Assembly: GCF_000426665.1 (NCBI RefSeq) | Contig: NZ_AUFU01000001.1 | Coordinates: 124,001 to 188,000 of the forward strand | Source: Centipeda artemidis DSM 19719 | Lineage (GTDB): Bacteria; Bacillota; Negativicutes; Selenomonadales; Selenomonadaceae | Length of the DNA: 64,000 bases | Direction of reading: 5' to 3' | Shown here: in pieces, positions 1-64,000 of the stretch | How positions within the stretch are numbered: the stretch's first letter is position 1 | Layout of the letters: the number at the start of each line of letters is the position of its first letter | Notes under the pieces: model-generated | What the model saw: only the letters and a program-made list of their open reading frames with translations | The model's database searches: none | What the model was told of the DNA's origin: nothing | Made by a program: the position numbers and the translations under genes

Positions 1-132
1 TGCGCCAAGCTTGCGGTTACCGAGGAAATAGTCGCTCATGTTGCGCGTCCGCCGATAATAATACACCCCGATGCCCATCATCAGGAACATATAGACGAAG
101 AAAACAATACTTATCTCTATTCGATCCGCCAA
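1..132 (-). CDS. Sodium/solute symporter (PutP-like), N-terminal fragment cut by window edge
   Basis: Only the first 44 codons are inside the window; the gene continues leftward. A TTG start is chosen because AAGGAG lies 8 bases upstream. The fragment has one hydrophobic helix (about residues 6-25), a Tyr/Arg-rich loop, and the sequence DYFLGNRKLG, which closely matches the start of the second helix of the sodium:solute symporter family (proline, pantothenate and related permeases). These are inner-membrane transporters that use the sodium gradient. The substrate cannot be told from this fragment. The downstream remnant at 174-2154 is unrelated. Confidence 0.75.
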   Translation of the reverse strand, partial: MADRIEISIVFFVYMFLMMGIGVYYYRRTRNMSDYFLGNRKLGA

Positions 133-173
133 GAACAGCGCTCCTTACAATCAATTCAGCAATATGTTGCTCA

Positions 174-2154
174 TTATACGAGATTTTTCATAGAAAAGCA
201 AAATGTTTTCCGGATTTCCTCATTTACGTATGTTGGGCAACAATTCATAGCGCCGTCGGCAAATCGGCTTCGCTGCTCCTCTGTGAGACTTGCAGCAACT
301 TTTTCAATACGCGTTTTCACATAGTCGTTCTGCGCCGCAACGGTCATGTTTTCATAGAACATATACTCTTCATCCGGAATCTCCACTTGATAGAGCGTCG
401 GTTTATCGTGTTCAATCTGCCACTCTCCGCCCTCTTTTTCAAGGATATCCAAAGCCTCCCGCATGATAGCGGCGCTCTTCTCCATTTTGTGATCTTGAAA
501 AAATGCAAGCTGCTTCTTAAACATCCTCTTTTGCCGCAGCAAGATCGCCCTCTGCCCCTTCAAAAGCCATGAGCGATTGATCCACAGGAGAGCCGTCTTC
601 AAACCGAGTGCCGCTTTTCTCTAAAATCCAGCGTCCTTCTTCATCAAGTGTATAGGTGTCTGTCTTTGTATGCACTTTAGGCATGTGTTCCAGCCATGTC
701 TTATAGGCTTCGGAAATATGTCGATCCTTCGCAAAATACAGTCCCCACCCGTGTGCCTGATGTCCCTCACCCATGCCAATCATGCCGAGGTCAAACGAGG
801 TGAATTCATACGGCGAGCCGTGCCATGCGATTTGATTGAATACCTGCTGCGGCAGAGAATGAATCGGATCGAAATTCGCTTTCCCCGTCACAGGGTCGAT
901 ATAAAAATTCTTGTCTGTATCCTTGACACCGCGCAGCATATCCCTTATAGTTATATGCGAAGGGACTCCGTTGGCCACATTTACACCCTTGGTGGTGCCG
1001 TGGTACGGGGTTCCTTTTTTGTGTGTAATTTCAATCTCATAAAGTGATACATTCTGCGGGCTAATGGAGACTGCCCCGTTCATATCCTCTGCTGTAATAA
1101 TAAGCGTTTTAAGCTGTCCCCCCGCTTTTATGGGGACCATGATGCGATAATTTTTCCGCTCTTGCACTGTGCGTGCGCGCCCCGTGAGTCCCTTTGAGGG
1201 CTTAGCTTTTGTGTTCGAAGAAATATCAATGACACGTGCATTTTGAAGGACAGTCGCAAGATTACTGAGCGTCTTATTGCGCGCTTTAACATTTCTAGGA
1301 TCACCCTGCGATTTACCAAACACGATATGTTTTTGACCGTAGGTATCTGTATTAGCAGGAATCCCAACAAGCGCGCAGAAGTCTGCCGTCGGAATTGGCG
1401 CTATTGTGCTAAGAGAGCGAATGTAGGCGAGCACGGCTTTCTTATCCGCTTTCTTGAGTACGTTCGCCATGCTGTCAAAGTCAAGCACAGGAACGTTCTC
1501 ATTAAGGTTTACACCTTGTGCAACCGCCTGATGCAGATCAGCCTGGTACTTCCCCTCGCTGTCCAGCCCGAAGAACCGCTCGTAATAGTCTTTCGCTGTC
1601 AGCTTCTCGCCCGTCTTTTTCGATACGGCATTTGCAAAGATATCCGCATGACGGGCAAAGAGGATCGCATTGAGACGCGCGACGGGTGCCGTCTGCCCGC
1701 CGATCGCCGTGAGCTTCTTCGACAGATCCTGGTACACATGGAAAGCCTCGGGGGATAGTCCCTCCGTGAGCTTCATTTCCGCGCTCGTCATTTCCTTCAT
1801 GTGCGGCTTGATGCGCTCCATCACGGAAAGGTTATCGCGCAGCTTCTCAATCGCAGGAGCGGCTTCTGCCATTGCCTCCGCCGTTTCGGCACTATCGGGG
1901 ATCCATCCCTCGACCTTCGGCGCAGACGCATCGCCCGTTACCATGGCAACCGCCATATCCTCGAGTTCTGCAACAGTCGGCTTGCGCTTATGTTCCTTGA
2001 AGAAATCCCGATACCATAGATCATTTTCGCTGTAACGGATGTATGTATCGTTGCCGACATCATCCTTCACCGTGAGAATTTGACCGCCTTTTCCCATGTC
2101 GTCTTTGAGGCGTGCAAGCGCGGGGGCGATGTATTCGTCGAGCTCCGCGCGCAT
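174..2154 (-). pseudogene. Frameshifted remnant of a phage/ICE polyvalent protein with ART-like domain
   Basis: Two overlapping frames form one broken gene. Frame one (2154 to 517, 545 residues) has a region resembling the barnase/EndoU-like nuclease domain of large polyvalent proteins (about residues 270-385, starting HIVFGKSQGDPRN), then a block with HGSPYEFTSFDLG and GWGLYFAKDR (about 445-490) matching the ADP-ribosyltransferase fold of polyvalent proteins. It stops at GATGTTTAAGAAG near 519. Dropping one T from the T-run restores the frame into the second ORF (ending at 174), which supplies the expected tail with YQVEIPDEE. The 5' end is probably lost as well: an in-frame TAA lies six codons upstream and no ribosome-binding site is visible. 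Such proteins are normally carried by phages and conjugative elements, but no other phage gene is nearby. Inference: decayed mobile-element cargo. Confidence 0.75.
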
Positions 2155-2189
2155 TTCTGCGCGATCTTTTTATAACGTATTTATAAAAA

Positions 2190-2239
2190 ATATATAGAAA
2201 GAGCCGCCGCGCAAATATATGCACGCATCGGCTCTTTCT
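2190..2239 (-). terminator. Rho-independent terminator of the chemoreceptor gene
   Basis: Inverted repeat AGAAAGAGCC / GGCTCTTTCT (2196-2205 and 2230-2239) with a 24-base loop. On the minus strand it is followed by a T-rich tract. It lies just downstream of the chemoreceptor stop codon. Confidence 0.85.
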
Positions 2240-2262
2240 GTGTGTTATATTAATTTTTCTTG

Positions 2263-4260
2263 TCAGCTCAGCTTAAACGTCTCGACCGCCGACTGAAGCT
2301 CAGTCGCCATCTCCGAGAGATGCTTGCTTGCCGAGGCCACTTCGTGGACGGATGCCGTCTGCTCCTCGGTCGCTGCAGAGACGGTCTGCGTCTCGTCCGC
2401 AAGGGACGCAGCGACTTCTTCGATGCTGCGGATAGACGCCGTGATCCGCTTGCTCCCCTCATTTGTCGCCTTGATCGCCTCGGCAGAATACGCGATGCGC
2501 TCCATGAGCTGCGTGATCTGTGCGACAATCTCCCGGAATGCTTCGCCCGCCTCATGCACCGACTGCACACTGCCGATGGTCATCTCCGTGCCGGTCTGCA
2601 TGGAAACAACAGCTTCCTGCGTACGTTTTTGAATCTCGGTGATGATGCTCGTGATATTCTCTGTGGCACTGCCCGACTGTTCGGCGAGCTTGCGCACCTC
2701 CTCGGCGACGACGGCAAATCCGCGCCCGTGTTCGCCGGCGCGCGCCGCTTCGATAGCGGCATTGAGAGCGAGGAGATTCGTCTGTTCGGCGATCCCGGAA
2801 ATGGTATCGACGATTTCGCCGATTTGCTTCGACTGCTCACCGAGTGCACGGATGATGCCCTCGGTTTCCTTGACCGTCGTTTCGAGCTTGCCCATATTCC
2901 CAACCGCCTGCTCCACCTTGTCCGCACCGTCGGTGGCCGCGTTATGCGCCGACTGCGACGCTTCGGTGATGCTCCGGGAATTGTCCGAAAGAATCGTGAG
3001 CTGGCGATCCATGTCCTCAACAACCTCGATTGCCTCCGTGACGGCTTCTTTCTGTTTGACCGTCCCTTCTGCGACCTGCATGATGGAGTCTGCAACGAGG
3101 TTCGATGCCTGCGAAGTCTGTTCAGAGTTCTCTGTGAGGTGCTCGGATGCCGTTGCAACGGACTCGGCGCTGTTCTTTGCGCTTCGGAGCACGCCGGACA
3201 GGCGTTCCGTCATATGGTTGAATGCCGCCGCCATGCGCCCGAACTCATCGCCCGAATCCACGGTGAGCTTTTCAATCGCAAGGTTGCCGCCTGCGATTTC
3301 CTCCGCTGCACTGCCCATGCGAATAAGCGGTGCCGTCGCCTTTCCGGCCATGAAATAGGCAAGCCCGCCCGCTGCCGCAACGAGGATGATCCCCAAAATA
3401 ATGATTGGAATCGCCGCCTGAATCCCCACCGACAGCACGTAGGACTTCGGCGTTGCTGTCGCAATGACCCACCCCGTCGTATCGTTCCGGTCATAACTCA
3501 CATAGTAGGTATTCCCGTCTTTGAAGGTGACTTCCGTCGTCCCCGCATTGCCCGCGAGCGCGTCCTTCACAAAGTCGTACCCACTGGAGTCCGTGCGGTC
3601 TTCTTCTTTTTCAATCTTGACCTCGGAATCCGCAAGGTCTTTCCCATGACTGTCAATGATAAAGACGCGCGTATGTTCGTCCGATGCCGCCTTCACAAAG
3701 TCCGCAATCACGCCGAGGTCATAATCCCGCTGCACCATGCCGACGACCTTTTTCTGTGCGTCAAATACAGGCACGGCAATAACGGAGATAAACCGCCCTG
3801 TCGCCTTGCTGACAACGATATCCGAAATACTCTCCTTGCCCGCCATGGCATCCTTGAAATAGGCACGCGTCGCCGTATTTACAGGCTCTTTCCCATCGCT
3901 GCGCAGGAGCTGCTGCCCGTTCGTATCGGTGATAAGTGTCTGATTTGCATCCTTAAAGATATCATTCGTACGCTTCAGAGAGCCCTCCATATCCGCCGCA
4001 TTTTCCACAGGGTTCTCAAGATAGCGAATCGTCTCTCCGCTCCCGGCGAGTGCCTTGATCCCGTTGCGGTTCTCCTCAAACAGCCCCGTGATATTGGAAT
4101 CGATCACCTTGACACGTTGCTGACTCACTGCTTGCAGCTGCTCAATTCCCCGGCTCACCGTGCTGTAAAAATTGACGCCGATGCTGATGAGCAGCGGCAC
4201 TGCGCTGATGAGAATAAGAATGACGACCATCTTTGTTTTGACACTTGCATTTTGAAACAT
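2263..4260 (-). CDS. Methyl-accepting chemotaxis protein
   Basis: A 665-residue transmembrane chemoreceptor that passes ligand binding to the CheA-CheW kinase complex. Helix TM1 covers about residues 10-30. A periplasmic sensor of about 250 residues follows, with dCache-type features ([20 protein letters not shown], then a second half with DLADSEVKI). TM2 is about 282-307, then a HAMP linker, then the cytoplasmic methyl-accepting coiled coil. The conserved signalling tip is plain: [20 protein letters not shown] followed by [18 protein letters not shown]. No C-terminal CheR/CheB tether pentapeptide is present. The start has AAAGGAG about 10 bases upstream. The gene is monocistronic with its own promoter and terminator. 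The ligand is unknown; small amino or organic acids are usual for dCache receptors. Confidence 0.95.
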
Positions 4261-4305
4261 CCCCTCAGACTCCTTTCTGACAATCCCCCAATATATTACG
4301 CTCTC

Positions 4306-4334
4306 ATTATAACTATTTTTTACTCTGATGTCAC
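4306..4334 (-). promoter_or_regulatory. Sigma-70-type promoter of the chemoreceptor gene
   Basis: Minus-strand GTGACA (4334-4329), a 17-base spacer, then TATAAT (4311-4306), about 45 bases before the start codon. The AT-rich stretch upstream, up to the IS30 element, holds no gene. Confidence 0.65.
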
Positions 4335-4478
4335 GTTTTTTATTGTATATCTAAAATTTTATATTGCAGAATTATTCTACTTTTCTAATATATGTATTTC
4401 CTCCTTATGTTTCCATTGATATTACTTATCTGATTAAGTCGTCTAAATTCAATACAGAACAATATTTTATTCCTCTTG

Positions 4479-5584
4479 GATGTACAATCTAAGTGCAACA
4501 CAATTTAACAAAGAAAAGGACTCATAACGAAAAAACTCCTGTATAATGGTGTTAGCAAGAAAAACCACAAACGGAGGAGCACCGCTATGAGCCACTACCA
4601 TCATCTTACCATTCTTGAGCGAGAAAAGCTAGCAATATATCTTGCTCAAGGGCTTAGCCTCACAAAGATTGCGGCAACTCTCAAACGTAACAAGTCAACC
4701 ATCAGCCGTGAACGCAAGCGCAACAGTGTCAAAGAACAGTACACGCCATGTCTTGCACAGGGGAAATATGCAAAACGTCGCAAGGCATGTAAACCGCATA
4801 GAAAGCTAGACGATAAATACCTATCACAGCTCGTGGAGAACAAATTCCTAGACCATCAATGGTCTCCGGAGCAAATCTCTATGCGCCTACGCAGGGAGCG
4901 TGGCGTTCCTGTCATTAGCACAGCGACGATCTATCGTGCGATTTACGCAGGTGTATTTGACGCCGCGACAAGGCGCCGATATCCCGGCGTAAACAAAGCG
5001 AAACGGAAACTGAGGCATCGTGGAAAACCTCGTCATAACAAAGCAGAGGTAGAACGGCGCGGCAAAATCATCATCAGTAACGACTTAACGGATCGCCCGG
5101 CAATCGCAAACAACCGTGGTCGCATTGGCGACTGGGAAGGTGATACGGTTGCAGGAAGGACAGGTGGCGCGTGTCTGCTAACGAAAGCAGATCGAAAGAG
5201 CCGGTTCTTAATTGGACGAAAGCTGCCTAAAAAGACGAGTGAGGCAGTAAGGGACGCAACGATTGATGCCTTGAAGGTCTATCCCGTACATACGATTACG
5301 CCGGACAGGGGCAAGGAGTTTGCCAAACATAGACAAGTGACTGAGGCACTGCATGTGCCCTACTACTTTCCACCACCACATCAGCCATGGCAGCGCGGAA
5401 CCAATGAAAATACAAACGGGCTCCTGCGCGAATACTTCCCAAAAGACCGATCACTTGACGAGGTACGTGAGGAGGATGTGCAAAGAGTCGTGCATGAGCT
5501 TAACATGCGTCCGCGTAAATGCTTAGGATGGAGAACTCCTTATGAAGTCTTTTTCAATAAAGTGTTGCACTTGACTTGACAATT
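4479..5584 (+). mobile_element. IS30-family insertion sequence, apparently complete
   Basis: One transposase gene is flanked by imperfect terminal inverted repeats. Their inner 11 bases are identical: AAGTGCAACAC at 4491-4501 and GTGTTGCACTT at 5562-5572. About five of the next twelve outer bases also match, so the outer boundaries are approximate. I could not define a target-site duplication. The element sits between the chemoreceptor promoter and the broken oxidoreductase gene. The intact reading frame and matching ends suggest a recent, possibly active copy. Confidence 0.8.
4587..5579 (+). CDS. IS30-family transposase
   Basis: A 330-residue DDE transposase, full length for the family. The N-terminus holds a helix-turn-helix (about residues 8-42, with LTKIAATLKRNKSTISRER) that binds the element ends. 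The catalytic core shows the family triad: Asp in IGDWEGDTVAG, Asp in HTITPDRGKEF, and Glu in GTNENTNGLLREYF. The start is preceded by GGAGGA. A TATAAT at 4542-4547 is a likely -10 box, although the -35 is weak. The stop codon lies inside the right inverted repeat, as is common in this family. No frameshift or stop is present. Confidence 0.96.
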   Translation: MSHYHHLTILEREKLAIYLAQGLSLTKIAATLKRNKSTISRERKRNSVKEQYTPCLAQGKYAKRRKACKPHRKLDDKYLSQLVENKFLDHQWSPEQISMRLRRERGVPVISTATIYRAIYAGVFDAATRRRYPGVNKAKRKLRHRGKPRHNKAEVERRGKIIISNDLTDRPAIANNRGRIGDWEGDTVAGRTGGACLLTKADRKSRFLIGRKLPKKTSEAVRDATIDALKVYPVHTITPDRGKEFAKHRQVTEALHVPYYFPPPHQPWQRGTNENTNGLLREYFPKDRSLDEVREEDVQRVVHELNMRPRKCLGWRTPYEVFFNKVLHLT

Positions 5585-5679
5585 CACCCTCTAAAATCAT
5601 TCTCCAAGAGTATAATCGCAAAACAAAACGACATCAATGCAAAGCGCAGCGATGCCGTATGTACTATTTTATTTGAGTC

Positions 5680-6239
5680 TCAAAGTGTTTTGATGAGCTG
5701 TGCGAGTTTATCCGCATGCTGTGCACTGCGCTTTTTCATATCGGCAACCGCCGCCGCATCCGAGCGTGTCGCATAGGAGACATTCCCGGGGTGTAGACGC
5801 GTCCGGCATACTCCATGCCGCAGAGTGCACAGGTGGAGACGACCGGCAGGAGGTATTCATCGATCTCGTGCCCGGCAGCTCCCTCCTTGCTGTACATCTC
5901 GGCAGGCGTGCCGGTCGTGAGTGATACGACAAGCTTCTTGCCCTTCAATTTATCACCTGTTCGTCCATGTGACCAGCCATGCTTGAACGTCTCTTCCATC
6001 CAGCGCTCGAGGAGCGACGGCAGAGAGTACCAAAACACGGGAAACTGGAGCACGACAACGTCCGCTTTCTCAAGCTTTGCCTGTTCGGCGGCGATGTCGA
6101 TTTTATAGTCCGGATACAATTTGTCAAGATAGTCAAACTCAACCGAAGGGATGAGCTTCGCCAACTCTTCCATGATGGTTTTGTTTGCGACAGAATCGTT
6201 CAGATCCGTATGACCGGAGACCACAAGCACATTTTTCAT
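5680..6239 (-). pseudogene. NAD(P)H-dependent quinone/FMN reductase, frameshifted near the C-terminus
   Basis: A flavodoxin-fold oxidoreductase of the KefF/MdaB type. The N-terminus MKNVLVVSGHTDLNDSVAN is the FMN-phosphate loop, and QFPVFWYSLPSLLERW is the family signature. The open frame ends after 167 residues with an Arg-rich tail (RHARMRRRLPI). In the adjacent frame the expected C-terminus continues, with YATRSDAAAVADMKKR and ending LAQLIKTL at a TGA at 5680. The slip lies at 5775-5780 and looks like one missing base. The start is supported by GGGAGG. About 35 residues of the normal end are replaced, so the product is probably impaired, although the FMN site is intact. A sequencing error is the main alternative. 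Confidence 0.75.
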
Positions 6240-6397
6240 CGGATATTCCTCCCATTCATTCCACTGTGCTCATTGTAGCACGGAAGCGGTAATGCGTCTA
6301 TACTAGAGTACACTCCGATTTTTCCTGAAAAAATACGCGTGCAGCGCTCCCCTTGATGCAAAAGCGCAGGCTGCCGCAGCAGACGCGCCAACACAGT

Positions 6398-6802
6398 CTA
6401 TCGGATGAATTGGAAGATATTCCAGGACTCCTTCCCTGTTTTTTCCTTCATGTAATATGCATAATTGGCAAGTATCGCGAAGAGGAAATTGACTCCGTAG
6501 CTGCACGCTTTGATTGCTCTGTGGGAAAACCCGAGCGCATCCAGCACGAGGCCAACCGCAACGAGGGTCAGAACTTGAACAAGTGCGGATCGCCACATGC
6601 CCTTGGTAAGAAAGAATATGAATCCGACGAGCATCACCCAGAGATTGATTGTGATGTTCGAGCGTTCAAACAATCCCATGGATTTGAGTGCCAAAGCCCC
6701 CTCTTTACTGTAGGGTTTTCCGTAGTTCTCATAGAAAGCAAATCGTTTTGCCCATTTTTCACTATATACTTTGCCAAAGTATTCTCGATCCTGCACGTCC
6801 AT
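6398..6802 (-). CDS. DUF2628 family membrane protein
   Basis: A 134-residue protein. A soluble N-terminus (about 1-50, with FYENYGKPYSKEG) is followed by three or four hydrophobic segments: about 53-68 (WVMLVGFIFFLTKGMW), 70-90, and 103-118. The opening pattern of aromatic residues and a bulky membrane part fits DUF2628, a small inner-membrane family of unknown function. AAGGAGG precedes the start by 8 bases. It is transcribed alone, downstream of a terminator that separates it from the permease gene at 6967. No function is proposed. Confidence 0.7.
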   Translation of the reverse strand: MDVQDREYFGKVYSEKWAKRFAFYENYGKPYSKEGALALKSMGLFERSNITINLWVMLVGFIFFLTKGMWRSALVQVLTLVAVGLVLDALGFSHRAIKACSYGVNFLFAILANYAYYMKEKTGKESWNIFQFIR

Positions 6803-6843
6803 TACTATAACCTCCTTAAAACAAGAATGTATAAAATAATAAA

Positions 6844-6889
6844 TTCATATCGTACCGCATTCCGGCAAACGCATACGGTACGATATGAA
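6844..6889 (-). terminator. Terminator of the ArsB/NhaD-type permease gene
   Basis: A 14-bp perfect stem, TTCATATCGTACCG / CGGTACGATATGAA (6844-6857 and 6876-6889), followed on the minus strand by TTTATTATTTT. Confidence 0.85.
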
Positions 6890-6966
6890 CCATTCAAACG
6901 GCTTTGTTGGTATTCAGCACTGCGAAAGGGGGTCACAATATCCCATCCGGTATATCTGTATCATGC

Positions 6967-8253
6967 TTAGAGATAGCGGAGATAGACGTACACACTCGAG
7001 ACGATGATCGTGAAGATCATAACGGGGAATGCGACCTTCATAAAGCTGAGGAAGGAGATCGGGCGTCCGCGCTGTGCCGCCATGGACGCGACGACGACGT
7101 TCGCACTCGCGCCGATGAGCGTGCCGTTGCCGCCGAGGCAGGCGCCAAGCGCGAGCGACCACCACATCGGGGTGAGGTCGCTGAGCCCCATTTGTCCCAT
7201 ATCCTGAATGAGCGGGATGAGCGTTGCGACGAACGGGATGTTGTCGATGAACGCGGAGGCAATCGCGCTCATCCACAGGATGAGCATCGCCGTCGCATCC
7301 TCGTTGCCGTTCGTGACCTTGATCGCCTCCGCTGCGAGCATCCGGATGACGCCCGTCTCGACAAGCGCACCGACGAGGATGAAGAGTCCGCCGAAGAAGA
7401 AGATCGCCGGCCATTCGATCTTTGAGAGCACCTTGGTGATCATATTCTCGTCTCGCGTCGCCGTGATGAGGAGCAGGAGCCCCGCGCCGAAGAGCGCGAC
7501 GGTTGCGGACTCAAGACCAAGACTGCCGTGCAGGACGAAGAGCGTGATCGTGAGAGCGATGACGGCAAGGCATTTTCTGAGGAGTGTGTGATCCGTGATC
7601 TGCGCGCCCGCGGGGAGACGCATGATCTTTTCCTGGAGCTCCGGCTGTGTGTGCATCCCTTTTTTATAGAGGAAAATCAGGATGATCTGCACGAGCACGA
7701 AGATGAGGACGGAGATGAGCGTCAGGTTCGCAACAAAATCCATGAAGTCAAGCCCCACCGCGCTGCCGATCATGATGTTCGGCGGGTCGCCGATGAGCGT
7801 CGCCGTGCCGCCGATGTTGGAGGCTAGAATCTGCGATATGAGATACGGCATGACGTCCACCTTGAGCTGTGAGGTGATGCTGAACGTGATAGGGACGGTG
7901 AGGAGCACCGTCGTCACGTTGTCGAGCAGCGCGGAGCAGACCATCGTGATCGACGAGAGCACGACGAGCAGCGCAATCGGCTGTGCCTTTACTTTCTGTG
8001 CCGCCCATATCGCGAGGAAGTTAAAAAGCCCTGTCTCGCTTGTGATATTGACGATGATCATCATGCCCATGAGCAGTCCGATCGTATTGAAGTCGACGTG
8101 ATGTACGGCCGTCTCCTGATCCAATATGCCAAAGAGGATCATGAGCATGGCGCCGAAAAGTCCGACAATGGTGCGGTGCACCTTTTCGGAGATGATGAGT
8201 GCATACGCGGCGACGAAGATCACGATCGCCACAGTTGTTGCTGTTTCCATCAT
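6967..8253 (-). CDS. ArsB/NhaD superfamily (ion transporter) inner-membrane permease
   Basis: A 428-residue polytopic protein with about 11-12 hydrophobic helices. It carries the two inverted half-motifs of the ion transporter superfamily: SALLDNVTTVLLTVPITFSI with ASNIGGTATLIGDPPNIMIG in the first half, and SAFIDNIPFVATLIPL with GGNGTLIGASANVV in the second. These Asp-Asn and GGT..GDPPN segments form the substrate and ion site in ArsB, NhaD and SLC13-type carriers. The substrate may be arsenite, Na+/H+ exchange or dicarboxylate; nothing nearby (no arsR or arsC) favours arsenite. AAGGATG precedes the start. It lies 32 bases after the small gene at 8286-8582, so co-transcription is likely. Confidence 0.85.
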   Translation of the reverse strand: MMETATTVAIVIFVAAYALIISEKVHRTIVGLFGAMLMILFGILDQETAVHHVDFNTIGLLMGMMIIVNITSETGLFNFLAIWAAQKVKAQPIALLVVLSSITMVCSALLDNVTTVLLTVPITFSITSQLKVDVMPYLISQILASNIGGTATLIGDPPNIMIGSAVGLDFMDFVANLTLISVLIFVLVQIILIFLYKKGMHTQPELQEKIMRLPAGAQITDHTLLRKCLAVIALTITLFVLHGSLGLESATVALFGAGLLLLITATRDENMITKVLSKIEWPAIFFFGGLFILVGALVETGVIRMLAAEAIKVTNGNEDATAMLILWMSAIASAFIDNIPFVATLIPLIQDMGQMGLSDLTPMWWSLALGACLGGNGTLIGASANVVVASMAAQRGRPISFLSFMKVAFPVMIFTIIVSSVYVYLRYL

Positions 8254-8285
8254 TACACATCCTTCTTCTCATCAAGAGAAACGCA

Positions 8286-8582
8286 TCACGTCGCCGTGAT
8301 GATCACTTGGCGTCCGCTGCGCTTGATTTTGAGCTTGTAGTTCGTCACTTGCTCCTGTGCAAGCGTCAGCTTCAGCTCCATGAGCGCGCGGCCAAGTTCT
8401 TCCGTCTGCGCGGCGCTGAGCCCCGCACGCGCAAGGTCGGCGGGAGGTTCTTTTGCCGCCGCTCGGCGGGCGCGCTCCTCTGCCTCTTGCTCCCTGCGCA
8501 GCAGGGTCTCTTCGAGCGTCTCCTCACCCTCGTGCCCCTGCATCATGGCTGTATCGGACAGACCTTTGGGAATCTTTGCCAC
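8286..8582 (-). CDS. Small charged hypothetical protein
   Basis: A 98-residue soluble protein starting at GTG, with a strong AAGGAGG 6 bases upstream. Residues about 20-50 are almost all Glu, Arg and Ala (EETLLRREQEAEERARRAAA) and should form a coiled coil or long helix. The C-terminal third (LKIKRSGRQVIITAT) looks like beta-strand. I do not recognise the family. It sits between glnS and the permease gene, all on the minus strand with gaps of 54 and 32 bases, and is probably translated from the glnS message. No function is assigned. Confidence 0.6.
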   Translation of the reverse strand: MAKIPKGLSDTAMMQGHEGEETLEETLLRREQEAEERARRAAAKEPPADLARAGLSAAQTEELGRALMELKLTLAQEQVTNYKLKIKRSGRQVIITAT

Positions 8583-8636
8583 GGCAAACCTCCTTATGCC
8601 GCCGCGGCGGCATGAACTATTGCCCGTGCGCGGGAC

Positions 8637-10307
8637 TCACTTCACCTTGCTCCACGAGTCCTTCAGCCCGACAATACGGTTGAACACTATATGATCCGGC
8701 GTTGTGTCCGGGTCAACGACAAAGTAACCGACGCGCAGGAACTGATAGCTCGTCCCTGCCGCCGTAAGCGCAGCACTCGGCTCGATCTTCGCGTCCGTCA
8801 AAATCTCAAGGGAGTGCGGATTGAGCGCTGCGATGAAATCATCGTTCTCCTCTTCCTCGCTCTCCTCCGCACGCAGCAGACTGTCATAGAGACGAACCTC
8901 CGCCGTGAGCGCGTGCTGCGCCGAGACCCACTGGATCGTCCCCTTGACCTTCCGATTGGCCGCGGCGCCGCCGCTGCGCGTCTCGGGATCGTAGGTGCAG
9001 CGCAGTTCGACGAGATTGCCCGCTGCATCCTTGACGACTTCCTCGCATTTGATGATGTAGGCATGCTTGAGCCGCACCTCGCCGCCCGGTTTCAGGCGGA
9101 AGAATTTTTTCGGTGCATCCTCCATGAAGTCCTCGCGGTCGATGTAGAGCTCGCGCCCAAACGGTACATAGCGATGCCCGCCGTGCGTCGGACTGTTCTC
9201 CGCCAAAAGGTACTCCGTCTCGCCCGCAGGGTAGTTCGTGAGCACGAGCTTCACGGGGCGCAGCACCGCCATGATGCGCGGCGCGTGCCTGTTCAGCTCG
9301 TCGCGAACGGCGTGCTCGAGCATGGCGCTGTCCACTGTGCTGTTGCTCTTGGCAACGCCGATCTCCTCGCAGAACGCACGGATCGCGGCGGGCGGATACC
9401 CGCGGCGGCGCATTCCGGAGATGGTCGGCATTCGCGGATCGTCCCAGCCGCGCACATGCCCCTCCTCGACGAGACGACGCAGCTTGCGCTTGCTCGTGAT
9501 CGCACCCGAGAGGTTCAGCCGCGCGAACTCGATCTGACGCGGGCGCGTGTTGACATCAAACCCCAACGCTTCGAGCAGCCAATCATAGAACGGGCGGTGC
9601 TCCTCGAACTCGAGCGTGCAAATCGAGTGCGTGATGCCCTCGATCGCATCCGAGAGCGGATGCGCAAAGTCATACATGGGGTAGATGCACCACGCGTCCC
9701 CCGTCCGGTGATGATGCGCATGGGCGATGCGGTAGATGACCGTATCGCGCATGACGAGATTGGGCGATGCCATATCGATCTTTGCACGCAGGACACGCGA
9801 ACCGTCCGGGAACTCCCCCGCGCGCATCCGCCGGAAGAGGTCTAAGTTTTCCTCGACACTCCGATTGCGGTACGGGCTTTCCTTCCCCGGCTCGGTCAGC
9901 GTGCCGCGGTACGCGCGAATCTCATCCGCCGTGAGATCGTCCACATAGGCAAGTCCCTTTTCGATGAGCCGAACGGCATAATCGTAAAGCTGCTCAAAGT
10001 AATCCGAGGCATAGAAACGGCGGTCGTCCCACGAGAATCCGAGCCAGCGGATGTCCTCTTGAATGGAGTCCACATACTCGACGTCCTCTTTCGTCGGGTT
10101 CGTATCGTCAAAGCGCAGATTGCACAGTCCCCGGTAGTCCTCGGCGATGCCGAAGTTCAGGCAGATGGATTTAGCATGTCCGATGTGCAGATAGCCGTTC
10201 GGCTCGGGCGGAAAGCGCGTATGAATGCCCGCCGTATGCTTCCCGCTGCGCAGATCATCGTCGATGATGTTCCGGATAAAATTCGATGTTTTCGCTGCTT
10301 CCGCCAT
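8637..10307 (-). CDS. glnS: Glutaminyl-tRNA synthetase
   Basis: A class I aminoacyl-tRNA synthetase of 556 residues that charges tRNA-Gln directly with glutamine. The HIGH motif is at residues 41-44 (in [12 protein letters not shown]), and the KMSKS equivalent is SKRKLRRL in [12 protein letters not shown]. The GlnRS-specific beginning, [20 protein letters not shown], separates it from GluRS. The C-terminal anticodon-binding beta-barrels are complete, ending in [15 protein letters not shown]. Most Firmicutes make Gln-tRNA by GatCAB transamidation, so GlnRS here is notable and suggests old transfer in this lineage. It lies 12 bases after the HD-domain gene, suggesting an operon. Confidence 0.97.
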
Positions 10308-10319
10308 TGCTTTGTCCCT

Positions 10320-11123
10320 CTATCCATATAATTCCATCTTGTCCTCTTCGCCGCAGCGGCGTGCCACATAGGCACGCATCCGCGCGACCCCCTCGGCAAT
10401 GCCCGCCTGCGGGGGGAGACTCTCGATGAATGCGTCGATATAACCGCGGCTCTTGATGCGCCGCAGCGTCCATACAAAATTGATGTCGTAAATCCACATG
10501 AGCCGCACGATCTTGCGGTCGCCGTGCGTCCTGAGCCGATAGTAGTCCGCCTGACGTCCCGCCGCAAAGTCCGCGATAAAGTCCGGACTGACCTCCTGCG
10601 CCGCATCCGACGGCACGAATTTCGGCGCTTTGTCCGCCCCGTCGGGTGAGAGGAACGGCAGGAGGACGCGGTAGATGTCGAGTTTGTCCGCGTCGCGGAT
10701 GAGCTTTGCGAAAAATATTTTTCGCCGATCGTCGCACGCGGGTATTTCCTTCTTATTGTGATATTTGATCGCGAATCGTACGAGTTCGGTATCCGCCGCG
10801 CATAGTTCGCTCAAGAGGTCGTGCTCCGCGATCACCTTCAATCCGAGTTCCGCGTGATCCTCCGACTGCGCATCGTTAAATGTTTGATAAACGGCATATT
10901 GGCGGAACCGTCCCACATCGTGAAAGAGACCGATGATCTCCGCAAGCGCCGTATCGTGCGGCGTGCATCCGAGGTGCTGCGCAAGGGCGCGCGCATTCGC
11001 GGTCACATAGCCGGTGTGAATCTCCTTGAGCCGAATCCCGAGCATCACATCGTCATCGTCCGTGTGATAGGAACGCATATAGGCGTGCATCCACGCGTGC
11101 ATCTCATGCAGGATTTCGTCCAT
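10320..11123 (-). CDS. HD-domain phosphohydrolase
   Basis: A 267-residue cytoplasmic protein. ATG at 11123 is chosen over an upstream in-frame ATG because GGAGG lies 7 bases before it. The metal-binding HD signature is clear: HLGCTPHDTALAEIIGLFHD gives the His...HD pair, and later H in EDHAELG and AIKYHNKKE, with Asp in AKLIRDADKLD. HD proteins hydrolyse phosphate esters of nucleotides or act in signalling; the substrate here is unknown. It is followed closely by glnS. The next gene upstream (EamA family) ends 37 bases away. Confidence 0.85.
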   Translation of the reverse strand: MDEILHEMHAWMHAYMRSYHTDDDDVMLGIRLKEIHTGYVTANARALAQHLGCTPHDTALAEIIGLFHDVGRFRQYAVYQTFNDAQSEDHAELGLKVIAEHDLLSELCAADTELVRFAIKYHNKKEIPACDDRRKIFFAKLIRDADKLDIYRVLLPFLSPDGADKAPKFVPSDAAQEVSPDFIADFAAGRQADYYRLRTHGDRKIVRLMWIYDINFVWTLRRIKSRGYIDAFIESLPPQAGIAEGVARMRAYVARRCGEEDKMELYG

Positions 11124-11160
11124 ATTCGTTCCTCCTTTCACATAATCGTTGCAGAGACGC

Positions 11161-12033
11161 TCAGGATTTTGCAGGAATCTGTGTAATGAGCGCACCCGCA
11201 AGCAGGAGCAGACAGCCGCCGACCTGCACGCCGCTCATGACCTCACCGAGGATCAGCCAGCCGGTAACGGCGGCAATCGCCGCTTCGAGCGAGAGAATCA
11301 CCGCCGCCTGCGCCGGGCGCACATACGCCTGTCCGAGAATCTGACAGGTATAGGCGACGCCGCAGGAGAAGATACCGCCGTAGAGGATCGGCACCGCCGC
11401 CCCCGCGATCGCCGCCAGGGTGCATGTCTCGTAGAGAACCGCGAGCACCGTGCTCCCCACGACACAGACGAGGATCTGTACGAGACACAGCTCGATACCG
11501 TCCACCGCGCGGGCAAAGCGGTCAATGAGCAGAATCTGCGCCATCCAAAAGAATGCGCTCACAAATACAATCATATCTCCCATATTGAGATCCGACGCGC
11601 CGTATGCCGAGAGGAAATACACGCCGAGGAATGCAAGCAGCGCGCCGATCCAGTTGACCGCGCGGATGCGCTGCCCGAGGAGCACCGCGCCGATCGGCAC
11701 GAGGACGATGTAGAGCGTCGTGATGAACGCGGTCTTTCCCGCCGTGGTATAGAGCAGGGCGACCTGCTGCATTGTGACGCCCACGAACATGGCAAGCCCG
11801 ACCGGAAGCCCCGCGCGAAAGCCGGAGCGATACGTTCCCGCCCGCCGCATCTGCGTGCGTTTTCCGCGATAGAGGAGCCACAGCAAGGTCAAGCACGCGG
11901 CGCCGAGTGTAAACCGCAGCGCCGCATAGGTATAGGGACCAAGCCCCTCCATGCCCACAACCTGCGCCACAAACGTCGTTCCCCAAAACAGCGACGCCGT
12001 GAGGAGCATCATTACACCGCGCAGATTCCCCAA
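11161..12033 (-). CDS. EamA/DMT-family exporter
   Basis: A 290-residue inner-membrane protein of ten hydrophobic helices made of two EamA repeats (about 5-140 and 150-285). Markers are ASLFWGTTFVAQVVGM at the start of repeat one and GGIFSCGVAYTCQILGQAYV in repeat two. The family mostly exports amino acids or metabolites. The start is a TTG that directly abuts the TAA of the ABC ATPase gene, with AAGGTG 6 bases upstream, implying translational coupling. Position in the amino-acid importer operon suggests a related solute, but this is inference. Confidence 0.85.
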   Translation of the reverse strand: MGNLRGVMMLLTASLFWGTTFVAQVVGMEGLGPYTYAALRFTLGAACLTLLWLLYRGKRTQMRRAGTYRSGFRAGLPVGLAMFVGVTMQQVALLYTTAGKTAFITTLYIVLVPIGAVLLGQRIRAVNWIGALLAFLGVYFLSAYGASDLNMGDMIVFVSAFFWMAQILLIDRFARAVDGIELCLVQILVCVVGSTVLAVLYETCTLAAIAGAAVPILYGGIFSCGVAYTCQILGQAYVRPAQAAVILSLEAAIAAVTGWLILGEVMSGVQVGGCLLLLAGALITQIPAKS

Positions 12034-12753
12034 TTACAGCACCTTGGAGAGGAAGCTGCGTGTGCGCTCTTCCTGCGGATGCTCAAACACCTCGCGCGGC
12101 ACGCCGGACTCGATGATGCGCCCGTCGTCCACAAAGAGCAGCCGGTCGCCGACTTCGCGGGCAAAGCCCATCTCGTGCGTCACAATGACCATCGTCATGC
12201 CCTCCTCGGCGAGCGAGCGCATGACGTCAAGCACCTCGCCGACCATCTCGGGGTCGAGTGCCGAGGTCGGCTCGTCAAAGAGCATGACCTTCGGATGCAT
12301 CGCAAGCGCGCGTGCAATCGCCACGCGCTGCTGCTGCCCGCCCGAGAGGTTGTCGGGGTAGGCGTCCGCCTTCTCCGCGAGTCCCACGCGCGTGAGGAGA
12401 GCGCGCGCCGTCTGCTCCGCCTCGCCGCGCGCCGTGTGCCGCACTTTCAGCGGCGCGAGCATGATATTTTCAAGCACCGTCATATGGGGAAAGAGGTTAA
12501 AGCGCTGGAACACCATGCCGACCTCTTCGCGCACCTTGTTGATATTTGCCTCGCTCGAGAGCGTGATGCCGTCAACGATAACCTCGCCCGCCGTCGGCTC
12601 TTCGAGATGGTTCATGCAGCGGAGGAGCGTGCTCTTGCCGGAACCGGAGGGGCCGATGATGACGACAACTTCCTTCTCGTCGATCGAGAGGTCAATCCCT
12701 TTCAGAACCTCGTCCTTGCCGAACGACTTGCGCAGTCCTTTGATCTCAATCAT
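12034..12753 (-). CDS. Polar amino-acid ABC transporter ATPase (GlnQ/ArtP type)
   Basis: A 239-residue nucleotide-binding subunit. Walker A is GPSGSGKS, the ABC signature is [15 protein letters not shown], Walker B is [14 protein letters not shown], and the switch His is in [10 protein letters not shown]. These match the PAAT (polar amino acid) group. ATG at 12753 is chosen over an upstream ATG because GGAGG precedes it. The start overlaps the permease stop by 8 bases, indicating coupling. The partner binding protein is probably the lipoprotein encoded at 14677-15459. Confidence 0.93.
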
Positions 12754-13405
12754 TGACCCGGTACCTCCGTTCCAAATACGCGACAAGGCGCGAGATTGTG
12801 AGCGTCATCGCAAGATAGATGACGGCGACACTCAGCCAAATCTCCATCGAGCCGTATGTTTTGGCGATGATGAGCTGTCCGCGGCGCGTCAGCTCCTCGA
12901 ACCCAATGACCGAGACGAGGGACGAGTCCTTCAGCATCGCGATGAACTCGTTGCCGAGCGGCGGGATCACGCGTTTGAACGCCTGCGGCACAATGATGTA
13001 GCGCATCGTCTGTATCCACGTCATGCCGAGCGAGCGCCCCGCCTCCATCTGCCCTGCGTCCACGGACTGAATGCCCGCACGAAAGATCTCCGCCACATAT
13101 GCGCCGGAGTTGATGCCGCAGGCGGAGATCGCCGCGATGAAGGGATCGATGCGCTGTCCCGTGATGACGGGGAGTGCAAAGTAAAAGAGGAAGATCTGCA
13201 CGAGCAGCGGCGTCCCGCGGAAGAACTCCACATAGACCTCCGCGAGCATCCGCAGCGGCTTGAGCTTCGATATGCGCGCCACAGCGACGATGAGACCGAC
13301 GATGAAGCCGATCGTCGTGGAAAGTACCGTGATCTGTATCGTCACCCCCGCGCCGACCAGCAGCAGCGGGAACGAGTTCACGATCAAATTCATGTCTAAA
13401 TTCAT
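12746..13405 (-). CDS. Polar amino-acid ABC transporter permease (GlnP/HisM type)
   Basis: A 219-residue inner-membrane subunit with about five helices. The PAAT family N-terminus reads [20 protein letters not shown], and the EAA loop that docks the ATPase is [23 protein letters not shown] at 13405 is preferred; an in-frame TTG at 13423 has no ribosome-binding site. It is the first gene of the unit permease-ATPase-EamA, with a good promoter about 50 bases upstream. One permease gene implies a homodimer. Confidence 0.92.
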
Positions 13406-13457
13406 AAGCACATCCCGATTCAATCATATTTTTGCGTTGTATAAAAACTCAGTTTCT

Positions 13458-13486
13458 ATTATACCCTCTCAGAAAATGAATAGCAA
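13458..13486 (-). promoter_or_regulatory. Sigma-70-type promoter of the permease-ATPase-EamA unit
   Basis: Minus strand TTGCTA (13486-13481), a 17-base spacer and a perfect TATAAT (13463-13458). Confidence 0.8.
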
Positions 13487-13612
13487 CAAGCGTTAATGAA
13501 AAATTCGGATAATCCTATATTCCATCTAAAATTATAAAAATCAATTCGGACGATATGATAATAAATCTAAATCGAATAAAAACTAGCATATCATGCATGT
13601 TTTCATAAAGAT

Positions 13613-13661
13613 AAAAAACATAAAAAGACCGCCGTATACCAATATCTAATACGGCAGTCTT
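13613..13661 (-). terminator. Terminator of the homocysteine S-methyltransferase gene
   Basis: Stem AAGACCGCCGTAT / ATACGGCAGTCTT (13625-13637 and 13649-13661, one mismatch) followed on the minus strand by TTTTTATGTTTTTTATC. It separates the binding protein-methyltransferase unit from the permease unit. Confidence 0.88.
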
Positions 13662-13665
13662 CCCT

Positions 13666-14667
13666 TTATGCTTTTGCCCACGCGGTGATACCCGCGATAT
13701 CTCGCGGAGAGGTGCGGCAGCATCCGCCGATGATGCGCGCCCCCGCCGTACGCCAGCGCCGCGCTCCGGCGGCAAAGTCCTCCGCCGTGCCGTGCCACGA
13801 TTTATCCGAGACACTATAATCCTCACCCGAGTTTGGATAGACGACGACAGGCTTATCTGTCTCGCGCCGTATCGCACGAATCAAATCCTGGATATACTGC
13901 GGTGCCGTGCAGTTCACTCCGACGGCAGCAGCCTCCGACACCCCGGCTAGGAAACGCGCACAGTCCGCAATCGGCGTGCCGTCGGAGATATGCGCGCCGT
14001 CACGGCAGGAAAACGAGAACCACGCGGGGATGTGAATCTTCTTTTCGCGCAGCGCACGTACGATCGCCCGCGCTTCCGGGAGACAGGGCAGCGTCTCGCA
14101 CGCGAGGAGGTCGGGCTGCCCCTCCGCGAGAAGGACGAGCCGATCGGCATGGAACGCCGTGAGCGCATCCTCATCCACGCCGTAGTCGCCGCGGTACTCC
14201 GATCCATCGGCAAGATACGCGCCATAGGGTCCGACGGACGCAGCGACGAGCGGCGCCCCGCCGCTTTTTTCACGCCGATCCGACGAACAGGAAGTCTGCT
14301 CCTCCCGTGTGGATTCCTCTTGCACATGATATTCGTCTGCGAGAGATTCCAAGCAATATATATCGCGCGCCTCGCGTGCGAGCTCCACGGATCGTACGAT
14401 GAGCGCGGCTGCTTGTTCCTCCGTAAAGCCTTTTTTCACAAAGCCCTCGACCGTCGCCTGATAGCTCGCGCTCGTCACGATGTCCGCACCCGCGCGCAGA
14501 TAGTCGAGATGGACGTCCCGCACGAGATCGGGACGCTCAAAGATCGCCTTCGCCGACCACAGCGCGTCGTTCACCGAGAAGCCGCGCGCCTCCAGCTCCG
14601 TTGCAAACGCCCCGTCAAGTACAAGGATATTTGACACAGCAAGACGTTCTTCTATGATATTCAACAC
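13666..14667 (-). CDS. mmuM: Homocysteine S-methyltransferase (MmuM/BhmT family)
   Basis: A 333-residue zinc enzyme that moves a methyl group to homocysteine to make methionine, usually from S-methylmethionine. The N-terminus VLDGAFATELEARGF is the family start. The three zinc-binding cysteines are Cys in AVGVNCTAP and the pair in IIGGCCRTSPRDI. A charged insertion (about residues 117-137, EESTREEQTSCSSDRREK) is unusual and looks like a surface loop. It lies 9 bases after the binding-protein gene and before a terminator. Pairing with an amino-acid binding protein suggests uptake and use of S-methylmethionine or a similar methyl donor; this is inference. Confidence 0.9.
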   Translation of the reverse strand: MLNIIEERLAVSNILVLDGAFATELEARGFSVNDALWSAKAIFERPDLVRDVHLDYLRAGADIVTSASYQATVEGFVKKGFTEEQAAALIVRSVELAREARDIYCLESLADEYHVQEESTREEQTSCSSDRREKSGGAPLVAASVGPYGAYLADGSEYRGDYGVDEDALTAFHADRLVLLAEGQPDLLACETLPCLPEARAIVRALREKKIHIPAWFSFSCRDGAHISDGTPIADCARFLAGVSEAAAVGVNCTAPQYIQDLIRAIRRETDKPVVVYPNSGEDYSVSDKSWHGTAEDFAAGARRWRTAGARIIGGCCRTSPRDIAGITAWAKA

Positions 14668-14676
14668 AGACCTCCC

Positions 14677-15459
14677 TCACTGCACCAGCGGTTCTTTGCC
14701 AAACCACTTGCGGTAGATTTCCGCGTACGTCCCGTTTTCCTTGATCGTCCGCAGTCCTGCATTGAGCTGACCAAGAAGCTCGGTATTCCCCTTCTTGACA
14801 GCAATGCCGAGATCCTCTTGATTGATCTGCGCGGGCACTACTTTTGCGATGTCCTTGCCGCGTCCCTGCACATAGTATTCGTCGACAGGCGTATCGTTCA
14901 CCACCGCGTCAACGCCGCCGTTCTGCAGATCCAGGAATGCGTCGGAAATCGTGCTGTACTCGCGCAGCTGCACCTCAGGAATGGTCGCACCGACCTCTGC
15001 TCCCGTCGAACCAATCGTCACGCCGACCTTTTGACCGCGCAGATCCTCAAACGCGTTATAACGCGTCTCATCTGCACGAACGACAATGCTCAGTCCCGCC
15101 TTATAATACGAATCGGTGAAATCCACGCTCTTCGCGCGCTCCTCGTTGATGGTCATATCCGATATAGCGATGTCGAGATCACCTGTCTGGAGCGCTGGGA
15201 TCAGACCGTCAAAATTGAGATTCTTGATCTCGACCTCATGCCCCTGCGCTGCGGCAATCGCACGGATGATGTCGATGTCATAGCCTACATAGGCATGCGT
15301 CTTCTCATCCTGAAATCCAAACGGTGCATAGCTCGCATCCGTACCGACGCGCCATTTTCCGCCCTGCTCCGATGCCTCATTTGTACCGCCGCATCCAGCC
15401 GCAGCAAAAATGACCGCAGTGCCGAAGAGGAGCGGCACAATGTATTTTGATAATATCAC
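14677..15459 (-). CDS. Polar amino-acid ABC transporter substrate-binding lipoprotein
   Basis: A 260-residue family 3 periplasmic binding protein. The signal peptide ends in the lipobox AAAGC (Cys22), so the mature protein is lipid-anchored. Family signatures are VGTDASYAPFGFQDEKT, YVGYDIDIIRAIA and DFTDSYYKAGLSIVV. The start is GTG with GGAG 10 bases upstream. It is first in a two-gene unit with mmuM. No permease or ATPase is in this unit, so it most likely works with those encoded at 12034-13405. The ligand may be S-methylmethionine, methionine or glutamine. Confidence 0.92.
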   Translation of the reverse strand: MILSKYIVPLLFGTAVIFAAAGCGGTNEASEQGGKWRVGTDASYAPFGFQDEKTHAYVGYDIDIIRAIAAAQGHEVEIKNLNFDGLIPALQTGDLDIAISDMTINEERAKSVDFTDSYYKAGLSIVVRADETRYNAFEDLRGQKVGVTIGSTGAEVGATIPEVQLREYSTISDAFLDLQNGGVDAVVNDTPVDEYYVQGRGKDIAKVVPAQINQEDLGIAVKKGNTELLGQLNAGLRTIKENGTYAEIYRKWFGKEPLVQ

Positions 15460-15502
15460 GATAAATCATCTCCATTTCATATATACTAAATATGTTTTAC
15501 AT

Positions 15503-15531
15503 ATATTACATGAAATTATGCACCGTGTCAA
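15503..15531 (-). promoter_or_regulatory. Sigma-70-type promoter of the binding protein-mmuM unit
   Basis: Minus strand perfect TTGACA (15531-15526), a 17-base spacer and TAATAT (15508-15503). Confidence 0.8.
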
Positions 15532-15560
15532 CAGAAAGAATTTTTTTGTGAATCAATATA

Positions 15561-15599
15561 ACAAAAAGAGCATCCTCGTGTCCGGCACGTTGATGCTCT
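15561..15599 (-). terminator. Terminator of dapA
   Basis: Stem AGAGCATC / GATGCTCT (15567-15574 and 15592-15599) with an inner CGTG/CACG pair, followed on the minus strand by CTTTTTGTT. Confidence 0.85.
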
Positions 15600-15617
15600 C
15601 TATCGTTTCCTATGCTG

Positions 15618-16502
15618 TTAAATGAGATTGTGTGCGCGCAGCGCCGCCTCGATCTGCGCCGTATGTGCAGGCTCCGGTTCCGAGAGAGGCATACGGAGCG
15701 TGCCCGTATTGTAGCCCAGCATCCGCATCGCGGTTTTGACGGGGATCGGGTTGACCTCGCAGAAAAGCGCGTCGATGAGATCGGCGTATGCGATCTGGAG
15801 CCGTGTGGCTTCGGTGACATTGCCGTCAAAGTAATTTTGGCAGATATCGTGCGCAATGCGCGGTGCGACGTTCGATAGGACGGAGATGACGCCCTGTCCC
15901 CCGAGCGAGAGAATCGGCACGATCTGATCGTCGTTGCCCGAGTATAGCACGAGGTCGTCCCCCGCCGCCGCACGCAGGCGCAGAATCGCCGAAAGATCGC
16001 CGCTTGCCTCCTTCACCCCGACGATGCGCGGGTGTTTCGCAAGCGCGGCATAGGTCTCCGTCTTGATGCACACGCCCGTGCGCGACGGCACATTGTAGAG
16101 GATCGCGGGGATGTTCACGCTGTCCGCGATCTTCGTATAATGTGCAATCAGCCCGTTCTGCGTGCATTTATTGTAATACGGCGTCACGAGGAGCAGCGCA
16201 TCCGCGCCCACACGTTCCGCATACTGCGAGAGCTGCACGGCGTACGTTGTGTCATTCGATCCCGTGCCCGCGATGACGGGGATGCGTCCGCGCGTGTGCT
16301 CCACAGCGAACCGAATCGCCTCTTTATGTTCCTCATCCGAAGTCGTTGAGGACTCTCCCGTCGTTCCTGTGATGATGATGGCGTCCGTGCCGCCCGCAAT
16401 CTGATCGTCAATGATACGCCCGAGTTCCGGATAGTTGATGCCCGTCTCTGTAAACGGCGTGATGATCGCAACACCCGCACCGCGGAAAATAGGCTTCTTC
16501 AT
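15618..16502 (-). CDS. dapA: 4-hydroxy-tetrahydrodipicolinate synthase
   Basis: A 294-residue cytoplasmic TIM-barrel enzyme that condenses pyruvate with aspartate semialdehyde, the first committed step of lysine and diaminopimelate synthesis. Pyruvate forms a Schiff base with Lys in IVGVKEASGDL; the catalytic Tyr is in LLVTPYYNKCTQ. The signature GTTGESSTTSDEEH is present. ATG at 16502 is chosen because GAGGAGG precedes it by about 8 bases; the open frame extends 20 codons further without support. It is monocistronic, with a terminator downstream. Meso-diaminopimelate supplies the peptidoglycan cross-links of this group. Confidence 0.97.
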   Translation of the reverse strand: MKKPIFRGAGVAIITPFTETGINYPELGRIIDDQIAGGTDAIIITGTTGESSTTSDEEHKEAIRFAVEHTRGRIPVIAGTGSNDTTYAVQLSQYAERVGADALLLVTPYYNKCTQNGLIAHYTKIADSVNIPAILYNVPSRTGVCIKTETYAALAKHPRIVGVKEASGDLSAILRLRAAAGDDLVLYSGNDDQIVPILSLGGQGVISVLSNVAPRIAHDICQNYFDGNVTEATRLQIAYADLIDALFCEVNPIPVKTAMRMLGYNTGTLRMPLSEPEPAHTAQIEAALRAHNLI

Positions 16503-16583
16503 GGAAAACTCCTCCTCAAAATCATCTGCCGCCATTATCCCACGCCGGGCGTCAAAAGTCAAAAGTTTTCACGGATGTATTCA

Positions 16584-19505
16584 TTAGATATGCAGTGCTG
16601 GACGCACCTCGCCAAAGAGCGCCGCGTTCTCCTTGAGCTTCTCTTCGCCGCCGAGCACGCAGCGCACATCGGCGCGCATGGCGTCCTCGATGAGCGGCGC
16701 GAGGGCGCGGATATCCGCCTGCGTTGCCGTGAGGATCTCGTCGCGGGCGCGCTGGCGATCCTCCTGCGTGATGCCGCGCAGGTAGAATGTCGCTGCCATA
16801 TCTCCTTTCATCTGCGGCGTGAGCGGCGCGTCGACGCCGCTCATCGTGCCGATGATGAATTTATCCATCTCGCGGTCGGATGCGTCGAATGCGCGGATAT
16901 AGTCCGCCGTCTCGTCAAAGATGCGGAAGGTCTCAGCAAGGTTCGGATCGCGATAGGACGCGAGCACCATGAACCCGTTGCGGTTGAACTGCGTCATCGC
17001 GCCGTACGCGCCGCCCTGCACACGGATGCGCGTCCAGAAATAATCGTAGCGGAGCAGCGTCTCGAGCACGCGGAGCGCGCCCGTATAGCGATGCCCGAGC
17101 TTGATGAAGTTCGCGCCCTTTGCGACGTACTGGACGCGGCTCTGCGTCGTCAGCCCCTCGTTGCGCGCCGCGATCTCCCATGTATAGGACGCCGCGGGGA
17201 ACTTCTCCTGCGATAGTTTCTCTTGGAATGCCGCGAGCTGCGCCGCGATCTCATCGTATACCGCCGCGGGCGCGGTGATGCCGATCATGAGGTCGTTGCG
17301 GTTAAAGATCTGCGGCAGGATATGCGCAAATGCCGCCTGCATCTCGGCGTGGCGCGCGTCGAAATTCTCCTGAAAGGCGGAAAGGAAGTCGTGGAACGGC
17401 AGTCCGCCCGTCTCCGCATAGCGCCCCGACGGCATGAGGTACGCCGCGATCCGCGATGCGACGACCTGATTCGCCGCGCGCTGGAGCGAGAGCTCCATGC
17501 CCGTCTTGTCCTCGTCGATCAGCTCGCGCACACGCTTTGCACCGGAGTAATCGCTCTCCGTCATCATCTCTGTGAGGAGATCGAGGAGACGCGGCAGGTT
17601 TTCACGCAGGACTTTTGCACGCAGCTTGTAGCGCGGCGCAAGTGAGTCCGGTTCCCCCGCGCGCGTATAGGCAACGATGTCCCCGCCGATACCGCCCGTG
17701 TAAAGGTTCCTTTGCACCGCAAGGTCGGCATAGCTGCGCCGTGCCGTATCGACCGCGCCGAACATCTCCGCGAGGAGGTATGCGTACGGCAGATCGCTCT
17801 GCGCAACAGCCGCCAGTGAAAAGTAGAAATTCAGATAGACGATGCCGCTCGTCTCAATATCGGCATAGAGTATCTTTGTCCCCGCAATATCACGCACCTC
17901 GAGCGGCAGCGGCTCCGCGTCGGGGCGAATGTCCGAACGCGAGAGGATGGGGATCGTCGCAAGTGCTTCCGCAGTGTCGGGCGCTTCCTGCGCCGCCTTA
18001 AGCGCGGCGCAGTCCTCTATGACGCGGGCGATGTCCGCGGCGGACATCGCCGCTTTTTTTTCTGCGAGGATCTTCTCCTGCGCCGCCTCACGCTCTCTGC
18101 CGACCGTTCGGCTTGGCGCGAGCGTCACAAGCGCCTCGTGCGTATTTTCGAGGAAGGCTTCGCGGATCAATTGCTCGAAATAGCCTTTTTCCAGCCCGTC
18201 CTTGAGGTCTCTGAGCGCGTCCTCATAGTGCAGATAGGTCTCCGGCGCGCCGTCATAGAGCCACATTTTCATCATGCGGATGCCGTAGATGAGCCCCTTC
18301 GGCGAGGTACCGAAATCCGACTCGCGCAGACGGAACTCGATCGTATTGAGCGCGGCGCGGATCAGCGTCCGGTCGAGCCCGCCGTCCGCGAGCTTCGTTA
18401 GCGTCTCCTTGATCACGTGCACGAATGCATCCGCACGCGCCGTCTCCGATTTGCTCACCACGATGCTAAAGAACGGTTGGAGGACGTCGCTCTCGTAGTT
18501 GGAATCGACATCCCGCCCGAGCCCCGCGTCGATGAGCGCCTGACGCAGCGGCGCGCCCTGCATCCGCAGCAGCGCATGGTCGAGGATCTGGATCGCCATC
18601 ACGCGCTTCATATCCGCCGTATCGCCGATGACCCAGCTCAGCGAGAGAAACGCGTTCTCCTCGAGTGAATCCTCCGCGCCGACGGGGTAGAAATGCTCCT
18701 TTGTCACGCACGCCGGGAACGGCGCCTGCCGCTCGATGCGCGAGAGCACGGGAATCCGATCGAAATACGAGAGATACTCCCTGTCGAGATACGTAAGTTT
18801 CTCCTCAATGTCCACATCGCCATAGAGATAGATGTAGCTGTTCGACGGGTGGTAATAGCGCGCGTGGAAGTCGAGGAACATCTCGCGCGTGAGCGAGGGA
18901 ATCGCGTCCGGATCGCCGCCCGACTCGCATCCGTACGTCGTATCCGGGTAGAGCGCCGCCATGATGCGGCTGCCGAGCAGATCATCCGGCGCCGAGAGCG
19001 CGCCCTTCATCTCGTTGTAGACAACGCCGCTGTAACGGAGCGGCGCACCCGCATCGTCCAGTTCGTAATGCCAGCCCTCCTGCATGAGCACCTGCGGATT
19101 CTCACGCATCGCGGGGTAAAATACCGCGTCGAGATAGACGTCCATCAGATTTTGGAAATCGCGCGCATTGCGGCTCGCCACAGGGTACATCGTCTTGTCC
19201 GGGAACGTCATCGCGTTCAGGAACGTATTGAGCGAGCCCTTCACCAGCTCCACAAACGGCTCTTTGAGCGGATACTTGCGCGACCCACAGAGCACCGAGT
19301 GCTCAATGATATGCGCGACGCCCGTATCGTCCGTCGGCGGCGTGCGGAAGCTGATCGAAAAGACCTTGTTGTCGTCCGGCGTCTCTAAGAAAAAGAGACG
19401 CGCCCCCGTCTTTTCATGGACAAACGTATATCCCGTCCCGTTTGTTTCCTTTATCTGCGACACGCCGATCAGGCGAAATCCATGTACGATGTCATCTATC
19501 TTCAT
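16584..19505 (-). CDS. M16C-family zinc metallopeptidase (presequence protease-like)
   Basis: A 973-residue insulinase-type protease, full length for the PreP/Cym1 group. The inverted zinc motif HxxEH is at residues 65-69 (VAHIIEHSVLCGSRKYP); FLNAMTFPDKT downstream is a family hallmark. Two homologous halves form a closed chamber that degrades unstructured peptides; only the first half keeps the zinc site. No signal peptide is visible, so it is probably cytoplasmic. The start is preceded by GAGGAAG. It is followed by 81 bases before dapA and is probably its own unit. Confidence 0.93.
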   Translation of the reverse strand: MKIDDIVHGFRLIGVSQIKETNGTGYTFVHEKTGARLFFLETPDDNKVFSISFRTPPTDDTGVAHIIEHSVLCGSRKYPLKEPFVELVKGSLNTFLNAMTFPDKTMYPVASRNARDFQNLMDVYLDAVFYPAMRENPQVLMQEGWHYELDDAGAPLRYSGVVYNEMKGALSAPDDLLGSRIMAALYPDTTYGCESGGDPDAIPSLTREMFLDFHARYYHPSNSYIYLYGDVDIEEKLTYLDREYLSYFDRIPVLSRIERQAPFPACVTKEHFYPVGAEDSLEENAFLSLSWVIGDTADMKRVMAIQILDHALLRMQGAPLRQALIDAGLGRDVDSNYESDVLQPFFSIVVSKSETARADAFVHVIKETLTKLADGGLDRTLIRAALNTIEFRLRESDFGTSPKGLIYGIRMMKMWLYDGAPETYLHYEDALRDLKDGLEKGYFEQLIREAFLENTHEALVTLAPSRTVGREREAAQEKILAEKKAAMSAADIARVIEDCAALKAAQEAPDTAEALATIPILSRSDIRPDAEPLPLEVRDIAGTKILYADIETSGIVYLNFYFSLAAVAQSDLPYAYLLAEMFGAVDTARRSYADLAVQRNLYTGGIGGDIVAYTRAGEPDSLAPRYKLRAKVLRENLPRLLDLLTEMMTESDYSGAKRVRELIDEDKTGMELSLQRAANQVVASRIAAYLMPSGRYAETGGLPFHDFLSAFQENFDARHAEMQAAFAHILPQIFNRNDLMIGITAPAAVYDEIAAQLAAFQEKLSQEKFPAASYTWEIAARNEGLTTQSRVQYVAKGANFIKLGHRYTGALRVLETLLRYDYFWTRIRVQGGAYGAMTQFNRNGFMVLASYRDPNLAETFRIFDETADYIRAFDASDREMDKFIIGTMSGVDAPLTPQMKGDMAATFYLRGITQEDRQRARDEILTATQADIRALAPLIEDAMRADVRCVLGGEEKLKENAALFGEVRPALHI

Positions 19506-19584
19506 ATATCTTCCTCCTTCGTAATCTCTGCCATTATATCACAGGGAGGCTGATTCTCAAAATGTGTTGAAGAGGAGACATATT

Positions 19585-19648
19585 TTCTCAAAAAAGGAGC
19601 TGCACAGTTAGGTCAAGGGGTTCTTTCAACCTAACCGCACAGCTCCTT
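19585..19648 (-). terminator. Terminator of the rimP-truB operon
   Basis: A long interrupted stem: AAAGGAGCTG, GTTAGGT and their complements between 19592 and 19648, followed on the minus strand by TTTTTTGAG. It closes the operon after truB. Confidence 0.85.
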
Positions 19649-19686
19649 TATACGTGAGCCCTATTTATGGAGACCATTGCCCTGCC

Positions 19687-20565
19687 CTACAGTGGCGGAA
19701 ACGCTTTCTCAGGGTACATCTCCTGCGCCGCCGCGTCATAGCGCCCGATGCCAAGGAACACACTGCCGCTGTAGACGCGGTAGAGCCCCTCATTGAGAGG
19801 GACGTTCCGATCGGTCGTGGAGAGCCCGCTGTAGAACGCCTTGACGCGCGTAGGGGCGAGCTCATAGCGCGGGATATGCCAAAGGACTTCGTCGGGCGCG
19901 CGCAGTGCCTCCCCACACACCTCCGCAAGTTCTTCGAGCGTATAGGCGTCGCTTAAATAGAATTCTCCGACACGCGTGCGCAGGAGAAACCGCAGGAGTG
20001 CGGGCAGTCCGAGCTTTGCGCCGATGTCCATGCAAAGGGAGCGGATATATGTCCCCTTGGAGCAGTCAACATCAAAGAGAATACTATGCCGTGCGGGATT
20101 GTACGCAAGAAGCGCAACGCCGTAAATCTCTACACGCCGCACGGGAACCTCGATCTCCGTCCCCCGGCGCGCGAGGTCATAAGCGCGCATTCCGCCGATC
20201 TTAATCGCGGAATGCACGGGCGGACGCTGAGCTATTTTGCCGATGAAGTCTACGAGCGTTTTGATGACGACGTCCTCCGGCGGAAAGGAAAATGCCGGCA
20301 GTGATTCGGTCACCGTGCCGTAGACGTCGCCCGTATCGGTCGCGCATCCGAAAGACAGCTCGGCGCGATAGGATTTGTCCGCGATCTCCATATACTCGAT
20401 GAGACGCGCCGCGCGTCCAAGCGCGACGGGGAGCACTCCCGCCGCCGCTGGATCCAGTGTGCCGGCGTGTCCCACGCGTTTTTGCTTAAAAATACGCCGC
20501 ACGACATCAATGACATCGTGCGACGACATTCCCGGCGGTTTCAATACGTTGATGAATCCGTCCAT
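19687..20565 (-). CDS. truB: tRNA pseudouridine-55 synthase
   Basis: A 292-residue enzyme that converts U55 of the tRNA T-loop to pseudouridine. The catalytic Asp38 is in GHAGTLDPAAAGVLPVALG, and CSKGTYIRSLCMDIG is the second family motif. The start INVLKPPGMSSHDVI is typical. The C-terminal PUA-like part is present. It starts one base after the nrnA stop and is the last gene of the rimP-nusA-infB operon, its usual place in Firmicutes. Confidence 0.97.
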   Translation of the reverse strand: MDGFINVLKPPGMSSHDVIDVVRRIFKQKRVGHAGTLDPAAAGVLPVALGRAARLIEYMEIADKSYRAELSFGCATDTGDVYGTVTESLPAFSFPPEDVVIKTLVDFIGKIAQRPPVHSAIKIGGMRAYDLARRGTEIEVPVRRVEIYGVALLAYNPARHSILFDVDCSKGTYIRSLCMDIGAKLGLPALLRFLLRTRVGEFYLSDAYTLEELAEVCGEALRAPDEVLWHIPRYELAPTRVKAFYSGLSTTDRNVPLNEGLYRVYSGSVFLGIGRYDAAAQEMYPEKAFPPL

Positions 20566-20566
20566 A

Positions 20567-21514
20567 TTATTCGCTTAGTGCCCTCCCGATGGCGGCGAGG
20601 ATCATGCTGCGCGCCTCGTCAAACGGTGCGTGCAGGGTACAGCCCGCTGCACGGATATGCCCGCCGCCGTCAAATTCCTGCGCGATGCGCGAGACGTTGA
20701 CGCCCTTGGAGCGCATACTGACGCGGTAGGTATCGTGTTCGAGCCACTTCATGAAGAATACGATCTGCGTACCCTCAATGACGCGGAGCTTATCGAGCAG
20801 TCCCTCGGTCGTTTTGACCTCTTTCGCACGCTCCTCATCGATGAATACGGCGGCGACTTTGCCGTCATAGAACATCTCGAGGTTTCGGATCGCGCGCACC
20901 TGCGCCATGACCTCATCGTAGGATTTCACCTCCATGGCAACGGAGATGATGTTCGGCTTCACGCCGATCTCGATGAGATCCGCCGCCGTGCGCATCGTGT
21001 GCGGCGTTGTGTTGGAGAACCGGAAAAATCCCGTGTCCGTTGCGATCCCCGTGTAGAGACAGGTCGCCATATCGAGTGAGCATGTGCCGCCCATCTCGCG
21101 GATGATCTCGCACATGATCTCGCAGGTCGCGGCGCGGCTCGGATCGAGGTAAAGGTACTCGGCTTCCTCGTCGTTCGTGACATGATGGTCGATGTTGAGC
21201 ACGCGTAGTGCATCGACGGACGGGACAACCGCCCCTGTGCGCCGCAGTTCGACATCGCAGACAACGAGAAGGTCGGCTGTATAGCGTTGTCCTTCTTCGG
21301 GGCGCTCGATCGTATCGAGCCCCGGCAGTACGCGGAACGTGCGTGGGAGCTCGTCGTCGATGAGAACGCGCGCCTCCTTGCCGAGGCTGCGGAGGAAATG
21401 CATCAGTCCGAGCGTCGATCCGATGGAGTCGCCGTCAGGACGGATGTGTGAAGTCAAAATGACGGTCTGTGCATCGTGCAGGAGACGCGCCGTATCGGTC
21501 AGATTGATTTTCAT
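20567..21514 (-). CDS. nrnA: DHH-family oligoribonuclease / pAp phosphatase
   Basis: A 315-residue manganese-dependent phosphoesterase that degrades short RNA fragments and converts pAp to AMP. The metal site is seen as SHIRPDGDSIGS (His23, Asp27, Asp29), Asp in LLVVCDVELRR and the DHH triplet in NIDHHVTND. The DHHA1 substrate domain ends with FDGGGHIRAAGC. The start overlaps the rbfA stop by four bases (ATGA). The rbfA-nrnA-truB order is the usual Firmicute one. Confidence 0.95.
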   Translation of the reverse strand: MKINLTDTARLLHDAQTVILTSHIRPDGDSIGSTLGLMHFLRSLGKEARVLIDDELPRTFRVLPGLDTIERPEEGQRYTADLLVVCDVELRRTGAVVPSVDALRVLNIDHHVTNDEEAEYLYLDPSRAATCEIMCEIIREMGGTCSLDMATCLYTGIATDTGFFRFSNTTPHTMRTAADLIEIGVKPNIISVAMEVKSYDEVMAQVRAIRNLEMFYDGKVAAVFIDEERAKEVKTTEGLLDKLRVIEGTQIVFFMKWLEHDTYRVSMRSKGVNVSRIAQEFDGGGHIRAAGCTLHAPFDEARSMILAAIGRALSE

Positions 21515-21885
21515 AGGGTCTCCTCCCGCGCCCCTGCAGGTTTTTCCTCATGAAGGGTGTTCAGTATGCGCTGGATATGATCGCTGTAGTTCAGCGAGGT
21601 GTCGAGCGCAAAGCTGATCTCAGGGGTAAAGCGCAGTCGGATGCGTCTGCCGATCTCGCGTCGGACATATCCGAGCGCGCGATTCAGCCCTGCAAGACTC
21701 TCCTGCACGCCCTTTTCATCCCCCATGACGCTGACATAGATCTTCGCCTCGCGGAGATCCTCGGTACAGGCGACGGATGTGACGGTCACAAAGCCGATGC
21801 GCGGATCCTTCAGATCATGGAGAATGATGTCGCTGATCTCCTGTTTCATTAACTCTTGGACTTTTTCAACGCGAACCTTAGACAA
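21511..21885 (-). CDS. rbfA: Ribosome-binding factor A
   Basis: A 124-residue KH-like protein that binds the 30S subunit during maturation of the 16S rRNA 5' end. Family features are VQELMKQEISDIILHDLKDP, GFVTVTSVACTEDLREAKIY and LRFTPEISFALDTS. The start is a TTG with AAAGGAG upstream. It lies between infB and nrnA in the classic operon, 17 bases after infB. Confidence 0.96.
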   Translation of the reverse strand: MSKVRVEKVQELMKQEISDIILHDLKDPRIGFVTVTSVACTEDLREAKIYVSVMGDEKGVQESLAGLNRALGYVRREIGRRIRLRFTPEISFALDTSLNYSDHIQRILNTLHEEKPAGAREETL

Positions 21886-21902
21886 GCCGTCACGCTCCTT
21901 TC

Positions 21903-24491
21903 TTACTCCTCGGGCGCAGCCTCCGCTTGTGCCGCGGCTGCAGCTGCCGCCTGTGCCTCGCGCTTTTCCTCGGCTGCTTTATTCGCCTCGGCGATGGAGG
22001 TTTCGATCTCCTCCATCGTATAGGCTTCGATGATGTCGCCCTCGGCGAAATCCTTGTAATCGACGATGGAAATGCCGCATTCGTAGCCCGCGGCGACTTC
22101 CTTCACCTCGTCCTTGAACCGACGCAGGGAGTCGATCTCTCCGTCGAACAGCTCCACGTTGTCACGCAGGATGCGGATCTTCGAATTGTTGTGAATCTTG
22201 CCCTCGAGGACGTACGAGCCCGCGACGAGCGCCTTGGAGAATCGCATAACCTGACGAATCTCAACGCGTCCCTGAATAACCTCTTTGTATTTCGGCTTGA
22301 GCATGCCGCTCATCGCATCCTTGACGTCGTTCAGTGCGTCGTAAATGACGCGGTAGGTACGGATGTCGACGTTCTCGGTGTCCGCGAGACGGCGCGCATT
22401 CGCATCCGGCCTGACGTTGAACGCGATGACGATCGCGCCCGACGCCGCTGCGAGCATGATGTCGGACTCGCTGACCGCACCGACGCCCGAATGGACGATG
22501 TTGACGCGTACTTCGTCGTTCTTATTGAGTCCGAGCAGTGCGTTGTTCAGTGCTTCGACAGAGCCCTGCACATCCGCCTTGACAACGATGTTGAGATCCT
22601 TGATGTCGCCCTGCTGGATCTGCTGGAAGAGAGCGTCGAGCGAGACGCTCTTGGACTTGATGAGATCACGGCGCTGGTTGCCGAGACGTGCCTCGGCGAT
22701 GGAGCGCGCCTGTTTTTCATCGACGGCGGCGAGGATGTCGCCCGCCGACGGGACGTCGTTCAGTCCCAAAATCTCAACCGGCATGGAGGGTCCTGCCTTC
22801 TTGACGTTATCCCCGCGGTCGTTGATCATCGCGCGCACATGTCCGTATGCTGTGCCGACGACGATGGAGTCGCCGATGCGCAGGGTGCCGCTCTGCACGA
22901 GGACGGTCGCAACGGAGCCGCGTCCCTTGTCGAGTTTTGCCTCGATGATGACGCCGCGCGCTTCGCGGTTCGGATTTGCCTTCAACTCCTCCACCTCGGC
23001 GACGAGCAGGATGTTCTCGAGGAGTTCGTCAATGCCCATGCGCTGTTTTGCAGATACCGGCACCATGATGGTCTCGCCGCCATATTCCTCGGCGACCAGT
23101 CCGTACTCCATGAGTTCCTGCTTGACGCGCTCGGGGTTCGCGCCGGGCTTATCAATTTTGTTGATGGCGATGATGATGGGGACGTTCGCCGATTTTGCAT
23201 GATCAATCGCCTCGACAGTCTGCGGCATAACGCCGTCGTCTGCCGCGACGACGAGAATCGCCACGTCCGTGATCTGTGCGCCGCGCGCACGCATCGCCGT
23301 GAACGCCTCATGTCCGGGGGTATCGAGGAATACGATCTTCTTGCCCTGACAGATCACCTGATAGGCACCGATGTGCTGTGTGATGCCGCCCGCCTCGTGC
23401 GTGCTGACGGAGGTGTTGCGGATCGCGTCGAGCAGCGAGGTCTTGCCGTGGTCGACGTGTCCCATGACGGTGACGACGGGCGGACGCTCTTTGAGCGTCT
23501 TCGGATCGTCGACGATCTCGGGGATCAGCGTCGGATCGACATCCGGCGGCAGCTCCTCGGTCGTGACGCCGAACTCGGCGGCAACAAGGGTTGCCGTGTC
23601 GAAATCGATCTCCTGATTGATGCTCGCCATGACGCCCATGAGGAGCAGTTTCTTGATGATGTCGGACGCGGTGTAGCTCATCTTGGATGCGAGATCCTTG
23701 ACGGCGATCGTCTCGGGCAACTTGATGTGCTTCGGACGGGCGATCTCGACCTTTGGCGCAGGTGTAGGCGCAGTGCGCCCCTTACGCTGTTTGCGCGCGC
23801 CGCTGCGCCCTGCACGCGGCAGATCCGTCCGCTCCTCGCGGTCACGCCGCTGTCCGCCGCGGCTGCCGCGGCTGCGGTCTCCGCCGCCCGTGTTCTCGCC
23901 GCCGCGTCCGCTGCGGCGACGACCGGTCTCGCGTCCTTCTGCGGGAGGCGGTGCCGCCATCGCAGCAGGTGCGCTTGGACGCCCCGCACCGGCGCGCCCT
24001 GCAGGACGTCCGCTGCTGCTGTGTCCGCCCGCATTTCCGCCGGCGGACGAGGAGCGTGCAGGGCGAGCGCTTCCTGCATTCGACGCTCCGGAACTCTCAC
24101 TGCGCGTCTTAGCAGGCGCCTGACGTACGATTACAATGCCGGGTGCCTTTGTTCGGGCACGCAGTACCTGCTTCTCTGGCGCGGGTATCTCTGCCCTTCC
24201 TGCCGAGGCTGCCGACTCACCATCCTTCTGTGCCGGTGCTGCAGGTCGTACGTCCTTCTTTGCGAGGCGCTCTTGCTGCGGAGCGGGGGCTTTGCTCTGC
24301 ATGGACTCCCTGCGTACGGGCTTTGCCGTCCGCCCAAGCTCCGCCTTGACGGCGGCGCGTTCTTCCTCACCGACAGCACTGAACATGTTCTTCACTTTGT
24401 AGTTCTTGCTCTTCAGAATATCAATAATGGTATTTTTGTCCGTCTTGAATTCTTTCGCCAAATCGGTGATTCTGTATTTCGATTCTGACAT
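21903..24491 (-). CDS. infB: Translation initiation factor IF-2
   Basis: An 862-residue GTPase that places initiator tRNA on the 30S subunit and promotes subunit joining. The N-terminal IF2N domain (about 1-55, [20 protein letters not shown]) is followed by a long disordered Ala/Pro/Gly/Arg linker (about 60-250), a second IF2N-like domain ([18 protein letters not shown]) and the G domain: P-loop [13 protein letters not shown], switch [20 protein letters not shown]. Domains II, III and C2 follow. ATG at 24491 overlaps the ylxQ stop by one base. The linker is expanded and GRGG/RSGR-rich. Confidence 0.98.
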
Positions 24492-24826
24492 CAATCCACC
24501 CCCGTCGGTATTTCATGCAGATAGGCGTCCAGCCGCTCCGCAAATCCTCTATCTATCAATACGGCGACCGCGCGGTACTCTTTTCCGAGGCACCGTCCCA
24601 GCCGCTCTGCTCTTAATAACTCCACATATGGAACATTCCGTCGTTCCGCCATATTCGTAAATTTGCGCTTTGTTTCTTCCGAGGCATCCGCCGCGAGCAA
24701 GAGGTATGTCCCTCGCCCTTTTTCAAGTGTCTCCTCCGCCACGAACGCACCCGAGACGATGCGGCGCGCGCGCGCCGCCATACTCAGTAAATTCTCGACA
24801 CGGTTCTCAGTCTGTGCATTCATCAT
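24491..24826 (-). CDS. ylxQ: L7Ae/L30e-family ribosomal protein YlxQ
   Basis: A 111-residue protein with the L7Ae/L30e/Gadd45 fold, which binds kink-turn RNA. Markers are [20 protein letters not shown] at the start and [16 protein letters not shown] in the core. Its exact role is unsettled in bacteria. GGAGGG lies 4 bases before the start. It sits between ylxR and infB with one-base overlaps, its invariant Firmicute position. Confidence 0.92.
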
Positions 24827-25102
24827 CTAGCCCTCCGTACGCGCCCGCAGGGCTTCCGAGAGTGCATCGTAGACAGCGGCCGCAACCCGCCCCTTGAACG
24901 ACCACGCGAGGCCGTTGTGTTTCCGCGCTGCCAGCAGACACTCTTCACGCGGACAGAGATACGCGCCGCGCCCGGGGCTCTTTCCCGTCGCGTCGATGGA
25001 AACATCCCCCGACGGAGCACGCACAATGCGGATGAGTTCGCCCTTGGGATGCTTCTCCCGACAGCCGACGCACAGCCGCTCGGGCTGTTTCGCCGGCTCC
25101 AA
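24827..25102 (-). CDS. ylxR: YlxR/RnpM (DUF448) RNA-binding protein
   Basis: A 91-residue RNA-binding protein. The family signature is complete: RLCVGCREKHPKGELIRIVR, then KSPGRGAYLCPREECL, giving four cysteines in two pairs and the GRGAY loop. YlxR is known to bind and modulate RNase P in Firmicutes. TTG is the start, with GGGAGG 5 bases upstream, directly after the nusA stop. It is translationally coupled to nusA and ylxQ. Confidence 0.94.
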   Translation of the reverse strand: MEPAKQPERLCVGCREKHPKGELIRIVRAPSGDVSIDATGKSPGRGAYLCPREECLLAARKHNGLAWSFKGRVAAAVYDALSEALRARTEG

Positions 25103-26242
25103 TTAGGCCTCCCCCGCTGCAGGTTCCTCTGCAGCGTCCACTTCGACGACGAGCTCTGCCGCAGGGGGCTCTGCTTCCTGTGCTGCCTGGGACTCGCTCT
25201 TGATATCGATTTTCCATCCTGTGAGCTTAGCCGCCAATCGGGCATTCTGCCCTTCCTTGCCAATGGCAAGCGAGAGCTGATAATCCGGCACGACAACGCG
25301 GGAGATTTTCTCTGTCTCGCTCACGGCGACCGAGATCACTTTTGCGGGGTTCAGCGAGTTCGCGATGTAGGTCGCGGGATCTTCACTCCATTTCACAATG
25401 TCGATCTTTTCGCCCGCCAACTCGTCTACCACCGCCTGTACACGCATGAAATGCGGACCGACGCACGCGCCGATGGGATCGACACGCTCCTCTGTAGAGT
25501 GGACAGCAACCTTGGAGCGGCTGCCTGCCTCACGCGCAATCGCCTTGATCTCGACGATGCCCTCCTGCATCTCGGGCACCTGGAGCTCAAACAGCTTTTT
25601 GAGGAGTCCCGGGTGCGTACGCGAGAGCATGATCTGCGGGCCGCGGGGCGAGCGTTTGACCTCAATGATGTACGCACGAATGGCATCGCCATAATTGTAT
25701 GTCTCGCCGGGTATCTGTTCTGTCGGCATCAGCACTGCCTCTGCTTTTCCGATATCGACGTACACGCTGCGCCCCTCAATGCGCTGAACAATTCCCGTCA
25801 CGATATCGGCGGAGCGGTTCATATACGCTTCGTAGACAATGCCGCGCTCCGCCTCGCGCAGACGCTGCATGACCACCTGTTTCGCGGTCTGCGCTGCAAT
25901 GCGCCCAAAGTTTGCAGGAGTCATCTCGATCTCGACCACATCGCCGACCTGATAGTCCGGATTGATGGCATGCGCCTGTGCAAGAGAGATGTCTGTGACG
26001 CCGCTCTCGGCTTCCTCGACCACCGTCTTGATGGCAAAGACGTGGAATGCGCCCGTCTCGCGTGAAAGCGCGATGCGTACGTTCTGCGCCGATCCAAAGT
26101 TGCGCCGATAGGCTGAAATCAGCGCCGCCTCGATGGTCTCAAAAAGGAGTTCCTCGTCAATCCCCTTCTCGTACGCAAGTTCCTTTAGTGTTTGAAGGAA
26201 CTCCTTTCCGGCATTCGTCTCCTTTGTGATCTTTCTTGCCAA
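25103..26242 (-). CDS. nusA: Transcription termination/antitermination factor NusA
   Basis: A 379-residue RNA-polymerase-associated factor that affects pausing, intrinsic termination and rRNA antitermination. Domains in order: N-terminal RNAP-binding domain (1-130, FLQTLKELAYEKGIDEELLF), S1 (about 135-200, GIVQRIEGRSVYVDIGKAEA), and two KH domains (about 230-345, containing VDPIGACVGPHFMRVQAV and SLAIGKEGQNARLAAKLTGW). A Glu/Ala-rich tail ends the protein; the E. coli-type acidic repeats are missing, as is normal for Firmicutes. It is the second gene of the operon. Confidence 0.97.
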   Translation of the reverse strand: MARKITKETNAGKEFLQTLKELAYEKGIDEELLFETIEAALISAYRRNFGSAQNVRIALSRETGAFHVFAIKTVVEEAESGVTDISLAQAHAINPDYQVGDVVEIEMTPANFGRIAAQTAKQVVMQRLREAERGIVYEAYMNRSADIVTGIVQRIEGRSVYVDIGKAEAVLMPTEQIPGETYNYGDAIRAYIIEVKRSPRGPQIMLSRTHPGLLKKLFELQVPEMQEGIVEIKAIAREAGSRSKVAVHSTEERVDPIGACVGPHFMRVQAVVDELAGEKIDIVKWSEDPATYIANSLNPAKVISVAVSETEKISRVVVPDYQLSLAIGKEGQNARLAAKLTGWKIDIKSESQAAQEAEPPAAELVVEVDAAEEPAAGEA

Positions 26243-26256
26243 AGCCCAAATCCTCC

Positions 26257-26706
26257 CTAAAAGTCGATATGCAGACGCACCTGAGATACCTGCTCCATCG
26301 GGATGCGCACATCGTCGTCCAGTATCAATACATTTCCGTCATAGCCGGTGAGCGCACCCGTCAAGTTCTTTTTACCGTCAAGGGGCGCATAAAGCGCCAC
26401 ATCGACACGCTTGCCGTGTTCTCGTTCAAAGTCGCGCGCCTTGCGCAGCACACGATCAAGCCCGGGTGAGGAAACTTCGAGGATATAAGCATCGGCAATG
26501 AAGTCCTCACGGTCAAGGATCTCCTCCAGTCGCTCGCTGAGCGTCCGGCAGTCCTCGATGTCGATACCGCCCTCTTTGTCGATGTAGACGCGGAGATACC
26601 AATCGCGTTCACGTACATATTCGACGTCTACGAGTTCCAATTCCGGCTGTACCGGCAGGAGATCCTGTACGATCTCCTCGACGCGCTCCTCGATCTTCGC
26701 GCTCAT
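26257..26706 (-). CDS. rimP: Ribosome maturation factor RimP
   Basis: A 149-residue cytoplasmic protein needed for 30S assembly. It has the N-terminal alpha/beta domain (ELVDVEYVRERDWYLRVYID, GGIDIEDCRTLSERLEEILD), the conserved EVSSPGLDRVLRKARDFERE and the C-terminal SH3-like barrel. ATG at 26706 is preferred because GAGAGGG precedes it; the upstream open frame runs through the leader hairpin. It is the first gene of the operon and has its own promoter and structured leader. Confidence 0.95.
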   Translation of the reverse strand: MSAKIEERVEEIVQDLLPVQPELELVDVEYVRERDWYLRVYIDKEGGIDIEDCRTLSERLEEILDREDFIADAYILEVSSPGLDRVLRKARDFEREHGKRVDVALYAPLDGKKNLTGALTGYDGNVLILDDDVRIPMEQVSQVRLHIDF

Positions 26707-26781
26707 CGTTTCCCTCTCTATCCTAACCGCATCACAGAGGGAAGCACGACGCAAAGCGCCCTGCTTCCTTTTTACATGAAT

Positions 26782-26809
26782 GAAAGAGTGGGCTTTCACC
26801 CACTCTTTC
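26782..26809 (-). promoter_or_regulatory. Hairpin in the rimP operon leader
   Basis: A perfect 11-bp stem, GAAAGAGTGGG / CCCACTCTTTC, with a 6-base loop, about 75 bases before the rimP start and about 20 after the predicted transcription start. No U-tract follows, so it is not a plain terminator. It may stabilise the message or serve in feedback by NusA or RimP; function is unproven. Confidence 0.55.
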
Positions 26810-26832
26810 CACGTCTTAAATGAATTTCCTAG

Positions 26833-26861
26833 AGTATATCATATGATATAGGCTTTGTAAA
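26833..26861 (-). promoter_or_regulatory. Promoter of the rimP-nusA-infB operon, -35 inside a palindrome
   Basis: Minus strand TTTACA (26861-26856), a 17-base spacer and TATACT (26838-26833). The -35 lies at the centre of the inverted repeat 26845-26871 (arms GATATAGG and CCTATATC plus CTTT/AAAG), an arrangement typical of an operator. Confidence 0.7.
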
Positions 26862-26930
26862 GCCCTATATCACGCAAACTCGCCTGTGGCTTCACCAAAT
26901 ATTTTCGTCCGGATCGCCAGGCTGAATTTT

Positions 26931-27317
26931 CTACCTTCCGTATAAATGCCGCGTCAGCCACGCAAGCACACGCCCTCTCCCAACGAGACTGACGATTGCC
27001 CCGAGAATACAGACACCGACAATCACCATAGCAATCGCGGGCAGTGCGACAAAAATGATGAAAGCAAGCAGCGCGGCAAGGACAAGCCCCCAAATAATGG
27101 AGGAAAGGAGCGACGGCTGCGGCGGCGCTCCGCCGATACGGACATAACGCACGGAACTTCGCTGCGCGCGCTCATATGCCCCGCCCGAAGACCGGTATGC
27201 TTCTGCCTGCGGCGACTCCGCATCGGCCGCCGTACCATCCTCATCAACCGTAACGCCACGATACGCAGCATTCTCCGCCTCACTCATTGGACGTACGCGC
27301 GAATCCTGATCTTCCAT
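26931..27317 (-). CDS. Small membrane protein with two transmembrane helices, unknown
   Basis: A 128-residue protein. ATG at 27317 is chosen over one 30 bases upstream because AAGGGAGGAG lies 8 bases before it. The first about 70 residues are acidic, polar and probably unfolded (ending SSVRYVRIGGAPPQP); then two close hydrophobic helices follow, about 73-96 (IIWGLVLAALLAFIIFVALP) and 97-115, and a short basic tail. I do not recognise the family. It is the only gene between comF and the rimP operon and may be its own unit. Confidence 0.6.
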   Translation of the reverse strand: MEDQDSRVRPMSEAENAAYRGVTVDEDGTAADAESPQAEAYRSSGGAYERAQRSSVRYVRIGGAPPQPSLLSSIIWGLVLAALLAFIIFVALPAIAMVIVGVCILGAIVSLVGRGRVLAWLTRHLYGR

Positions 27318-27554
27318 AAAAGGTTCTCCTCCCTTGATATTTTCCATAGAATAATTTCAGCGCAGAACATCTTTTATTCTGCACTGCCCGGGACACAATA
27401 AAAAGTAGGCTCAGATTGCGAGCTGTACTTGACTATTTTTCCAATACAATTTGTTCCAATTTCACTTACTTTGCGTCTACATTCTACTAAATTGTCCGGC
27501 TGTCTGCAAGTAAAACCGCTGCAGTACTTAGAACTTCTCTTTCGATATAAAGGG

Positions 27555-28205
27555 TCAGCTATGCTCACTCGCAAGGACAAGGGCATATATATTTTCCGCA
27601 CCCGCGCGTTTGAGCGTGCGCGCACACTCCAGAAGAGTTGTCCCCGTCGTCATAATATCGTCGAGAAGCAGGATATGCCGTCCCGCGATCTGCGCGCCAT
27701 CCGCGCATACAAATGCCCCGCGCAGCTCACGGCGGCGTTCTTCGCGCGAGAACTCATAAAGCGGTGCAGTTTCACGGCTGCGTACGAGCAGCGATTCGAA
27801 TGCGATCCCATGCGCCTTTAGCCACGGCGCAAAAATCAGCTCCGTCTGGTTGAATCCACGCTCATGTGCGCGCGCGGGAGCGAGCGGGACAGGTACGGCG
27901 ACGATCTGCTCCGGGAGCCGTATGAGTACCGCTTCCCCGGCAGCGAGCATGCCATGGAGATAGGGCAAAACACTTTTCTCTCGACGATACTTGAGCGTAC
28001 GCAGGAGATCCCGCACACCTTCACGGTAATATCCGAGCGCCCAAATCCCCGCAAGATACGATACGGCATCCACAGAACGGGCGACAGTACGCAGTCCTGT
28101 GAGTCGTCTCGTACAAGCACCGCAAAAACCGCCCCGCCGCTCCACATACGATTGGCAGTTCGGACAGCGGGGCGGGAAGAGAAAGTCAACAAACATCGAA
28201 AGCAA
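27555..28205 (-). CDS. comF: ComF family phosphoribosyltransferase-like protein
   Basis: A 216-residue protein of the ComFC group, needed for DNA uptake in naturally transformable bacteria. An N-terminal zinc ribbon (FPPRCPNCQSYVERRGGFCGAC) precedes a type I PRTase fold with the PRPP loop HILLLDDIMTTGTTLLECA. The helper motif RGFNQTELI is also present. TTG at 28205 is taken as start because GGAGGG lies 6 bases upstream; the next ATG is 9 bases downstream. No ComFA helicase gene is adjacent. Confidence 0.9.
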   Translation of the reverse strand: MLSMFVDFLFPPRCPNCQSYVERRGGFCGACTRRLTGLRTVARSVDAVSYLAGIWALGYYREGVRDLLRTLKYRREKSVLPYLHGMLAAGEAVLIRLPEQIVAVPVPLAPARAHERGFNQTELIFAPWLKAHGIAFESLLVRSRETAPLYEFSREERRRELRGAFVCADGAQIAGRHILLLDDIMTTGTTLLECARTLKRAGAENIYALVLASEHS

Positions 28206-28265
28206 ATGTATCCCTCCGGCGTATATAGAAGTTTCTATATTATAACGCAATTTGCTAAAAAATGC

Positions 28266-28294
28266 TTGCGATTCCCTCGGGATTATGATATAAT
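28266..28294 (+). promoter_or_regulatory. Sigma-70-type promoter of an unidentified plus-strand unit
   Basis: TTGCGA (28266-28271), a 17-base spacer and a perfect TATAAT (28289-28294), divergent from comF. The predicted start is near 28301. Confidence 0.75.
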
Positions 28295-28306
28295 AAACGC
28301 AGAAAA

Positions 28307-28345
28307 GAGATATATCTCCTAGGTTCGAAACTAGCGGAAAGGAGA
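28307..28345 (+). promoter_or_regulatory. Two mutually exclusive hairpins controlling a Shine-Dalgarno
   Basis: GAGATATATCTC (28307-28318) is a perfect palindrome. Its 3' half, within TCTCC (28315-28319), can instead pair with GGAGA (28341-28345), the Shine-Dalgarno, aided by TAG/CTA (28320-28322 and 28331-28333). One fold frees the ribosome-binding site and the other hides it. This is seen in the sequence; actual switching is inference. Confidence 0.5.
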
Positions 28346-28380
28346 ATGTCTATTGACACAAATTCTTCAGCGCGGTGACC

Positions 28381-28506
28381 ATGCCTATTGACGGGAATGC
28401 ATCTTTGAAGAAGTATTGCGGCGGCGGATTCTGCCGATACGCACATGGCATAGTGTCAAAAAAGCCGGTTGCAGCGCAGTCACTCCCCGGTGGTTCGGGC
28501 AGTTGA
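28381..28506 (+). CDS. Possible 41-residue cysteine-containing peptide
   Basis: A small open frame (MPIDGNASLKKYCGGGFC at its start) in the orphan transcript. It begins two bases after the stop of a 10-codon frame (ATG 28346) whose first codons are a near copy (MSIDTNSS against MPIDGNAS), so a 20-base segment is duplicated. A weak GGTGA precedes its ATG. Another frame starts with TTG at 28353, 8 bases after AGGAG, encodes 12 residues (MTQILQRGDHAY), then meets an in-frame TGA followed by 55 more open codons. I do not recognise any of these products, and which frame is translated, if any, is unknown. Confidence 0.25.
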   Translation: MPIDGNASLKKYCGGGFCRYAHGIVSKKPVAAQSLPGGSGS

Positions 28507-28704
28507 CAAATTCCTTCTGTACGATTCGATTTCGAAAACCAAGCGCGCAAATTGGATGAATCTATGGGATCTCCAAAACGGTTTCAGCTGAACGTACAAT
28601 ATAAGGCTTTCCAAGGCGCAGATACACGAGGCGTACGCGCGGCGGAAAGGCGACCACACAACTGAATAAGGATGGTTCACAGTTTTATGGTAATATCGAC
28701 ATAG
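28507..28704 (+). other. 3' part of the orphan transcript, no recognisable gene
   Basis: Lies between the putative peptide and the terminator. No frame here has a supported start, and no match to 6S, tmRNA, RNase P or SRP RNA signatures was seen. It may be untranslated RNA. Confidence 0.4.
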
Positions 28705-28745
28705 ATCGACAGCTTGCTCGAAATAGAGCGGCTGTCGATTTTTTT
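28705..28745 (+). terminator. Strong terminator of the orphan plus-strand unit
   Basis: Stem ATCGACAGC / GCTGTCGAT (28705-28713 and 28731-28739) with an inner GCTC/GAGC helix, followed by six T. Confidence 0.9.
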
Positions 28746-28766
28746 AGTTCATAAAACGCGTTATGC

Positions 28767-28819
28767 CGACGCAACGCTTCCCCACAATGACAAAACTAGG
28801 CGCCCCCCTCCCTCATCAC
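28767..28819. repeat. Partial copy (right end) of the palindromic intergenic repeat
   Basis: Aligns with the right half of the full copy at 28844-28967: both contain ATGACAAA-CTAGGCGC and end in CATCAC. The left half is missing. Confidence 0.55.
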
Positions 28820-28843
28820 ACCTAGTATCATAGTGCAACGTGA

Positions 28844-28967
28844 GTGACACGCAAGTTTGGATGCAGCGCAAGGAATAAGAAAAATCCAAGAGAAGGCGTA
28901 GATGAAACCTACGTCGACCGAAGCGTTTGACGAAATGACAAAGCTAGGCGCGAAAATCCCGCATCAC
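28844..28967. repeat. Palindromic intergenic repeat, copy A (diverged)
   Basis: A 124-nt unit clearly related to the copies at 57462-57587 and 57610-57733 (shared GCAAGTTTGGA, AAAAATCCA, GAAGGCGTAG, CTACGTCGA). Ends GTGAC / TCAC are inverted, and the centre CGTAG...CTACG forms a hairpin. It ends two bases from the TAG stop of the ABC ATPase gene. Confidence 0.8.
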
Positions 28968-28969
28968 CT

Positions 28970-29734
28970 CTAAATGAGAGCTGCAGGCTCATACTCTTCG
29001 GGCAGAATCCTCTGCAGAAACCGGCGCGTGCGCTCCTCACGCGGTGCGGTGAAGATCTCCTTCGCGCTGCCTTCCTCGACGATCACGCCGTCTGACATAA
29101 AGACGACGTGCGTCGCGACGTCCTGCGCGAACTTCATCTCGTGCGTGACGACGATCATCGTCGTCCCCTCGGCAGCGAGCTGCTTCATGACCTCCAGCAC
29201 CTCGCCGACGAGTTCCGGATCGAGCGCGGAGGTCGGCTCGTCAAAGAGGATGACGTCGGGCTTTGCCGCAACGGCGCGCGCGATGCCGACGCGCTGCTGC
29301 TGCCCGCCGGAGAGCTGCGCGGGGTAGTAGTCCGCGCGGCTCTCCATGCCAACCTTGCGCAGCGCCTCCATGGCGATCTCATGCGCCTCTTCCTGCGCGA
29401 TGCCGCGCCCGACCGTCAGACCGAGCGTGACGTTCTCGAGCGCGGTTTTATTCGCGAAGAGGTTGTAGTTCTGAAAGACGAAGCCCGTCTTTTTTCGCAC
29501 GTCCGCCACCTCTTTGTGAGATGCATCCGCGAGCGAGAGATGCGCGCCGTGGAAATCCATCGCGCCGCCGTCGGCGCGCTCAAGGAAGTTCAGGCAGCGC
29601 AGGAGGGTCGTCTTGCCCGAACCGCTCGGTCCTAGGATGACGACGACGTCGCCCTTGTCGACGCTGAGACTGACGTCCTTCAGCACCTCGGTGTTTTCGA
29701 ACTGTTTGCGGACATTTTGGACATGCAGCAGCAT
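28970..29734 (-). CDS. Amino-acid ABC transporter ATPase
   Basis: A 254-residue nucleotide-binding subunit of the polar amino-acid group. Walker A is GPSGSGKTT, the signature is [15 protein letters not shown], Walker B is [14 protein letters not shown], and the switch is [17 protein letters not shown] precedes the start. It is the last gene of the unit UroD-family, binding protein, permease, permease, ATPase. The partners encoded at 29747-32096 are complete, so this is a full importer. Its TAG stop is flanked by a palindromic repeat. Confidence 0.94.
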
Positions 29735-29746
29735 GTTCTCCCCTCC

Positions 29747-30454
29747 CTAAATTTGACCGCGGAACGCGCCGACGCGGCGCTCCGCCGCTGCGAACAGCAG
29801 CTGAACGATCGTGCAGAGCACGAGATAGACGACGAACACGTCGAGGTATGCCTCGATGTAGTTGTAGCCGTAGGACGCTGCGATTTTCCCCACCGCCATG
29901 ATGTCCTTGACCGTCATGAGGAACGCGAGCGATGTCCCCTTGATGAGGTTGACCGTGATGTTGCAGATGCTCGGCAGCGCGACGACGAGTGCCTGCGGCA
30001 GAATGACGTGCAGATAGGTCGCGGGCGCGGAAAGTCCGCTCGCGAGCCCCGCTTCGAGCTGTCCCTTTGGGATGGCGAGCAGGGCGGAACGGAACGCCTC
30101 TGTGAGCAACGCGATCGAGTTGATCGTGAAGATAAAGACCGCGTACCAAAAGGGATCGACGGCATCGAATACGTTGACGTCCAGTCCCGCCTGCTTGACG
30201 ACGACGTTGAGCAGGCTTGGCAGGAGACTATAAAGGAGCAGTATCTGCAAAATGAGCGGCGTGCCGCGCACAAAGGAGACGTAGCACCGCACGATCGTCC
30301 CGCCGACGCGGCGTCCGCGCACGCGCAGCACCGCAAAGTAAAACGCAATCGGCGCGGCGAGGACGAGAGAGAGCACGGTCAGCGAGAGCGTGACGCCCGC
30401 GCCCTGCCAAACGAGCAGGAACGTCTCGCGCATAAATTCGAAATCAAGCTCCAT
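29747..30454 (-). CDS. Amino-acid ABC transporter permease (second subunit)
   Basis: A 235-residue inner-membrane protein with about five helices. The family start WQGAGVTLSLTVLSLVLAAP and the ATPase-docking EAA loop EAGLASGLSAPATYLHVILP are clear. GGAGGAGG precedes the ATG. The start overlaps the end of the partner permease by 11 bases. Two distinct permeases imply a heterodimeric channel, as in several cystine and sulfur amino-acid importers. Confidence 0.93.
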   Translation of the reverse strand: MELDFEFMRETFLLVWQGAGVTLSLTVLSLVLAAPIAFYFAVLRVRGRRVGGTIVRCYVSFVRGTPLILQILLLYSLLPSLLNVVVKQAGLDVNVFDAVDPFWYAVFIFTINSIALLTEAFRSALLAIPKGQLEAGLASGLSAPATYLHVILPQALVVALPSICNITVNLIKGTSLAFLMTVKDIMAVGKIAASYGYNYIEAYLDVFVVYLVLCTIVQLLFAAAERRVGAFRGQI

Positions 30455-31205
30455 CCGCGGCGCCTCCTCCCGTTACTGCACCCGCACGGGCGGGCGCCTC
30501 GACGCGCAGACTCGCGCCTTTATCAAGGCGGCGTTCCACCCCCATGAACGCCTGCTCCAAGAGGAGCACGATCGCCCAGTAGACGAGCATACAGGCGAGA
30601 TAGATCTCGATCCCGTACGCGCCGAAGTTCTGCGCGATGATGAGGTTGCCCTTGCCGATGAGGTCGATGAGACCGATGGTATAGGCGAGCGAGCCTTCCT
30701 TCAGCAAATTGATCGACGCGTTGCCAAAATTTGGCAGGGCGACGATCGCCGCCTGCGGGAGCATGACGTGGGCGAATGCCTGCACGGGCGAGAGCCCCGC
30801 GCAGACCGCCGCCTCGTACTGCCCGCGCAGCACCGCCTTGTACGCGGCGCGGAACACCTCGGAGATGTACGCGCCGAAGAGCAGTGTAAAGGTAATGACC
30901 GCGAACACCGCGCGGTTCATGCCGTTCATATTGATGCCGAATGCGCCCTGCAGGAGTTTTGGCAGCCCGTAGAACACAATGAACAGCAGGACGATGGACG
31001 GCGTACAGCGCATGACATACACATAGACTGCCGCGAGTGCGCGCAGCGGACGCCCGCCGTCAAGATTTGCCCATGCGAGTAGCCCGCCGAGGAGCGATCC
31101 CGCCGCGATACTGATGCCCGCAACGAGCAGGGTCACGTCAAGATATGCGAGGAGGTCGGGCAGCACCTCTAAAATCATACCGGCGTCAAAGGCTCTTGTT
31201 TCCAC
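30444..31205 (-). CDS. Amino-acid ABC transporter permease (first subunit)
   Basis: A 253-residue inner-membrane protein. LLVAGISIAAGSLLGGLLAW is the first helix of the PAAT permease fold, and EAAVCAGLSPVQAFAHVMLP is the EAA loop. The start is probably GTG with GAGGTGAAGG upstream; an ATG nine codons later is possible. A charged Arg/Ala/Gly-rich tail of about 30 residues extends past the last helix. It pairs with the permease encoded at 29747-30454. Confidence 0.9.
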   Translation of the reverse strand: METRAFDAGMILEVLPDLLAYLDVTLLVAGISIAAGSLLGGLLAWANLDGGRPLRALAAVYVYVMRCTPSIVLLFIVFYGLPKLLQGAFGINMNGMNRAVFAVITFTLLFGAYISEVFRAAYKAVLRGQYEAAVCAGLSPVQAFAHVMLPQAAIVALPNFGNASINLLKEGSLAYTIGLIDLIGKGNLIIAQNFGAYGIEIYLACMLVYWAIVLLLEQAFMGVERRLDKGASLRVEAPARAGAVTGGGAADGA

Positions 31206-31229
31206 CCTTCACCTCACATTTCTCTCCGC

Positions 31230-32096
31230 TTACTTCAGATATTCCGAAAGGCTCTCGCCGAAATATTTCTGCTCAAGTTCCGCGATCTTGCCCTCGGCGC
31301 GCAGCTCCTCGATCGCCTTGTCATATTCGTCGGCGAATGCCTGCTCGTTCTTGTTAAAGATCGGGTACGTCGGGATGCCTTTGTAGCGCACATAGGTCAG
31401 CTTGTCGCTGAACGCATGGTAGGGCGCATCCTCCTTGGCGATGTTGTTCTTGTAGCTCAGCTCGACATCGAGATAGCCGTCATAGCGCCCCTCCATCACC
31501 CAGCTGTACGCGTCCGCGTTCTGGAACGACTCGGAGGACGTCAGCTTGATCTGATTGTCCGGGTTCTCCTTGTTGTAGGTGTCGACAACCATGTAGCGCG
31601 CGTCCTGCGGAGCGATTGGCACGATCTTGCCGCTGAACTTCGCGAACGACGCCATATCCTTGATCTCATTCGCCGTGTCCTTGCGGATCGTCAGACCGAT
31701 GACGCTCGCGCCGATGTTATTCTTCGGGAAAACATATTTCTTCTTGCGCGCATCCGTGATCCAAATGCCCTTCGTCCCAACCGTATACTTGCCCGATTCG
31801 ACGCCGATGAGCAGGTCGTCGTCCGAGGTCGGCACGAATTTGAACTCATACTGCGGCAGTTTCTTCGCGACTTCCTTCATCACCGCGACCTCGAACCCGT
31901 CGGATTCGCCCTGCTCGTTCACATAGTCGTACGGCACATAGTAGTTCGTGTGCGCGACCGTGACGACCTTCTTGCCGTCCGCGGATTTCGCCGCGCCGCC
32001 GTCCACCGCGTCCTTGCCGCAGCCCGCAAGACCCACGGCAAGCGCCGCACCGAGGAGCGCCGTCAGCGCCGTTTTCGTGATTCTATTGAAATTCAT
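31230..32096 (-). CDS. Amino-acid ABC transporter substrate-binding lipoprotein
   Basis: A 288-residue lipid-anchored periplasmic protein: signal peptide with lipobox LAGC (about residue 26), then family 3 binding-protein features (NYYVPYDYVNEQGESDGFEV, GVESGKYTVGTKGIWITDAR, ENPDNQIKLTSS). It looks like the cystine/sulfur amino-acid branch, but the ligand cannot be read directly. AGGAGGATGG precedes the start. Context (two PLP enzymes of Cys/Met metabolism divergently encoded) supports a sulfur amino acid. Confidence 0.92.
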   Translation of the reverse strand: MNFNRITKTALTALLGAALAVGLAGCGKDAVDGGAAKSADGKKVVTVAHTNYYVPYDYVNEQGESDGFEVAVMKEVAKKLPQYEFKFVPTSDDDLLIGVESGKYTVGTKGIWITDARKKKYVFPKNNIGASVIGLTIRKDTANEIKDMASFAKFSGKIVPIAPQDARYMVVDTYNKENPDNQIKLTSSESFQNADAYSWVMEGRYDGYLDVELSYKNNIAKEDAPYHAFSDKLTYVRYKGIPTYPIFNKNEQAFADEYDKAIEELRAEGKIAELEQKYFGESLSEYLK

Positions 32097-32113
32097 TTTG
32101 CCATCCTCCTATC

Positions 32114-33118
32114 TCAAACGCGCGCCGCTTCGCGCACCCATACAAAACAGTTCCGGTCAATGTCGCGCGGCACGGTGCAGTCCGCACCGAGCAGAACCCC
32201 CGTGCGCCCCGCCGCCAACAAAATGCGGCGCGTCTCCGCCTCCACCTCCGCGCGGCTGCCGCGATAGAGCACGTCCGTATCGAGGTTGCCGAATCCGCCG
32301 AGCAGCGCGTGCTCCGGGAACACCTTGCGCCCCTCCTCGAGCGGCACGCCCTCGACCACCGCCGCCCAGTTGATGGTCTTGACCTCGTAGCCGCGGTACC
32401 ATTCGAGCTCGTTGCGGTGTCCCGCATAGCCGCAGATGTGCAGGATGTTGTAGTCGTTTGCCGCGTTCGCCGCGCGCAGAATCTCCTGCTCCCCAGGGGC
32501 GAACACCTCGCGATAGACGCTGCGGTCGTCTCCGAATCCCGTGTGGTTTTGCAGGCTGAGGTAGATGCCCGTCACGCCCGCCTCCTCGATGATGCGGCGC
32601 GCGAGCTTCGCGATGTCGGCGGAGATGACGGCGAACGCCGCCTTTACCGCTTCCTTGTCCTCACGCACGAGATTCGTGAGGAACGTCTCACTCTCGTCGA
32701 TCGTGCCCGGCTGCATAAATTTCACCGTCGTCGCCGCGGAGAAGATATTGTAGAACGTCGCGATCTCATTGCCGTAGCGGCGTGTGATCTCCTTCGCATA
32801 CGCAATCTGCCGCGTGAAGAACGGGTGGTCGTCGGGCAGCGGCTGCACCTTCGCGAGCTCCGCCGCCGTACGCGCCTGCTGCACGACGGGATTCGGATAG
32901 GAGAAGAACCCGTCCGTCATGATCTTTACAAAGTCCGGCTGCGACTCCTCGATGTAGCGCAGCTCCCCGTCCAAGACCTTTTTCTCGAGCGACGGGTCAT
33001 CGTACGCGTTCGCGTGAATCTCGTCGTCGAGGAAGTGGAACCAAAATCCCGCCGGAACGCGTTCGACTTCCTTGCGATCCATCGCGCTCAGCACAAGTTC
33101 TTTCTTCGATACCGCCAT
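32114..33118 (-). CDS. Uroporphyrinogen decarboxylase-family protein, probably a methyltransferase-type member
   Basis: A 334-residue protein of the URO-D superfamily, TIM barrels that include true heme-pathway decarboxylases and many corrinoid-dependent methyltransferases. Seen: SAMDRKEVERVPAGFWFHFL at the start, GIYLSLQNHTG in the middle, HICGYAGHRNELEWY (His and Cys that could bind zinc) and GGFGNLDTDVLYRG near the end. The hemE-type N-terminal Arg motif is absent. It is the first gene of the ABC importer unit, so it probably acts on the imported compound or its methyl group; this is inference. ATG at 33118 is chosen for its GGGAG. Confidence 0.75.
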   Translation of the reverse strand: MAVSKKELVLSAMDRKEVERVPAGFWFHFLDDEIHANAYDDPSLEKKVLDGELRYIEESQPDFVKIMTDGFFSYPNPVVQQARTAAELAKVQPLPDDHPFFTRQIAYAKEITRRYGNEIATFYNIFSAATTVKFMQPGTIDESETFLTNLVREDKEAVKAAFAVISADIAKLARRIIEEAGVTGIYLSLQNHTGFGDDRSVYREVFAPGEQEILRAANAANDYNILHICGYAGHRNELEWYRGYEVKTINWAAVVEGVPLEEGRKVFPEHALLGGFGNLDTDVLYRGSRAEVEAETRRILLAAGRTGVLLGADCTVPRDIDRNCFVWVREAARV

Positions 33119-33197
33119 GATATGCTCCCTTCCCGGCAAGTCTGCCGGATACTATAATTCATTATTTGCAGATATGTTTTAACTTTATCGTGGAGCA

Positions 33198-33226
33198 ATC
33201 ATACAACGCTTTTTCATAGTTGTCAA
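33198..33226 (-). promoter_or_regulatory. Promoter of the UroD-family/ABC importer unit
   Basis: Minus strand perfect TTGACA (33226-33221), a 17-base spacer and TATGAT (33203-33198). It is back-to-back with the plus-strand promoter at 33249, only 22 bases away, so shared regulation is likely. Confidence 0.8.
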
Positions 33227-33248
33227 GTATGTTTTTATGGATTTTTGA

Positions 33249-33278
33249 TTGACAGATGCCTTTCCCCGCGTTTATAAT
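33249..33278 (+). promoter_or_regulatory. Promoter of the Cys/Met PLP enzyme genes
   Basis: TTGACA (33249-33254), an 18-base spacer and TATAAT (33273-33278), with the start codon 50 bases downstream. Confidence 0.82.
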
Positions 33279-33328
33279 GAATATATCCTAAGATACAGAA
33301 CCACAAAATCACGAGGGAGGAAATAAAC

Positions 33329-34483
33329 ATGAAAGATTTTTCAGCCGAGGTGCATGGCTGTCACAAATACGATACAACGGGGGCGATCACGGAGCCGATC
33401 TATCTCTCCGCGACGTTCCGCCATCCCGCATTTCGCCAGAGCACGGGTTTCGACTACGGGCGCATGGCGAATCCGACGCGCAGCGTCCTCGAACAGACCG
33501 TCGCGCTCCTCGAGGGCGGCGAACGCGCGTGGGCGCTGTCCTCAGGCATGGCGGCGATCAACCTCATCTTTTCCCTCTGCACGGCGGGCGACCATGTGCT
33601 CCTCTCCGAGGACATCTACGGCGGCACGGTGCGCCTGACGAACGAAATCTACGCGAAATACGGCATTGACTTCGAATATATCGACACGCGCGACGCGGCG
33701 CTCGTACGCGCGAAAATGCGCCCTGCGACGAAGATGGTTTTCATCGAAACCCCGTCGAACCCGATGATGTTCGTCACGGACATCCGTGCGCTTGCGGACA
33801 TCACACACGAGGGCGGCGCGCTCCTTGTTGCCGACAACACCTTCCTCTCGCCGCATTTTCAAAAACCGCTCGTGCTCGGCGCCGACATCGTCCTCGAGAG
33901 CGGCACGAAGTACCTCTGCGGACACAATGACATCATCTGCGGATTCATCGCCGTTAAGGAGGATGGCTCCGATCTCGCGGAGCGCATCGAGTTCCTCGTA
34001 AAATCCGAGGGTCCGAATCTAAGCACGATGGACGCTTGGCTCATGCTGCGCAGCATCAAGACCCTCGGTGTCCGCATCGAACGGCAGGCACAGAGCGCAC
34101 TCACGATATCTGAGTGGCTCGGCACACTCCCGGAGGTCACGGAGGTGTTCTACCCCGGCCTCCCGGATCATCCCGGACACGAACTTCAAAAAAGTCAAAG
34201 CACAGGGTTCGGCGGTATGATCTCGTTCAAGGTACAGACGCCCGAAATCGCACAGAAATGCCTCGCGCATCTAAAACTCATCGCCTTCGCCGAAAGCCTC
34301 GGCGGCGTCGAAACGCTCCTCACCTATCCGCTCGTGCAGACACACGCGGAGATGCCCGCCGAACTCATCCGCCGCACGGGGCTTGACAGCCGTCTTCTGC
34401 GGCTCTCCGTCGGCATCGAGGACTTGGGCGACATCGAGGAGGATCTTGCCCAGGCGCTGCGCGCCGCGGCACGAGAAAGATAA
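33329..34483 (+). CDS. Cys/Met-metabolism PLP enzyme (cystathionine gamma-synthase/lyase family)
   Basis: A 384-residue fold-type I PLP enzyme. The opening with PIYLSATFRHPAF and FDYGRMANPTRSVLE is typical of trans-sulfuration enzymes. The PLP phosphate loop is LSSGMAAINL, Asp in LLVADNTFLSP binds the pyridine nitrogen, and the Schiff-base Lys is in ESGTKYLCGHNDIICG. SLGGVETLLTYP is the substrate-carboxylate region. The sequence does not separate gamma-synthase, gamma-lyase and beta-lyase. GGGAGG precedes the start. It is the first of two plus-strand genes facing the ABC importer unit. Confidence 0.92.
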   Translation: MKDFSAEVHGCHKYDTTGAITEPIYLSATFRHPAFRQSTGFDYGRMANPTRSVLEQTVALLEGGERAWALSSGMAAINLIFSLCTAGDHVLLSEDIYGGTVRLTNEIYAKYGIDFEYIDTRDAALVRAKMRPATKMVFIETPSNPMMFVTDIRALADITHEGGALLVADNTFLSPHFQKPLVLGADIVLESGTKYLCGHNDIICGFIAVKEDGSDLAERIEFLVKSEGPNLSTMDAWLMLRSIKTLGVRIERQAQSALTISEWLGTLPEVTEVFYPGLPDHPGHELQKSQSTGFGGMISFKVQTPEIAQKCLAHLKLIAFAESLGGVETLLTYPLVQTHAEMPAELIRRTGLDSRLLRLSVGIEDLGDIEEDLAQALRAAARER

Positions 34484-34808
34484 TAGGGAGCACTACTATA
34501 AAATAACCTTCGTGAAAAAAGCTGCAACCGATGCGCGCCCTCCGGCACGGGAAGGGTGATACCCTTTTAGTCATGGCGCAGGGGGCGTTATCACAGCCGC
34601 GAAGCTGTAACCCGCAAGGGCGGCGCGGCACTTTTTCCTTCCGTTCATATGCAGTGTGAGAACGCCGCTATGCAGTCTAAGGAGCAGAGCGACACAGGGC
34701 TGTGCGGCGTAACATTCTGAGCGCCGAATGTCACTGCCGCGTCGTTTGCGCAGCGGCGGGAAACGCCTCCCAAGCTATGCAATAACAGTTTCTAACAGGA
34801 GAATCATC
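34484..34808 (+). other. 325-base structured gap before the C-S lyase gene
   Basis: No gene. Several inverted repeats are visible: AAGGGTGATACCCTT (34552-34566), ACGCCGC with GCGGCGT (about 34662 and 34704), ACATTC/GAATGT (about 34712-34732), and CTGCCGCG with its partner near 34734-34758. It may be a structured leader of the gene at 34809. No known riboswitch consensus was recognised. Confidence 0.4.
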
Positions 34809-35978
34809 ATGCCTACAAATTTTGACGAAATCATCGACCGCCGCGGCACCGCGAGCATCAAATACGACTTCGCCGCCGAGCGTGGCTATCCGAGCGGTGT
34901 CCTCCCCTTTTGGGTCGCCGACATGGACTTTCGCGCCCCTGTGCCTGTCCTCGATGCCCTCGCCCGCCGCACGGCGCACGGCATCTTCGGCTATACGCAG
35001 ATAAAGGACGACTACTTCGCCGTCCTGCAAAACTGGTTCAAAACACATCATCATTGGGACGTCGCACGCCGCGAGCTCGTGATCACGCCGGGCGTCGTCT
35101 TTGCCATCGCAACCGCCATCCGCGCATTCACCGAACCGGGCGATGCCGTACTCATCCAGCAGCCCGTCTACTATCCGTTTGCGAACGTCATCCGCGACAA
35201 CGGGCGCACACTCGTCGACAACACGCTCCGGCTCGAAAACGGACGCTACGAAATCGACTTTGACGATTTTGAACAAAAAATCATCGAGAACAATGTCAAT
35301 CTCTTCATCCTGTGCAGCCCGCACAACCCTGTCGGCCGCGTGTGGCGGCGCGCGGAGCTCGAACGCATCGCCGGGATCTGTCTGCGGCACAGCGTCCTCG
35401 TCGTCGCCGACGAAATACACGAAGAGTTCGTCCGCCCCGGTTTTACGCATACGCCGTTCGCCGCCCTTTCCCCCGAGGCGTCAGACATCACCGTCACCTG
35501 CACCTCACCGAGCAAGACGTTCAACCTCGCGGGACTCCAAATATCCAATATTTTCATCAAGAACGACGACCTGCGCAGCCGTTTCCGTACGGAGCGCGGC
35601 AAAACCGGATACGACGAACCGAACACGCTCGGACTCACCGCCGCGCACGCCGCATATGAGCACGGTGCGCCGTGGCTCACGGAGCTCCTCGCCTACATCG
35701 AGACGAACTACGTGTATACAAAAGCGTACCTCGCCCGGCATCTGCCGCAAATAAAAATCGTCGAACCCGAGGGGACATATCTCCTCTGGCTCGACTTCCG
35801 TGCGTACGGTCTCTCGGACAAAGCGCTCAACGACAAAATCGTTCACGAGGCAAACCTCTGGCTCGACGACGGTCCCATCTTCGGCACAGGCGGCAGCGGT
35901 TTCCAGCGCATCAACATCGCCTGCCCCCGAGCGACGCTCGAACGAGGCCTTGAACAGCTCGTACAAGCATTTCGTTAA
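34809..35978 (+). CDS. patB: Cystathionine beta-lyase, MalY/PatB family
   Basis: A 389-residue fold-type I aminotransferase-like C-S lyase. Seen: FDEIIDRRGTASIKYDF at the start (family hallmark), PFWVADMDFRAPVPVLDAL, CSPHNPVGRVWRRAEL, VADEIHEEFV with the PLP Asp, and the Schiff-base Lys in TCTSPSKTFNLAGLQISN. It releases pyruvate, ammonia and a thiol (homocysteine or sulfide). ATG at 34809 is chosen because ACAGGAG precedes it by about 7 bases. It follows the trans-sulfuration gene and ends with a terminator. Confidence 0.93.
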   Translation: MPTNFDEIIDRRGTASIKYDFAAERGYPSGVLPFWVADMDFRAPVPVLDALARRTAHGIFGYTQIKDDYFAVLQNWFKTHHHWDVARRELVITPGVVFAIATAIRAFTEPGDAVLIQQPVYYPFANVIRDNGRTLVDNTLRLENGRYEIDFDDFEQKIIENNVNLFILCSPHNPVGRVWRRAELERIAGICLRHSVLVVADEIHEEFVRPGFTHTPFAALSPEASDITVTCTSPSKTFNLAGLQISNIFIKNDDLRSRFRTERGKTGYDEPNTLGLTAAHAAYEHGAPWLTELLAYIETNYVYTKAYLARHLPQIKIVEPEGTYLLWLDFRAYGLSDKALNDKIVHEANLWLDDGPIFGTGGSGFQRINIACPRATLERGLEQLVQAFR

Positions 35979-36017
35979 AAGGGATCTCCTTATTATCCCC
36001 TTTTCCCATAAGGAACA

Positions 36018-36059
36018 GGGCTATTACACGAAGGAAAAATCGTGCAATAGCCCTTTTTT
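36018..36059 (+). terminator. Terminator after patB
   Basis: Stem GGGCTATTACACGA / TCGTGCAATAGCCC (36018-36053) followed by six T. The stem shares AGGGCT-TTGCAC with the dnaJ terminator at 43383. Confidence 0.9.
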
Positions 36060-36080
36060 ATTTCTATATCAAATTCGATA

Positions 36081-37055
36081 TCACAGATTCTCTCTGTACC
36101 ACGCGATTGCCTCGGTGACGCCGCGCTTAAAATCGTATTCGGGTGCATAGCCGAGTTTTTCACGCGCCTTCCGGATGTCCGCGCCGCTGTGGCGGATGTC
36201 GCCCGCGCGCTCAGAACCGTAGACGGGCGTGAGGTCTTTGCCGAGCAGTTCTTTCAGGACGGCATACATCTCGTTGAGGCTTGACCGCGTGCCGCTCGCG
36301 ATGTTGTATGCCTCGCCCGCCGCTTCATGCGGCGCGGCGCACGCGAGGAGATTTGCCTGCACGACGTCCTCGACATAGACGAAATCGCGCGACTGCTCGC
36401 CGTCGCCGTTGACGGTCGGCGGCGTGTCGTGCAGGAGCGCTTCGACGAATTTCGGAATGACTGCGGCGTACGCGCCGTTCGGGTCTTGGCGGCGTCCGTA
36501 GACGTTGAAATAGCGCATCCCGTAGCAGTCCAGCCCGTAATGCATCGTATACTGGACGGCGTACTCCTCGGCGACGTACTTCGTCACGGCATAGGTGGAA
36601 AGCCGCCTCCCGACGATCTCCTCGCGTTTCGGCATCGTTTGATCGTCGCCGTAGACTGCGGAACTCGAGGCGTAGACGAATTTTTTCACATGCGCCGCGG
36701 CGGCAGCCTGCATCATGTTGACCGTACCCATGATATTCGTCTCGGTGTAGGCGATCGGCTGCTCGATGCTCTCCGGCACGCTCACCGCCGCCGCCTGATG
36801 GAGCACATAATCGACACCCGCACAGACGCGCGCACACGCCGCAAAATCCTTGATGTCCCCCTCAATGGACTCAAATTTCTCATGCGTGCGCAGTCCCGAG
36901 ATATTTTTCTCATAGCCCGTAGACAGATTGTCGAGCACGCGCACGCGATGCCCCATCGAGAGCAGCGCTTCACATAGATTCGAGCCGATGAATCCGGCAC
37001 CGCCGGTCACGAGAAAAAGGCTGTTTTCGGGAAAATTAATTGTACGATAATTCAT
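36081..37055 (-). CDS. NAD-dependent nucleotide-sugar epimerase (UDP-glucose 4-epimerase type)
   Basis: A 324-residue extended SDR enzyme. The Rossmann motif is LFLVTGGAGFIGSNL, the active site has Ser in YASSSAVYGD and Tyr-xxx-Lys in STYAVTKYVAE, and NVYGRRQDPNGAYAAVIPKF fits UDP-hexose epimerases. The product would be a nucleotide sugar for surface polysaccharide or LPS. ATG at 37055 is preferred among three close ATGs because GGGGG lies 5 bases upstream. It ends the run that starts with the PHP gene, 23 bases away. Confidence 0.9.
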   Translation of the reverse strand: MNYRTINFPENSLFLVTGGAGFIGSNLCEALLSMGHRVRVLDNLSTGYEKNISGLRTHEKFESIEGDIKDFAACARVCAGVDYVLHQAAAVSVPESIEQPIAYTETNIMGTVNMMQAAAAAHVKKFVYASSSAVYGDDQTMPKREEIVGRRLSTYAVTKYVAEEYAVQYTMHYGLDCYGMRYFNVYGRRQDPNGAYAAVIPKFVEALLHDTPPTVNGDGEQSRDFVYVEDVVQANLLACAAPHEAAGEAYNIASGTRSSLNEMYAVLKELLGKDLTPVYGSERAGDIRHSGADIRKAREKLGYAPEYDFKRGVTEAIAWYRENL

Positions 37056-37078
37056 CATATCCCCCATTCCATGATGTA

Positions 37079-37858
37079 TTACTGTTCACAAATCTGCATT
37101 TTGCGCTCCCGGAACGTGACGACAGTCAGATCAAACGCGTGTGCAAGTGCGATTGCGCGGTCAAAATACGCGCCGACTGCCGTCGGTACATGCGCGTCGG
37201 AGCCGATCGTAACGTAGCGCCCGCCGAGTTCGCGATAGCGACGGTAGACGGGCGCGAGCTCCTTGATGCCGCGCGGCGTACCTAGCCTGCGCGTATTGAT
37301 CTCGATGACCGTCTCGGTCTCGACGAGCGCGCGGAGCACACCGTCGATTTCCTCCGCGAATGTGCCATAGGAAATCTCGGGATTCTCGAACGGCGCGTTG
37401 CGCGCGATGTAGTCGATGTGCGCGAGCGCGTTGATATAGGTCTGCGCGTAGATCTCCGCGCGCATGACAGAGAAGTATTCGCAGTACATCTCGTCCTTCT
37501 CGCGCCCCTCAAATCCCTCGGGGAGGTAGAGATCCTTCACGCGCAGGAAATGAATGGACGCGAGCACAAAGTCGAACGGCACACGCGCAATAAATGCCGC
37601 ATTCTTCTCGCGTGAGCTCTCCATCATGCCCATTTCGACACCGAGGGACAGCCCCGCATCGCGCAGCGGCTCATATGCCGCCCAATACGCTTCGGGGTCA
37701 AAGAGAAACGTCTCCTCGCCCGCCGCGGGATAGTCATAGTCGCAGTGTTCGGTAAAGACGATCCCGAGTCCCTTTGCCCTCGCGGCGCGCAGGGCTTCCT
37801 CCGCGGGCATCTCCGAATCGGCGGAAAATACGGTGTGCGAATGGCTGTCAAAGAGCAT
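37079..37858 (-). CDS. PHP-domain phosphatase, histidinol-phosphatase (HisJ/HisK) type
   Basis: A 259-residue trinuclear-metal phosphoesterase. Metal-binding residues are in DSHSHTVFSAD (N-terminus), FTEHCDYDY, GVEMGMME, SIHFLRVKDL and ITIGSDAHVPTAVG near the end. EINTRRLGTPRGI is also typical of HisJ. It would remove phosphate from histidinol phosphate, but no other his gene is nearby, so another phosphate ester is possible. ATG at 37858 is chosen over 37864 for ribosome-binding-site spacing. It lies 12 bases after rsmA. Confidence 0.88.
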   Translation of the reverse strand: MLFDSHSHTVFSADSEMPAEEALRAARAKGLGIVFTEHCDYDYPAAGEETFLFDPEAYWAAYEPLRDAGLSLGVEMGMMESSREKNAAFIARVPFDFVLASIHFLRVKDLYLPEGFEGREKDEMYCEYFSVMRAEIYAQTYINALAHIDYIARNAPFENPEISYGTFAEEIDGVLRALVETETVIEINTRRLGTPRGIKELAPVYRRYRELGGRYVTIGSDAHVPTAVGAYFDRAIALAHAFDLTVVTFRERKMQICEQ

Positions 37859-37870
37859 CTTCATTCCTCC

Positions 37871-38746
37871 TCACCCTTGTCCCGGCAGATCGCCGACAGC
37901 ATCGGAAATCCGTGCAAAGTCTTCGAGCGACAGCTGCTCGCCGCGTGTGCTGCCGGCGATGCCCGCCGCGCGCAGGGCGGCTTGCGCGGCATCCTTCGTC
38001 AGTCCCGCCCCCACCAGCGCATTCGGCAGGGTCTTGCGCCGCTGTCCGAATGCCGCGCGGATGAGACGGAAAAAGAGTTTTTCACTGCGCGGCGCAACGC
38101 TCGGAGACTCGCGCACAATGCAGGCAACGACCGCGCTCGTCACCTCGGGCGCGGGACGAAACGCCCTGGGCGGCACGTCCATCACCATGCGTGGCGCGGT
38201 GAAATACTGCACGGCGAGGGAGAGCGCGCCGTAGTCCTTTGACCCCGGCTGCGCCGTCATGCGCATCGCCACTTCCTTCTGCACCATCGTGACGAGCCGC
38301 TCGATCGGCAGCCGCTGTTCGAGGAGCGTCATGATGATCGGCGTCGTGATGTAGTACGGCAGGTTCGCCACGACCTTGAAGCGCTGCCCCTCTTTTAATC
38401 CAAGCGTCTCCGGGATGTTGATCTTTAGAATATCGCCCGGCACGACGGTGACGTTATCGTAGCCGCGCAGGGTTTCGGCGAGCACGGCGGGGAGCTTTTT
38501 ATCCAGCTCGACCGCGACGACGCGCGCGCCCGTCTCCGCGAGCCCCTGCGTCAGCGTGCCGATGCCGGGGCCGATCTCGAGCACCGTATCTGCGGGCGTG
38601 AGCTGTGCCGCCTCCACGATACCGCGCACAACGCCCGCGTCCACGAGGAAGTTCTGCCCGAGCCGCTTGCTCGCACGCAGGTGAAAGGCGTTCAATATAT
38701 GGCGCGTGACCTCCGGATCGGCAATCACGGGAATATTCGCTCTCAT
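37871..38746 (-). CDS. rsmA: 16S rRNA dimethyladenosine transferase
   Basis: A 291-residue SAM-dependent enzyme (KsgA) that dimethylates A1518 and A1519 of 16S rRNA late in 30S assembly. RLGQNFLVD opens the family signature, VLEIGPGIGTLTQGLAE is SAM motif I, and VVANLPYYITTPIIM carries the catalytic NLPY. ATG at 38746 has GAGGAG and overlaps the rnmV stop by four bases. The rnmV-rsmA pair is conserved in Firmicutes. Confidence 0.97.
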   Translation of the reverse strand: MRANIPVIADPEVTRHILNAFHLRASKRLGQNFLVDAGVVRGIVEAAQLTPADTVLEIGPGIGTLTQGLAETGARVVAVELDKKLPAVLAETLRGYDNVTVVPGDILKINIPETLGLKEGQRFKVVANLPYYITTPIIMTLLEQRLPIERLVTMVQKEVAMRMTAQPGSKDYGALSLAVQYFTAPRMVMDVPPRAFRPAPEVTSAVVACIVRESPSVAPRSEKLFFRLIRAAFGQRRKTLPNALVGAGLTKDAAQAALRAAGIAGSTRGEQLSLEDFARISDAVGDLPGQG

Positions 38747-39282
38747 GGCAGCTCCTCTCCGGCGGATTGAAAGTCGACGCGGCTGATGCCGTAGGTGTTG
38801 AGCCGCGTGAGAAACGTCTTTGCATTGGCGCATCCGAGTCCGAGCCGCCGCCCCATCAGGGCGCGGCGCGCGGCGGCATCAGGCGTCCCCGTCAGACCGT
38901 ACGACATCATGTCGCGCATCGAAAAGAGCTCTGCGGGACGCTCCATCGGCGTATGCACGAGGGCGAGCGCCGCCCGCACGGCATCGGGGCTCGCCTGCTC
39001 GACGCCGACGTCGCCGTCAGCGGCATTCGTCGCCTCCTCGGCGGGGATAAAGGCGTGTTTTGCACGCGGGAACATCTTCGTCAGACGCGCACGAATGCGT
39101 TCGCCGACCGTGTCGGGATCGGTGAGGACGATGATGCCGCGCGCTTCATACGCGGCGCGGATATCCTTGATTGCGCGGCTGCGCAGACGAAACCCGTCCG
39201 TGATGATGCAGTCCGCCTCCACCGCGCGCCGCACCGCCGCGACATCCATCTTCCCCTCGACAATGATCACTTCTTGAATCAA
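38743..39282 (-). CDS. rnmV: Ribonuclease M5
   Basis: A 179-residue Toprim nuclease that matures 5S rRNA in Firmicutes. The Toprim acidic residues are in EVIIVEGKMDVAAVRRAVEA (Glu) and IIVLTDPDTVGERIRARL (DxD). The C-terminal part with RRALMGRRLGLGCANAKTFL matches the 5S rRNA-binding domain. It overlaps rsmA by four bases and is typical of the phylum. Confidence 0.95.
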   Translation of the reverse strand: MIQEVIIVEGKMDVAAVRRAVEADCIITDGFRLRSRAIKDIRAAYEARGIIVLTDPDTVGERIRARLTKMFPRAKHAFIPAEEATNAADGDVGVEQASPDAVRAALALVHTPMERPAELFSMRDMMSYGLTGTPDAAARRALMGRRLGLGCANAKTFLTRLNTYGISRVDFQSAGEELP

Positions 39283-39309
39283 AACGTCACTCTCTTTGCG
39301 CCTTCCGGA

Positions 39310-39603
39310 TCATACTTCCAACGGATCCCGTACAACGGGTGCGTCGTATACGTCAAACGGATCGATGTCAATGCATTTTCGGGGATCTCTTTTCCCCTCA
39401 ATATCCCACGCCGCCGTCCCGTTCATCACGGTGAGCGCCGCATCGAACACCGCCTTATCCGTGAGCGGGCGAAAGACGCCGCCGCGCGCCACGAGGGGCG
39501 CGGCATCATACCGGCGCACCGTTCCGTCGTTGAAGTATGCGTACAACTCGTACTGCTCGCCGGGCACGACCTGTAAGACCTCGGGAAAAAATCTCTCATC
39601 CAT
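39310..39603 (-). CDS. DUF2442 family protein
   Basis: A 97-residue protein with the DUF2442 layout: EVLQVVPGEQYELYAYFNDG, a short acidic loop, then FRPLTDKAVFDAALTVMNGT and a Trp-Asp end (AAWDIEGKRDPRKCIDIDPF). Function is unknown; the family resembles small DNA-binding or antitoxin-like proteins and is often encoded beside DUF4160, as here. ATG at 39603 has AAAGGG upstream and lies 5 bases after the DUF4160 stop. Both lie within the tmk-rnmV gene run. Confidence 0.85.
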   Translation of the reverse strand: MDERFFPEVLQVVPGEQYELYAYFNDGTVRRYDAAPLVARGGVFRPLTDKAVFDAALTVMNGTAAWDIEGKRDPRKCIDIDPFDVYDAPVVRDPLEV

Positions 39604-39608
39604 CGTTA

Positions 39609-39875
39609 TCAGCCCTTTCTGAGCGGCGGTACCGGATTCGGTTCTTTCCCGCTCTTGACGAGTTCCCAATCCTGCATCAGTTCATCTTGATACATAGCGC
39701 ACCATGCAAGCACAAGTTTTAATTGTCTGTTTGGGAGGAAGCCTCGCGTCACCGAAGCGGTTTGAATATCGATCTGCGCCTTATTGCCTGCGTATTCCGC
39801 ATGAATATGCGGCGGATTGTGGTCGTTATGATAGATCATGATACGTATTCCGAAAAAAATGCTGATTTCAGGCAC
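39609..39875 (-). CDS. DUF4160 family protein
   Basis: An 88-residue protein starting at GTG (GGGAGG 8 bases upstream). The hallmark is FFGIRIMIYHNDHNPPHIHA, rich in His, followed by GFLPNRQLKLVLAWCAMYQ. The conserved HNPPHIHAEY could bind metal or nucleic acid, but the role is unknown. DUF4160 and DUF2442 genes commonly travel as a two-gene unit and have been proposed as toxin-antitoxin-like; that is inference. The start overlaps the tmk stop by 8 bases. Confidence 0.85.
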   Translation of the reverse strand: MPEISIFFGIRIMIYHNDHNPPHIHAEYAGNKAQIDIQTASVTRGFLPNRQLKLVLAWCAMYQDELMQDWELVKSGKEPNPVPPLRKG

Positions 39876-40557
39876 ATGGTTCACCTCCCAAATATGTTTG
39901 CACCTCACGATATAGCCGCTCGTGGATCTCCGCGATCGGCAGCGGCGCGCCGTCCGTACTCGATGGGATGCGCACCCAGCCATAGCGCGCCGCAAGCAGG
40001 ACGTAGGCGTCGTGCGTGCGCGCGAGATAGTCCGCGTCGCGCTCGTGGATGTCGGGCGCGGCGCCGTTTTTCTCCGCACGCGCGGCGATGAGCCGCTGCG
40101 CCGCCGCAGGTTCCATATCGAGGAAGAACACGGCGTCCGGCACGGGCAGCCCCATCTTGCGGAACTCCAGATCATAGAGCCAATCGAGAAATGCGTCTCG
40201 CTCTGCGTCGTCCCGAATCTTGACCGCCTGATGCACCATGTTCGACGTCGTATAGCGGTCGGCGAGGATCACTGCGCCCGTCTCGTAGTCCCGCCCCCAC
40301 TTCGTCCTGTAGGACGCGTAGCGGTCGACGGCAAAGAACGTGGATGCCGCATAGGCGTTCACATCATCCGCGTGCGTGCCGAAATCCCCGCGCAGATACA
40401 TCCGCACGAGCATGGAGGAATCCGCCGCATAGTCGGGAAACGTAATCGGCAGGACGCTGTGTCCGTCCCGCTCAAGCCGCTCTGCGAGGAGCCGCGTCTG
40501 CGTCTCCTTCCCTGAGCCGTCACCCGCTTCGATGATAAAGAGTTTGCCCTTTGCCAT
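39868..40557 (-). CDS. tmk: Thymidylate kinase
   Basis: A 229-residue P-loop kinase that phosphorylates dTMP to dTDP. The P-loop is IIEAGDGSGKETQTRLLAE; the usual Thr after Lys is Glu here and the common EGIDGSGK reads EAGDGSGK, a variant branch. DRYTTSNMVHQAVK is the DRY substrate motif. The protein is somewhat longer than the about 210-residue norm. The start follows the decarboxylase TAG by two bases. Speculatively another deoxynucleoside monophosphate could be used, but dTMP is most likely. Confidence 0.88.
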   Translation of the reverse strand: MAKGKLFIIEAGDGSGKETQTRLLAERLERDGHSVLPITFPDYAADSSMLVRMYLRGDFGTHADDVNAYAASTFFAVDRYASYRTKWGRDYETGAVILADRYTTSNMVHQAVKIRDDAERDAFLDWLYDLEFRKMGLPVPDAVFFLDMEPAAAQRLIAARAEKNGAAPDIHERDADYLARTHDAYVLLAARYGWVRIPSSTDGAPLPIAEIHERLYREVQTYLGGEPCA

Positions 40558-40559
40558 AG

Positions 40560-42008
40560 CTATCCTTCCGCTGTCACCAGTATTGTCTCAAGGGATGCGT
40601 CCGACGCGCCCACAACACGCGCGCCCGCGTCCCGCATCGCGCGCAGATAATCGAGCGACGCCGCCTGTATGGCATCCCCGGGAGCGAGCACGGGAATCCC
40701 CGGCGGGTAAAAGAGAATCGTCTCCGCCGCCGTGTGCCCCGCCGCCTGCGCGAGAGGTACGCGCTCCTTCGGCGCAAAATATGCCGCGCGCGGCGTACAC
40801 AGCGTCTCCGGCAGGGGCGGCATCTCCGGCACCGCCGTCTCCGGCATATCTCTCGCCCCGCCACACCACGCCGCTATCTCCTCGAGTGCCGCCGCAATTC
40901 GTTCTATCTCCCGCACGCCGTCCGCATAGGAGAGCAAAAAGAGCACATTGTATGCATCCGACAGCTCACACGCAATCCCCGTGCGGCGCAGTTCCTCTTC
41001 CGCTGCAAAGCCCGAGAGCCCGAGTCCCGCGACGTTCACCGTGACCTTCAGCGGGTCGAGTGCGACGCGCCCCGGCGCGCCCATGTACGCGCCGCCAAAT
41101 GCCCACAGTCCCGGCAGCGCATTGATGCGCGCGCGCAGCTCCTCTGCGCAGCATATCGCTGTATCGAGTCGCACGCGTCCCTCCTCTTCCATTTGCAGAC
41201 GCGCCGCATCGAGCGAGGCGAGCAGGATCTCGTTCGGACTGGTCGACTGGAGCAGTCCTGATGCCGCGCGGATGCGTTCGGCAGGGACGCGCCCCGCGCG
41301 CGCGAGCAGCATGGATGTCTGCGTCAGCGAGCCGAGCATCTTGTGCGTGCTCTCCGCGGAGAGATCCGCGCCCGCCTGCATCGCGGACGGCGGCAGCGCA
41401 TCGGAGAATGCAAAATGCGCCCCGTGCGCCCCGTCGACGAGCACGAGCATCCCCCGCGTGTGCAGAAAGTCCGCGATCTCGGGCAGCTCGTTTGCAACGC
41501 CGTAGTACGTCGGGTAGACGAAAAGCGCGGCGCGTGCCCCCGGATGCGCCGTCGCTGCGCGCCGCACCTCGGCAAGGGAAACGCCCATCGCGATGCCGAG
41601 CCGCGCGTCGATCTCCGGCTGCATGTAGACCGGGCGCGCACCGACGAGGATCAGCCCGCCGACGATCGAGCGGTGCACGTTGCGCGGCACGAACACCGTA
41701 TCCCCGGGCACAAGCGCCGACATGAGCATCGTATGGATCGCGCCCGTCGTGCCGTTGATCATGAAATATGCGGCATCCGCCCCATACGCCCGTGCCGCCA
41801 TCTCCTCCGCCGCGCGGATGCATCCCGTCGGTGCATGGAGGTCGTCGAGCTCCGCCGAGAGCGAGACATCGGCGCGCAGCCCCGTCTCCGTCAAAAAATT
41901 GTGGAGCAGAGGATGCGCCCCGCGCCCGCCCTTATGTCCCGGTGTATGGAATGGCGCGACACCAAGATTTGCATAATCTAGGAGCGATCCGGCAATCGGC
42001 GCCTTCAC
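40560..42008 (-). CDS. Orn/Lys/Arg decarboxylase family (PLP)
   Basis: A 482-residue fold-type I PLP decarboxylase of the Firmicute short form (no wing domain). Seen: GVAPFHTPGHKGGRGAHPLL at the start, TGAIHTMLMSALVPGDTVFV, LVDGAHGAHFAF with the PLP Asp, and the Schiff-base Lys in LSAESTHKMLGSLTQTSML. FYPPGIPVLAPGD lies near the end. The product would be cadaverine, putrescine or agmatine; cadaverine is notable because Selenomonas-type bacteria link it to peptidoglycan. The GTG start overlaps the kinase stop by four bases. A decarboxylase next to tmk is common in Firmicutes. Confidence 0.92.
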   Translation of the reverse strand: MKAPIAGSLLDYANLGVAPFHTPGHKGGRGAHPLLHNFLTETGLRADVSLSAELDDLHAPTGCIRAAEEMAARAYGADAAYFMINGTTGAIHTMLMSALVPGDTVFVPRNVHRSIVGGLILVGARPVYMQPEIDARLGIAMGVSLAEVRRAATAHPGARAALFVYPTYYGVANELPEIADFLHTRGMLVLVDGAHGAHFAFSDALPPSAMQAGADLSAESTHKMLGSLTQTSMLLARAGRVPAERIRAASGLLQSTSPNEILLASLDAARLQMEEEGRVRLDTAICCAEELRARINALPGLWAFGGAYMGAPGRVALDPLKVTVNVAGLGLSGFAAEEELRRTGIACELSDAYNVLFLLSYADGVREIERIAAALEEIAAWCGGARDMPETAVPEMPPLPETLCTPRAAYFAPKERVPLAQAAGHTAAETILFYPPGIPVLAPGDAIQAASLDYLRAMRDAGARVVGASDASLETILVTAEG

Positions 42009-43255
42009 TCATCCACCATACGGTTTTCCACGCGCAGATGTACCTTCGTTCCCTTCTTTGGCTCGGAGAGTATCTGAATTGCCGCGCCGATGAGTTTAGC
42101 ACGCTCTTCCATGCCGATCACGCCGAAATGGCGTTTGCGCCGCTGTGCTTCCATATCAAAGGAATCATCGAACTCTTCGGTCGGCTCATCATGCGCATAC
42201 TTTGTATCGAATCCCACCCCCTCATCCGCGATAAGTACCGTGAGCGCCGCATCGGTATAATGCATCCGCACCTTCACCTTATCCGTCTTGGCATGGTTCA
42301 CCACATTGTTAAGCGCCTCCTGCACGATCCGGAACACAGCGATCTCCACATGTTTCGGCAGTTGATAATGATGACCCTCGAGACTAAAGGATCCGCGCAG
42401 CTTTCCACGTTCACCGAAAAGATTCACAAGCTGTTCCACCGCCTGCGGCAGCCCGAGATCGTCGAGCGCCATCGGCCGCATGTCAAAGATAATCTGACGG
42501 ACGCCCGTAAGACATTTACGGATCTCACCGCGCAGCTCCCCTAGCGTTTCCTTCGCAGCTGCCATATCCTGATCCATGAGCCGCTCCGTGATGCTCGTCG
42601 TAAAAAGAGCATTCGCCAGATCCTGCGCGGGGCCGTCGTGAATCTCGCGCGAGATGCGGTAACGCTCTTCCTCTGTCGCCTTGATGATGCGTGCGCCGAC
42701 AAATTTATCTTTCTGCACCGCCTCGATTTTCCAAATCACGCCGCTGACCTGTGTGCTGAGGTAGCTGAGCACCGAACCGATCGCGAGTGCCATGTGTTCC
42801 GCACGCTCGACCATTGTGAAGAGGTAACGCAGACGAATCTCCAGCTTATCCCGTTCCACGCGCATCTGCTGCTCTTTCTCCCGTTCGATGGCGAGATTGA
42901 TCTGAATGATGGAGACATTCTCGTAGGTTTTGCGAATCTCGTCCTCCGAAAACTCGGAGAACCTGCTGCTGACCTCAGCGAGCCGCTGCTTCGCCTGCTG
43001 TTCCTCGGCCGCAAGTTCGTCCACACGCTCAATCGTCGTGGTTACATTCTTCTTCAGCTCGATGAGCCGCTGTCGCGCCTGCTCCAGCTCGCTGCGCGTA
43101 TTTTGATAGATGTCGAAGATCTGTGTCTTGTTGTCCTCAATGGTATCGATGGTATTTGTCAACAAGCGGCGCAGCCGGCTCTCTTCGATCCCCTCTGCAC
43201 TCTCCTGCTCCAACGCTGCGGAGCTCCGGCGCATATTTCTCTCACGTTTGCTCAT
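42005..43255 (-). CDS. DegS-like cytoplasmic sensor histidine kinase
   Basis: A 416-residue two-component kinase with no membrane helix. Residues about 20-200 are a long coiled coil as in DegS (IDTIEDNKTQIFDIYQNTRS, ELEQARQRLIELKKN). The HisKA_3 phospho-acceptor is His in ISREIHDGPAQDLANALF. The ATPase has the N box QEALNNVVNHAKTDKVKV and the G1 box IADEGVGFD, with a charged insert. ATG at 43255 has GGAGGGG. No response-regulator gene is adjacent, and the stop overlaps the decarboxylase start, so it heads the decarboxylase-tmk run. Confidence 0.92.
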   Translation of the reverse strand: MSKRERNMRRSSAALEQESAEGIEESRLRRLLTNTIDTIEDNKTQIFDIYQNTRSELEQARQRLIELKKNVTTTIERVDELAAEEQQAKQRLAEVSSRFSEFSEDEIRKTYENVSIIQINLAIEREKEQQMRVERDKLEIRLRYLFTMVERAEHMALAIGSVLSYLSTQVSGVIWKIEAVQKDKFVGARIIKATEEERYRISREIHDGPAQDLANALFTTSITERLMDQDMAAAKETLGELRGEIRKCLTGVRQIIFDMRPMALDDLGLPQAVEQLVNLFGERGKLRGSFSLEGHHYQLPKHVEIAVFRIVQEALNNVVNHAKTDKVKVRMHYTDAALTVLIADEGVGFDTKYAHDEPTEEFDDSFDMEAQRRKRHFGVIGMEERAKLIGAAIQILSEPKKGTKVHLRVENRMVDE

Positions 43256-43374
43256 AATCCCCTCCTGCTCTTTGTGACCATTGTACTCTATTTCCCCGCA
43301 AAAGTCACGCAGTGTACGAGGGATATATAATGATCCGCGCAGAACATTACATATGCACGAACCATATAACATGT

Positions 43375-43431
43375 TCAAAAAAATAGGGCTTATTGCACAT
43401 ATACAAAAGTATATTTGTGCAACAGCCCTAT
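43375..43431 (-). terminator. Terminator of the hrcA-dnaJ operon
   Basis: Stem ATAGGGCT / AGCCCTAT (43383-43390 and 43424-43431) extended by TTGCACA and TATAC pairing, then TTTTTTT on the minus strand. Confidence 0.92.
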
Positions 43432-43437
43432 GATCCG

Positions 43438-44595
43438 TCAGCCTTTGGTAAATAAATCTTTGAATTTTTCGTAGAAACTCTTTTGCTCCGGGTTGACGGA
43501 GTCTGCGCTGAGTTCACCGAACTCCTTGAGGAGTTCTTTTTGCCGCGCGGAGAGTTTCTGCGGGGTTGTGACCTTGATGCGGACATGCTGATCGCCGCGC
43601 CCCGTACCGCGCAGGTGTGGGATACCCTTCCCCTTGATGCGGAGCACCGTTCCGGTCTGGATCCCCGCGGGGATTTTCAGATCGACCGCACCGTCGAGCG
43701 TCGGTACCTGTACCGTATCGCCGAGCGATGCCTGTACGAAGGTGATCGGTATCTCGATGATGACATCGTTCCCACGCCGCTGAAAGAGCTTGTGCGGTTT
43801 GATGTAGATGTAAACGTAGAGATCGCCGTTGCCGCCGCCGCGCACGCCGCCTTCGCCTGCTCCGGTGACGCGCACGCGCTGTCCTTCGTCGACCCCTTTG
43901 GGAATCTTGACGTCAATCTTGCGCGTGACATGTCTGCGTCCGGTGCCATGGCAGTCTCCGCACGGCGTTTTGATGATCTTGCCCGTGCCGCCGCATTTAC
44001 TGCACGTCCGCGCTGTACGCATACTGCCGAGGATCGTCCGTTGGACGACCTCTTCCTGTCCCGTGCCGTGACAAGCGGGACAGGTCTCGGGCGTTGAGCC
44101 CTTGGCCGCACCGCTGCCGCCGCAGGTCTCACAGTTTTCATCCCGCGGAACATCGAGCTGGATTTCCTTGCCAAACGCAGCCTCTTCAAATGTGATTTCA
44201 AGGTCAAATCTAAGATCCGCACCGCGTTCGGGGCCCTGCTGACGCGTGCGGCGACCGCCGCCCATGCCGAACATATCGAAGATGTCGTTCACGTCGAATC
44301 CGCCAAAGCCGCCGAATCCGCCGCCGAAAGGGTTCCCTCCTCCGGCGCTGCCCCCACGGCGTGGGTCAAAGGCATCGTGCCCAAATTGGTCGTATGCCGC
44401 TTTTTTCTGAGGATCTTTAAGGACATCATACGCCTCGTTAACCTCTTTGAATTTCTCCTCGGCGGTCTTCGGGTCGTCACGGTTCAGGTCGGGGTGATAC
44501 TTACGCGCGAGTTTTTTGTATGCTTTTTTGATCTCGTCGTCCGAGGCGCCCTTTGCAACGCCTAGGATTTCGTAGTAATCGCGTTTATCGCTCAC
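43438..44595 (-). CDS. dnaJ: Chaperone DnaJ
   Basis: A 385-residue co-chaperone that delivers clients to DnaK and stimulates its ATPase. The J domain (1-70) has YHPDLNRDD with the HPD tripeptide. A Gly/Phe-rich region follows (about 75-125), then four CxxCxGxG zinc repeats ([32 protein letters not shown]) and the C-terminal client-binding domains. The start is GTG with AAGGTGG. It is last in the operon, 9 bases after dnaK. Confidence 0.98.
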
Positions 44596-44604
44596 AATAC
44601 CACC

Positions 44605-46467
44605 TTACTTCTTGTCGTCTTTGACCTCGGTGAACTCCGCATCGACGACGTTATCATCCTGCGGTGCGCTCTGCTGCGCACCTGCGCCCGCATCGCTGCC
44701 CGGCGCCGCACTCTGCGCGCCTGCCGCCTGCTGTGCCTGCTGGTACGCGGCTGCGGAGAGCTCATAGAGCGGCTGCTGAACTTCCTCGGTCGCCTTCTTG
44801 ATGGCGTCGAGGTCGCTGCCCTTGAGGGCTTCCTTCAGCTTTTCAACGCCCGCATTGACCTTTGCAACGAGCGCCTGATCCGCTTTTTCGCCGAGATCCT
44901 TGACCGCCTTCTCCGCCTGATAGACGAGAGCGTCGCCCGCGTTGCGCACATCAACGGCTTCCTTCTGTGCCTTGTCCTCGGCAGCATGAGCTTCTGCCTC
45001 TTTGACCATACGCTCGATGTCCTCTTTGCTCATGCCGCTGTCGGACTGGATGGTAATCTTCTGCTCTTTACCCGTGCCGAGATCCTTTGCCGAAACGTTG
45101 ACAATTCCGTTGGCGTCAATGTCGAACTTGACCTCGATCTGCGGTACGCCGCGCGGTGCAGGCGGGATATCCGTAAGCTGGAAGCGTCCGAGCGTCTTGT
45201 TGCCCGCCGCCATCTCACGCTCACCCTGAAGCACGTGGATCTCAACGCCCGGCTGATTGTCCGCCGCCGTCGAGAACACCTGACTCTTCGAGGTCGGGAT
45301 GGTTGTGTTGCGGTCGATGATTTTCGTGCAGACGCCGCCGAGCGTCTCAATGCCGAGCGAGAGCGGGGTCACGTCGAGCAGGAGCACGTCCTTGACCTCG
45401 CCGACGAGCACGCCGCCCTGAATCGCTGCGCCGATGGAGACGCATTCGTCCGGGTTGACGCCCTTCGACGGCTCTTTGCCGAGGATCTTGCGGATTGCTT
45501 CCTGTACCGCGGGGATACGGGACGACCCGCCGACGAGAATAATCTTGTCGATGTCGCTGCCCGAGAGCCCTGCATCCTCCATCGCTTTGCGCGTCGGCAC
45601 CATCGTACGCTCGACGAGGTCTGCCGTGAGTTCTTCAAATTTTGCACGCGAGAGCGTGAGGTCGAGATGCTTTGGTCCCGTGGCATCCGCCGTGATAAAC
45701 GGCAGGTTGATATTCGTCTGGGACATACTCGAGAGTTCGATCTTTGCCTTCTCTGCCGCCTCGATGAGACGCTGTGCGCTCATCTTGTCCTGCGAAAGAT
45801 CAATGCCGTTGACTTTCTTGAACTCCTCGACCATCCAATCCATAATCTTCTTATCGAAATCGTCGCCGCCGAGGTGGGTATCGCCGTTTGTTGCCTTGAC
45901 CTCGAACACGCCTTCGCTGAGTTCGAGGATGGAGACATCGAATGTGCCGCCGCCAAGGTCGAAGACGAGAATAGTCTCGTCCTTATCCTTATCCAGACCG
46001 TAGGCGAGCGCCGCCGCGGTGGGTTCGTTGATGATGCGCAGGACTTCGAGACCTGCGATCTTGCCCGCGTCCTTCGTCGCCTGACGCTGACTGTCGTTGA
46101 AATACGCGGGCACCGTAATAACCGCCTGCGTCACCGTCTCACCGAGATATGCTTCGGCATCACTCTTAAGCTTTTGCAGAATCATCGCCGAGATCTCGGG
46201 CGGCGTGTAGCTCTTTCCGTCGATCGTAACATGATAGTTCGGATCGCCCATATGGCGCTTAATGGACGATATCGTGCGGTCGGGGTTCGAAACCGCCTGA
46301 TTCTTTGCCAGACGTCCGACAAGACGCTGACCGTCCTTCGTAAAGCCGACCACCGACGGGGTGATGCGGCTGCCCTCCGGGTTCGTGATAACGGTCGGTT
46401 CGCCGCCCTCCATCACCGAGACAACAGAGTTCGTCGTACCAAGGTCAATACCAATTACTTTAGCCAT
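44605..46467 (-). CDS. dnaK: Chaperone DnaK (Hsp70)
   Basis: A 620-residue ATP-dependent chaperone. Signatures: [47 protein letters not shown], linker [18 protein letters not shown]. The nucleotide-binding domain lacks the 24-residue segment present in Proteobacterial DnaK, as is usual in Firmicutes. The end is Gln/Ala-rich. ATG at 46467 has GGAGG 9 bases upstream; five codons of extra open frame are not used. It lies 45 bases after grpE. Confidence 0.98.
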
Positions 46468-46512
46468 TTTATATTCCTCCAAATCAAATATGATGATGTG
46501 ATTTCTTTTTTA

Positions 46513-47091
46513 TTAGCTGCCGGCGACCTGCACCATTGCGGGACGTATGACGCGTCCCTTTGCGCGGTAGCCCTTTTGCAGCACCTGCGTAACCGTCCCG
46601 TCCGAGACGTCCGGGTTCTCGACGCGCATAACCGCCTGGTGCACATTCGGGTCAAAGGGCTGCCCCTCCGCCTCGATATGTTCCAGACCGTTCTTGTTAA
46701 GCACCTCTTTGAGCTGGGTGAAGATCATCTCCACACCCTTGCGGAACGCCTCGCCGTCCGTCTGCTCCACCGCCATCGCTCGCTCGAAATTATCGAGAAG
46801 CGGCAGGAGATCCCCGAGCATGTTCTGCGTAATGACCGCTGCCAGCTCTTCCTTCTCCTTTGCCGTGCGTCGGCGGAAATTTTCAAAATCTGCCTGAAGC
46901 CGCAGAATGCGGTCATTTTTCTCTTTAAGCTGCGCTTCGAGCGCATCGGCGAACCCCTCCTCAGGGGGAATGTCTTCTGCCTGGACCTCCGGTTCCGCAG
47001 CCTCGACCGTGTCGTCCGCTTCGGTTACTTCCTCCGTGGACGCTACCTCTTCCGCCGCCGTCTCCTGTACCGGCGCTTCCTTTTCCTGCAA
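46513..47091 (-). CDS. grpE: Nucleotide exchange factor GrpE
   Basis: A 192-residue homodimer that releases ADP from DnaK. An acidic N-terminus leads into the long coiled coil (LRLQADFENFRRRTAKEKEE) and a beta domain (FDPNVHQAVMRVENPD, VTQVLQKGYRAKGRVIRPAM). TTG at 47091 is preferred: AGAGG lies 8 bases before it, whereas the GTG at 47100 has the Shine-Dalgarno directly adjacent. The hrcA stop is 14 bases upstream, so translation is coupled. Confidence 0.93.
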   Translation of the reverse strand: MQEKEAPVQETAAEEVASTEEVTEADDTVEAAEPEVQAEDIPPEEGFADALEAQLKEKNDRILRLQADFENFRRRTAKEKEELAAVITQNMLGDLLPLLDNFERAMAVEQTDGEAFRKGVEMIFTQLKEVLNKNGLEHIEAEGQPFDPNVHQAVMRVENPDVSDGTVTQVLQKGYRAKGRVIRPAMVQVAGS

Positions 47092-47105
47092 CCTGTTCAC
47101 CTCTT

Positions 47106-48140
47106 CTACCACTTCAGACGATGGATCATCTCTGTTAAATTCGTATTCACATAGTCTAGAATGCGCATTGCCTTTGCGTATTCCATGCGTGTCGGGCCGA
47201 GCACTGCAATTGTGCCGAGCAGTCTGCCGTCCACATGATACGAAGCGGTAATCACGCTCGTATCCCAAAACGCACTGCTCGTATTCTCACGTCCAATCGT
47301 CACCGTCAGCCCCTCCCCCGTATGCGTGTGCAGGATCTCCTTTACAAGATCCTCACGCTCCAGGGCGAGCAAAAGCTCGCGCACGCGCTCAAGATCCCGA
47401 TACTCCGGATGTGCTAGAAGCTGCGACGTACCGCCAAGATACAGCCGCTCCCCGTCACGCCCTTCAAGGGCTCGATGCATGACGTGCATCGCCTCGGCAA
47501 ATATTGCCTCATCACCGATGTCGTCACGAATGCACCTCAGATCTTCACGCGTCACATCCCGCAGTGCCTTGCCCGCGAGTATGCGGTTAACCGCGTCCGC
47601 CATTCGGCGGAAGTCTCCAAAAGAAGCCCCCTCCGGAATCTCAATGACGCGATTCTCAACAAATCCTGCATCCGTCATGAGGACGGCAATCACATGGCTC
47701 CCGCCCATCGGCAGGAACTGCAGCAGACGGAATGCCGACTGTGCTGCCTGTGGGGCAAGCACGAGTGAAACATTGTGCGTCACATCCGCGATGAGGCGCG
47801 CCGTCTCTTGGAACATCTCGTCGAGGCGCCGCACGCGGGCACGGTACCATTCATGGATGCGCGCACGCTCCGGCTCCGTCACGGGAGCGACCGGCAGAAG
47901 GCCGTCGACATAGAACCGATAGCCTTTTGACGATGGGATGCGTCCGGCGGATGTATGCGGATGCTCCAAGAATCCAAGCATCTCCAGATCCGCCATCTCA
48001 TTTCGGATGGTCGCGGGGCTGATGCCAAGGTCATACTTACGTGCGAGTGTCCGAGATCCGACCGGTTCCGCTGAAGCAATATAGTCGTCTACGATCGCCC
48101 ACAATATCTTGCTCTTGCGTGCGTCAAGTTCGTCCACCAT
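47106..48140 (-). CDS. hrcA: Heat-inducible transcription repressor HrcA
   Basis: A 344-residue repressor that binds CIRCE and needs GroEL to fold. The winged helix is at the N-terminus (DYIASAEPVGSRTLARKYDL, ISPATIRNEMADLEMLGFLE, HTSAGRIPSSKGYRFYVDGL), then a GAF-like dimer domain ending in LGPTRMEYAKAMRILDYV. ATG at 48140 is chosen over TTG at 48143; GAGGAGAGG precedes both. A perfect CIRCE lies 29 bases upstream, so the gene represses its own operon. Confidence 0.97.
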   Translation of the reverse strand: MVDELDARKSKILWAIVDDYIASAEPVGSRTLARKYDLGISPATIRNEMADLEMLGFLEHPHTSAGRIPSSKGYRFYVDGLLPVAPVTEPERARIHEWYRARVRRLDEMFQETARLIADVTHNVSLVLAPQAAQSAFRLLQFLPMGGSHVIAVLMTDAGFVENRVIEIPEGASFGDFRRMADAVNRILAGKALRDVTREDLRCIRDDIGDEAIFAEAMHVMHRALEGRDGERLYLGGTSQLLAHPEYRDLERVRELLLALEREDLVKEILHTHTGEGLTVTIGRENTSSAFWDTSVITASYHVDGRLLGTIAVLGPTRMEYAKAMRILDYVNTNLTEMIHRLKW

Positions 48141-48168
48141 CAACCCCTCTCCTCTCTTTTAGTTGTTG

Positions 48169-48195
48169 TTAGCACTCCATATTGTTGAGTGCTAA
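48169..48195 (-). promoter_or_regulatory. CIRCE operator
   Basis: Perfect consensus inverted repeat TTAGCACTC - 9 bases - GAGTGCTAA (48169-48177 and 48187-48195), between the promoter and the hrcA start. HrcA binds here and heat relieves repression. Confidence 0.98.
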
Positions 48196-48209
48196 CCGAA
48201 TCTATAAAG

Positions 48210-48238
48210 AATATACAGCGTAAAAAGCAAAAAGTCAA
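48210..48238 (-). promoter_or_regulatory. Promoter of hrcA-grpE-dnaK-dnaJ
   Basis: Minus strand TTGACT (48238-48233), a 17-base spacer and TATATT (48215-48210), 14 bases upstream of CIRCE. Confidence 0.85.
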
Positions 48239-48290
48239 GCGTAAAACGACAAAAAGTCAAATATTTTTTAGCGGATTTATTAGACGCACG

Positions 48291-48330
48291 AAAAAAGAGC
48301 TGCCGCACGATGTCTCCATGCAGCAGCTCT
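48291..48330 (-). terminator. Terminator of rplJ-rplL
   Basis: Stem AGAGCTGC / GCAGCTCT (48296-48303 and 48323-48330) followed on the minus strand by TTTTTTCG. Confidence 0.9.
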
Positions 48331-48353
48331 AATATAGTTTGTTTTGAAGTAAA

Positions 48354-48728
48354 TTACTTTAGCTCGACCGTTGCGCCTGCCTCTTCGAGCTTGCCCTTGA
48401 GCTCCTCGGCCTCGGCCTTGGCGATGTTCTCCTTGACCGGCTTCGGTGCGCCGTCAACAAGCTCTTTTGCTTCCTTCAGTCCAAGACCCGTTGCCTCACG
48501 GACGGCCTTGATGACGTTGATCTTCTTATCGCCTGCGGACGCGAGAACGACAGTGAACTCCGTCTTCTCCTCAGCAGCGGCACTGCCTGCGGGCGCAGCA
48601 CCGGCAGCTGCGACGGCAACCGGAGCGGCGGCGCTGACACCGAACTTCTCTTCCATTGCCTTAACGAGCTCGGAAAGTTCGAGAACAGTCATGTTCTCAA
48701 TAGCTTCAAGAATCTGATCCTTATTCAT
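48354..48728 (-). CDS. rplL: 50S ribosomal protein L7/L12
   Basis: A 124-residue stalk protein that recruits translation GTPases. N-terminal dimer domain ([20 protein letters not shown]), Ala/Pro/Gly hinge ([16 protein letters not shown]) and C-terminal domain ([40 protein letters not shown]). ATG at 48728 has GGAGGT. It is last in the operon, 45 bases after rplJ. Confidence 0.98.
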
Positions 48729-48773
48729 GAGATATACCTCCAAAATTTTGTATGAAATCTGTTATATTCTTCC

Positions 48774-49310
48774 TTATGCGGACGCTTTCTGCGCACGCAC
48801 TGCATCAAGCACATAGACGGCGTTGCGAATGACGCCCTGAAGGACGTTTACCGTGTTCGAGATCGGCGCGTTCATGCTGCCCATAAGCTTTGCGATGAGC
48901 TCTTCGCGCGACGGGAGCGAGGCAAGTGCCTGCACCTCGTTTGCCTCGATGACCTTACCCTCGACGGTACCGACCTTGACGGACAGAACGCCTTTGTCGT
49001 CGAGCTTGTTCTTCTTGATGTAATCGCAAATAACCTTTGCAGGAGCAACGGCATCCTCCGCGGAGAATGCAAACGCCGTGGTTCCCTCAAGATGCGGGTC
49101 AAGCCCCTCGAGCCCAAGCGCATCGGCGGCACGGCGCAGCATCGTATTCTTCACGACGTGATAGGTCACGCCCGCAGAGCGCAGCTCGCGGCGCAGCTCC
49201 GTATCCTGTGCGACCGTCAGTCCGCTGTACGTCGTGAATACGGCGCCCTTGGCGGAACCTAGCTGCTCTTTCAGCTTTTCAACGATAACTTCTTTCTTAT
49301 GATCTGCCAT
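48774..49310 (-). CDS. rplJ: 50S ribosomal protein L10
   Basis: A 178-residue protein that anchors L7/L12 dimers to 23S rRNA. Seen: KGAVFTTYSGLTVAQDTELR, VTYHVVKNTMLRRAADALGL and a C-terminal helix (VLQGVIRNAVYVLDAVRAQK) for L12 binding. AAAGGAGGG precedes the start. A 5' leader with the L10-binding kink-turn region and an attenuator lies upstream, so L10-L12 represses its own synthesis. Confidence 0.98.
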   Translation of the reverse strand: MADHKKEVIVEKLKEQLGSAKGAVFTTYSGLTVAQDTELRRELRSAGVTYHVVKNTMLRRAADALGLEGLDPHLEGTTAFAFSAEDAVAPAKVICDYIKKNKLDDKGVLSVKVGTVEGKVIEANEVQALASLPSREELIAKLMGSMNAPISNTVNVLQGVIRNAVYVLDAVRAQKASA

Positions 49311-49340
49311 AAAACTTTTCCCTCCTTTCGTTTCCGGAAT

Positions 49341-49465
49341 ATAAAAATCTCCGGCTGCTCTGCCGGAGATGAATGTTCTAATTCACGTCCGACCTCGGCA
49401 GGCGACTTCGTCGTTAGATGCTTTCGCAAACCTGCTGTCTACAGCCCGGGGAAATTCCGCCGCTC
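49341..49465 (-). ncRNA. L10 leader with attenuator hairpin
   Basis: The minus-strand leader of rplJ contains CTGTAGACAGCAGGT (about 49444-49430), a hallmark of the L10-binding leader, then a hairpin ATCTCCGGC / GCCGGAGAT (49347-49370 region) followed by TTTTAT, which can act as terminator. L10-(L12) binding controls rplJL expression. Confidence 0.85.
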
Positions 49466-49469
49466 AGGT

Positions 49470-50153
49470 TTAGCTGAGCGCAACGGGGACGGCAGGTCCC
49501 ATCGTCGCAACAACTGTGATGGAGCGGATATACTGTCCCTTTGCCGCAGCGGGCTTCACACGGATGAGCGTTTCGATGACTGCCTGATAGTTCTCGCGGA
49601 GCTTCTCCGCGTCAAAAGAGGCCTTCCCGATGGGAACATGGATGTTACCCGCTTTGTCTGTGCGGTACTCCACCTGACCTGCCTTGATCTCAGAAACTGC
49701 TTTCTTGAGATCCATGGTGACGGTGCCGAGCTTCGGGTTCGGCATGAGGCCGCGAGGGCCAAGCACCTTACCGAGACGACCAACCGTGCCCATCATGTCG
49801 GGCGTTGCGACGGCGACGTCAAAGTCGAGCCAGCCGCCCTGAATTTTCTGCACAATCTCGTCCGATCCGACGAAGTCCGCACCGGCGGCTTCCGCCTCGG
49901 CGACCTTTTCGCCCTTGGCAAAGACGAGAACGCGCTGTGTCTTGCCCGTGCCGTTCGGCAGGACAAGGGCGCCGCGCACCTGCTGATCCGCGTATTTCGG
50001 ATCGACGCCAAGGCGCACATGCAGTTCAATGGTCTCGTCGAATTTCGCCGTGGCGGTCTTCTTCACGAGCTCCATCGCTTCCTGCGAAGTGTAGAGCTTG
50101 CCGCTCTCAATCAGCTTCGCGGCATCTTGGTATTTCTTACCAAATTTTGCCAT
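49470..50153 (-). CDS. rplA: 50S ribosomal protein L1
   Basis: A 227-residue protein of the mobile L1 stalk that helps release E-site tRNA and often represses its own operon. Seen: [58 protein letters not shown] and [23 protein letters not shown] at 50153 is supported by AAAGGAG. It follows rplK by 56 bases. Confidence 0.98.
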
Positions 50154-50209
50154 TGTGTGTTCTCCTTTCGTGGTCACAGCGGGCAGAATGCCCTGCCACA
50201 GAGAGCGTC

Positions 50210-50635
50210 TTAGTCGACGATCTCGATTCCCATGCTGCGGGCGGTGCCCTCGATCATGGATGTTGCCGCCTCAATCGACGCGGCGTTCAGATCCGGCATC
50301 TTAGACTCGGCGATCTCGCGCGCCTTTGCACGCGGGAGCTTTGCGACCTTCGTCTTGTTCGGCTCGCCCGATGCCTTTTCGATGCCCGCAGCCTTCTTCA
50401 GCAGAACTGCTGCCGGCGGGGTCTTCGTGATAAAGGTAAAGGAGCGATCCTCAAAGACCGTGATTTCAACCGGAATGATCAGCCCTGCCTGCTTTGCCGT
50501 ACGCTCGTTAAAGTCCTTGACAAACGCCATGATATTGACGCCCGCCTGACCGAGCGCAGGTCCTACCGGAGGAGCCGGCGTCGCCTTGCCTGCAGGAACC
50601 TGCAGCTTTACGACACGCGCAACCTTCTTTGCCAT
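50210..50635 (-). CDS. rplK: 50S ribosomal protein L11
   Basis: A 141-residue protein of the GTPase-associated centre. [20 protein letters not shown] and [18 protein letters not shown] form the N-terminal signature; the C-terminal rRNA-binding domain carries [23 protein letters not shown] at 50635 has AAAGGAGG about 8 bases before it. It follows nusG by 37 bases. Confidence 0.98.
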
Positions 50636-50672
50636 TGACACATCACCTCCTTTCGGTGTGTATTCTTTAGTC

Positions 50673-51224
50673 TCAGATCAGCTCGACCTGATCAATTTCA
50701 ATGTCAATCGGCGTTCCTTCGATATCCACCTGAACACGTGCTCCGGCAGAATCGATCGATATCACTTTGCCGGCGTAGTCCTCGAATGCCCCCGATACGA
50801 TGCGTACGTTGTCGCCGACGGCGACCTTTGCCCGGCGCTTTGGCGCACCGCCCACAGAACCGCTCAGGATGCGCTCCGCCTCCTCCGCCGTCAGCGGAAT
50901 GGGGTGCTTTTCGGAGCCGACAAATCCCGTGACGCCTGTCGTATTGCGGACGACATACCATGAATGCTCGTCAACGATCATATCGACCAGCACATATCCG
51001 GGAAATACCTTGCGCGGGACGACTTTTTCCTTGCCGTCCTTGACCTCAAGCTCGTCCTCTACGGGGACAACGACGTTAAAGAGCATGTCGCTCATGCTCG
51101 CCGAATGCATCAGCCGCTCGAGATTCGCCTTGACCTTGTTCTCATAGCCCGAATAGGTGTGAATGACATACCATGCCCGGTGCGGGTTTGCCTGTCTCAG
51201 ATAGAGTTCTTCCTTATCCGCCAT
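50673..51224 (-). CDS. nusG: Transcription antitermination protein NusG
   Basis: A 183-residue RNAP-associated factor coupling transcription, pausing and translation. The NGN domain opens with [20 protein letters not shown] and contains [20 protein letters not shown]; the KOW domain has [23 protein letters not shown] at 51224 is used; an in-frame GTG at 51233 is also possible, since the spacing of GGGTGAGGG fits both imperfectly. It lies 14 bases after secE. Confidence 0.96.
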
Positions 51225-51238
51225 ATCCCTCACCCAGC

Positions 51239-51424
51239 CTAGTAATGCAAAATGACCTGAAATACACGGGCAAAAATCGTGTCACAGATCCAAATCAGTG
51301 CGCAGACGATAACAATCGCAATGCCGACGACGCCGGTGTAGGTTGCAAGCTCGCGCTTTGTGGACCACGACACCTTCTTCATCTCGGCGACAACTTCGCG
51401 TAGGAATTTGACTATTTTTCCCAT
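51239..51424 (-). CDS. secE: Preprotein translocase subunit SecE
   Basis: A 61-residue single-helix subunit that clamps SecY. The amphipathic part VKFLREVVAEMKKVSWSTKR (KVxWP-like region) precedes the helix VVGIAIVIVCALIWICDTIF. It lies between rpmG and nusG, its standard bacterial location. Confidence 0.96.
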   Translation of the reverse strand: MGKIVKFLREVVAEMKKVSWSTKRELATYTGVVGIAIVIVCALIWICDTIFARVFQVILHY

Positions 51425-51438
51425 GATATCAGGCGCGC

Positions 51439-51588
51439 TTACTTCGTCTCTTTGTGTGCCGTGTGCTTGCGGCAGAACTTGCAGTACTTGTTGAACTCGA
51501 GACGATCCGGATTATTCTTCTTGTTCTTGTTCGTGCGATAGTTGCGGCTATGGCACTCGGTGCACTCAAGCGTAATGTTGTTGCGCAT
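51439..51588 (-). CDS. rpmG: 50S ribosomal protein L33
   Basis: A 49-residue protein read directly from the minus strand. It begins [19 protein letters not shown], continues with a Lys/Asn-rich segment, and ends [16 protein letters not shown]. Two CxxC pairs form a zinc ribbon, so this is the zinc-containing form. GAGGAGAG lies about 8 bases before the ATG. It is first of the protein genes after the tRNA cluster. Confidence 0.97.
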
Positions 51589-51721
51589 GAATATCAACTC
51601 TCCTCATTAGTTCTTTGGGCAATAACTCATATCAATTTATCATACTTGGAAAATGCTGTCAACCGCAACATTTTCACAAAAATGCATAAAAGAACCCCCG
51701 TATCGGGGGTGAGTTTCAAAA

Positions 51722-51798
51722 TGGTGGCGGCACAGAGATTTGAACTCCGGACACTGCGGGTATGAACCGCATGCTCTAGCCAACTGAGCTATGCCGCC
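51722..51798 (-). tRNA. tRNA-Met (CAT), elongator
   Basis: A 77-base cloverleaf including encoded CCA. Acceptor GGCGGCA, D-loop AGCTCAGTTGG, anticodon loop TTCATAC, T-loop GTTCAAATC. The first base pairs normally, unlike the two initiator genes nearby. Confidence 0.95.
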
Positions 51799-51805
51799 GT
51801 TATTA

Positions 51806-51881
51806 TGGAGCTGATGACCAGGATTGAACTGGTGACCTTATCCTTACCAAGGATACGCTCTGCCGACTGAGCTACACCAGC
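51806..51881 (-). tRNA. tRNA-Thr (GGT)
   Basis: A 76-base cloverleaf with encoded CCA. Acceptor GCTGGTG, anticodon loop TTGGTAA (anticodon GGT), T-loop GTTCAATCC. Confidence 0.95.
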
Positions 51882-51890
51882 GAACAAACT

Positions 51891-51966
<76 letters not shown>

Positions 51967-51975
51967 ATAAAAAAG

Positions 51976-52061
51976 TGGTGGGCAGGGATGGATTCGAACC
52001 ATCGTAATCCGAAGATGACAGATTTACAGTCTGTTGCCTTTAACCACTCGGCCACCTACCC
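51976..52061 (-). tRNA. tRNA-Tyr (GTA)
   Basis: An 86-base class II tRNA with a long variable arm and encoded CCA. Acceptor GGGTAGG, D-loop GGCCGAGTGGTTAAAGG, anticodon loop CTGTAAA (anticodon GTA). Confidence 0.95.
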
Positions 52062-52079
52062 ATGACTGCTATGCATTTT

Positions 52080-52155
52080 TGGTTGCGGGGACAGGACTCG
52101 AACCTGCGACCTTCGGGTTATGAGCCCGACAAGCTACCAACTGCTCTACCCCGCG
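52080..52155 (-). tRNA. Initiator tRNA-fMet (CAT), copy 2
   Basis: A 76-base cloverleaf with encoded CCA and the same initiator marks as copy 1. It differs at several stem positions in the D and T arms. First gene of the tRNA-rpmG-secE-nusG unit. Confidence 0.95.
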
Positions 52156-52200
52156 ATGATCTGCATGGCGCAGATTCGCGCACTGCGCTAACAAGACGAT

Positions 52201-52229
52201 ATTATACGACAACAGTATTGATTCGTCAA
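52201..52229 (-). promoter_or_regulatory. Promoter of the tRNA-rpmG-secE-nusG unit
   Basis: Minus strand TTGACG (52229-52224), a 17-base spacer and a perfect TATAAT (52206-52201), 45 bases before the first tRNA. Confidence 0.88.
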
Positions 52230-52240
52230 TACCTAAAAAC

Positions 52241-52278
52241 AAAAAAATTGGACTGCCGCAAAAATCATACGGCAGTCC
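52241..52278 (-). terminator. Terminator of the phosphofructokinase gene
   Basis: Stem GGACTGCC / GGCAGTCC (52250-52257 and 52271-52278) followed on the minus strand by AATTTTTTTG. Confidence 0.92.
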
Positions 52279-52300
52279 TTCTATACAGCCCATTTGGTCT

Positions 52301-53563
52301 TTATACTTCGCGCTCGTCCTCAAAGAGGTACCCGTATCGCTCCTTGAATTCCTCGGGGGTGAGGCGGTAAGCGTTGGCGAGCCCCGGATCGTCAAGATCG
52401 CCTTTTTCAAGACGCATCATAAAGCCGCGCGCAATTTGGTAATGAACGGAGTCGATGTTGACCTTGCGCACCTTCGTCTTTCCTGTCTCAGGGTCGCGAA
52501 TCTCGTCAAAGCGCATCGGCACCGCCTGATTGTCCTGAATGGTGATGATCGCGCCGGAGTCGCCTGCTCTGAGGAACTGCACGGCAGAGTAGCCAAGTGA
52601 GCGGCAGTAGTCGATGTCATATGCGATCGGTGCCGTGCAGCGCAGCTCGTAGCCAATTTCTTTATCAATAATAGAGAGTGTGATGCCGAGCTTCTTTGTC
52701 TCGGCGAGTACCGCCTGTTTGAGGATTTCGCCGAAGTCCAGCTCACTGTAGCGGATGTGTCCGTGCTCGTCCGTGACAACGCTGCCGAGTTTGGCAAAGT
52801 CCTCCTCGGCGATCTTTTCGATGACCCCCTCGGCAATGACGGCGACGCCGTAGTTGCGCCCCGTGAGATAGCGCTTCACGATCGAACCGGTGATGATGTC
52901 TACGATCTGTTGGAGCGGGATCTTATCCTGTGCGAACTCCTCAGGGATCACGGTGATTGCAGCGCCCGCGCTGCGCCCCATGCCAAGCGCAAGATGCCCT
53001 GCTGTACGCCCCATCGCGATGGTGAAGTACCAGCGGTTATTCGTTGTGCTCGCGTCCTCCATGAGGTTCTCGATCTCCATCGTTCCGAATGCACGTGCGG
53101 TCTCAAACCCGAATGTCGGCACGCCCTCGGGGAGCGGGAGATCGTTGTCGATGGTCTTGGGCACATGCACAACGTTGATGGTGCGCCCCATCTTGCGCGC
53201 GTACTCCGAGACTGCCATCGAGCTGAATGCGGTATCATCGCCCCCGATGGTGACGACATGGGTCACGCCCAGTTCCGTGAGGGTCTCTACAACGGTGCGC
53301 AGGTCGGATTCCTTCTTCGTCGGGTTGAACCGCGACATCTTGAGGATACATCCGCCCGTGAGGTGAATGCGGCTGATGCTCGGCGGGTCGAGACGGATGT
53401 AGTTCTTCTCCCCGCGCGCGAGCCGGGAAAATCCGTCGTACATGCCGAGGACATCCCAGCCGTGGCGCGTCGCCTCAACAACCACCGCCGAAATCACGCT
53501 GTTGATGCCGGGCGCAGGACCGCCGCCGCAGATAATCGCAATCACATTCTTGATACCAATCAT
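52301..53563 (-). CDS. 6-phosphofructokinase, pyrophosphate-type
   Basis: A 420-residue glycolytic enzyme that phosphorylates fructose 6-phosphate. The fold is clear from GGGPAPGINSVISAV and VVHVPKTIDNDLPLPEG. VTIGGDDTAFSS carries GGDD where ATP enzymes have GGDG; the second Asp is the established mark of pyrophosphate-dependent members, whose reaction is reversible. Length also exceeds the about 320 residues of bacterial ATP-PFK. GAGGAGGG precedes the start. It is monocistronic with a terminator. Confidence 0.93.
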   Translation of the reverse strand: MIGIKNVIAIICGGGPAPGINSVISAVVVEATRHGWDVLGMYDGFSRLARGEKNYIRLDPPSISRIHLTGGCILKMSRFNPTKKESDLRTVVETLTELGVTHVVTIGGDDTAFSSMAVSEYARKMGRTINVVHVPKTIDNDLPLPEGVPTFGFETARAFGTMEIENLMEDASTTNNRWYFTIAMGRTAGHLALGMGRSAGAAITVIPEEFAQDKIPLQQIVDIITGSIVKRYLTGRNYGVAVIAEGVIEKIAEEDFAKLGSVVTDEHGHIRYSELDFGEILKQAVLAETKKLGITLSIIDKEIGYELRCTAPIAYDIDYCRSLGYSAVQFLRAGDSGAIITIQDNQAVPMRFDEIRDPETGKTKVRKVNIDSVHYQIARGFMMRLEKGDLDDPGLANAYRLTPEEFKERYGYLFEDEREV

Positions 53564-53664
53564 GAGATTCCCTCCTCTTTGGAATTGTCTTTACCCTAAA
53601 TAGATTCGACAGCGTGAAATGTTTTCCTTCTAAGTAATTTTCGTAAAGTTTCAAAAAGTATTCT

Positions 53665-54936
53665 TCAGCGCCGCTTGCGGCTGCGGTGCCCGAGATTCGT
53701 AATCGTCTTGCCGCGTGCTTTCTTTGCCTTTTTGCGCGGGGGCTTCCCGCCGCGCGGCGGACGGCTCTGCACACCGCGCCGCCCCTCTTTGTCCGGCTGC
53801 GCTTTCTGCGGAGCGGGACGCGGCTTTTTCTTTACCGCCGCGCGCGCAAGCCGCTCTTTGAGTGCCGATTCGATCTTGCGAAGCTTTTCGTGCTGGCGTG
53901 CGGTGACGAGCGTGATGGCGCGCCCCCGTGCGCCCGCGCGCCCCGTCCGCCCGATGCGGTGGATGTAGTCCGTGACCGTCGGCGGCAGGTCGTAGTTATA
54001 GACGTGCGTCACACCTTCGATGTCGAGTCCGCGCGCTGCGATGTCTGTGGCGCAGAGGATCTGCAGCTTTGCCGTGCGAAACTGCCGCAGGACAAAGGCA
54101 CGCTGCGTCTGCGTGAGGTCGCCGCTGAGCGCGTCCACGAGATAGCCGCGTCCCGCGAGCGCCATCATGAGCGCGTGTGTGCGCTCCTTCGTCGCGCAGA
54201 ATACCATGGCGAGGTAGGGCGCTTCCTCGTTGATGGAGGCGCAGAGGCGATCCAGTTTTTCCCCTTCATTCACGGAAAGGGCGATCTGCTCGATGTTCTC
54301 GAGTGTCGTGTGCTCGCCCTCAATTTTGATGCGCGCGGGGTTGTGCATGAACCGCTTTGTGAGCTGTACGATACGCTCGGGCATGGTCGCCGAGAACAGC
54401 GCAAGTTGATAGTCCTGCGCCGTGTGCCCGAGGAGGGTCTCGACATCCTCGATGAAGCCGAGCTTCAACATCTCGTCGGCTTCGTCGAGAACAACCTTGT
54501 TCACGCTGCCAAGGGAGAGCGTCCCGCGCCGCACATGGTCGAGCAGTCGTCCGGGCGTTCCGATGACGAGCTGCGGATGCCTGCGAAGTTTCTCCTTCTG
54601 CCGCTCGATGTCCGCGCCGCCGTAGACGAGCACCGTGCCGATGCCGAGTAGGGCGGCAAGCGGCTCCGCGACACGCGCGATCTGTATTGCCAGCTCGCGG
54701 GTGGGAGCGACGACGAGCGCCTGCACCACCGCCCCCTGAGGTTTGATTTTTTCCAATACAGGCAGAAGAAAGGCGAGCGTCTTTCCTGTACCTGTCTGTG
54801 CCTGCGCAATGACGTCACGCCCTGCACGCATAGGCGGTACGGCATGCTCCTGTACGGGCGTCGGGACGCTGATGCCCTGTTTTTTGAGCAGGGTGCACAG
54901 CGCCTCCGAAACTCCGATCTCTGCAAACGGCATCAT
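53665..54936 (-). CDS. DEAD-box RNA helicase
   Basis: A 423-residue ATP-dependent helicase. Q motif (PTPVQEHAVP), motif I AQTGTGKT, Ia PTREL, II VLDEADEM, III SATMPE, V ATDIAARGLD, VI HRIGRTGRAG. The about 60-residue C-terminal tail is Lys/Arg/Pro-rich (KKKPRPAPQK, GGKPPRKKAKKARGK), suited to binding structured RNA in ribosome assembly or decay. ATG at 54936 overlaps the map stop by four bases; an ATG one codon later is equally possible. Confidence 0.96.
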   Translation of the reverse strand: MMPFAEIGVSEALCTLLKKQGISVPTPVQEHAVPPMRAGRDVIAQAQTGTGKTLAFLLPVLEKIKPQGAVVQALVVAPTRELAIQIARVAEPLAALLGIGTVLVYGGADIERQKEKLRRHPQLVIGTPGRLLDHVRRGTLSLGSVNKVVLDEADEMLKLGFIEDVETLLGHTAQDYQLALFSATMPERIVQLTKRFMHNPARIKIEGEHTTLENIEQIALSVNEGEKLDRLCASINEEAPYLAMVFCATKERTHALMMALAGRGYLVDALSGDLTQTQRAFVLRQFRTAKLQILCATDIAARGLDIEGVTHVYNYDLPPTVTDYIHRIGRTGRAGARGRAITLVTARQHEKLRKIESALKERLARAAVKKKPRPAPQKAQPDKEGRRGVQSRPPRGGKPPRKKAKKARGKTITNLGHRSRKRR

Positions 54937-55805
54937 GATGAAAGCACCTCTGCGCCGGTCTCTGTGATGAGGATCGTATTCTCCCACTGTGCAGAAAGCG
55001 AATGATCCTTCGTCCGCACCGTCCAGCCGTCATCCGCGTCGACGGTGACGTCATAACCGCCCGCATTGATCATCGGCTCGATGGTAAAGATCATGCCAGG
55101 CACCATGAGCATCCCCGTCCCCGGTTCTCCCACATGCGAAACGAACGGATCCATATGAAACTCCTTGCCGACGCCGTGCCCGCCGAGTGCCGTCACGACA
55201 GAGTAACCATTCGCATGTGCCCAGTCACCGCACGCGGCGTTGACATCACCGAGGAAATGCCAGGGACGCGCCGCCGCAATGCCGCGCTCCATGATCTCCT
55301 TTGTCACGCGTACGAGCCGCTCCGCGGCGAGAGGAACTTTTCCCACCATATACATGCGTGATGCATCCGCGTAATAGCCGCCAACAATGGTTGTCGTATC
55401 AACATTAACGATATCTCCCTCTTTGAGGACGTCCTTCTTTGACGGGATCCCATGGCAGACGACGTCATTGATCGACGTGCAGATACTTTTCGGGAAGCCC
55501 TCGAATCCGAGGCAGGCAGGGATTCCGGCGCGCTCTGTGATATATTCATACGCCGCATGATCCAGCGTCTCCGTGTCCACCCCCGGTTCAATCAGCTGCT
55601 CCATGAGATCGAGTACGCCGTCATTCACAAGCGCAGCGCGGCGTACCCCCTCAATATCCGCCTCGTTGTTGATAATCCTGCGCGGCGGACGCACCTGTCC
55701 TTTGACAACATCATAATGTATGGATGCAATCCGCTCGTCAAAATCTGCATGACATTTCTTGTATTTTTTTCCGCTGCCGCACCAGCACGGATCGTTTCGA
55801 TTCAT
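54933..55805 (-). CDS. map: Methionine aminopeptidase type I with SEC-C domain
   Basis: A 290-residue enzyme that removes N-terminal Met. An N-terminal SEC-C zinc motif (NDPCWCGSGKKYKKCH) precedes the pita-bread fold. Metal ligands are seen as Asp in GDIVNVDTTT and YYADASRMY, His in LGGHGVGKEFH, and Glu in MIFTIEPMIN and near NTILITETGAEVL. The SEC-C extension is found in many Firmicute MAPs and may bind the ribosome. It is coupled to the helicase gene. Confidence 0.97.
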   Translation of the reverse strand: MNRNDPCWCGSGKKYKKCHADFDERIASIHYDVVKGQVRPPRRIINNEADIEGVRRAALVNDGVLDLMEQLIEPGVDTETLDHAAYEYITERAGIPACLGFEGFPKSICTSINDVVCHGIPSKKDVLKEGDIVNVDTTTIVGGYYADASRMYMVGKVPLAAERLVRVTKEIMERGIAAARPWHFLGDVNAACGDWAHANGYSVVTALGGHGVGKEFHMDPFVSHVGEPGTGMLMVPGMIFTIEPMINAGGYDVTVDADDGWTVRTKDHSLSAQWENTILITETGAEVLSS

Positions 55806-55909
55806 TGCTTCGCCCCTTACTTTTCATATAGATTCACTTTCATTATAGCCCGAAACATCATTTTTATCAAAGTTTTTTCACTGCACACTGTTACTCCGCC
55901 CGCAAAGCC

Positions 55910-55938
55910 TTGACATGAAGTAAGGTATAAGCTAAACT
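55910..55938 (+). promoter_or_regulatory. Promoter of the polysaccharide deacetylase gene
   Basis: TTGACA (55910-55915), a 17-base spacer and TAAACT (55933-55938), 33 bases before the TTG start. Confidence 0.75.
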
Positions 55939-55971
55939 TATTGTGAAATTTTTATAAAGAAGGCAATCGAA

Positions 55972-56820
55972 TTGCAATTTTCATCGAAAAAAATCCTATG
56001 CGCCGCCCTGATCCTCTGCGGGCTGCTCTTTGCCGCTGCACTCATTCTTATGTGGTCGGCTCCCCGTGCTGTTCCCGTCCTCAACTATCATCAAGTGGAG
56101 GTGAAGGACGGCAACCCGCTCACACTCCACCCGGAGCAATTCGAGGCACAGATGGCGTATCTCAAAGAAGAAGGATATACGACGGTCACGATTGACGAGC
56201 TGATGGACGCCTGCGAAAACGGTGCCGCCCTGCCGGAAAAACCCGTCGTTATAACGTTCGACGACGGATATGAGGACAACTACGAGTACGCCTATCCCAT
56301 CCTGCAAAAATATGGATTCAAGGCGACCATCTTCCTCATCTATGACCTTACGGATGCGTATCCCGGTTACCTGACATGGAATGAGATCGCGGAAATGAAA
56401 GCATCCGGTCTCATGCGCTTCGAGAGCCATACGATGACCCACGCGAATCTCTCCAAACTCACCGCCGAAGCAGATCTCCGGCATGAAATTGCCGACTCGC
56501 AGAGGCTGCTCTCGGAAAAACTCGGCTATGACGTCCGCTACATCGCCTACCCAGGCGGCGCGGTCAACGAGCAGATCGAGTCCATCACGCGGGCGGCGGG
56601 GTACCGCGGCGGCTTCACCGTCCATTACGGTCTGAGCACACCTGCCAAGGGCGCGTATCAAATGGATCGGATCCCCATCTTCGGCGCCAACATGCACACA
56701 ATGGAGCGCTTCAAGATGCGGCTCAAATATGCTCCGCTCATCGCACCGTTCGAGGATTTCCGACTATGGCTGCGTGCAAAGGGATTTACGGAGCTTGCCA
56801 TGCTTCTGCCCATTCCTTGA
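55972..56820 (+). CDS. Polysaccharide deacetylase (NodB domain), membrane-anchored
   Basis: A 282-residue protein starting at TTG with GAAGG 8 bases upstream. An N-terminal hydrophobic helix (about 8-30, ILCAALILCGLLFAAALILM) anchors or exports it. The NodB domain has Asp-Asp in VITFDDGYEDNYEYAYPILQ, the two metal His in FESHTMTHANLSKLT, and DVRYIAYPGGAVNEQI. It likely removes acetyl groups from peptidoglycan or a surface polysaccharide outside the inner membrane. Its own promoter precedes it. Confidence 0.92.
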   Translation: MQFSSKKILCAALILCGLLFAAALILMWSAPRAVPVLNYHQVEVKDGNPLTLHPEQFEAQMAYLKEEGYTTVTIDELMDACENGAALPEKPVVITFDDGYEDNYEYAYPILQKYGFKATIFLIYDLTDAYPGYLTWNEIAEMKASGLMRFESHTMTHANLSKLTAEADLRHEIADSQRLLSEKLGYDVRYIAYPGGAVNEQIESITRAAGYRGGFTVHYGLSTPAKGAYQMDRIPIFGANMHTMERFKMRLKYAPLIAPFEDFRLWLRAKGFTELAMLLPIP

Positions 56821-56845
56821 ATTTTCCCCGCAAAGCATGTATAAT
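56817..56845 (+). promoter_or_regulatory. Promoter of the small gene at 56883
   Basis: TTGAAT (56817-56822), a 17-base spacer and a perfect TATAAT (56840-56845); it overlaps the deacetylase stop codon. Confidence 0.75.
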
Positions 56846-56882
56846 AATGATATCTGTTATTGTATCTTAAGGAGGGCTTTTC

Positions 56883-57083
56883 ATGGATTTTGAAGCACTG
56901 GTCAAGGCAAAATTCGACGAAGCATACGAAGTGTCGGAGCATCCCAAAAAATTCTTCCTCACAGAGAACGGGCGCGGCGTCGTCGACGGCGGCGAGATGT
57001 ATAACGCACTCCTGCAAGACGTGCTCGATATTGTACAAAGAGCGCTCGTCGGCATCCTCAAGGACAGCCATCATACCCATTGA
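56883..57083 (+). CDS. Small hypothetical protein, 66 residues
   Basis: A soluble, mainly helical acidic protein (DFEALVKAKFDEAYEVSEHP, then MYNALLQDVLDIVQRALVG). AAGGAGG lies about 7 bases before the ATG. It has its own promoter and terminator, so it is a real single-gene unit. I do not recognise the family. The His-rich end HHTH is short. No function is assigned. Confidence 0.75.
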   Translation: MDFEALVKAKFDEAYEVSEHPKKFFLTENGRGVVDGGEMYNALLQDVLDIVQRALVGILKDSHHTH

Positions 57084-57103
57084 AACACTATGATCACTTC
57101 GGA

Positions 57104-57148
57104 GACTGCCGCACGAATCCCTTGTGCACCGTACGGCAGTCCCTTTTT
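57104..57148 (+). terminator. Terminator of the small gene
   Basis: Stem GACTGCCGCAC paired with GTACGGCAGTC (57104-57141) followed by CCTTTTTG. Confidence 0.9.
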
Positions 57149-57461
57149 GATTCCAAGGCTGTCCAAGCAAAAACGGCTCTGAAAGGCAATGGTCAAGGAA
57201 CTGGCTGCCCAACGCCGCAAACACGATGACGCAGGACATTATCCATCTCGCAGCGGCAACCTCAGAGACCATCTCCACAGCTCAGTGATCCGGACAAAAT
57301 CAAGAAAAATACAGCCGAACACATAAATAGGACATTGCACCGCCATAGCCGGCTTCGTGCAATGTCCTTATTTATTTGATGCAAATGCTAACCTATTGTA
57401 CCACTGTATCACAACGATACAGCGAGACCCGAAAATCCCGTGCCCTATTACCGTAGACTAA
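57149..57461. other. Non-coding gap with a second terminator-like hairpin
   Basis: No supported gene. A perfect stem GGACATTGCAC / GTGCAATGTCC (57331-57341 and 57358-57368) is followed by TTATTTATTT on the plus strand and could act in both directions. The segment near 57421-57445 (GAAAATCCCG) resembles an end of the palindromic repeat. A short open frame from 57189 has no homology I can see. Confidence 0.5.
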
Positions 57462-57587
57462 GTGACGCGCAAGTTTGGAGGCAGAGCAAGGAACTAGAAA
57501 AATCCACGCGAAGGCGTAGTTAAGAGCTACGTCGAGCGCAGGATTTTTCGCAGTGACACAGAGCTATGCGCCAAAATCGCGCGTCAC
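57462..57587. repeat. Palindromic intergenic repeat, copy B
   Basis: A 126-nt near-palindrome: ends GTGACGCGC / GCGCGTCAC, inner arms GAAAAATCC / GGATTTTTC, centre CGTAG...CTACG. It is nearly identical to copy C, 22 bases away. Confidence 0.92.
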
Positions 57588-57609
57588 GCCCCGTCACACC
57601 GTAACCTGA

Positions 57610-57733
57610 GTGACGCGCAAGTTTGGAGGCAGAGCAAGGAACTAGAAAAATCCAAGCGAAGGCGTAGTTAAGAGCTACGTCGAGCGCAGGATTTTTCGCA
57701 GTGACACAGCTATGTGCCAAAATCGCGCGTCAC
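57610..57733. repeat. Palindromic intergenic repeat, copy C
   Basis: A 124-nt unit nearly identical to copy B in direct orientation (a GA deleted near 57709 and a few substitutions). It ends two bases from the mlaD TAG stop codon, the same spacing as copy A with its gene. Confidence 0.92.
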
Positions 57734-57735
57734 GT

Positions 57736-59016
57736 CTAGAATTCTTGGCGAATGCCCGTATAGAAGGCTCGTCGTTTACTGTCGTTCACATCGTTCCACT
57801 CGCCGAAGAGATATGTTCCGCCCTTGACTTGGTACTGGGCGCGCAGACGAACAGTGAAATCATTCGGGTCATAGGCGTCGGCAGAGAATTTGAATTTATC
57901 CCCTGCGAAGGCATCGACGCCGATCCCTGCCGCACCCGCGACAACGCCCGCGCGTGCACCGAGTGCCGATCCGCGCAGGCCTACCTGTGCGTTAAATTTA
58001 TCACCGCCGCCGATGTCATCAACCCCAAACGAGGCGTACATGCCCTTCGCTTCGCCCACGTCGAGATTGAAGTTCGTCCGCCAGTCGTCCGCCTTTCCGC
58101 TGTACATGGCGTCGACCTTCGGCATGACCTTTATGCTCCCGAGTCGTCCCATCAGCCCGTTTGCCTTGTCGGTCATCGTACGTGCGTTGTGGATGAGGGC
58201 GCGCGCGTCCTCCTGCGTCTTCACATCTCCGGTCACAGACTCGATCCCCTCGGCAATGCGCGCGATGCGTCCTGATGCCTCAGTGATATTGGCGAGGGTG
58301 CGGCGCAGATTTTCTGCGGTCGCGGGATCTGCTCCGACGGTCTCGAGATTGGTCATGATGCGTTCAACGCTCGCCGTGCTCTGCGCAAGGTTGGCGCTCA
58401 TGGCGTTCATATTCGCGATTGTGCCGCTGAGGTTCCCGCGGTTCTCCGCCGCCATCTGCTCGAGCGTCGCAGTGAGCCCGTCAAGATGCGCCGTCATGTG
58501 CTCCATATTGACGACGAGCTGCACTATGGAAGTCTGGAAGCCGGGCGCACCGACGATGTTGTTGATGCCCGTGAGCATGTCCTCGACCTGGATGATCATC
58601 TTATTCAGCTCGGTGAACATGGAGTCCATGCCCATCTCATCCGCGCCGTAGAGATAGTCCCCCGCGGCATAGTAATCCGTATTTGCAGACGGTGTGATGA
58701 TGACGAACTTATCCCCCATGATGCCGGGCTGTGCGATGGTCACAGACGATCCGCGCGGGATCTTCACGTCGTCCGAGACGCTGATAGCGACGGTAACACC
58801 TGTGCCGTCGCTGCCCACCTTCTCGACATGTCCAACGGGCACGCCGGAGAGGAGCACCTGCGCCTCGGGGTTCAGCCCGACCGCGCGCCCAAAGCCGACG
58901 TAGAGTGTGTACTCATGTCCCCCGCCAAGCCGCAGCCCGCCAAAGAATATGACGACGGCGACGAGAAGTGCTGCGCCGACGAGTGTAAATGCGCCGACTT
59001 TTGCCTCTGCGCTCAT
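57736..59016 (-). CDS. mlaD: MlaD-type MCE protein with C-terminal outer-membrane barrel
   Basis: A 426-residue lipid-trafficking protein. An N-terminal helix (about 8-26, AFTLVGAALLVAVVIFFGGL) anchors it in the inner membrane. One MCE domain follows (about 35-115, GRAVGLNPEAQVLLSGVPVG, GIMGDKFVIITPS). A long helical stretch (about 125-290, HMTAHLDGLTATLEQMA) comes next, then a Gly/aromatic beta-rich part with alternating residues ending in Phe (FYTGIRQEF), the mark of an outer-membrane barrel. It is much longer than E. coli MlaD (about 180). It appears to span the periplasm alone, as reported for diderm Firmicutes. The start overlaps the mlaF stop by four bases. Confidence 0.93.
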   Translation of the reverse strand: MSAEAKVGAFTLVGAALLVAVVIFFGGLRLGGGHEYTLYVGFGRAVGLNPEAQVLLSGVPVGHVEKVGSDGTGVTVAISVSDDVKIPRGSSVTIAQPGIMGDKFVIITPSANTDYYAAGDYLYGADEMGMDSMFTELNKMIIQVEDMLTGINNIVGAPGFQTSIVQLVVNMEHMTAHLDGLTATLEQMAAENRGNLSGTIANMNAMSANLAQSTASVERIMTNLETVGADPATAENLRRTLANITEASGRIARIAEGIESVTGDVKTQEDARALIHNARTMTDKANGLMGRLGSIKVMPKVDAMYSGKADDWRTNFNLDVGEAKGMYASFGVDDIGGGDKFNAQVGLRGSALGARAGVVAGAAGIGVDAFAGDKFKFSADAYDPNDFTVRLRAQYQVKGGTYLFGEWNDVNDSKRRAFYTGIRQEF

Positions 59017-59759
59017 GCTCCGCTCTCCTTTCTGTGATGCAGCGTACGGAAAAACGCCTGTACACGCGCATCATCAATTTCCTGAAACCGCTCCGGCGTG
59101 TCCACCGCAATAAGTGTGCCGTCGTAAATCATGGCGATGCGGTCGGCAATGCGGCTGGCGCTCGCCATATCATGGGTGACGACGACGGAGGTCACGTCGA
59201 GCTTTTTCTGCATATCGATGATGAGTTCGTCGATCTTTGCCGTCATGATGGGGTCAAGACCCGAACTCGGTTCGTCGTAAAAGATGATCTCGGGATCGGT
59301 CGCAATCGCGCGTGCGAGCCCGACGCGCTTTTTCATGCCGCCCGAGAGTTCCTGAGGCATGAGGTGCTCGACGCCCGGCAGTCCGACGAGCTCGAGTTTT
59401 TCGGCGACGATGCGGCGAATCTCATCCTCAGTTTTATCCGTGTGCTCGCGCAGTCCGAACGCGACGTTCTCGCCGACGCTCATAGAGTCAAAGAGCGCAG
59501 AGTACTGGAACACCATGCCCATCCTCAGACGTACGCGGTCGAGGGCGGTCTCGTCCATCGCGGCGATGTTGTCCGTGCCGACGCAGATTTCGCCCGCGGT
59601 GGGGCGGTCAAGCCCGATCATGAGGCGCAGGAGGGTGGATTTCCCCGATCCGGAGCCGCCGATGATGGCGACGGTTTCGCCTTTTTCTATGGTCAGGCTG
59701 ATGTCCTTCAGCGCTTCTTTTTCGGCAAAGCGTTTGGAGACGCCGTGCAGTTTTATCAT
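59013..59759 (-). CDS. mlaF: Phospholipid-transport ABC ATPase MlaF
   Basis: A 248-residue nucleotide-binding subunit that powers lipid movement through MlaE. Walker A is GGSGSGKST, the signature is LSGGMKKRVGLARAI (GGMKKRV is typical of MlaF), Walker B is IIFYDEPSSGLDPI and the switch is VVTHDMASA. GGGAGGG lies 3 bases before the ATG. It sits between mlaE and mlaD. Confidence 0.96.
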   Translation of the reverse strand: MIKLHGVSKRFAEKEALKDISLTIEKGETVAIIGGSGSGKSTLLRLMIGLDRPTAGEICVGTDNIAAMDETALDRVRLRMGMVFQYSALFDSMSVGENVAFGLREHTDKTEDEIRRIVAEKLELVGLPGVEHLMPQELSGGMKKRVGLARAIATDPEIIFYDEPSSGLDPIMTAKIDELIIDMQKKLDVTSVVVTHDMASASRIADRIAMIYDGTLIAVDTPERFQEIDDARVQAFFRTLHHRKESGA

Positions 59760-59774
59760 ATGCCCTCCCGTCCG

Positions 59775-60542
59775 TCAGAAGAGGAAGAACGTCAGGACGG
59801 CGTTCAGGATGAAAATCACGATGATGGAGGTGACGACGGTCTGCATGGTCGCTTTCCCGACGCCCTCCGCACCGTTCGGCGCCGCAAGCCCATAATGACA
59901 GCCGAGGACAGCGATGACGTTGCCGAAGAAGATCGCCTTAATCAGTCCGCCCGTTAAGTCATAGATGGTTGCAAACTGTGTAATCGAGTGTGTGAACGTG
60001 TAGGCGGAGATGCCGGAGTAATGCACGGCGGTGAGATAGCCGCCGAACACGCCGATGACGTCGCCGAATACGGTCAAGATGGGAACGACGCACATACACG
60101 CGAGCATCCGGGGCACGATGAGGTAGTTGACGGGACTGACCGCCATGACGCGCAGTGCGTCGATCTGCTCCGTGACCTTCATCGTGGAGACCTCCGCGGT
60201 AATCGCCGCGCCCACGCGCCCCGCGCAGACGACGCCGACGAGGACGGGGCCGAGCTCACGCCCGATGCTGATAGCAATGACCGCGCCGATCGTGCTCTGC
60301 GCGCCGTAGCGGATGAATTCGTGCGCCGTCTGGAGCGTCAGCACAACGCCTGTAAAGAGAAGTGTCAGTCCGACGATGAGCAGGGAGTCCGCACCGAGAT
60401 GCGACATCTGATAGACGATGCTCCGCACGCGCAGCCGCCGCGTGACCTGCCGCATGGTCTCTCCGTAGAGGAGCGTGACGCGCCCGATATTGGCGAGATG
60501 CGTGAGGACAAATGCCCCGACCGCCTCTAGGATTCTCTGCAC
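59775..60542 (-). CDS. mlaE: Phospholipid-transport permease MlaE
   Basis: A 255-residue inner-membrane protein with about five or six helices. Family signatures: MSHLGADSLLIVGLTLLFTG, GRELGPVLVGVVCAGRVGAA, TEQIDALRVMAVSPVNYLIV and the C-terminal KAIFFGNVIAVLGCHYG. The start is GTG with AAGGAGG 7 bases upstream. First of mlaEFD. No mlaA, mlaB or mlaC gene is adjacent, consistent with a minimal system. Confidence 0.96.
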   Translation of the reverse strand: MQRILEAVGAFVLTHLANIGRVTLLYGETMRQVTRRLRVRSIVYQMSHLGADSLLIVGLTLLFTGVVLTLQTAHEFIRYGAQSTIGAVIAISIGRELGPVLVGVVCAGRVGAAITAEVSTMKVTEQIDALRVMAVSPVNYLIVPRMLACMCVVPILTVFGDVIGVFGGYLTAVHYSGISAYTFTHSITQFATIYDLTGGLIKAIFFGNVIAVLGCHYGLAAPNGAEGVGKATMQTVVTSIIVIFILNAVLTFFLF

Positions 60543-60554
60543 CGCCGCACCTCC

Positions 60555-61226
60555 TTACCCCTTTGCCGCCCGCATCGCCTCTGTGCGTGCGAGCTCGTCA
60601 CAGCGTTCGTTCCGCGGATTGCCCGCATGTCCCTTGACCCACCGGAACCGGACGTGCCGCGCGGCAAACGCCGCGTCGAGCTGCATCCACAGATCTTGAT
60701 TGAGAACGGGCGCGCCGTCCGCTTTCTTCCAGCCGTGCTTTTTCCATGCGGGCAGCCAAAATTTGGTAAACGCATTCTTCAGATACTGACTGTCCGTATA
60801 GAGCACGATACGCGATCCCGCAGGGACAGCGGATACCGCCTTCAGCGCGGCGGTCAGCTCCATGCGGTTGTTCGTGGTTTCGGGATCGCCGCCGCTCTTC
60901 TCCTCGACCGCCCCCGTCGCGGCAGTCTCGATGACCGCCGCCCATCCGCCGGCACCGCCCGGGTTCCGCAGGCACGAGCCGTCCGTGTGAATGATGTAGT
61001 CCGCGTCGGCAGGCGCTTCATCCTCAGCGGACGATGCAGTGTGTGCGGGGGGCTGAGTACCACCGCTCACTCCCGTCCCCGCAAGCCAGTCACGCGCCTC
61101 GGACTCGGTCATAAAGCCTTTATAAACCGCGCCCCGAAAGCCCTGCACCGCCGCGGCACAGTCCGCCCATATGGTGAACAGCCCCGTTTTGTGCCCGCGT
61201 TTCACGGCGTAGAATTTCTTTGCCAC
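60555..61226 (-). CDS. rnhA: Ribonuclease HI with N-terminal hybrid-binding domain
   Basis: A 223-residue protein. The first about 50 residues (KFYAVKRGHKTGLFTIWADC, VYKGFMTESEARDWL) are the viroplasmin-like RNA/DNA hybrid-binding domain common in Firmicute and eukaryotic RNase H1. After an Ala/Pro linker the catalytic domain shows IIHTDGSCLRNPGGAGGWAA (Asp), NNRMELTAALKA (Glu), IVLYTDSQYLKNA (Asp) and GHAGNPRNERCDELA (His and Asp). It removes RNA from hybrids. It lies 12 bases before mlaE. Confidence 0.96.
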   Translation of the reverse strand: MAKKFYAVKRGHKTGLFTIWADCAAAVQGFRGAVYKGFMTESEARDWLAGTGVSGGTQPPAHTASSAEDEAPADADYIIHTDGSCLRNPGGAGGWAAVIETAATGAVEEKSGGDPETTNNRMELTAALKAVSAVPAGSRIVLYTDSQYLKNAFTKFWLPAWKKHGWKKADGAPVLNQDLWMQLDAAFAARHVRFRWVKGHAGNPRNERCDELARTEAMRAAKG

Positions 61227-61238
61227 AAATACCGTCCT

Positions 61239-61865
61239 CTAGTACGACCAGCGATAACCGATAGAGAGACCGGCACCGTTGTACCCCGGATTTTTCGTGC
61301 GCTGTCCGTTCGAGACATGATGCCCAAGATAGGCGACACTCAATGCGCTGCGGTCGTTGAACTTATAGGTAAGACGAGGACCGATGCGCCATAGGAAGTC
61401 ATAGTTGCGCGTATGTGCAGGGTGGACGCGGTTATAAACGAGCAGGGCGCCCGTCACGTCAAGGGACGCTTCCCACTTTTTTCCCATGGGCTTCGTCCAG
61501 CGTACCATATACGAGGGGCCCACGCCGACGGCAGACGAATCGAGCCGCACGTCCGGACGGTCTTTCTCTGCCCACGAACCGACGGCACGCGATACGGTCA
61601 CCCCCCAATGGAGAGACATTGCGTGCATCTCCTTATATTGCCGATAGACCTGCACATTGTAGAGATCGATATAACGGCGTTCACCGTGCCCATGCAGGTA
61701 ATCCATCTGAATCTCCGCGCTGCGCTTCTCCGTGCGCGCGGACGCATCCCCCATATGCATCTCCCGCATATCGTCCACGGGGCGCGCATCTGCCGCCGCG
61801 ATCTGCGGCAGTGCAAAGAGCACAAGCCCCGCCAAAACAGCTGTCTTTGACTTACACAAAGTCAT
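61239..61865 (-). CDS. Acyloxyacyl hydrolase family, PagL-like lipid A 3-O-deacylase
   Basis: A 208-residue outer-membrane enzyme candidate. The signal peptide ends near residue 25 (LAGLVLFALPQIAAADA). Alternating strands follow (LHWGVTVSRAVG, WEASLDVTGALLVYN), then the family active-site region AYLGHHVSNGQRTKNPGYNG with His and Ser, and an aromatic barrel end GYRWSY. PagL enzymes trim the 3-O-acyl chain of lipid A. ATG at 61865 has GGAGG 8 bases upstream. Its place beside mlaEFD suggests an envelope-lipid role. Confidence 0.8.
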   Translation of the reverse strand: MTLCKSKTAVLAGLVLFALPQIAAADARPVDDMREMHMGDASARTEKRSAEIQMDYLHGHGERRYIDLYNVQVYRQYKEMHAMSLHWGVTVSRAVGSWAEKDRPDVRLDSSAVGVGPSYMVRWTKPMGKKWEASLDVTGALLVYNRVHPAHTRNYDFLWRIGPRLTYKFNDRSALSVAYLGHHVSNGQRTKNPGYNGAGLSIGYRWSY

Positions 61866-61870
61866 CACAA

Positions 61871-62425
61871 TCACCTCCAACGCAAAAAAAGTTCTTCCTC
61901 AAGACCGAGGCGGTCGCATATCTTTCCAACCATCATATTCACGAGATCATCCACCGTCTCCGGGCGGTGGTAAAAGCCGGGAGCGGCAGGCATGACGACC
62001 GCGCCCGCGCGCGCAAGGCGGAGCAGGTTCTCGAGGTGGATCTCGTGCATCGGGGTTTCCCGCGGCACGAGCAGGAGTCTGCGCCCCTCCTTAAGAGTAA
62101 CGTCAGCGGCGCGCGTCAGGAGATCGTCCGTGACGCCGTGGGCGAGTGCGCCCGCCGCGCGCATGGAGCACGGCAGGATGACCATCGCGTCCATACGGAA
62201 CGAGCCGCTCGCGATCGCCGCGCCCACATCGTCGTTCGCGTAGAGCTTCGTCACGCGGCGGGAAAGCTCCTCGCGCGTGATGCCGCATTCATAATCGAGC
62301 ACCTTTTCCCCGCTCGTAGTGACGACGGCGTGAATCTCGATGCCGCGGCGGCACAGTACCTCCATGAGCCGCACGGCATAGATGCTGCCGCTCGCGCCCG
62401 TGATGCCGACAATGATTTTTTTCAT
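61871..62425 (-). CDS. ubiX: Flavin prenyltransferase UbiX
   Basis: A 184-residue enzyme that attaches dimethylallyl phosphate to FMN, making the prenyl-FMN cofactor of UbiD decarboxylases. Seen: [60 protein letters not shown] and [23 protein letters not shown] at 62425 overlaps the serS stop by four bases. No ubiD gene is adjacent, although one may lie elsewhere. Confidence 0.96.
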
Positions 62426-63693
62426 CGAATCACGGTCACGCCGCCCATGTAGGGCACGAGCGCCTGCGGCACGACGACCGAGCCGTCCTCCTGCTGATTG
62501 TTCTCGAGGATTGCGGCGACCGTGCGCCCGACCGCGACGCCCGAACCGTTCAGCGTGTGGAGGAACGCGGGCTTCGCCCCGCGCGCGGGACGGTATTTGA
62601 TATTCGCGCGGCGCGCCTGATAGTCCGTGCAGTTCGAGCACGACGAGATTTCACGGTATTTATTCTGCGCGGGCATCCACACCTCGAGGTCGTAGGTCTT
62701 GGCGGAGGTAAAGCTCATGTCGCCCGTGCAGAGCTGTATCACGCGGTACGGCAGTTCGAGCGTCCGCAGGACGTCCTCCGCCGCCTCGACCATACTCTCA
62801 AGTTCGTCCCAGCTCGTCTCGGGCGTGACGAATTTGATCAGCTCGACTTTGTTGAACTGATGCTGACGAATCAGTCCGCGCGTGTCGCGTCCCGCGCTGC
62901 CCGCCTCGGCACGGAAGCACGCGGTGTAGGAGGTATAGTACTCCGGCAGCTGCGCCGCGTCTAGAATCTCGTCGCGGTGGTAGTTCGTCGTCGGCACCTC
63001 CGCTGTCGGCACGAGGTAGTAGTCCAGCCCCTCAAGCTTGAACATGTCCTCGGCGAACTTTGGGAGCTGTCCCGTGCCGACCATGCTGCTCTCGTTCACG
63101 ATGTAAGGTGCGAGCATCTCGGTGTAGCCGTGCTTTTCCGCGTGCAGATCCATCATGAAATTGATGCAGGCGCGTTCAAGTCGCGCGCCAAGTCCCTTAT
63201 AGAACGTAAAGCGCGCGCCCGTGACCTTTGCCGCGCGCTCCGCGTCGAGAATGCCGAGCCGCTCGCCGATATCCCAATGCGCCTTTGGCTCAAAATCAAA
63301 AACGCGCGGCGTCCCCGTGCGGCGCACCTCGGGATTCTCCGTCTCGTCTTTGCCGACGGGCACATCCGCCTTGGGCATGTTCGGAATTTGAAGGAGCAGG
63401 TCGCGCAGTTTCAGCTCGACATCGCGCAGATCCTCATCGAGCGCCGCGATCTCATCGCCGAGCGTCCGCATCTCCGCGACGATGTCCTCCGCCGCCTCGC
63501 CCGCTTTCTTGCGGACGCCGATCTCCTTCGACACGGCGTTGCGGCGCGCCTTCTTTTCCTCCACGTCCTGCAAAATGCGGCGGCGCTCCTCGTCAAGCGC
63601 GGTAAAAGGGCTGAGGTCGAGACCGTTGCAGCGGTTCTTCAGCATCTCGCGCACGGCGTCTAGGTTCTCTCGGACAAACTTCATATCCAGCAT
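62422..63693 (-). CDS. serS: Seryl-tRNA synthetase
   Basis: A 423-residue class II synthetase. The N-terminal long coiled coil (about 25-105) contacts the tRNA-Ser variable arm. Motif 2 includes [20 protein letters not shown] (Arg pair), and motif 3 is [23 protein letters not shown] at 63693 has GGAG 8 bases upstream; the longer open frame is not supported. No T-box leader is present in the 73 bases upstream, unlike many Firmicute serS genes. Confidence 0.97.
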
Positions 63694-63766
63694 CAATATC
63701 ACTCCATCGCAGTGTAGAATTTCATCTGTTATCATAGTACAAAGGGCGTATTTTGTAAAGAAACAC

Positions 63767-64000
63767 CTAGACACGCACCTCAAAACGCGGACGCTCCGCG
63801 CCGTCCTCCTCCCGCTCTGCGGGGCGGTGTGCGGACGGTGGAGCATCCGTTTTCGGTATCTGCTCTGTCGGAGTGCGCGATACTGGCGGTACTGCCGGCG
63901 TCGGTGCAGACGGCGCATGCTCTACGGGCGGGGGGGACGTCCGTGCCCCCTCACGGCGCACACTGCGCGGCGGCATCTGCGCTCCTACATCCGACGAGGG
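63767..64000 (-). CDS. C-terminal end of a proline-rich protein, continues past the window
   Basis: An open minus-strand frame runs from the right edge to a stop at 63767 with no internal stop (77 residues). It is Pro/Arg/Ala-rich and disordered ([20 protein letters not shown], then [20 protein letters not shown]). The start lies outside, so the protein cannot be identified; such tails are common on membrane or regulatory proteins. An ATG at 63976 exists but has no ribosome-binding site. Confidence 0.55.

Follow-up and report, generated by a model that had tools for sequence, protein, structure and literature searches.

A probable new structured noncoding RNA restricted to one Selenomonas/Centipeda genus

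Background

What does a bacterial transcription unit produce when its promoter and terminator are easily recognised and everything between them is not? The question is raised by positions 28300-28747 of the 64,000-nt stretch of Centipeda artemidis DSM 19719 analysed here (the window). The initial annotation of this locus had recorded a promoter, a perfect palindrome, a Shine-Dalgarno sequence and a terminator, all of which are present in the sequence, and had offered a small-peptide gene, a type I toxin or a regulatory RNA as possible products. Here the unit is compared across 14 genomes of the genus, including that of the window, and set against the known RNA families and the wider Selenomonadaceae.

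A unit with its own promoter and terminator

The promoter (28257-28294, + strand) consists of an A-tract, a -35 element TTGC(GA) at 28266-28271, a 17-nt spacer and an extended -10 element, TATGATATAAT, ending at 28294. In a promoter scan of the window region, TTGCGA-17-TATAAT at 28266-28294 agreed with the consensus at 10 of 12 positions, and the count of sites in the same region was not by itself above chance (one site, against a shuffle mean of 1.1). Since the scan count alone stands at chance level, the status of the promoter was settled by the 14-genome comparison. In the alignment, the TTGC of the -35 element is identical in 14/14 genomes, the -10 region TTTATGATATGATAAA agrees in 11-14 of 14 per column, the A-tract is also kept, and the spacer between the two elements is unconserved. 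Over the 61 bases that precede the A-tract, no more than nine of the 14 genomes agree in any column, and the flank downstream of the U-run is likewise unconserved (at most 9/14 per column).

At the other end lies an intrinsic terminator with its U-run (28704-28747, + strand; stem 28704-28740), of which all counted cells (100%) pair in the 14 sequences; one of its 15 pairs has changed on both sides. The stem is plain in the sequence, though the terminator scanner listed none on the + strand here. Promoter and terminator are thus kept in all 14 genomes and both flanks are not, which bears out the earlier description of an orphan transcription unit. Judging from the -10 box, the transcript would start near 28300-28302 and end at about 28747, for a length of about 440 nt from predicted start and terminator. 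From these comparisons, we infer that 28300-28747 is transcribed, and as an independent unit.

A covarying fold around a nearly invariant core

What the initial annotation had missed, and what we regard as the main finding, is a large structure that, judged from the alignment, covaries and contains an 84-nt nearly invariant core. The curated structure comprises 106 counted pairs in 13 helices on a strand-corrected alignment of the 14 sequences. Across these pairs 93.1% of the cells are paired, a figure that, like the other pairing percentages, leans towards the structure, since the latter was derived from the very alignment used for counting. Twenty-two pairs have changed on both sides, compared with 9.6 +- 2.2 after shuffling (0/500 shuffles as high) and 4-12 in slid registers. 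They are located in P3, P4, P4a, P5 and P7 (4, 4, 4, 5 and 4 pairs, respectively), with one more in the terminator, so that pairing in the unit as a whole is conserved in the relatives; a lack of such conservation was one of the outcomes that the initial annotation had named as refuting its reading. Folding z-scores of the 14 sequences range from -1.5 to -4.7 (mean -3.0); the window sequence alone folds only slightly better than its shuffles (z -1.95, 5/100 as good). Of the products first proposed, it is the regulatory RNA that gains support from this conserved, covarying fold.

All elements lie on the + strand. A tentative closing helix, P1, joins 28300-28307 with 28682-28689 (92.8% of cells paired), and a second tentative helix, Px, joins 28355-28359 with 28674-28678 (85.7%); neither has a pair changed on both sides. 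Helix P3 (28370-28382 with 28465-28477) is mismatched in several alignment rows, with 80.7% of cells paired. It is followed by P4 (28388-28400 with 28448-28459), P4a (28418-28425 with 28433-28442) and the hairpins P5 (28479-28507) and P7 (28615-28641). Mean identity is 46-60% in P7, P4a, P5 and the 3' strand of P3.

The core domain P6 (CTGTACG...CGTACAAT), with its hairpins P6a-c, occupies 28517-28600 and has a mean pairwise identity of 93%; its segments GCGCGC, UUCGAA and UUCAGCUGAA are identical in 14/14 genomes. An unpaired linker, ACAACTGAATAAGG (28658-28671), reaches a mean identity of 99%, a single base differing in one locus (L014). In P2 (described below), P6 and the inner hairpins, covariation cannot test the pairing because there is hardly any variation. 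Self-complementary core segments of at least 8 nt number 2, 3, 4 and 3 in four of the 14 sequences, and 73, 4, 0 and 5 of 1000 shuffles, respectively, contain as many; these segments are a lead only, because they were counted after the fact in rows that hardly differ from one another.

The 5' hairpins and the masked Shine-Dalgarno

The 12-nt palindrome, GAGATATATCTC (28307-28318, + strand), is kept in all 14 genomes, as GAGATATATCTC in 12 and as AGAGATATCTCT, shifted but still 12 nt long, in two. We considered it as the operator of a regulon; it occurs only once in its own genome and thus gives no sign of one. A single-site operator is possible.

Overlapping the palindrome is helix P2 (28308-28351, + strand), in which AGATAT(A)TCTCC pairs with GGAGAATGTCT over 11 bp with one bulge and masks the invariant Shine-Dalgarno GGAGA (28341-28345, + strand). 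P2 is paired in 14/14 genomes, 11 of its 12 counted pairs are without variation, and the bulged base is the sole varying position of its arms. The bulge has changed from A to C in two loci (L007 and L010), for which the tree needs two changes; an independent origin was not accepted, because the well-supported branches require just one.

The palindrome and P2 share one arm, such that the 3' half of the palindrome (TCTCC) pairs with the Shine-Dalgarno. The initial annotation had read this as a pair of mutually exclusive hairpins controlling translation, a proposal that is only partly supported: both sequences are kept in 14/14 genomes, and a balanced switch finds no support, the palindrome being far weaker. 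Predicted energies in the 14 sequences are -10.8 to -14.8 kcal/mol for P2 with its loop, versus -2.4 to -2.7 kcal/mol for the palindrome. As for control by temperature, the energy model was run at five temperatures between 25 and 50 C, and in every one of the 14 sequences it predicts the Shine-Dalgarno to be 98.4-99.9% paired (0.984-0.999) throughout. With no melting by predicted energies in this range, an RNA thermometer is disfavoured by the model, as is a balanced switch. For the palindromic hairpin, this leaves no more than a transient existence while the RNA is being transcribed, or stabilisation by a factor outside the model; control of the 5' hairpins by a ligand, a protein or transcription speed is possible.

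Coding potential

The reading frame behind the masked Shine-Dalgarno, ORF-A (28353-28391, + strand), has 12 codons (MTQILQRGDHAY), a UUG start 7 nt after the Shine-Dalgarno and a UGA stop. It has a common start and stop, no indel, and is open in 14/14 genomes; residues 4-12 vary strongly. Over these 12 codons, its conservation score of 0.41 exceeds those of the other two forward frames (-0.38 and -1.49); in a test that treats related sequences as independent, 637/3000 column shuffles scored as high, and 2103/3000 did so for the synonymous fraction. Over a longer stretch, the ORF-A frame scores 0.05 versus 0.35 for a reverse-strand frame (which has 13 stop conflicts). Pairing in P3 alone can explain part of the conservation of ORF-A. 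Two features of the alignment nevertheless speak mildly for translation: the invariance extends beyond P2 into AUUGACACA (14/14), which would suit a UUG start plus second codon, and one-sided changes opposite the UGA in P4 favour a real stop. The suggestion of a small-peptide gene thus holds to the extent that a frame is open in every genome, and falls short in that its coding signal is not significant. A leader-type peptide is possible.

Other frames offer less. An AUG lies right after the Shine-Dalgarno, closer than usual, and its frame runs for 10 codons in nine genomes and 20 in five. On the + strand the 14 genomes have no ORF of at least 20 aa with start and stop in common, which speaks against the type I toxin or an ordinary small-protein gene that had been proposed. 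On the - strand, two stops are common to 13 and 14 genomes, and the frames that end there are 3-111 and 6-48 aa long, with no constant length. A mini-ORF from the AUG at 28687 (28687-28704) has five codons (four in L013) and a stop in 14/14 genomes (TAA in 8, TAG in 3, TGA in 3). It was discounted, as UUUUAUG can pair with the 5' end (P1), the purines of its stop can be those of the terminator A-tract, and it is too short to test.

Distribution

A DNA search found the unit in 14/14 genomes of the window's genus, with one match each; the other 13 are 70-80% identical to the window sequence. Among 46 genomes of other genera there was one weak match (L015 in genome G027), which was rejected as a relative: it is a 35-base promoter-like match, and no other part of the RNA is recognisable around it. 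R1, a 131-position covariance model built on the core region, was then applied to the family and the class. It matched 14/189 genomes and 1/30 genera of the family, namely all genomes of the genus and 0/175 others, and 14/380 genomes and 1/102 genera of the class, again all genomes of the genus and 0/366 others; in these searches stricter filters were used, with 18 and 8 candidates scored per genome, so that diverged relatives could escape. The P2 hairpin pattern gave the same picture in a pattern scan (14/14 genus genomes, 0/175 other family genomes).

The core region also served for exact-motif scans. A 22-nt core motif was found at nine loci in a collection of 84,980 species, from which the window's own record was possibly left out, and all nine are named Selenomonas or Centipeda: S. 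felix, S. massiliensis, S. infelix, S. flueggei, S. noxia, Selenomonas sp. FOBRC6, F0473 and oral taxon 892, and C. periodontii. These are oral bacteria. The same exact motif had 0 matches in viral contigs, and a mobile element was rejected on this basis. On these searches, the RNA is restricted to one genus. Among the papers listed in the library searched for noncoding or small RNAs of Selenomonas, no title describes it.

Nor did the initial annotation recognise an RNA family here, and the Rfam searches agree, with only chance-level matches in the window region and the 14 loci. At the gathering score, the window contains five tRNAs only, all of them outside the unit. With E up to 10, the matches in the region 28150-28950 number two, both to families of eukaryotes and at chance level (E 7.5 and 9), and those in the 14 genus loci have E 2.7 to 9.7, leaving aside a pair of tRNAs that lie next to the RNA in one locus. 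No catalogued RNA family is credibly matched, and by sequence comparison this is probably a new functional RNA.

Genomic context

By tblastn, a ComF-family gene lies divergently upstream of the RNA in 13/14 loci; the copy in the window matches TIGR00201 (E 2.8e-25, below cut-off). The closest relative of the window by this RNA (G013; L002/L062) is without a ComF neighbour and has instead two tRNA genes about 0.2-0.4 kb upstream of the RNA (L062 2180-2331). Downstream, 11/14 loci have a convergent ORF sharing a C-terminal motif; in L010, the one tested, it is a threonylcarbamoyladenylate synthase. The window's next gene, at 28970-29734 on the - strand, encodes an ABC transporter ATPase of the amino-acid type (below the cut-offs of the best models). 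Cis control of a neighbour is unlikely, because the window has no same-strand gene downstream before 28970.

Possible functions of the RNA

Comparison of sequences gives the unit a promoter and an intrinsic terminator that are conserved, a fold that covaries, and no protein of at least 20 aa common to the 14 genomes; this is why we read it as a stand-alone noncoding RNA. The explanation we consider probable is that 28300-28747 is an independently transcribed, genus-restricted structured RNA that most likely works in trans, either in a complex with protein or as an assembly of RNA, built around the invariant P6, with ORF-A as a proposed gate. P2 would keep the Shine-Dalgarno masked, such that the default state is untranslated and folded. 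Codons 6-12 of ORF-A form the 5' strand of P3, and anything opening P2 would let ribosomes enter and unfold P3 and P4. ORF-A would then be a candidate off switch, coupled to translation, for the RNA itself, and not the gene for a useful protein. A further-reaching version would make this a new class, in which a large RNA has a ribosome-operated off switch (translation of the masked ORF-A dismantling the fold), its invariant core, rich in self-complementary segments, could form RNA multimers, and it has an important role in a genus whose family lacks ModT. We regard that whole combination as unlikely.

A dual-function small RNA, in which a functional 12-aa peptide is made from the UUG at 28353 and the RNA also base-pairs with mRNAs, like RNAIII or SgrS, is an alternative to which we give a limited but real chance. 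ORF-A is well placed for it, being open in every genome, well spaced from the Shine-Dalgarno and closed by a stop that never varies, and UCUCC occurs twice in conserved parts of the RNA (the P2 arm and GAUCUCC in the core), where it could pair with other Shine-Dalgarno sequences. Against this, the consensus fold places both copies of UCUCC in helices, the peptide varies strongly from residue 4 on, and the coding test is not significant.

Less probable still is a cis-acting riboswitch, RNA thermometer or attenuator controlling the masked ORF or a downstream gene. In its favour, the Shine-Dalgarno is in a hairpin in 14/14 genomes, and a second, palindromic hairpin shares one arm with it. Against it, the Shine-Dalgarno stays paired over the modelled temperatures, the unit closes with the terminator at 28704-28747 ahead of a gene on the other strand in the window, and the short ORF is followed by about 350 nt of RNA, much of which is conserved structure.

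That the RNA is a divergent raiA/ModT RNA, the genus's version of an RNA adjacent to comFC, we consider very improbable. The idea derives from the ComF-family neighbour in 13/14 genomes, as comFC adjoins 74% of modT genes (PMC11706538), and from the distribution of raiA itself, which is over cut-off in 0/189 genomes of the family versus 19/23 genomes of other families of the class. However, raiA (RF03072) has no covariance-model match up to E = 10 in the window region 28150-28950 or in the 14 genus loci, though the raiA of the class relatives look very alike, and homology was rejected. The RNA described here is about twice as long as raiA, and neither its core nor P2 is found in the other genera of the family, 22 of whose comF upstream regions were inspected. 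In addition, in 20 loci of the class relatives there is no comF within up to 1.5 kb on either side of raiA (tblastn with the window ComF).

Finally, a type I toxin-antitoxin mRNA is scarcely credible. Like hok- or tisB-like genes, the unit combines a masked Shine-Dalgarno with a long structured RNA, but a type I toxin is a short conserved hydrophobic ORF, usually of 20-60 aa, and no hydrophobic ORF of at least 20 aa is common to all 14 genomes, each of which has just one match.

The structured RNA is found in 14/14 examined genomes of one Selenomonas/Centipeda genus, once in each, under strong constraint and in a family without ModT over cut-off (189 genomes). From the alignment come a fold, a covariance model and specific positions for testing (the bulge, the UUG and the P3 strands), and whether translation of a mini-ORF controls a structured RNA thus becomes directly testable. 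Structured bacterial RNAs of such size without known relatives are few, and several of them have proved to be housekeeping or developmental regulators. ModT is one example (PMC11706538).

Comparison with known RNAs

RNase P RNA is of similar size, and 6S RNA is likewise a stand-alone structured RNA. Both were rejected as identities for the unit: RNase P RNA is matched elsewhere in 14/14 genus genomes, all over cut-off, and 6S RNA is matched elsewhere in 14/14 at E <= 1, in 6/14 over cut-off. The 6S matches of the genus are weak; for example, that in the window's own genome has 38.4 bits against a cut-off of 46.4.

RNAIII, SgrS and SR1 are dual-function small RNAs, each a long regulatory RNA with a short ORF, and RNAIII has UCUCC motifs. 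The RNA described here shares the long RNA with a short ORF, and with RNAIII the UCUCC motifs; it differs in that its ORF has only 12 codons and a UUG start, is masked, and carries a coding signal that is not significant.

As to raiA, it appears from the covariance searches that raiA/ModT has been lost family-wide. Four genomes of the family have sub-threshold raiA matches (E 0.37-0.53). Among the class relatives, a zinc-ribbon-like ORF starting MAFxDKTLxCKxCG follows raiA in four of five loci (L016, L018, L019, L026 and L030, from a set of 20 raiA loci), and many raiA loci of the class show the beginning of such an ORF after the RNA. One raiA (L035, G043:C40:118506-118610) lacks about half of the model, with 105 nt and 54.7 bits, below cut-off, which is perhaps a deletion or an assembly fault. 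The RNA described here resembles ModT in being a stand-alone structured noncoding RNA and in its neighbourhood, since ModT is often beside comFC (PMC11706538) as this RNA is beside a ComF-family gene. It differs in length, the raiA model having 209 positions versus about 440 nt, and in range, ModT being present across two phyla in more than 2,500 species (PMC11706538), versus one genus found here.

The large ornate RNAs OLE, GOLLD and ROOL differ from the RNA described here in that it has no Rfam match and occurs in one genus only. They are like it in being large, structured and stand-alone. Known large ornate RNAs are reported to form homo-oligomers (PMC12286853), and the invariant self-complementary segments in the core of the Selenomonas and Centipeda RNA could similarly allow RNA-RNA assembly.
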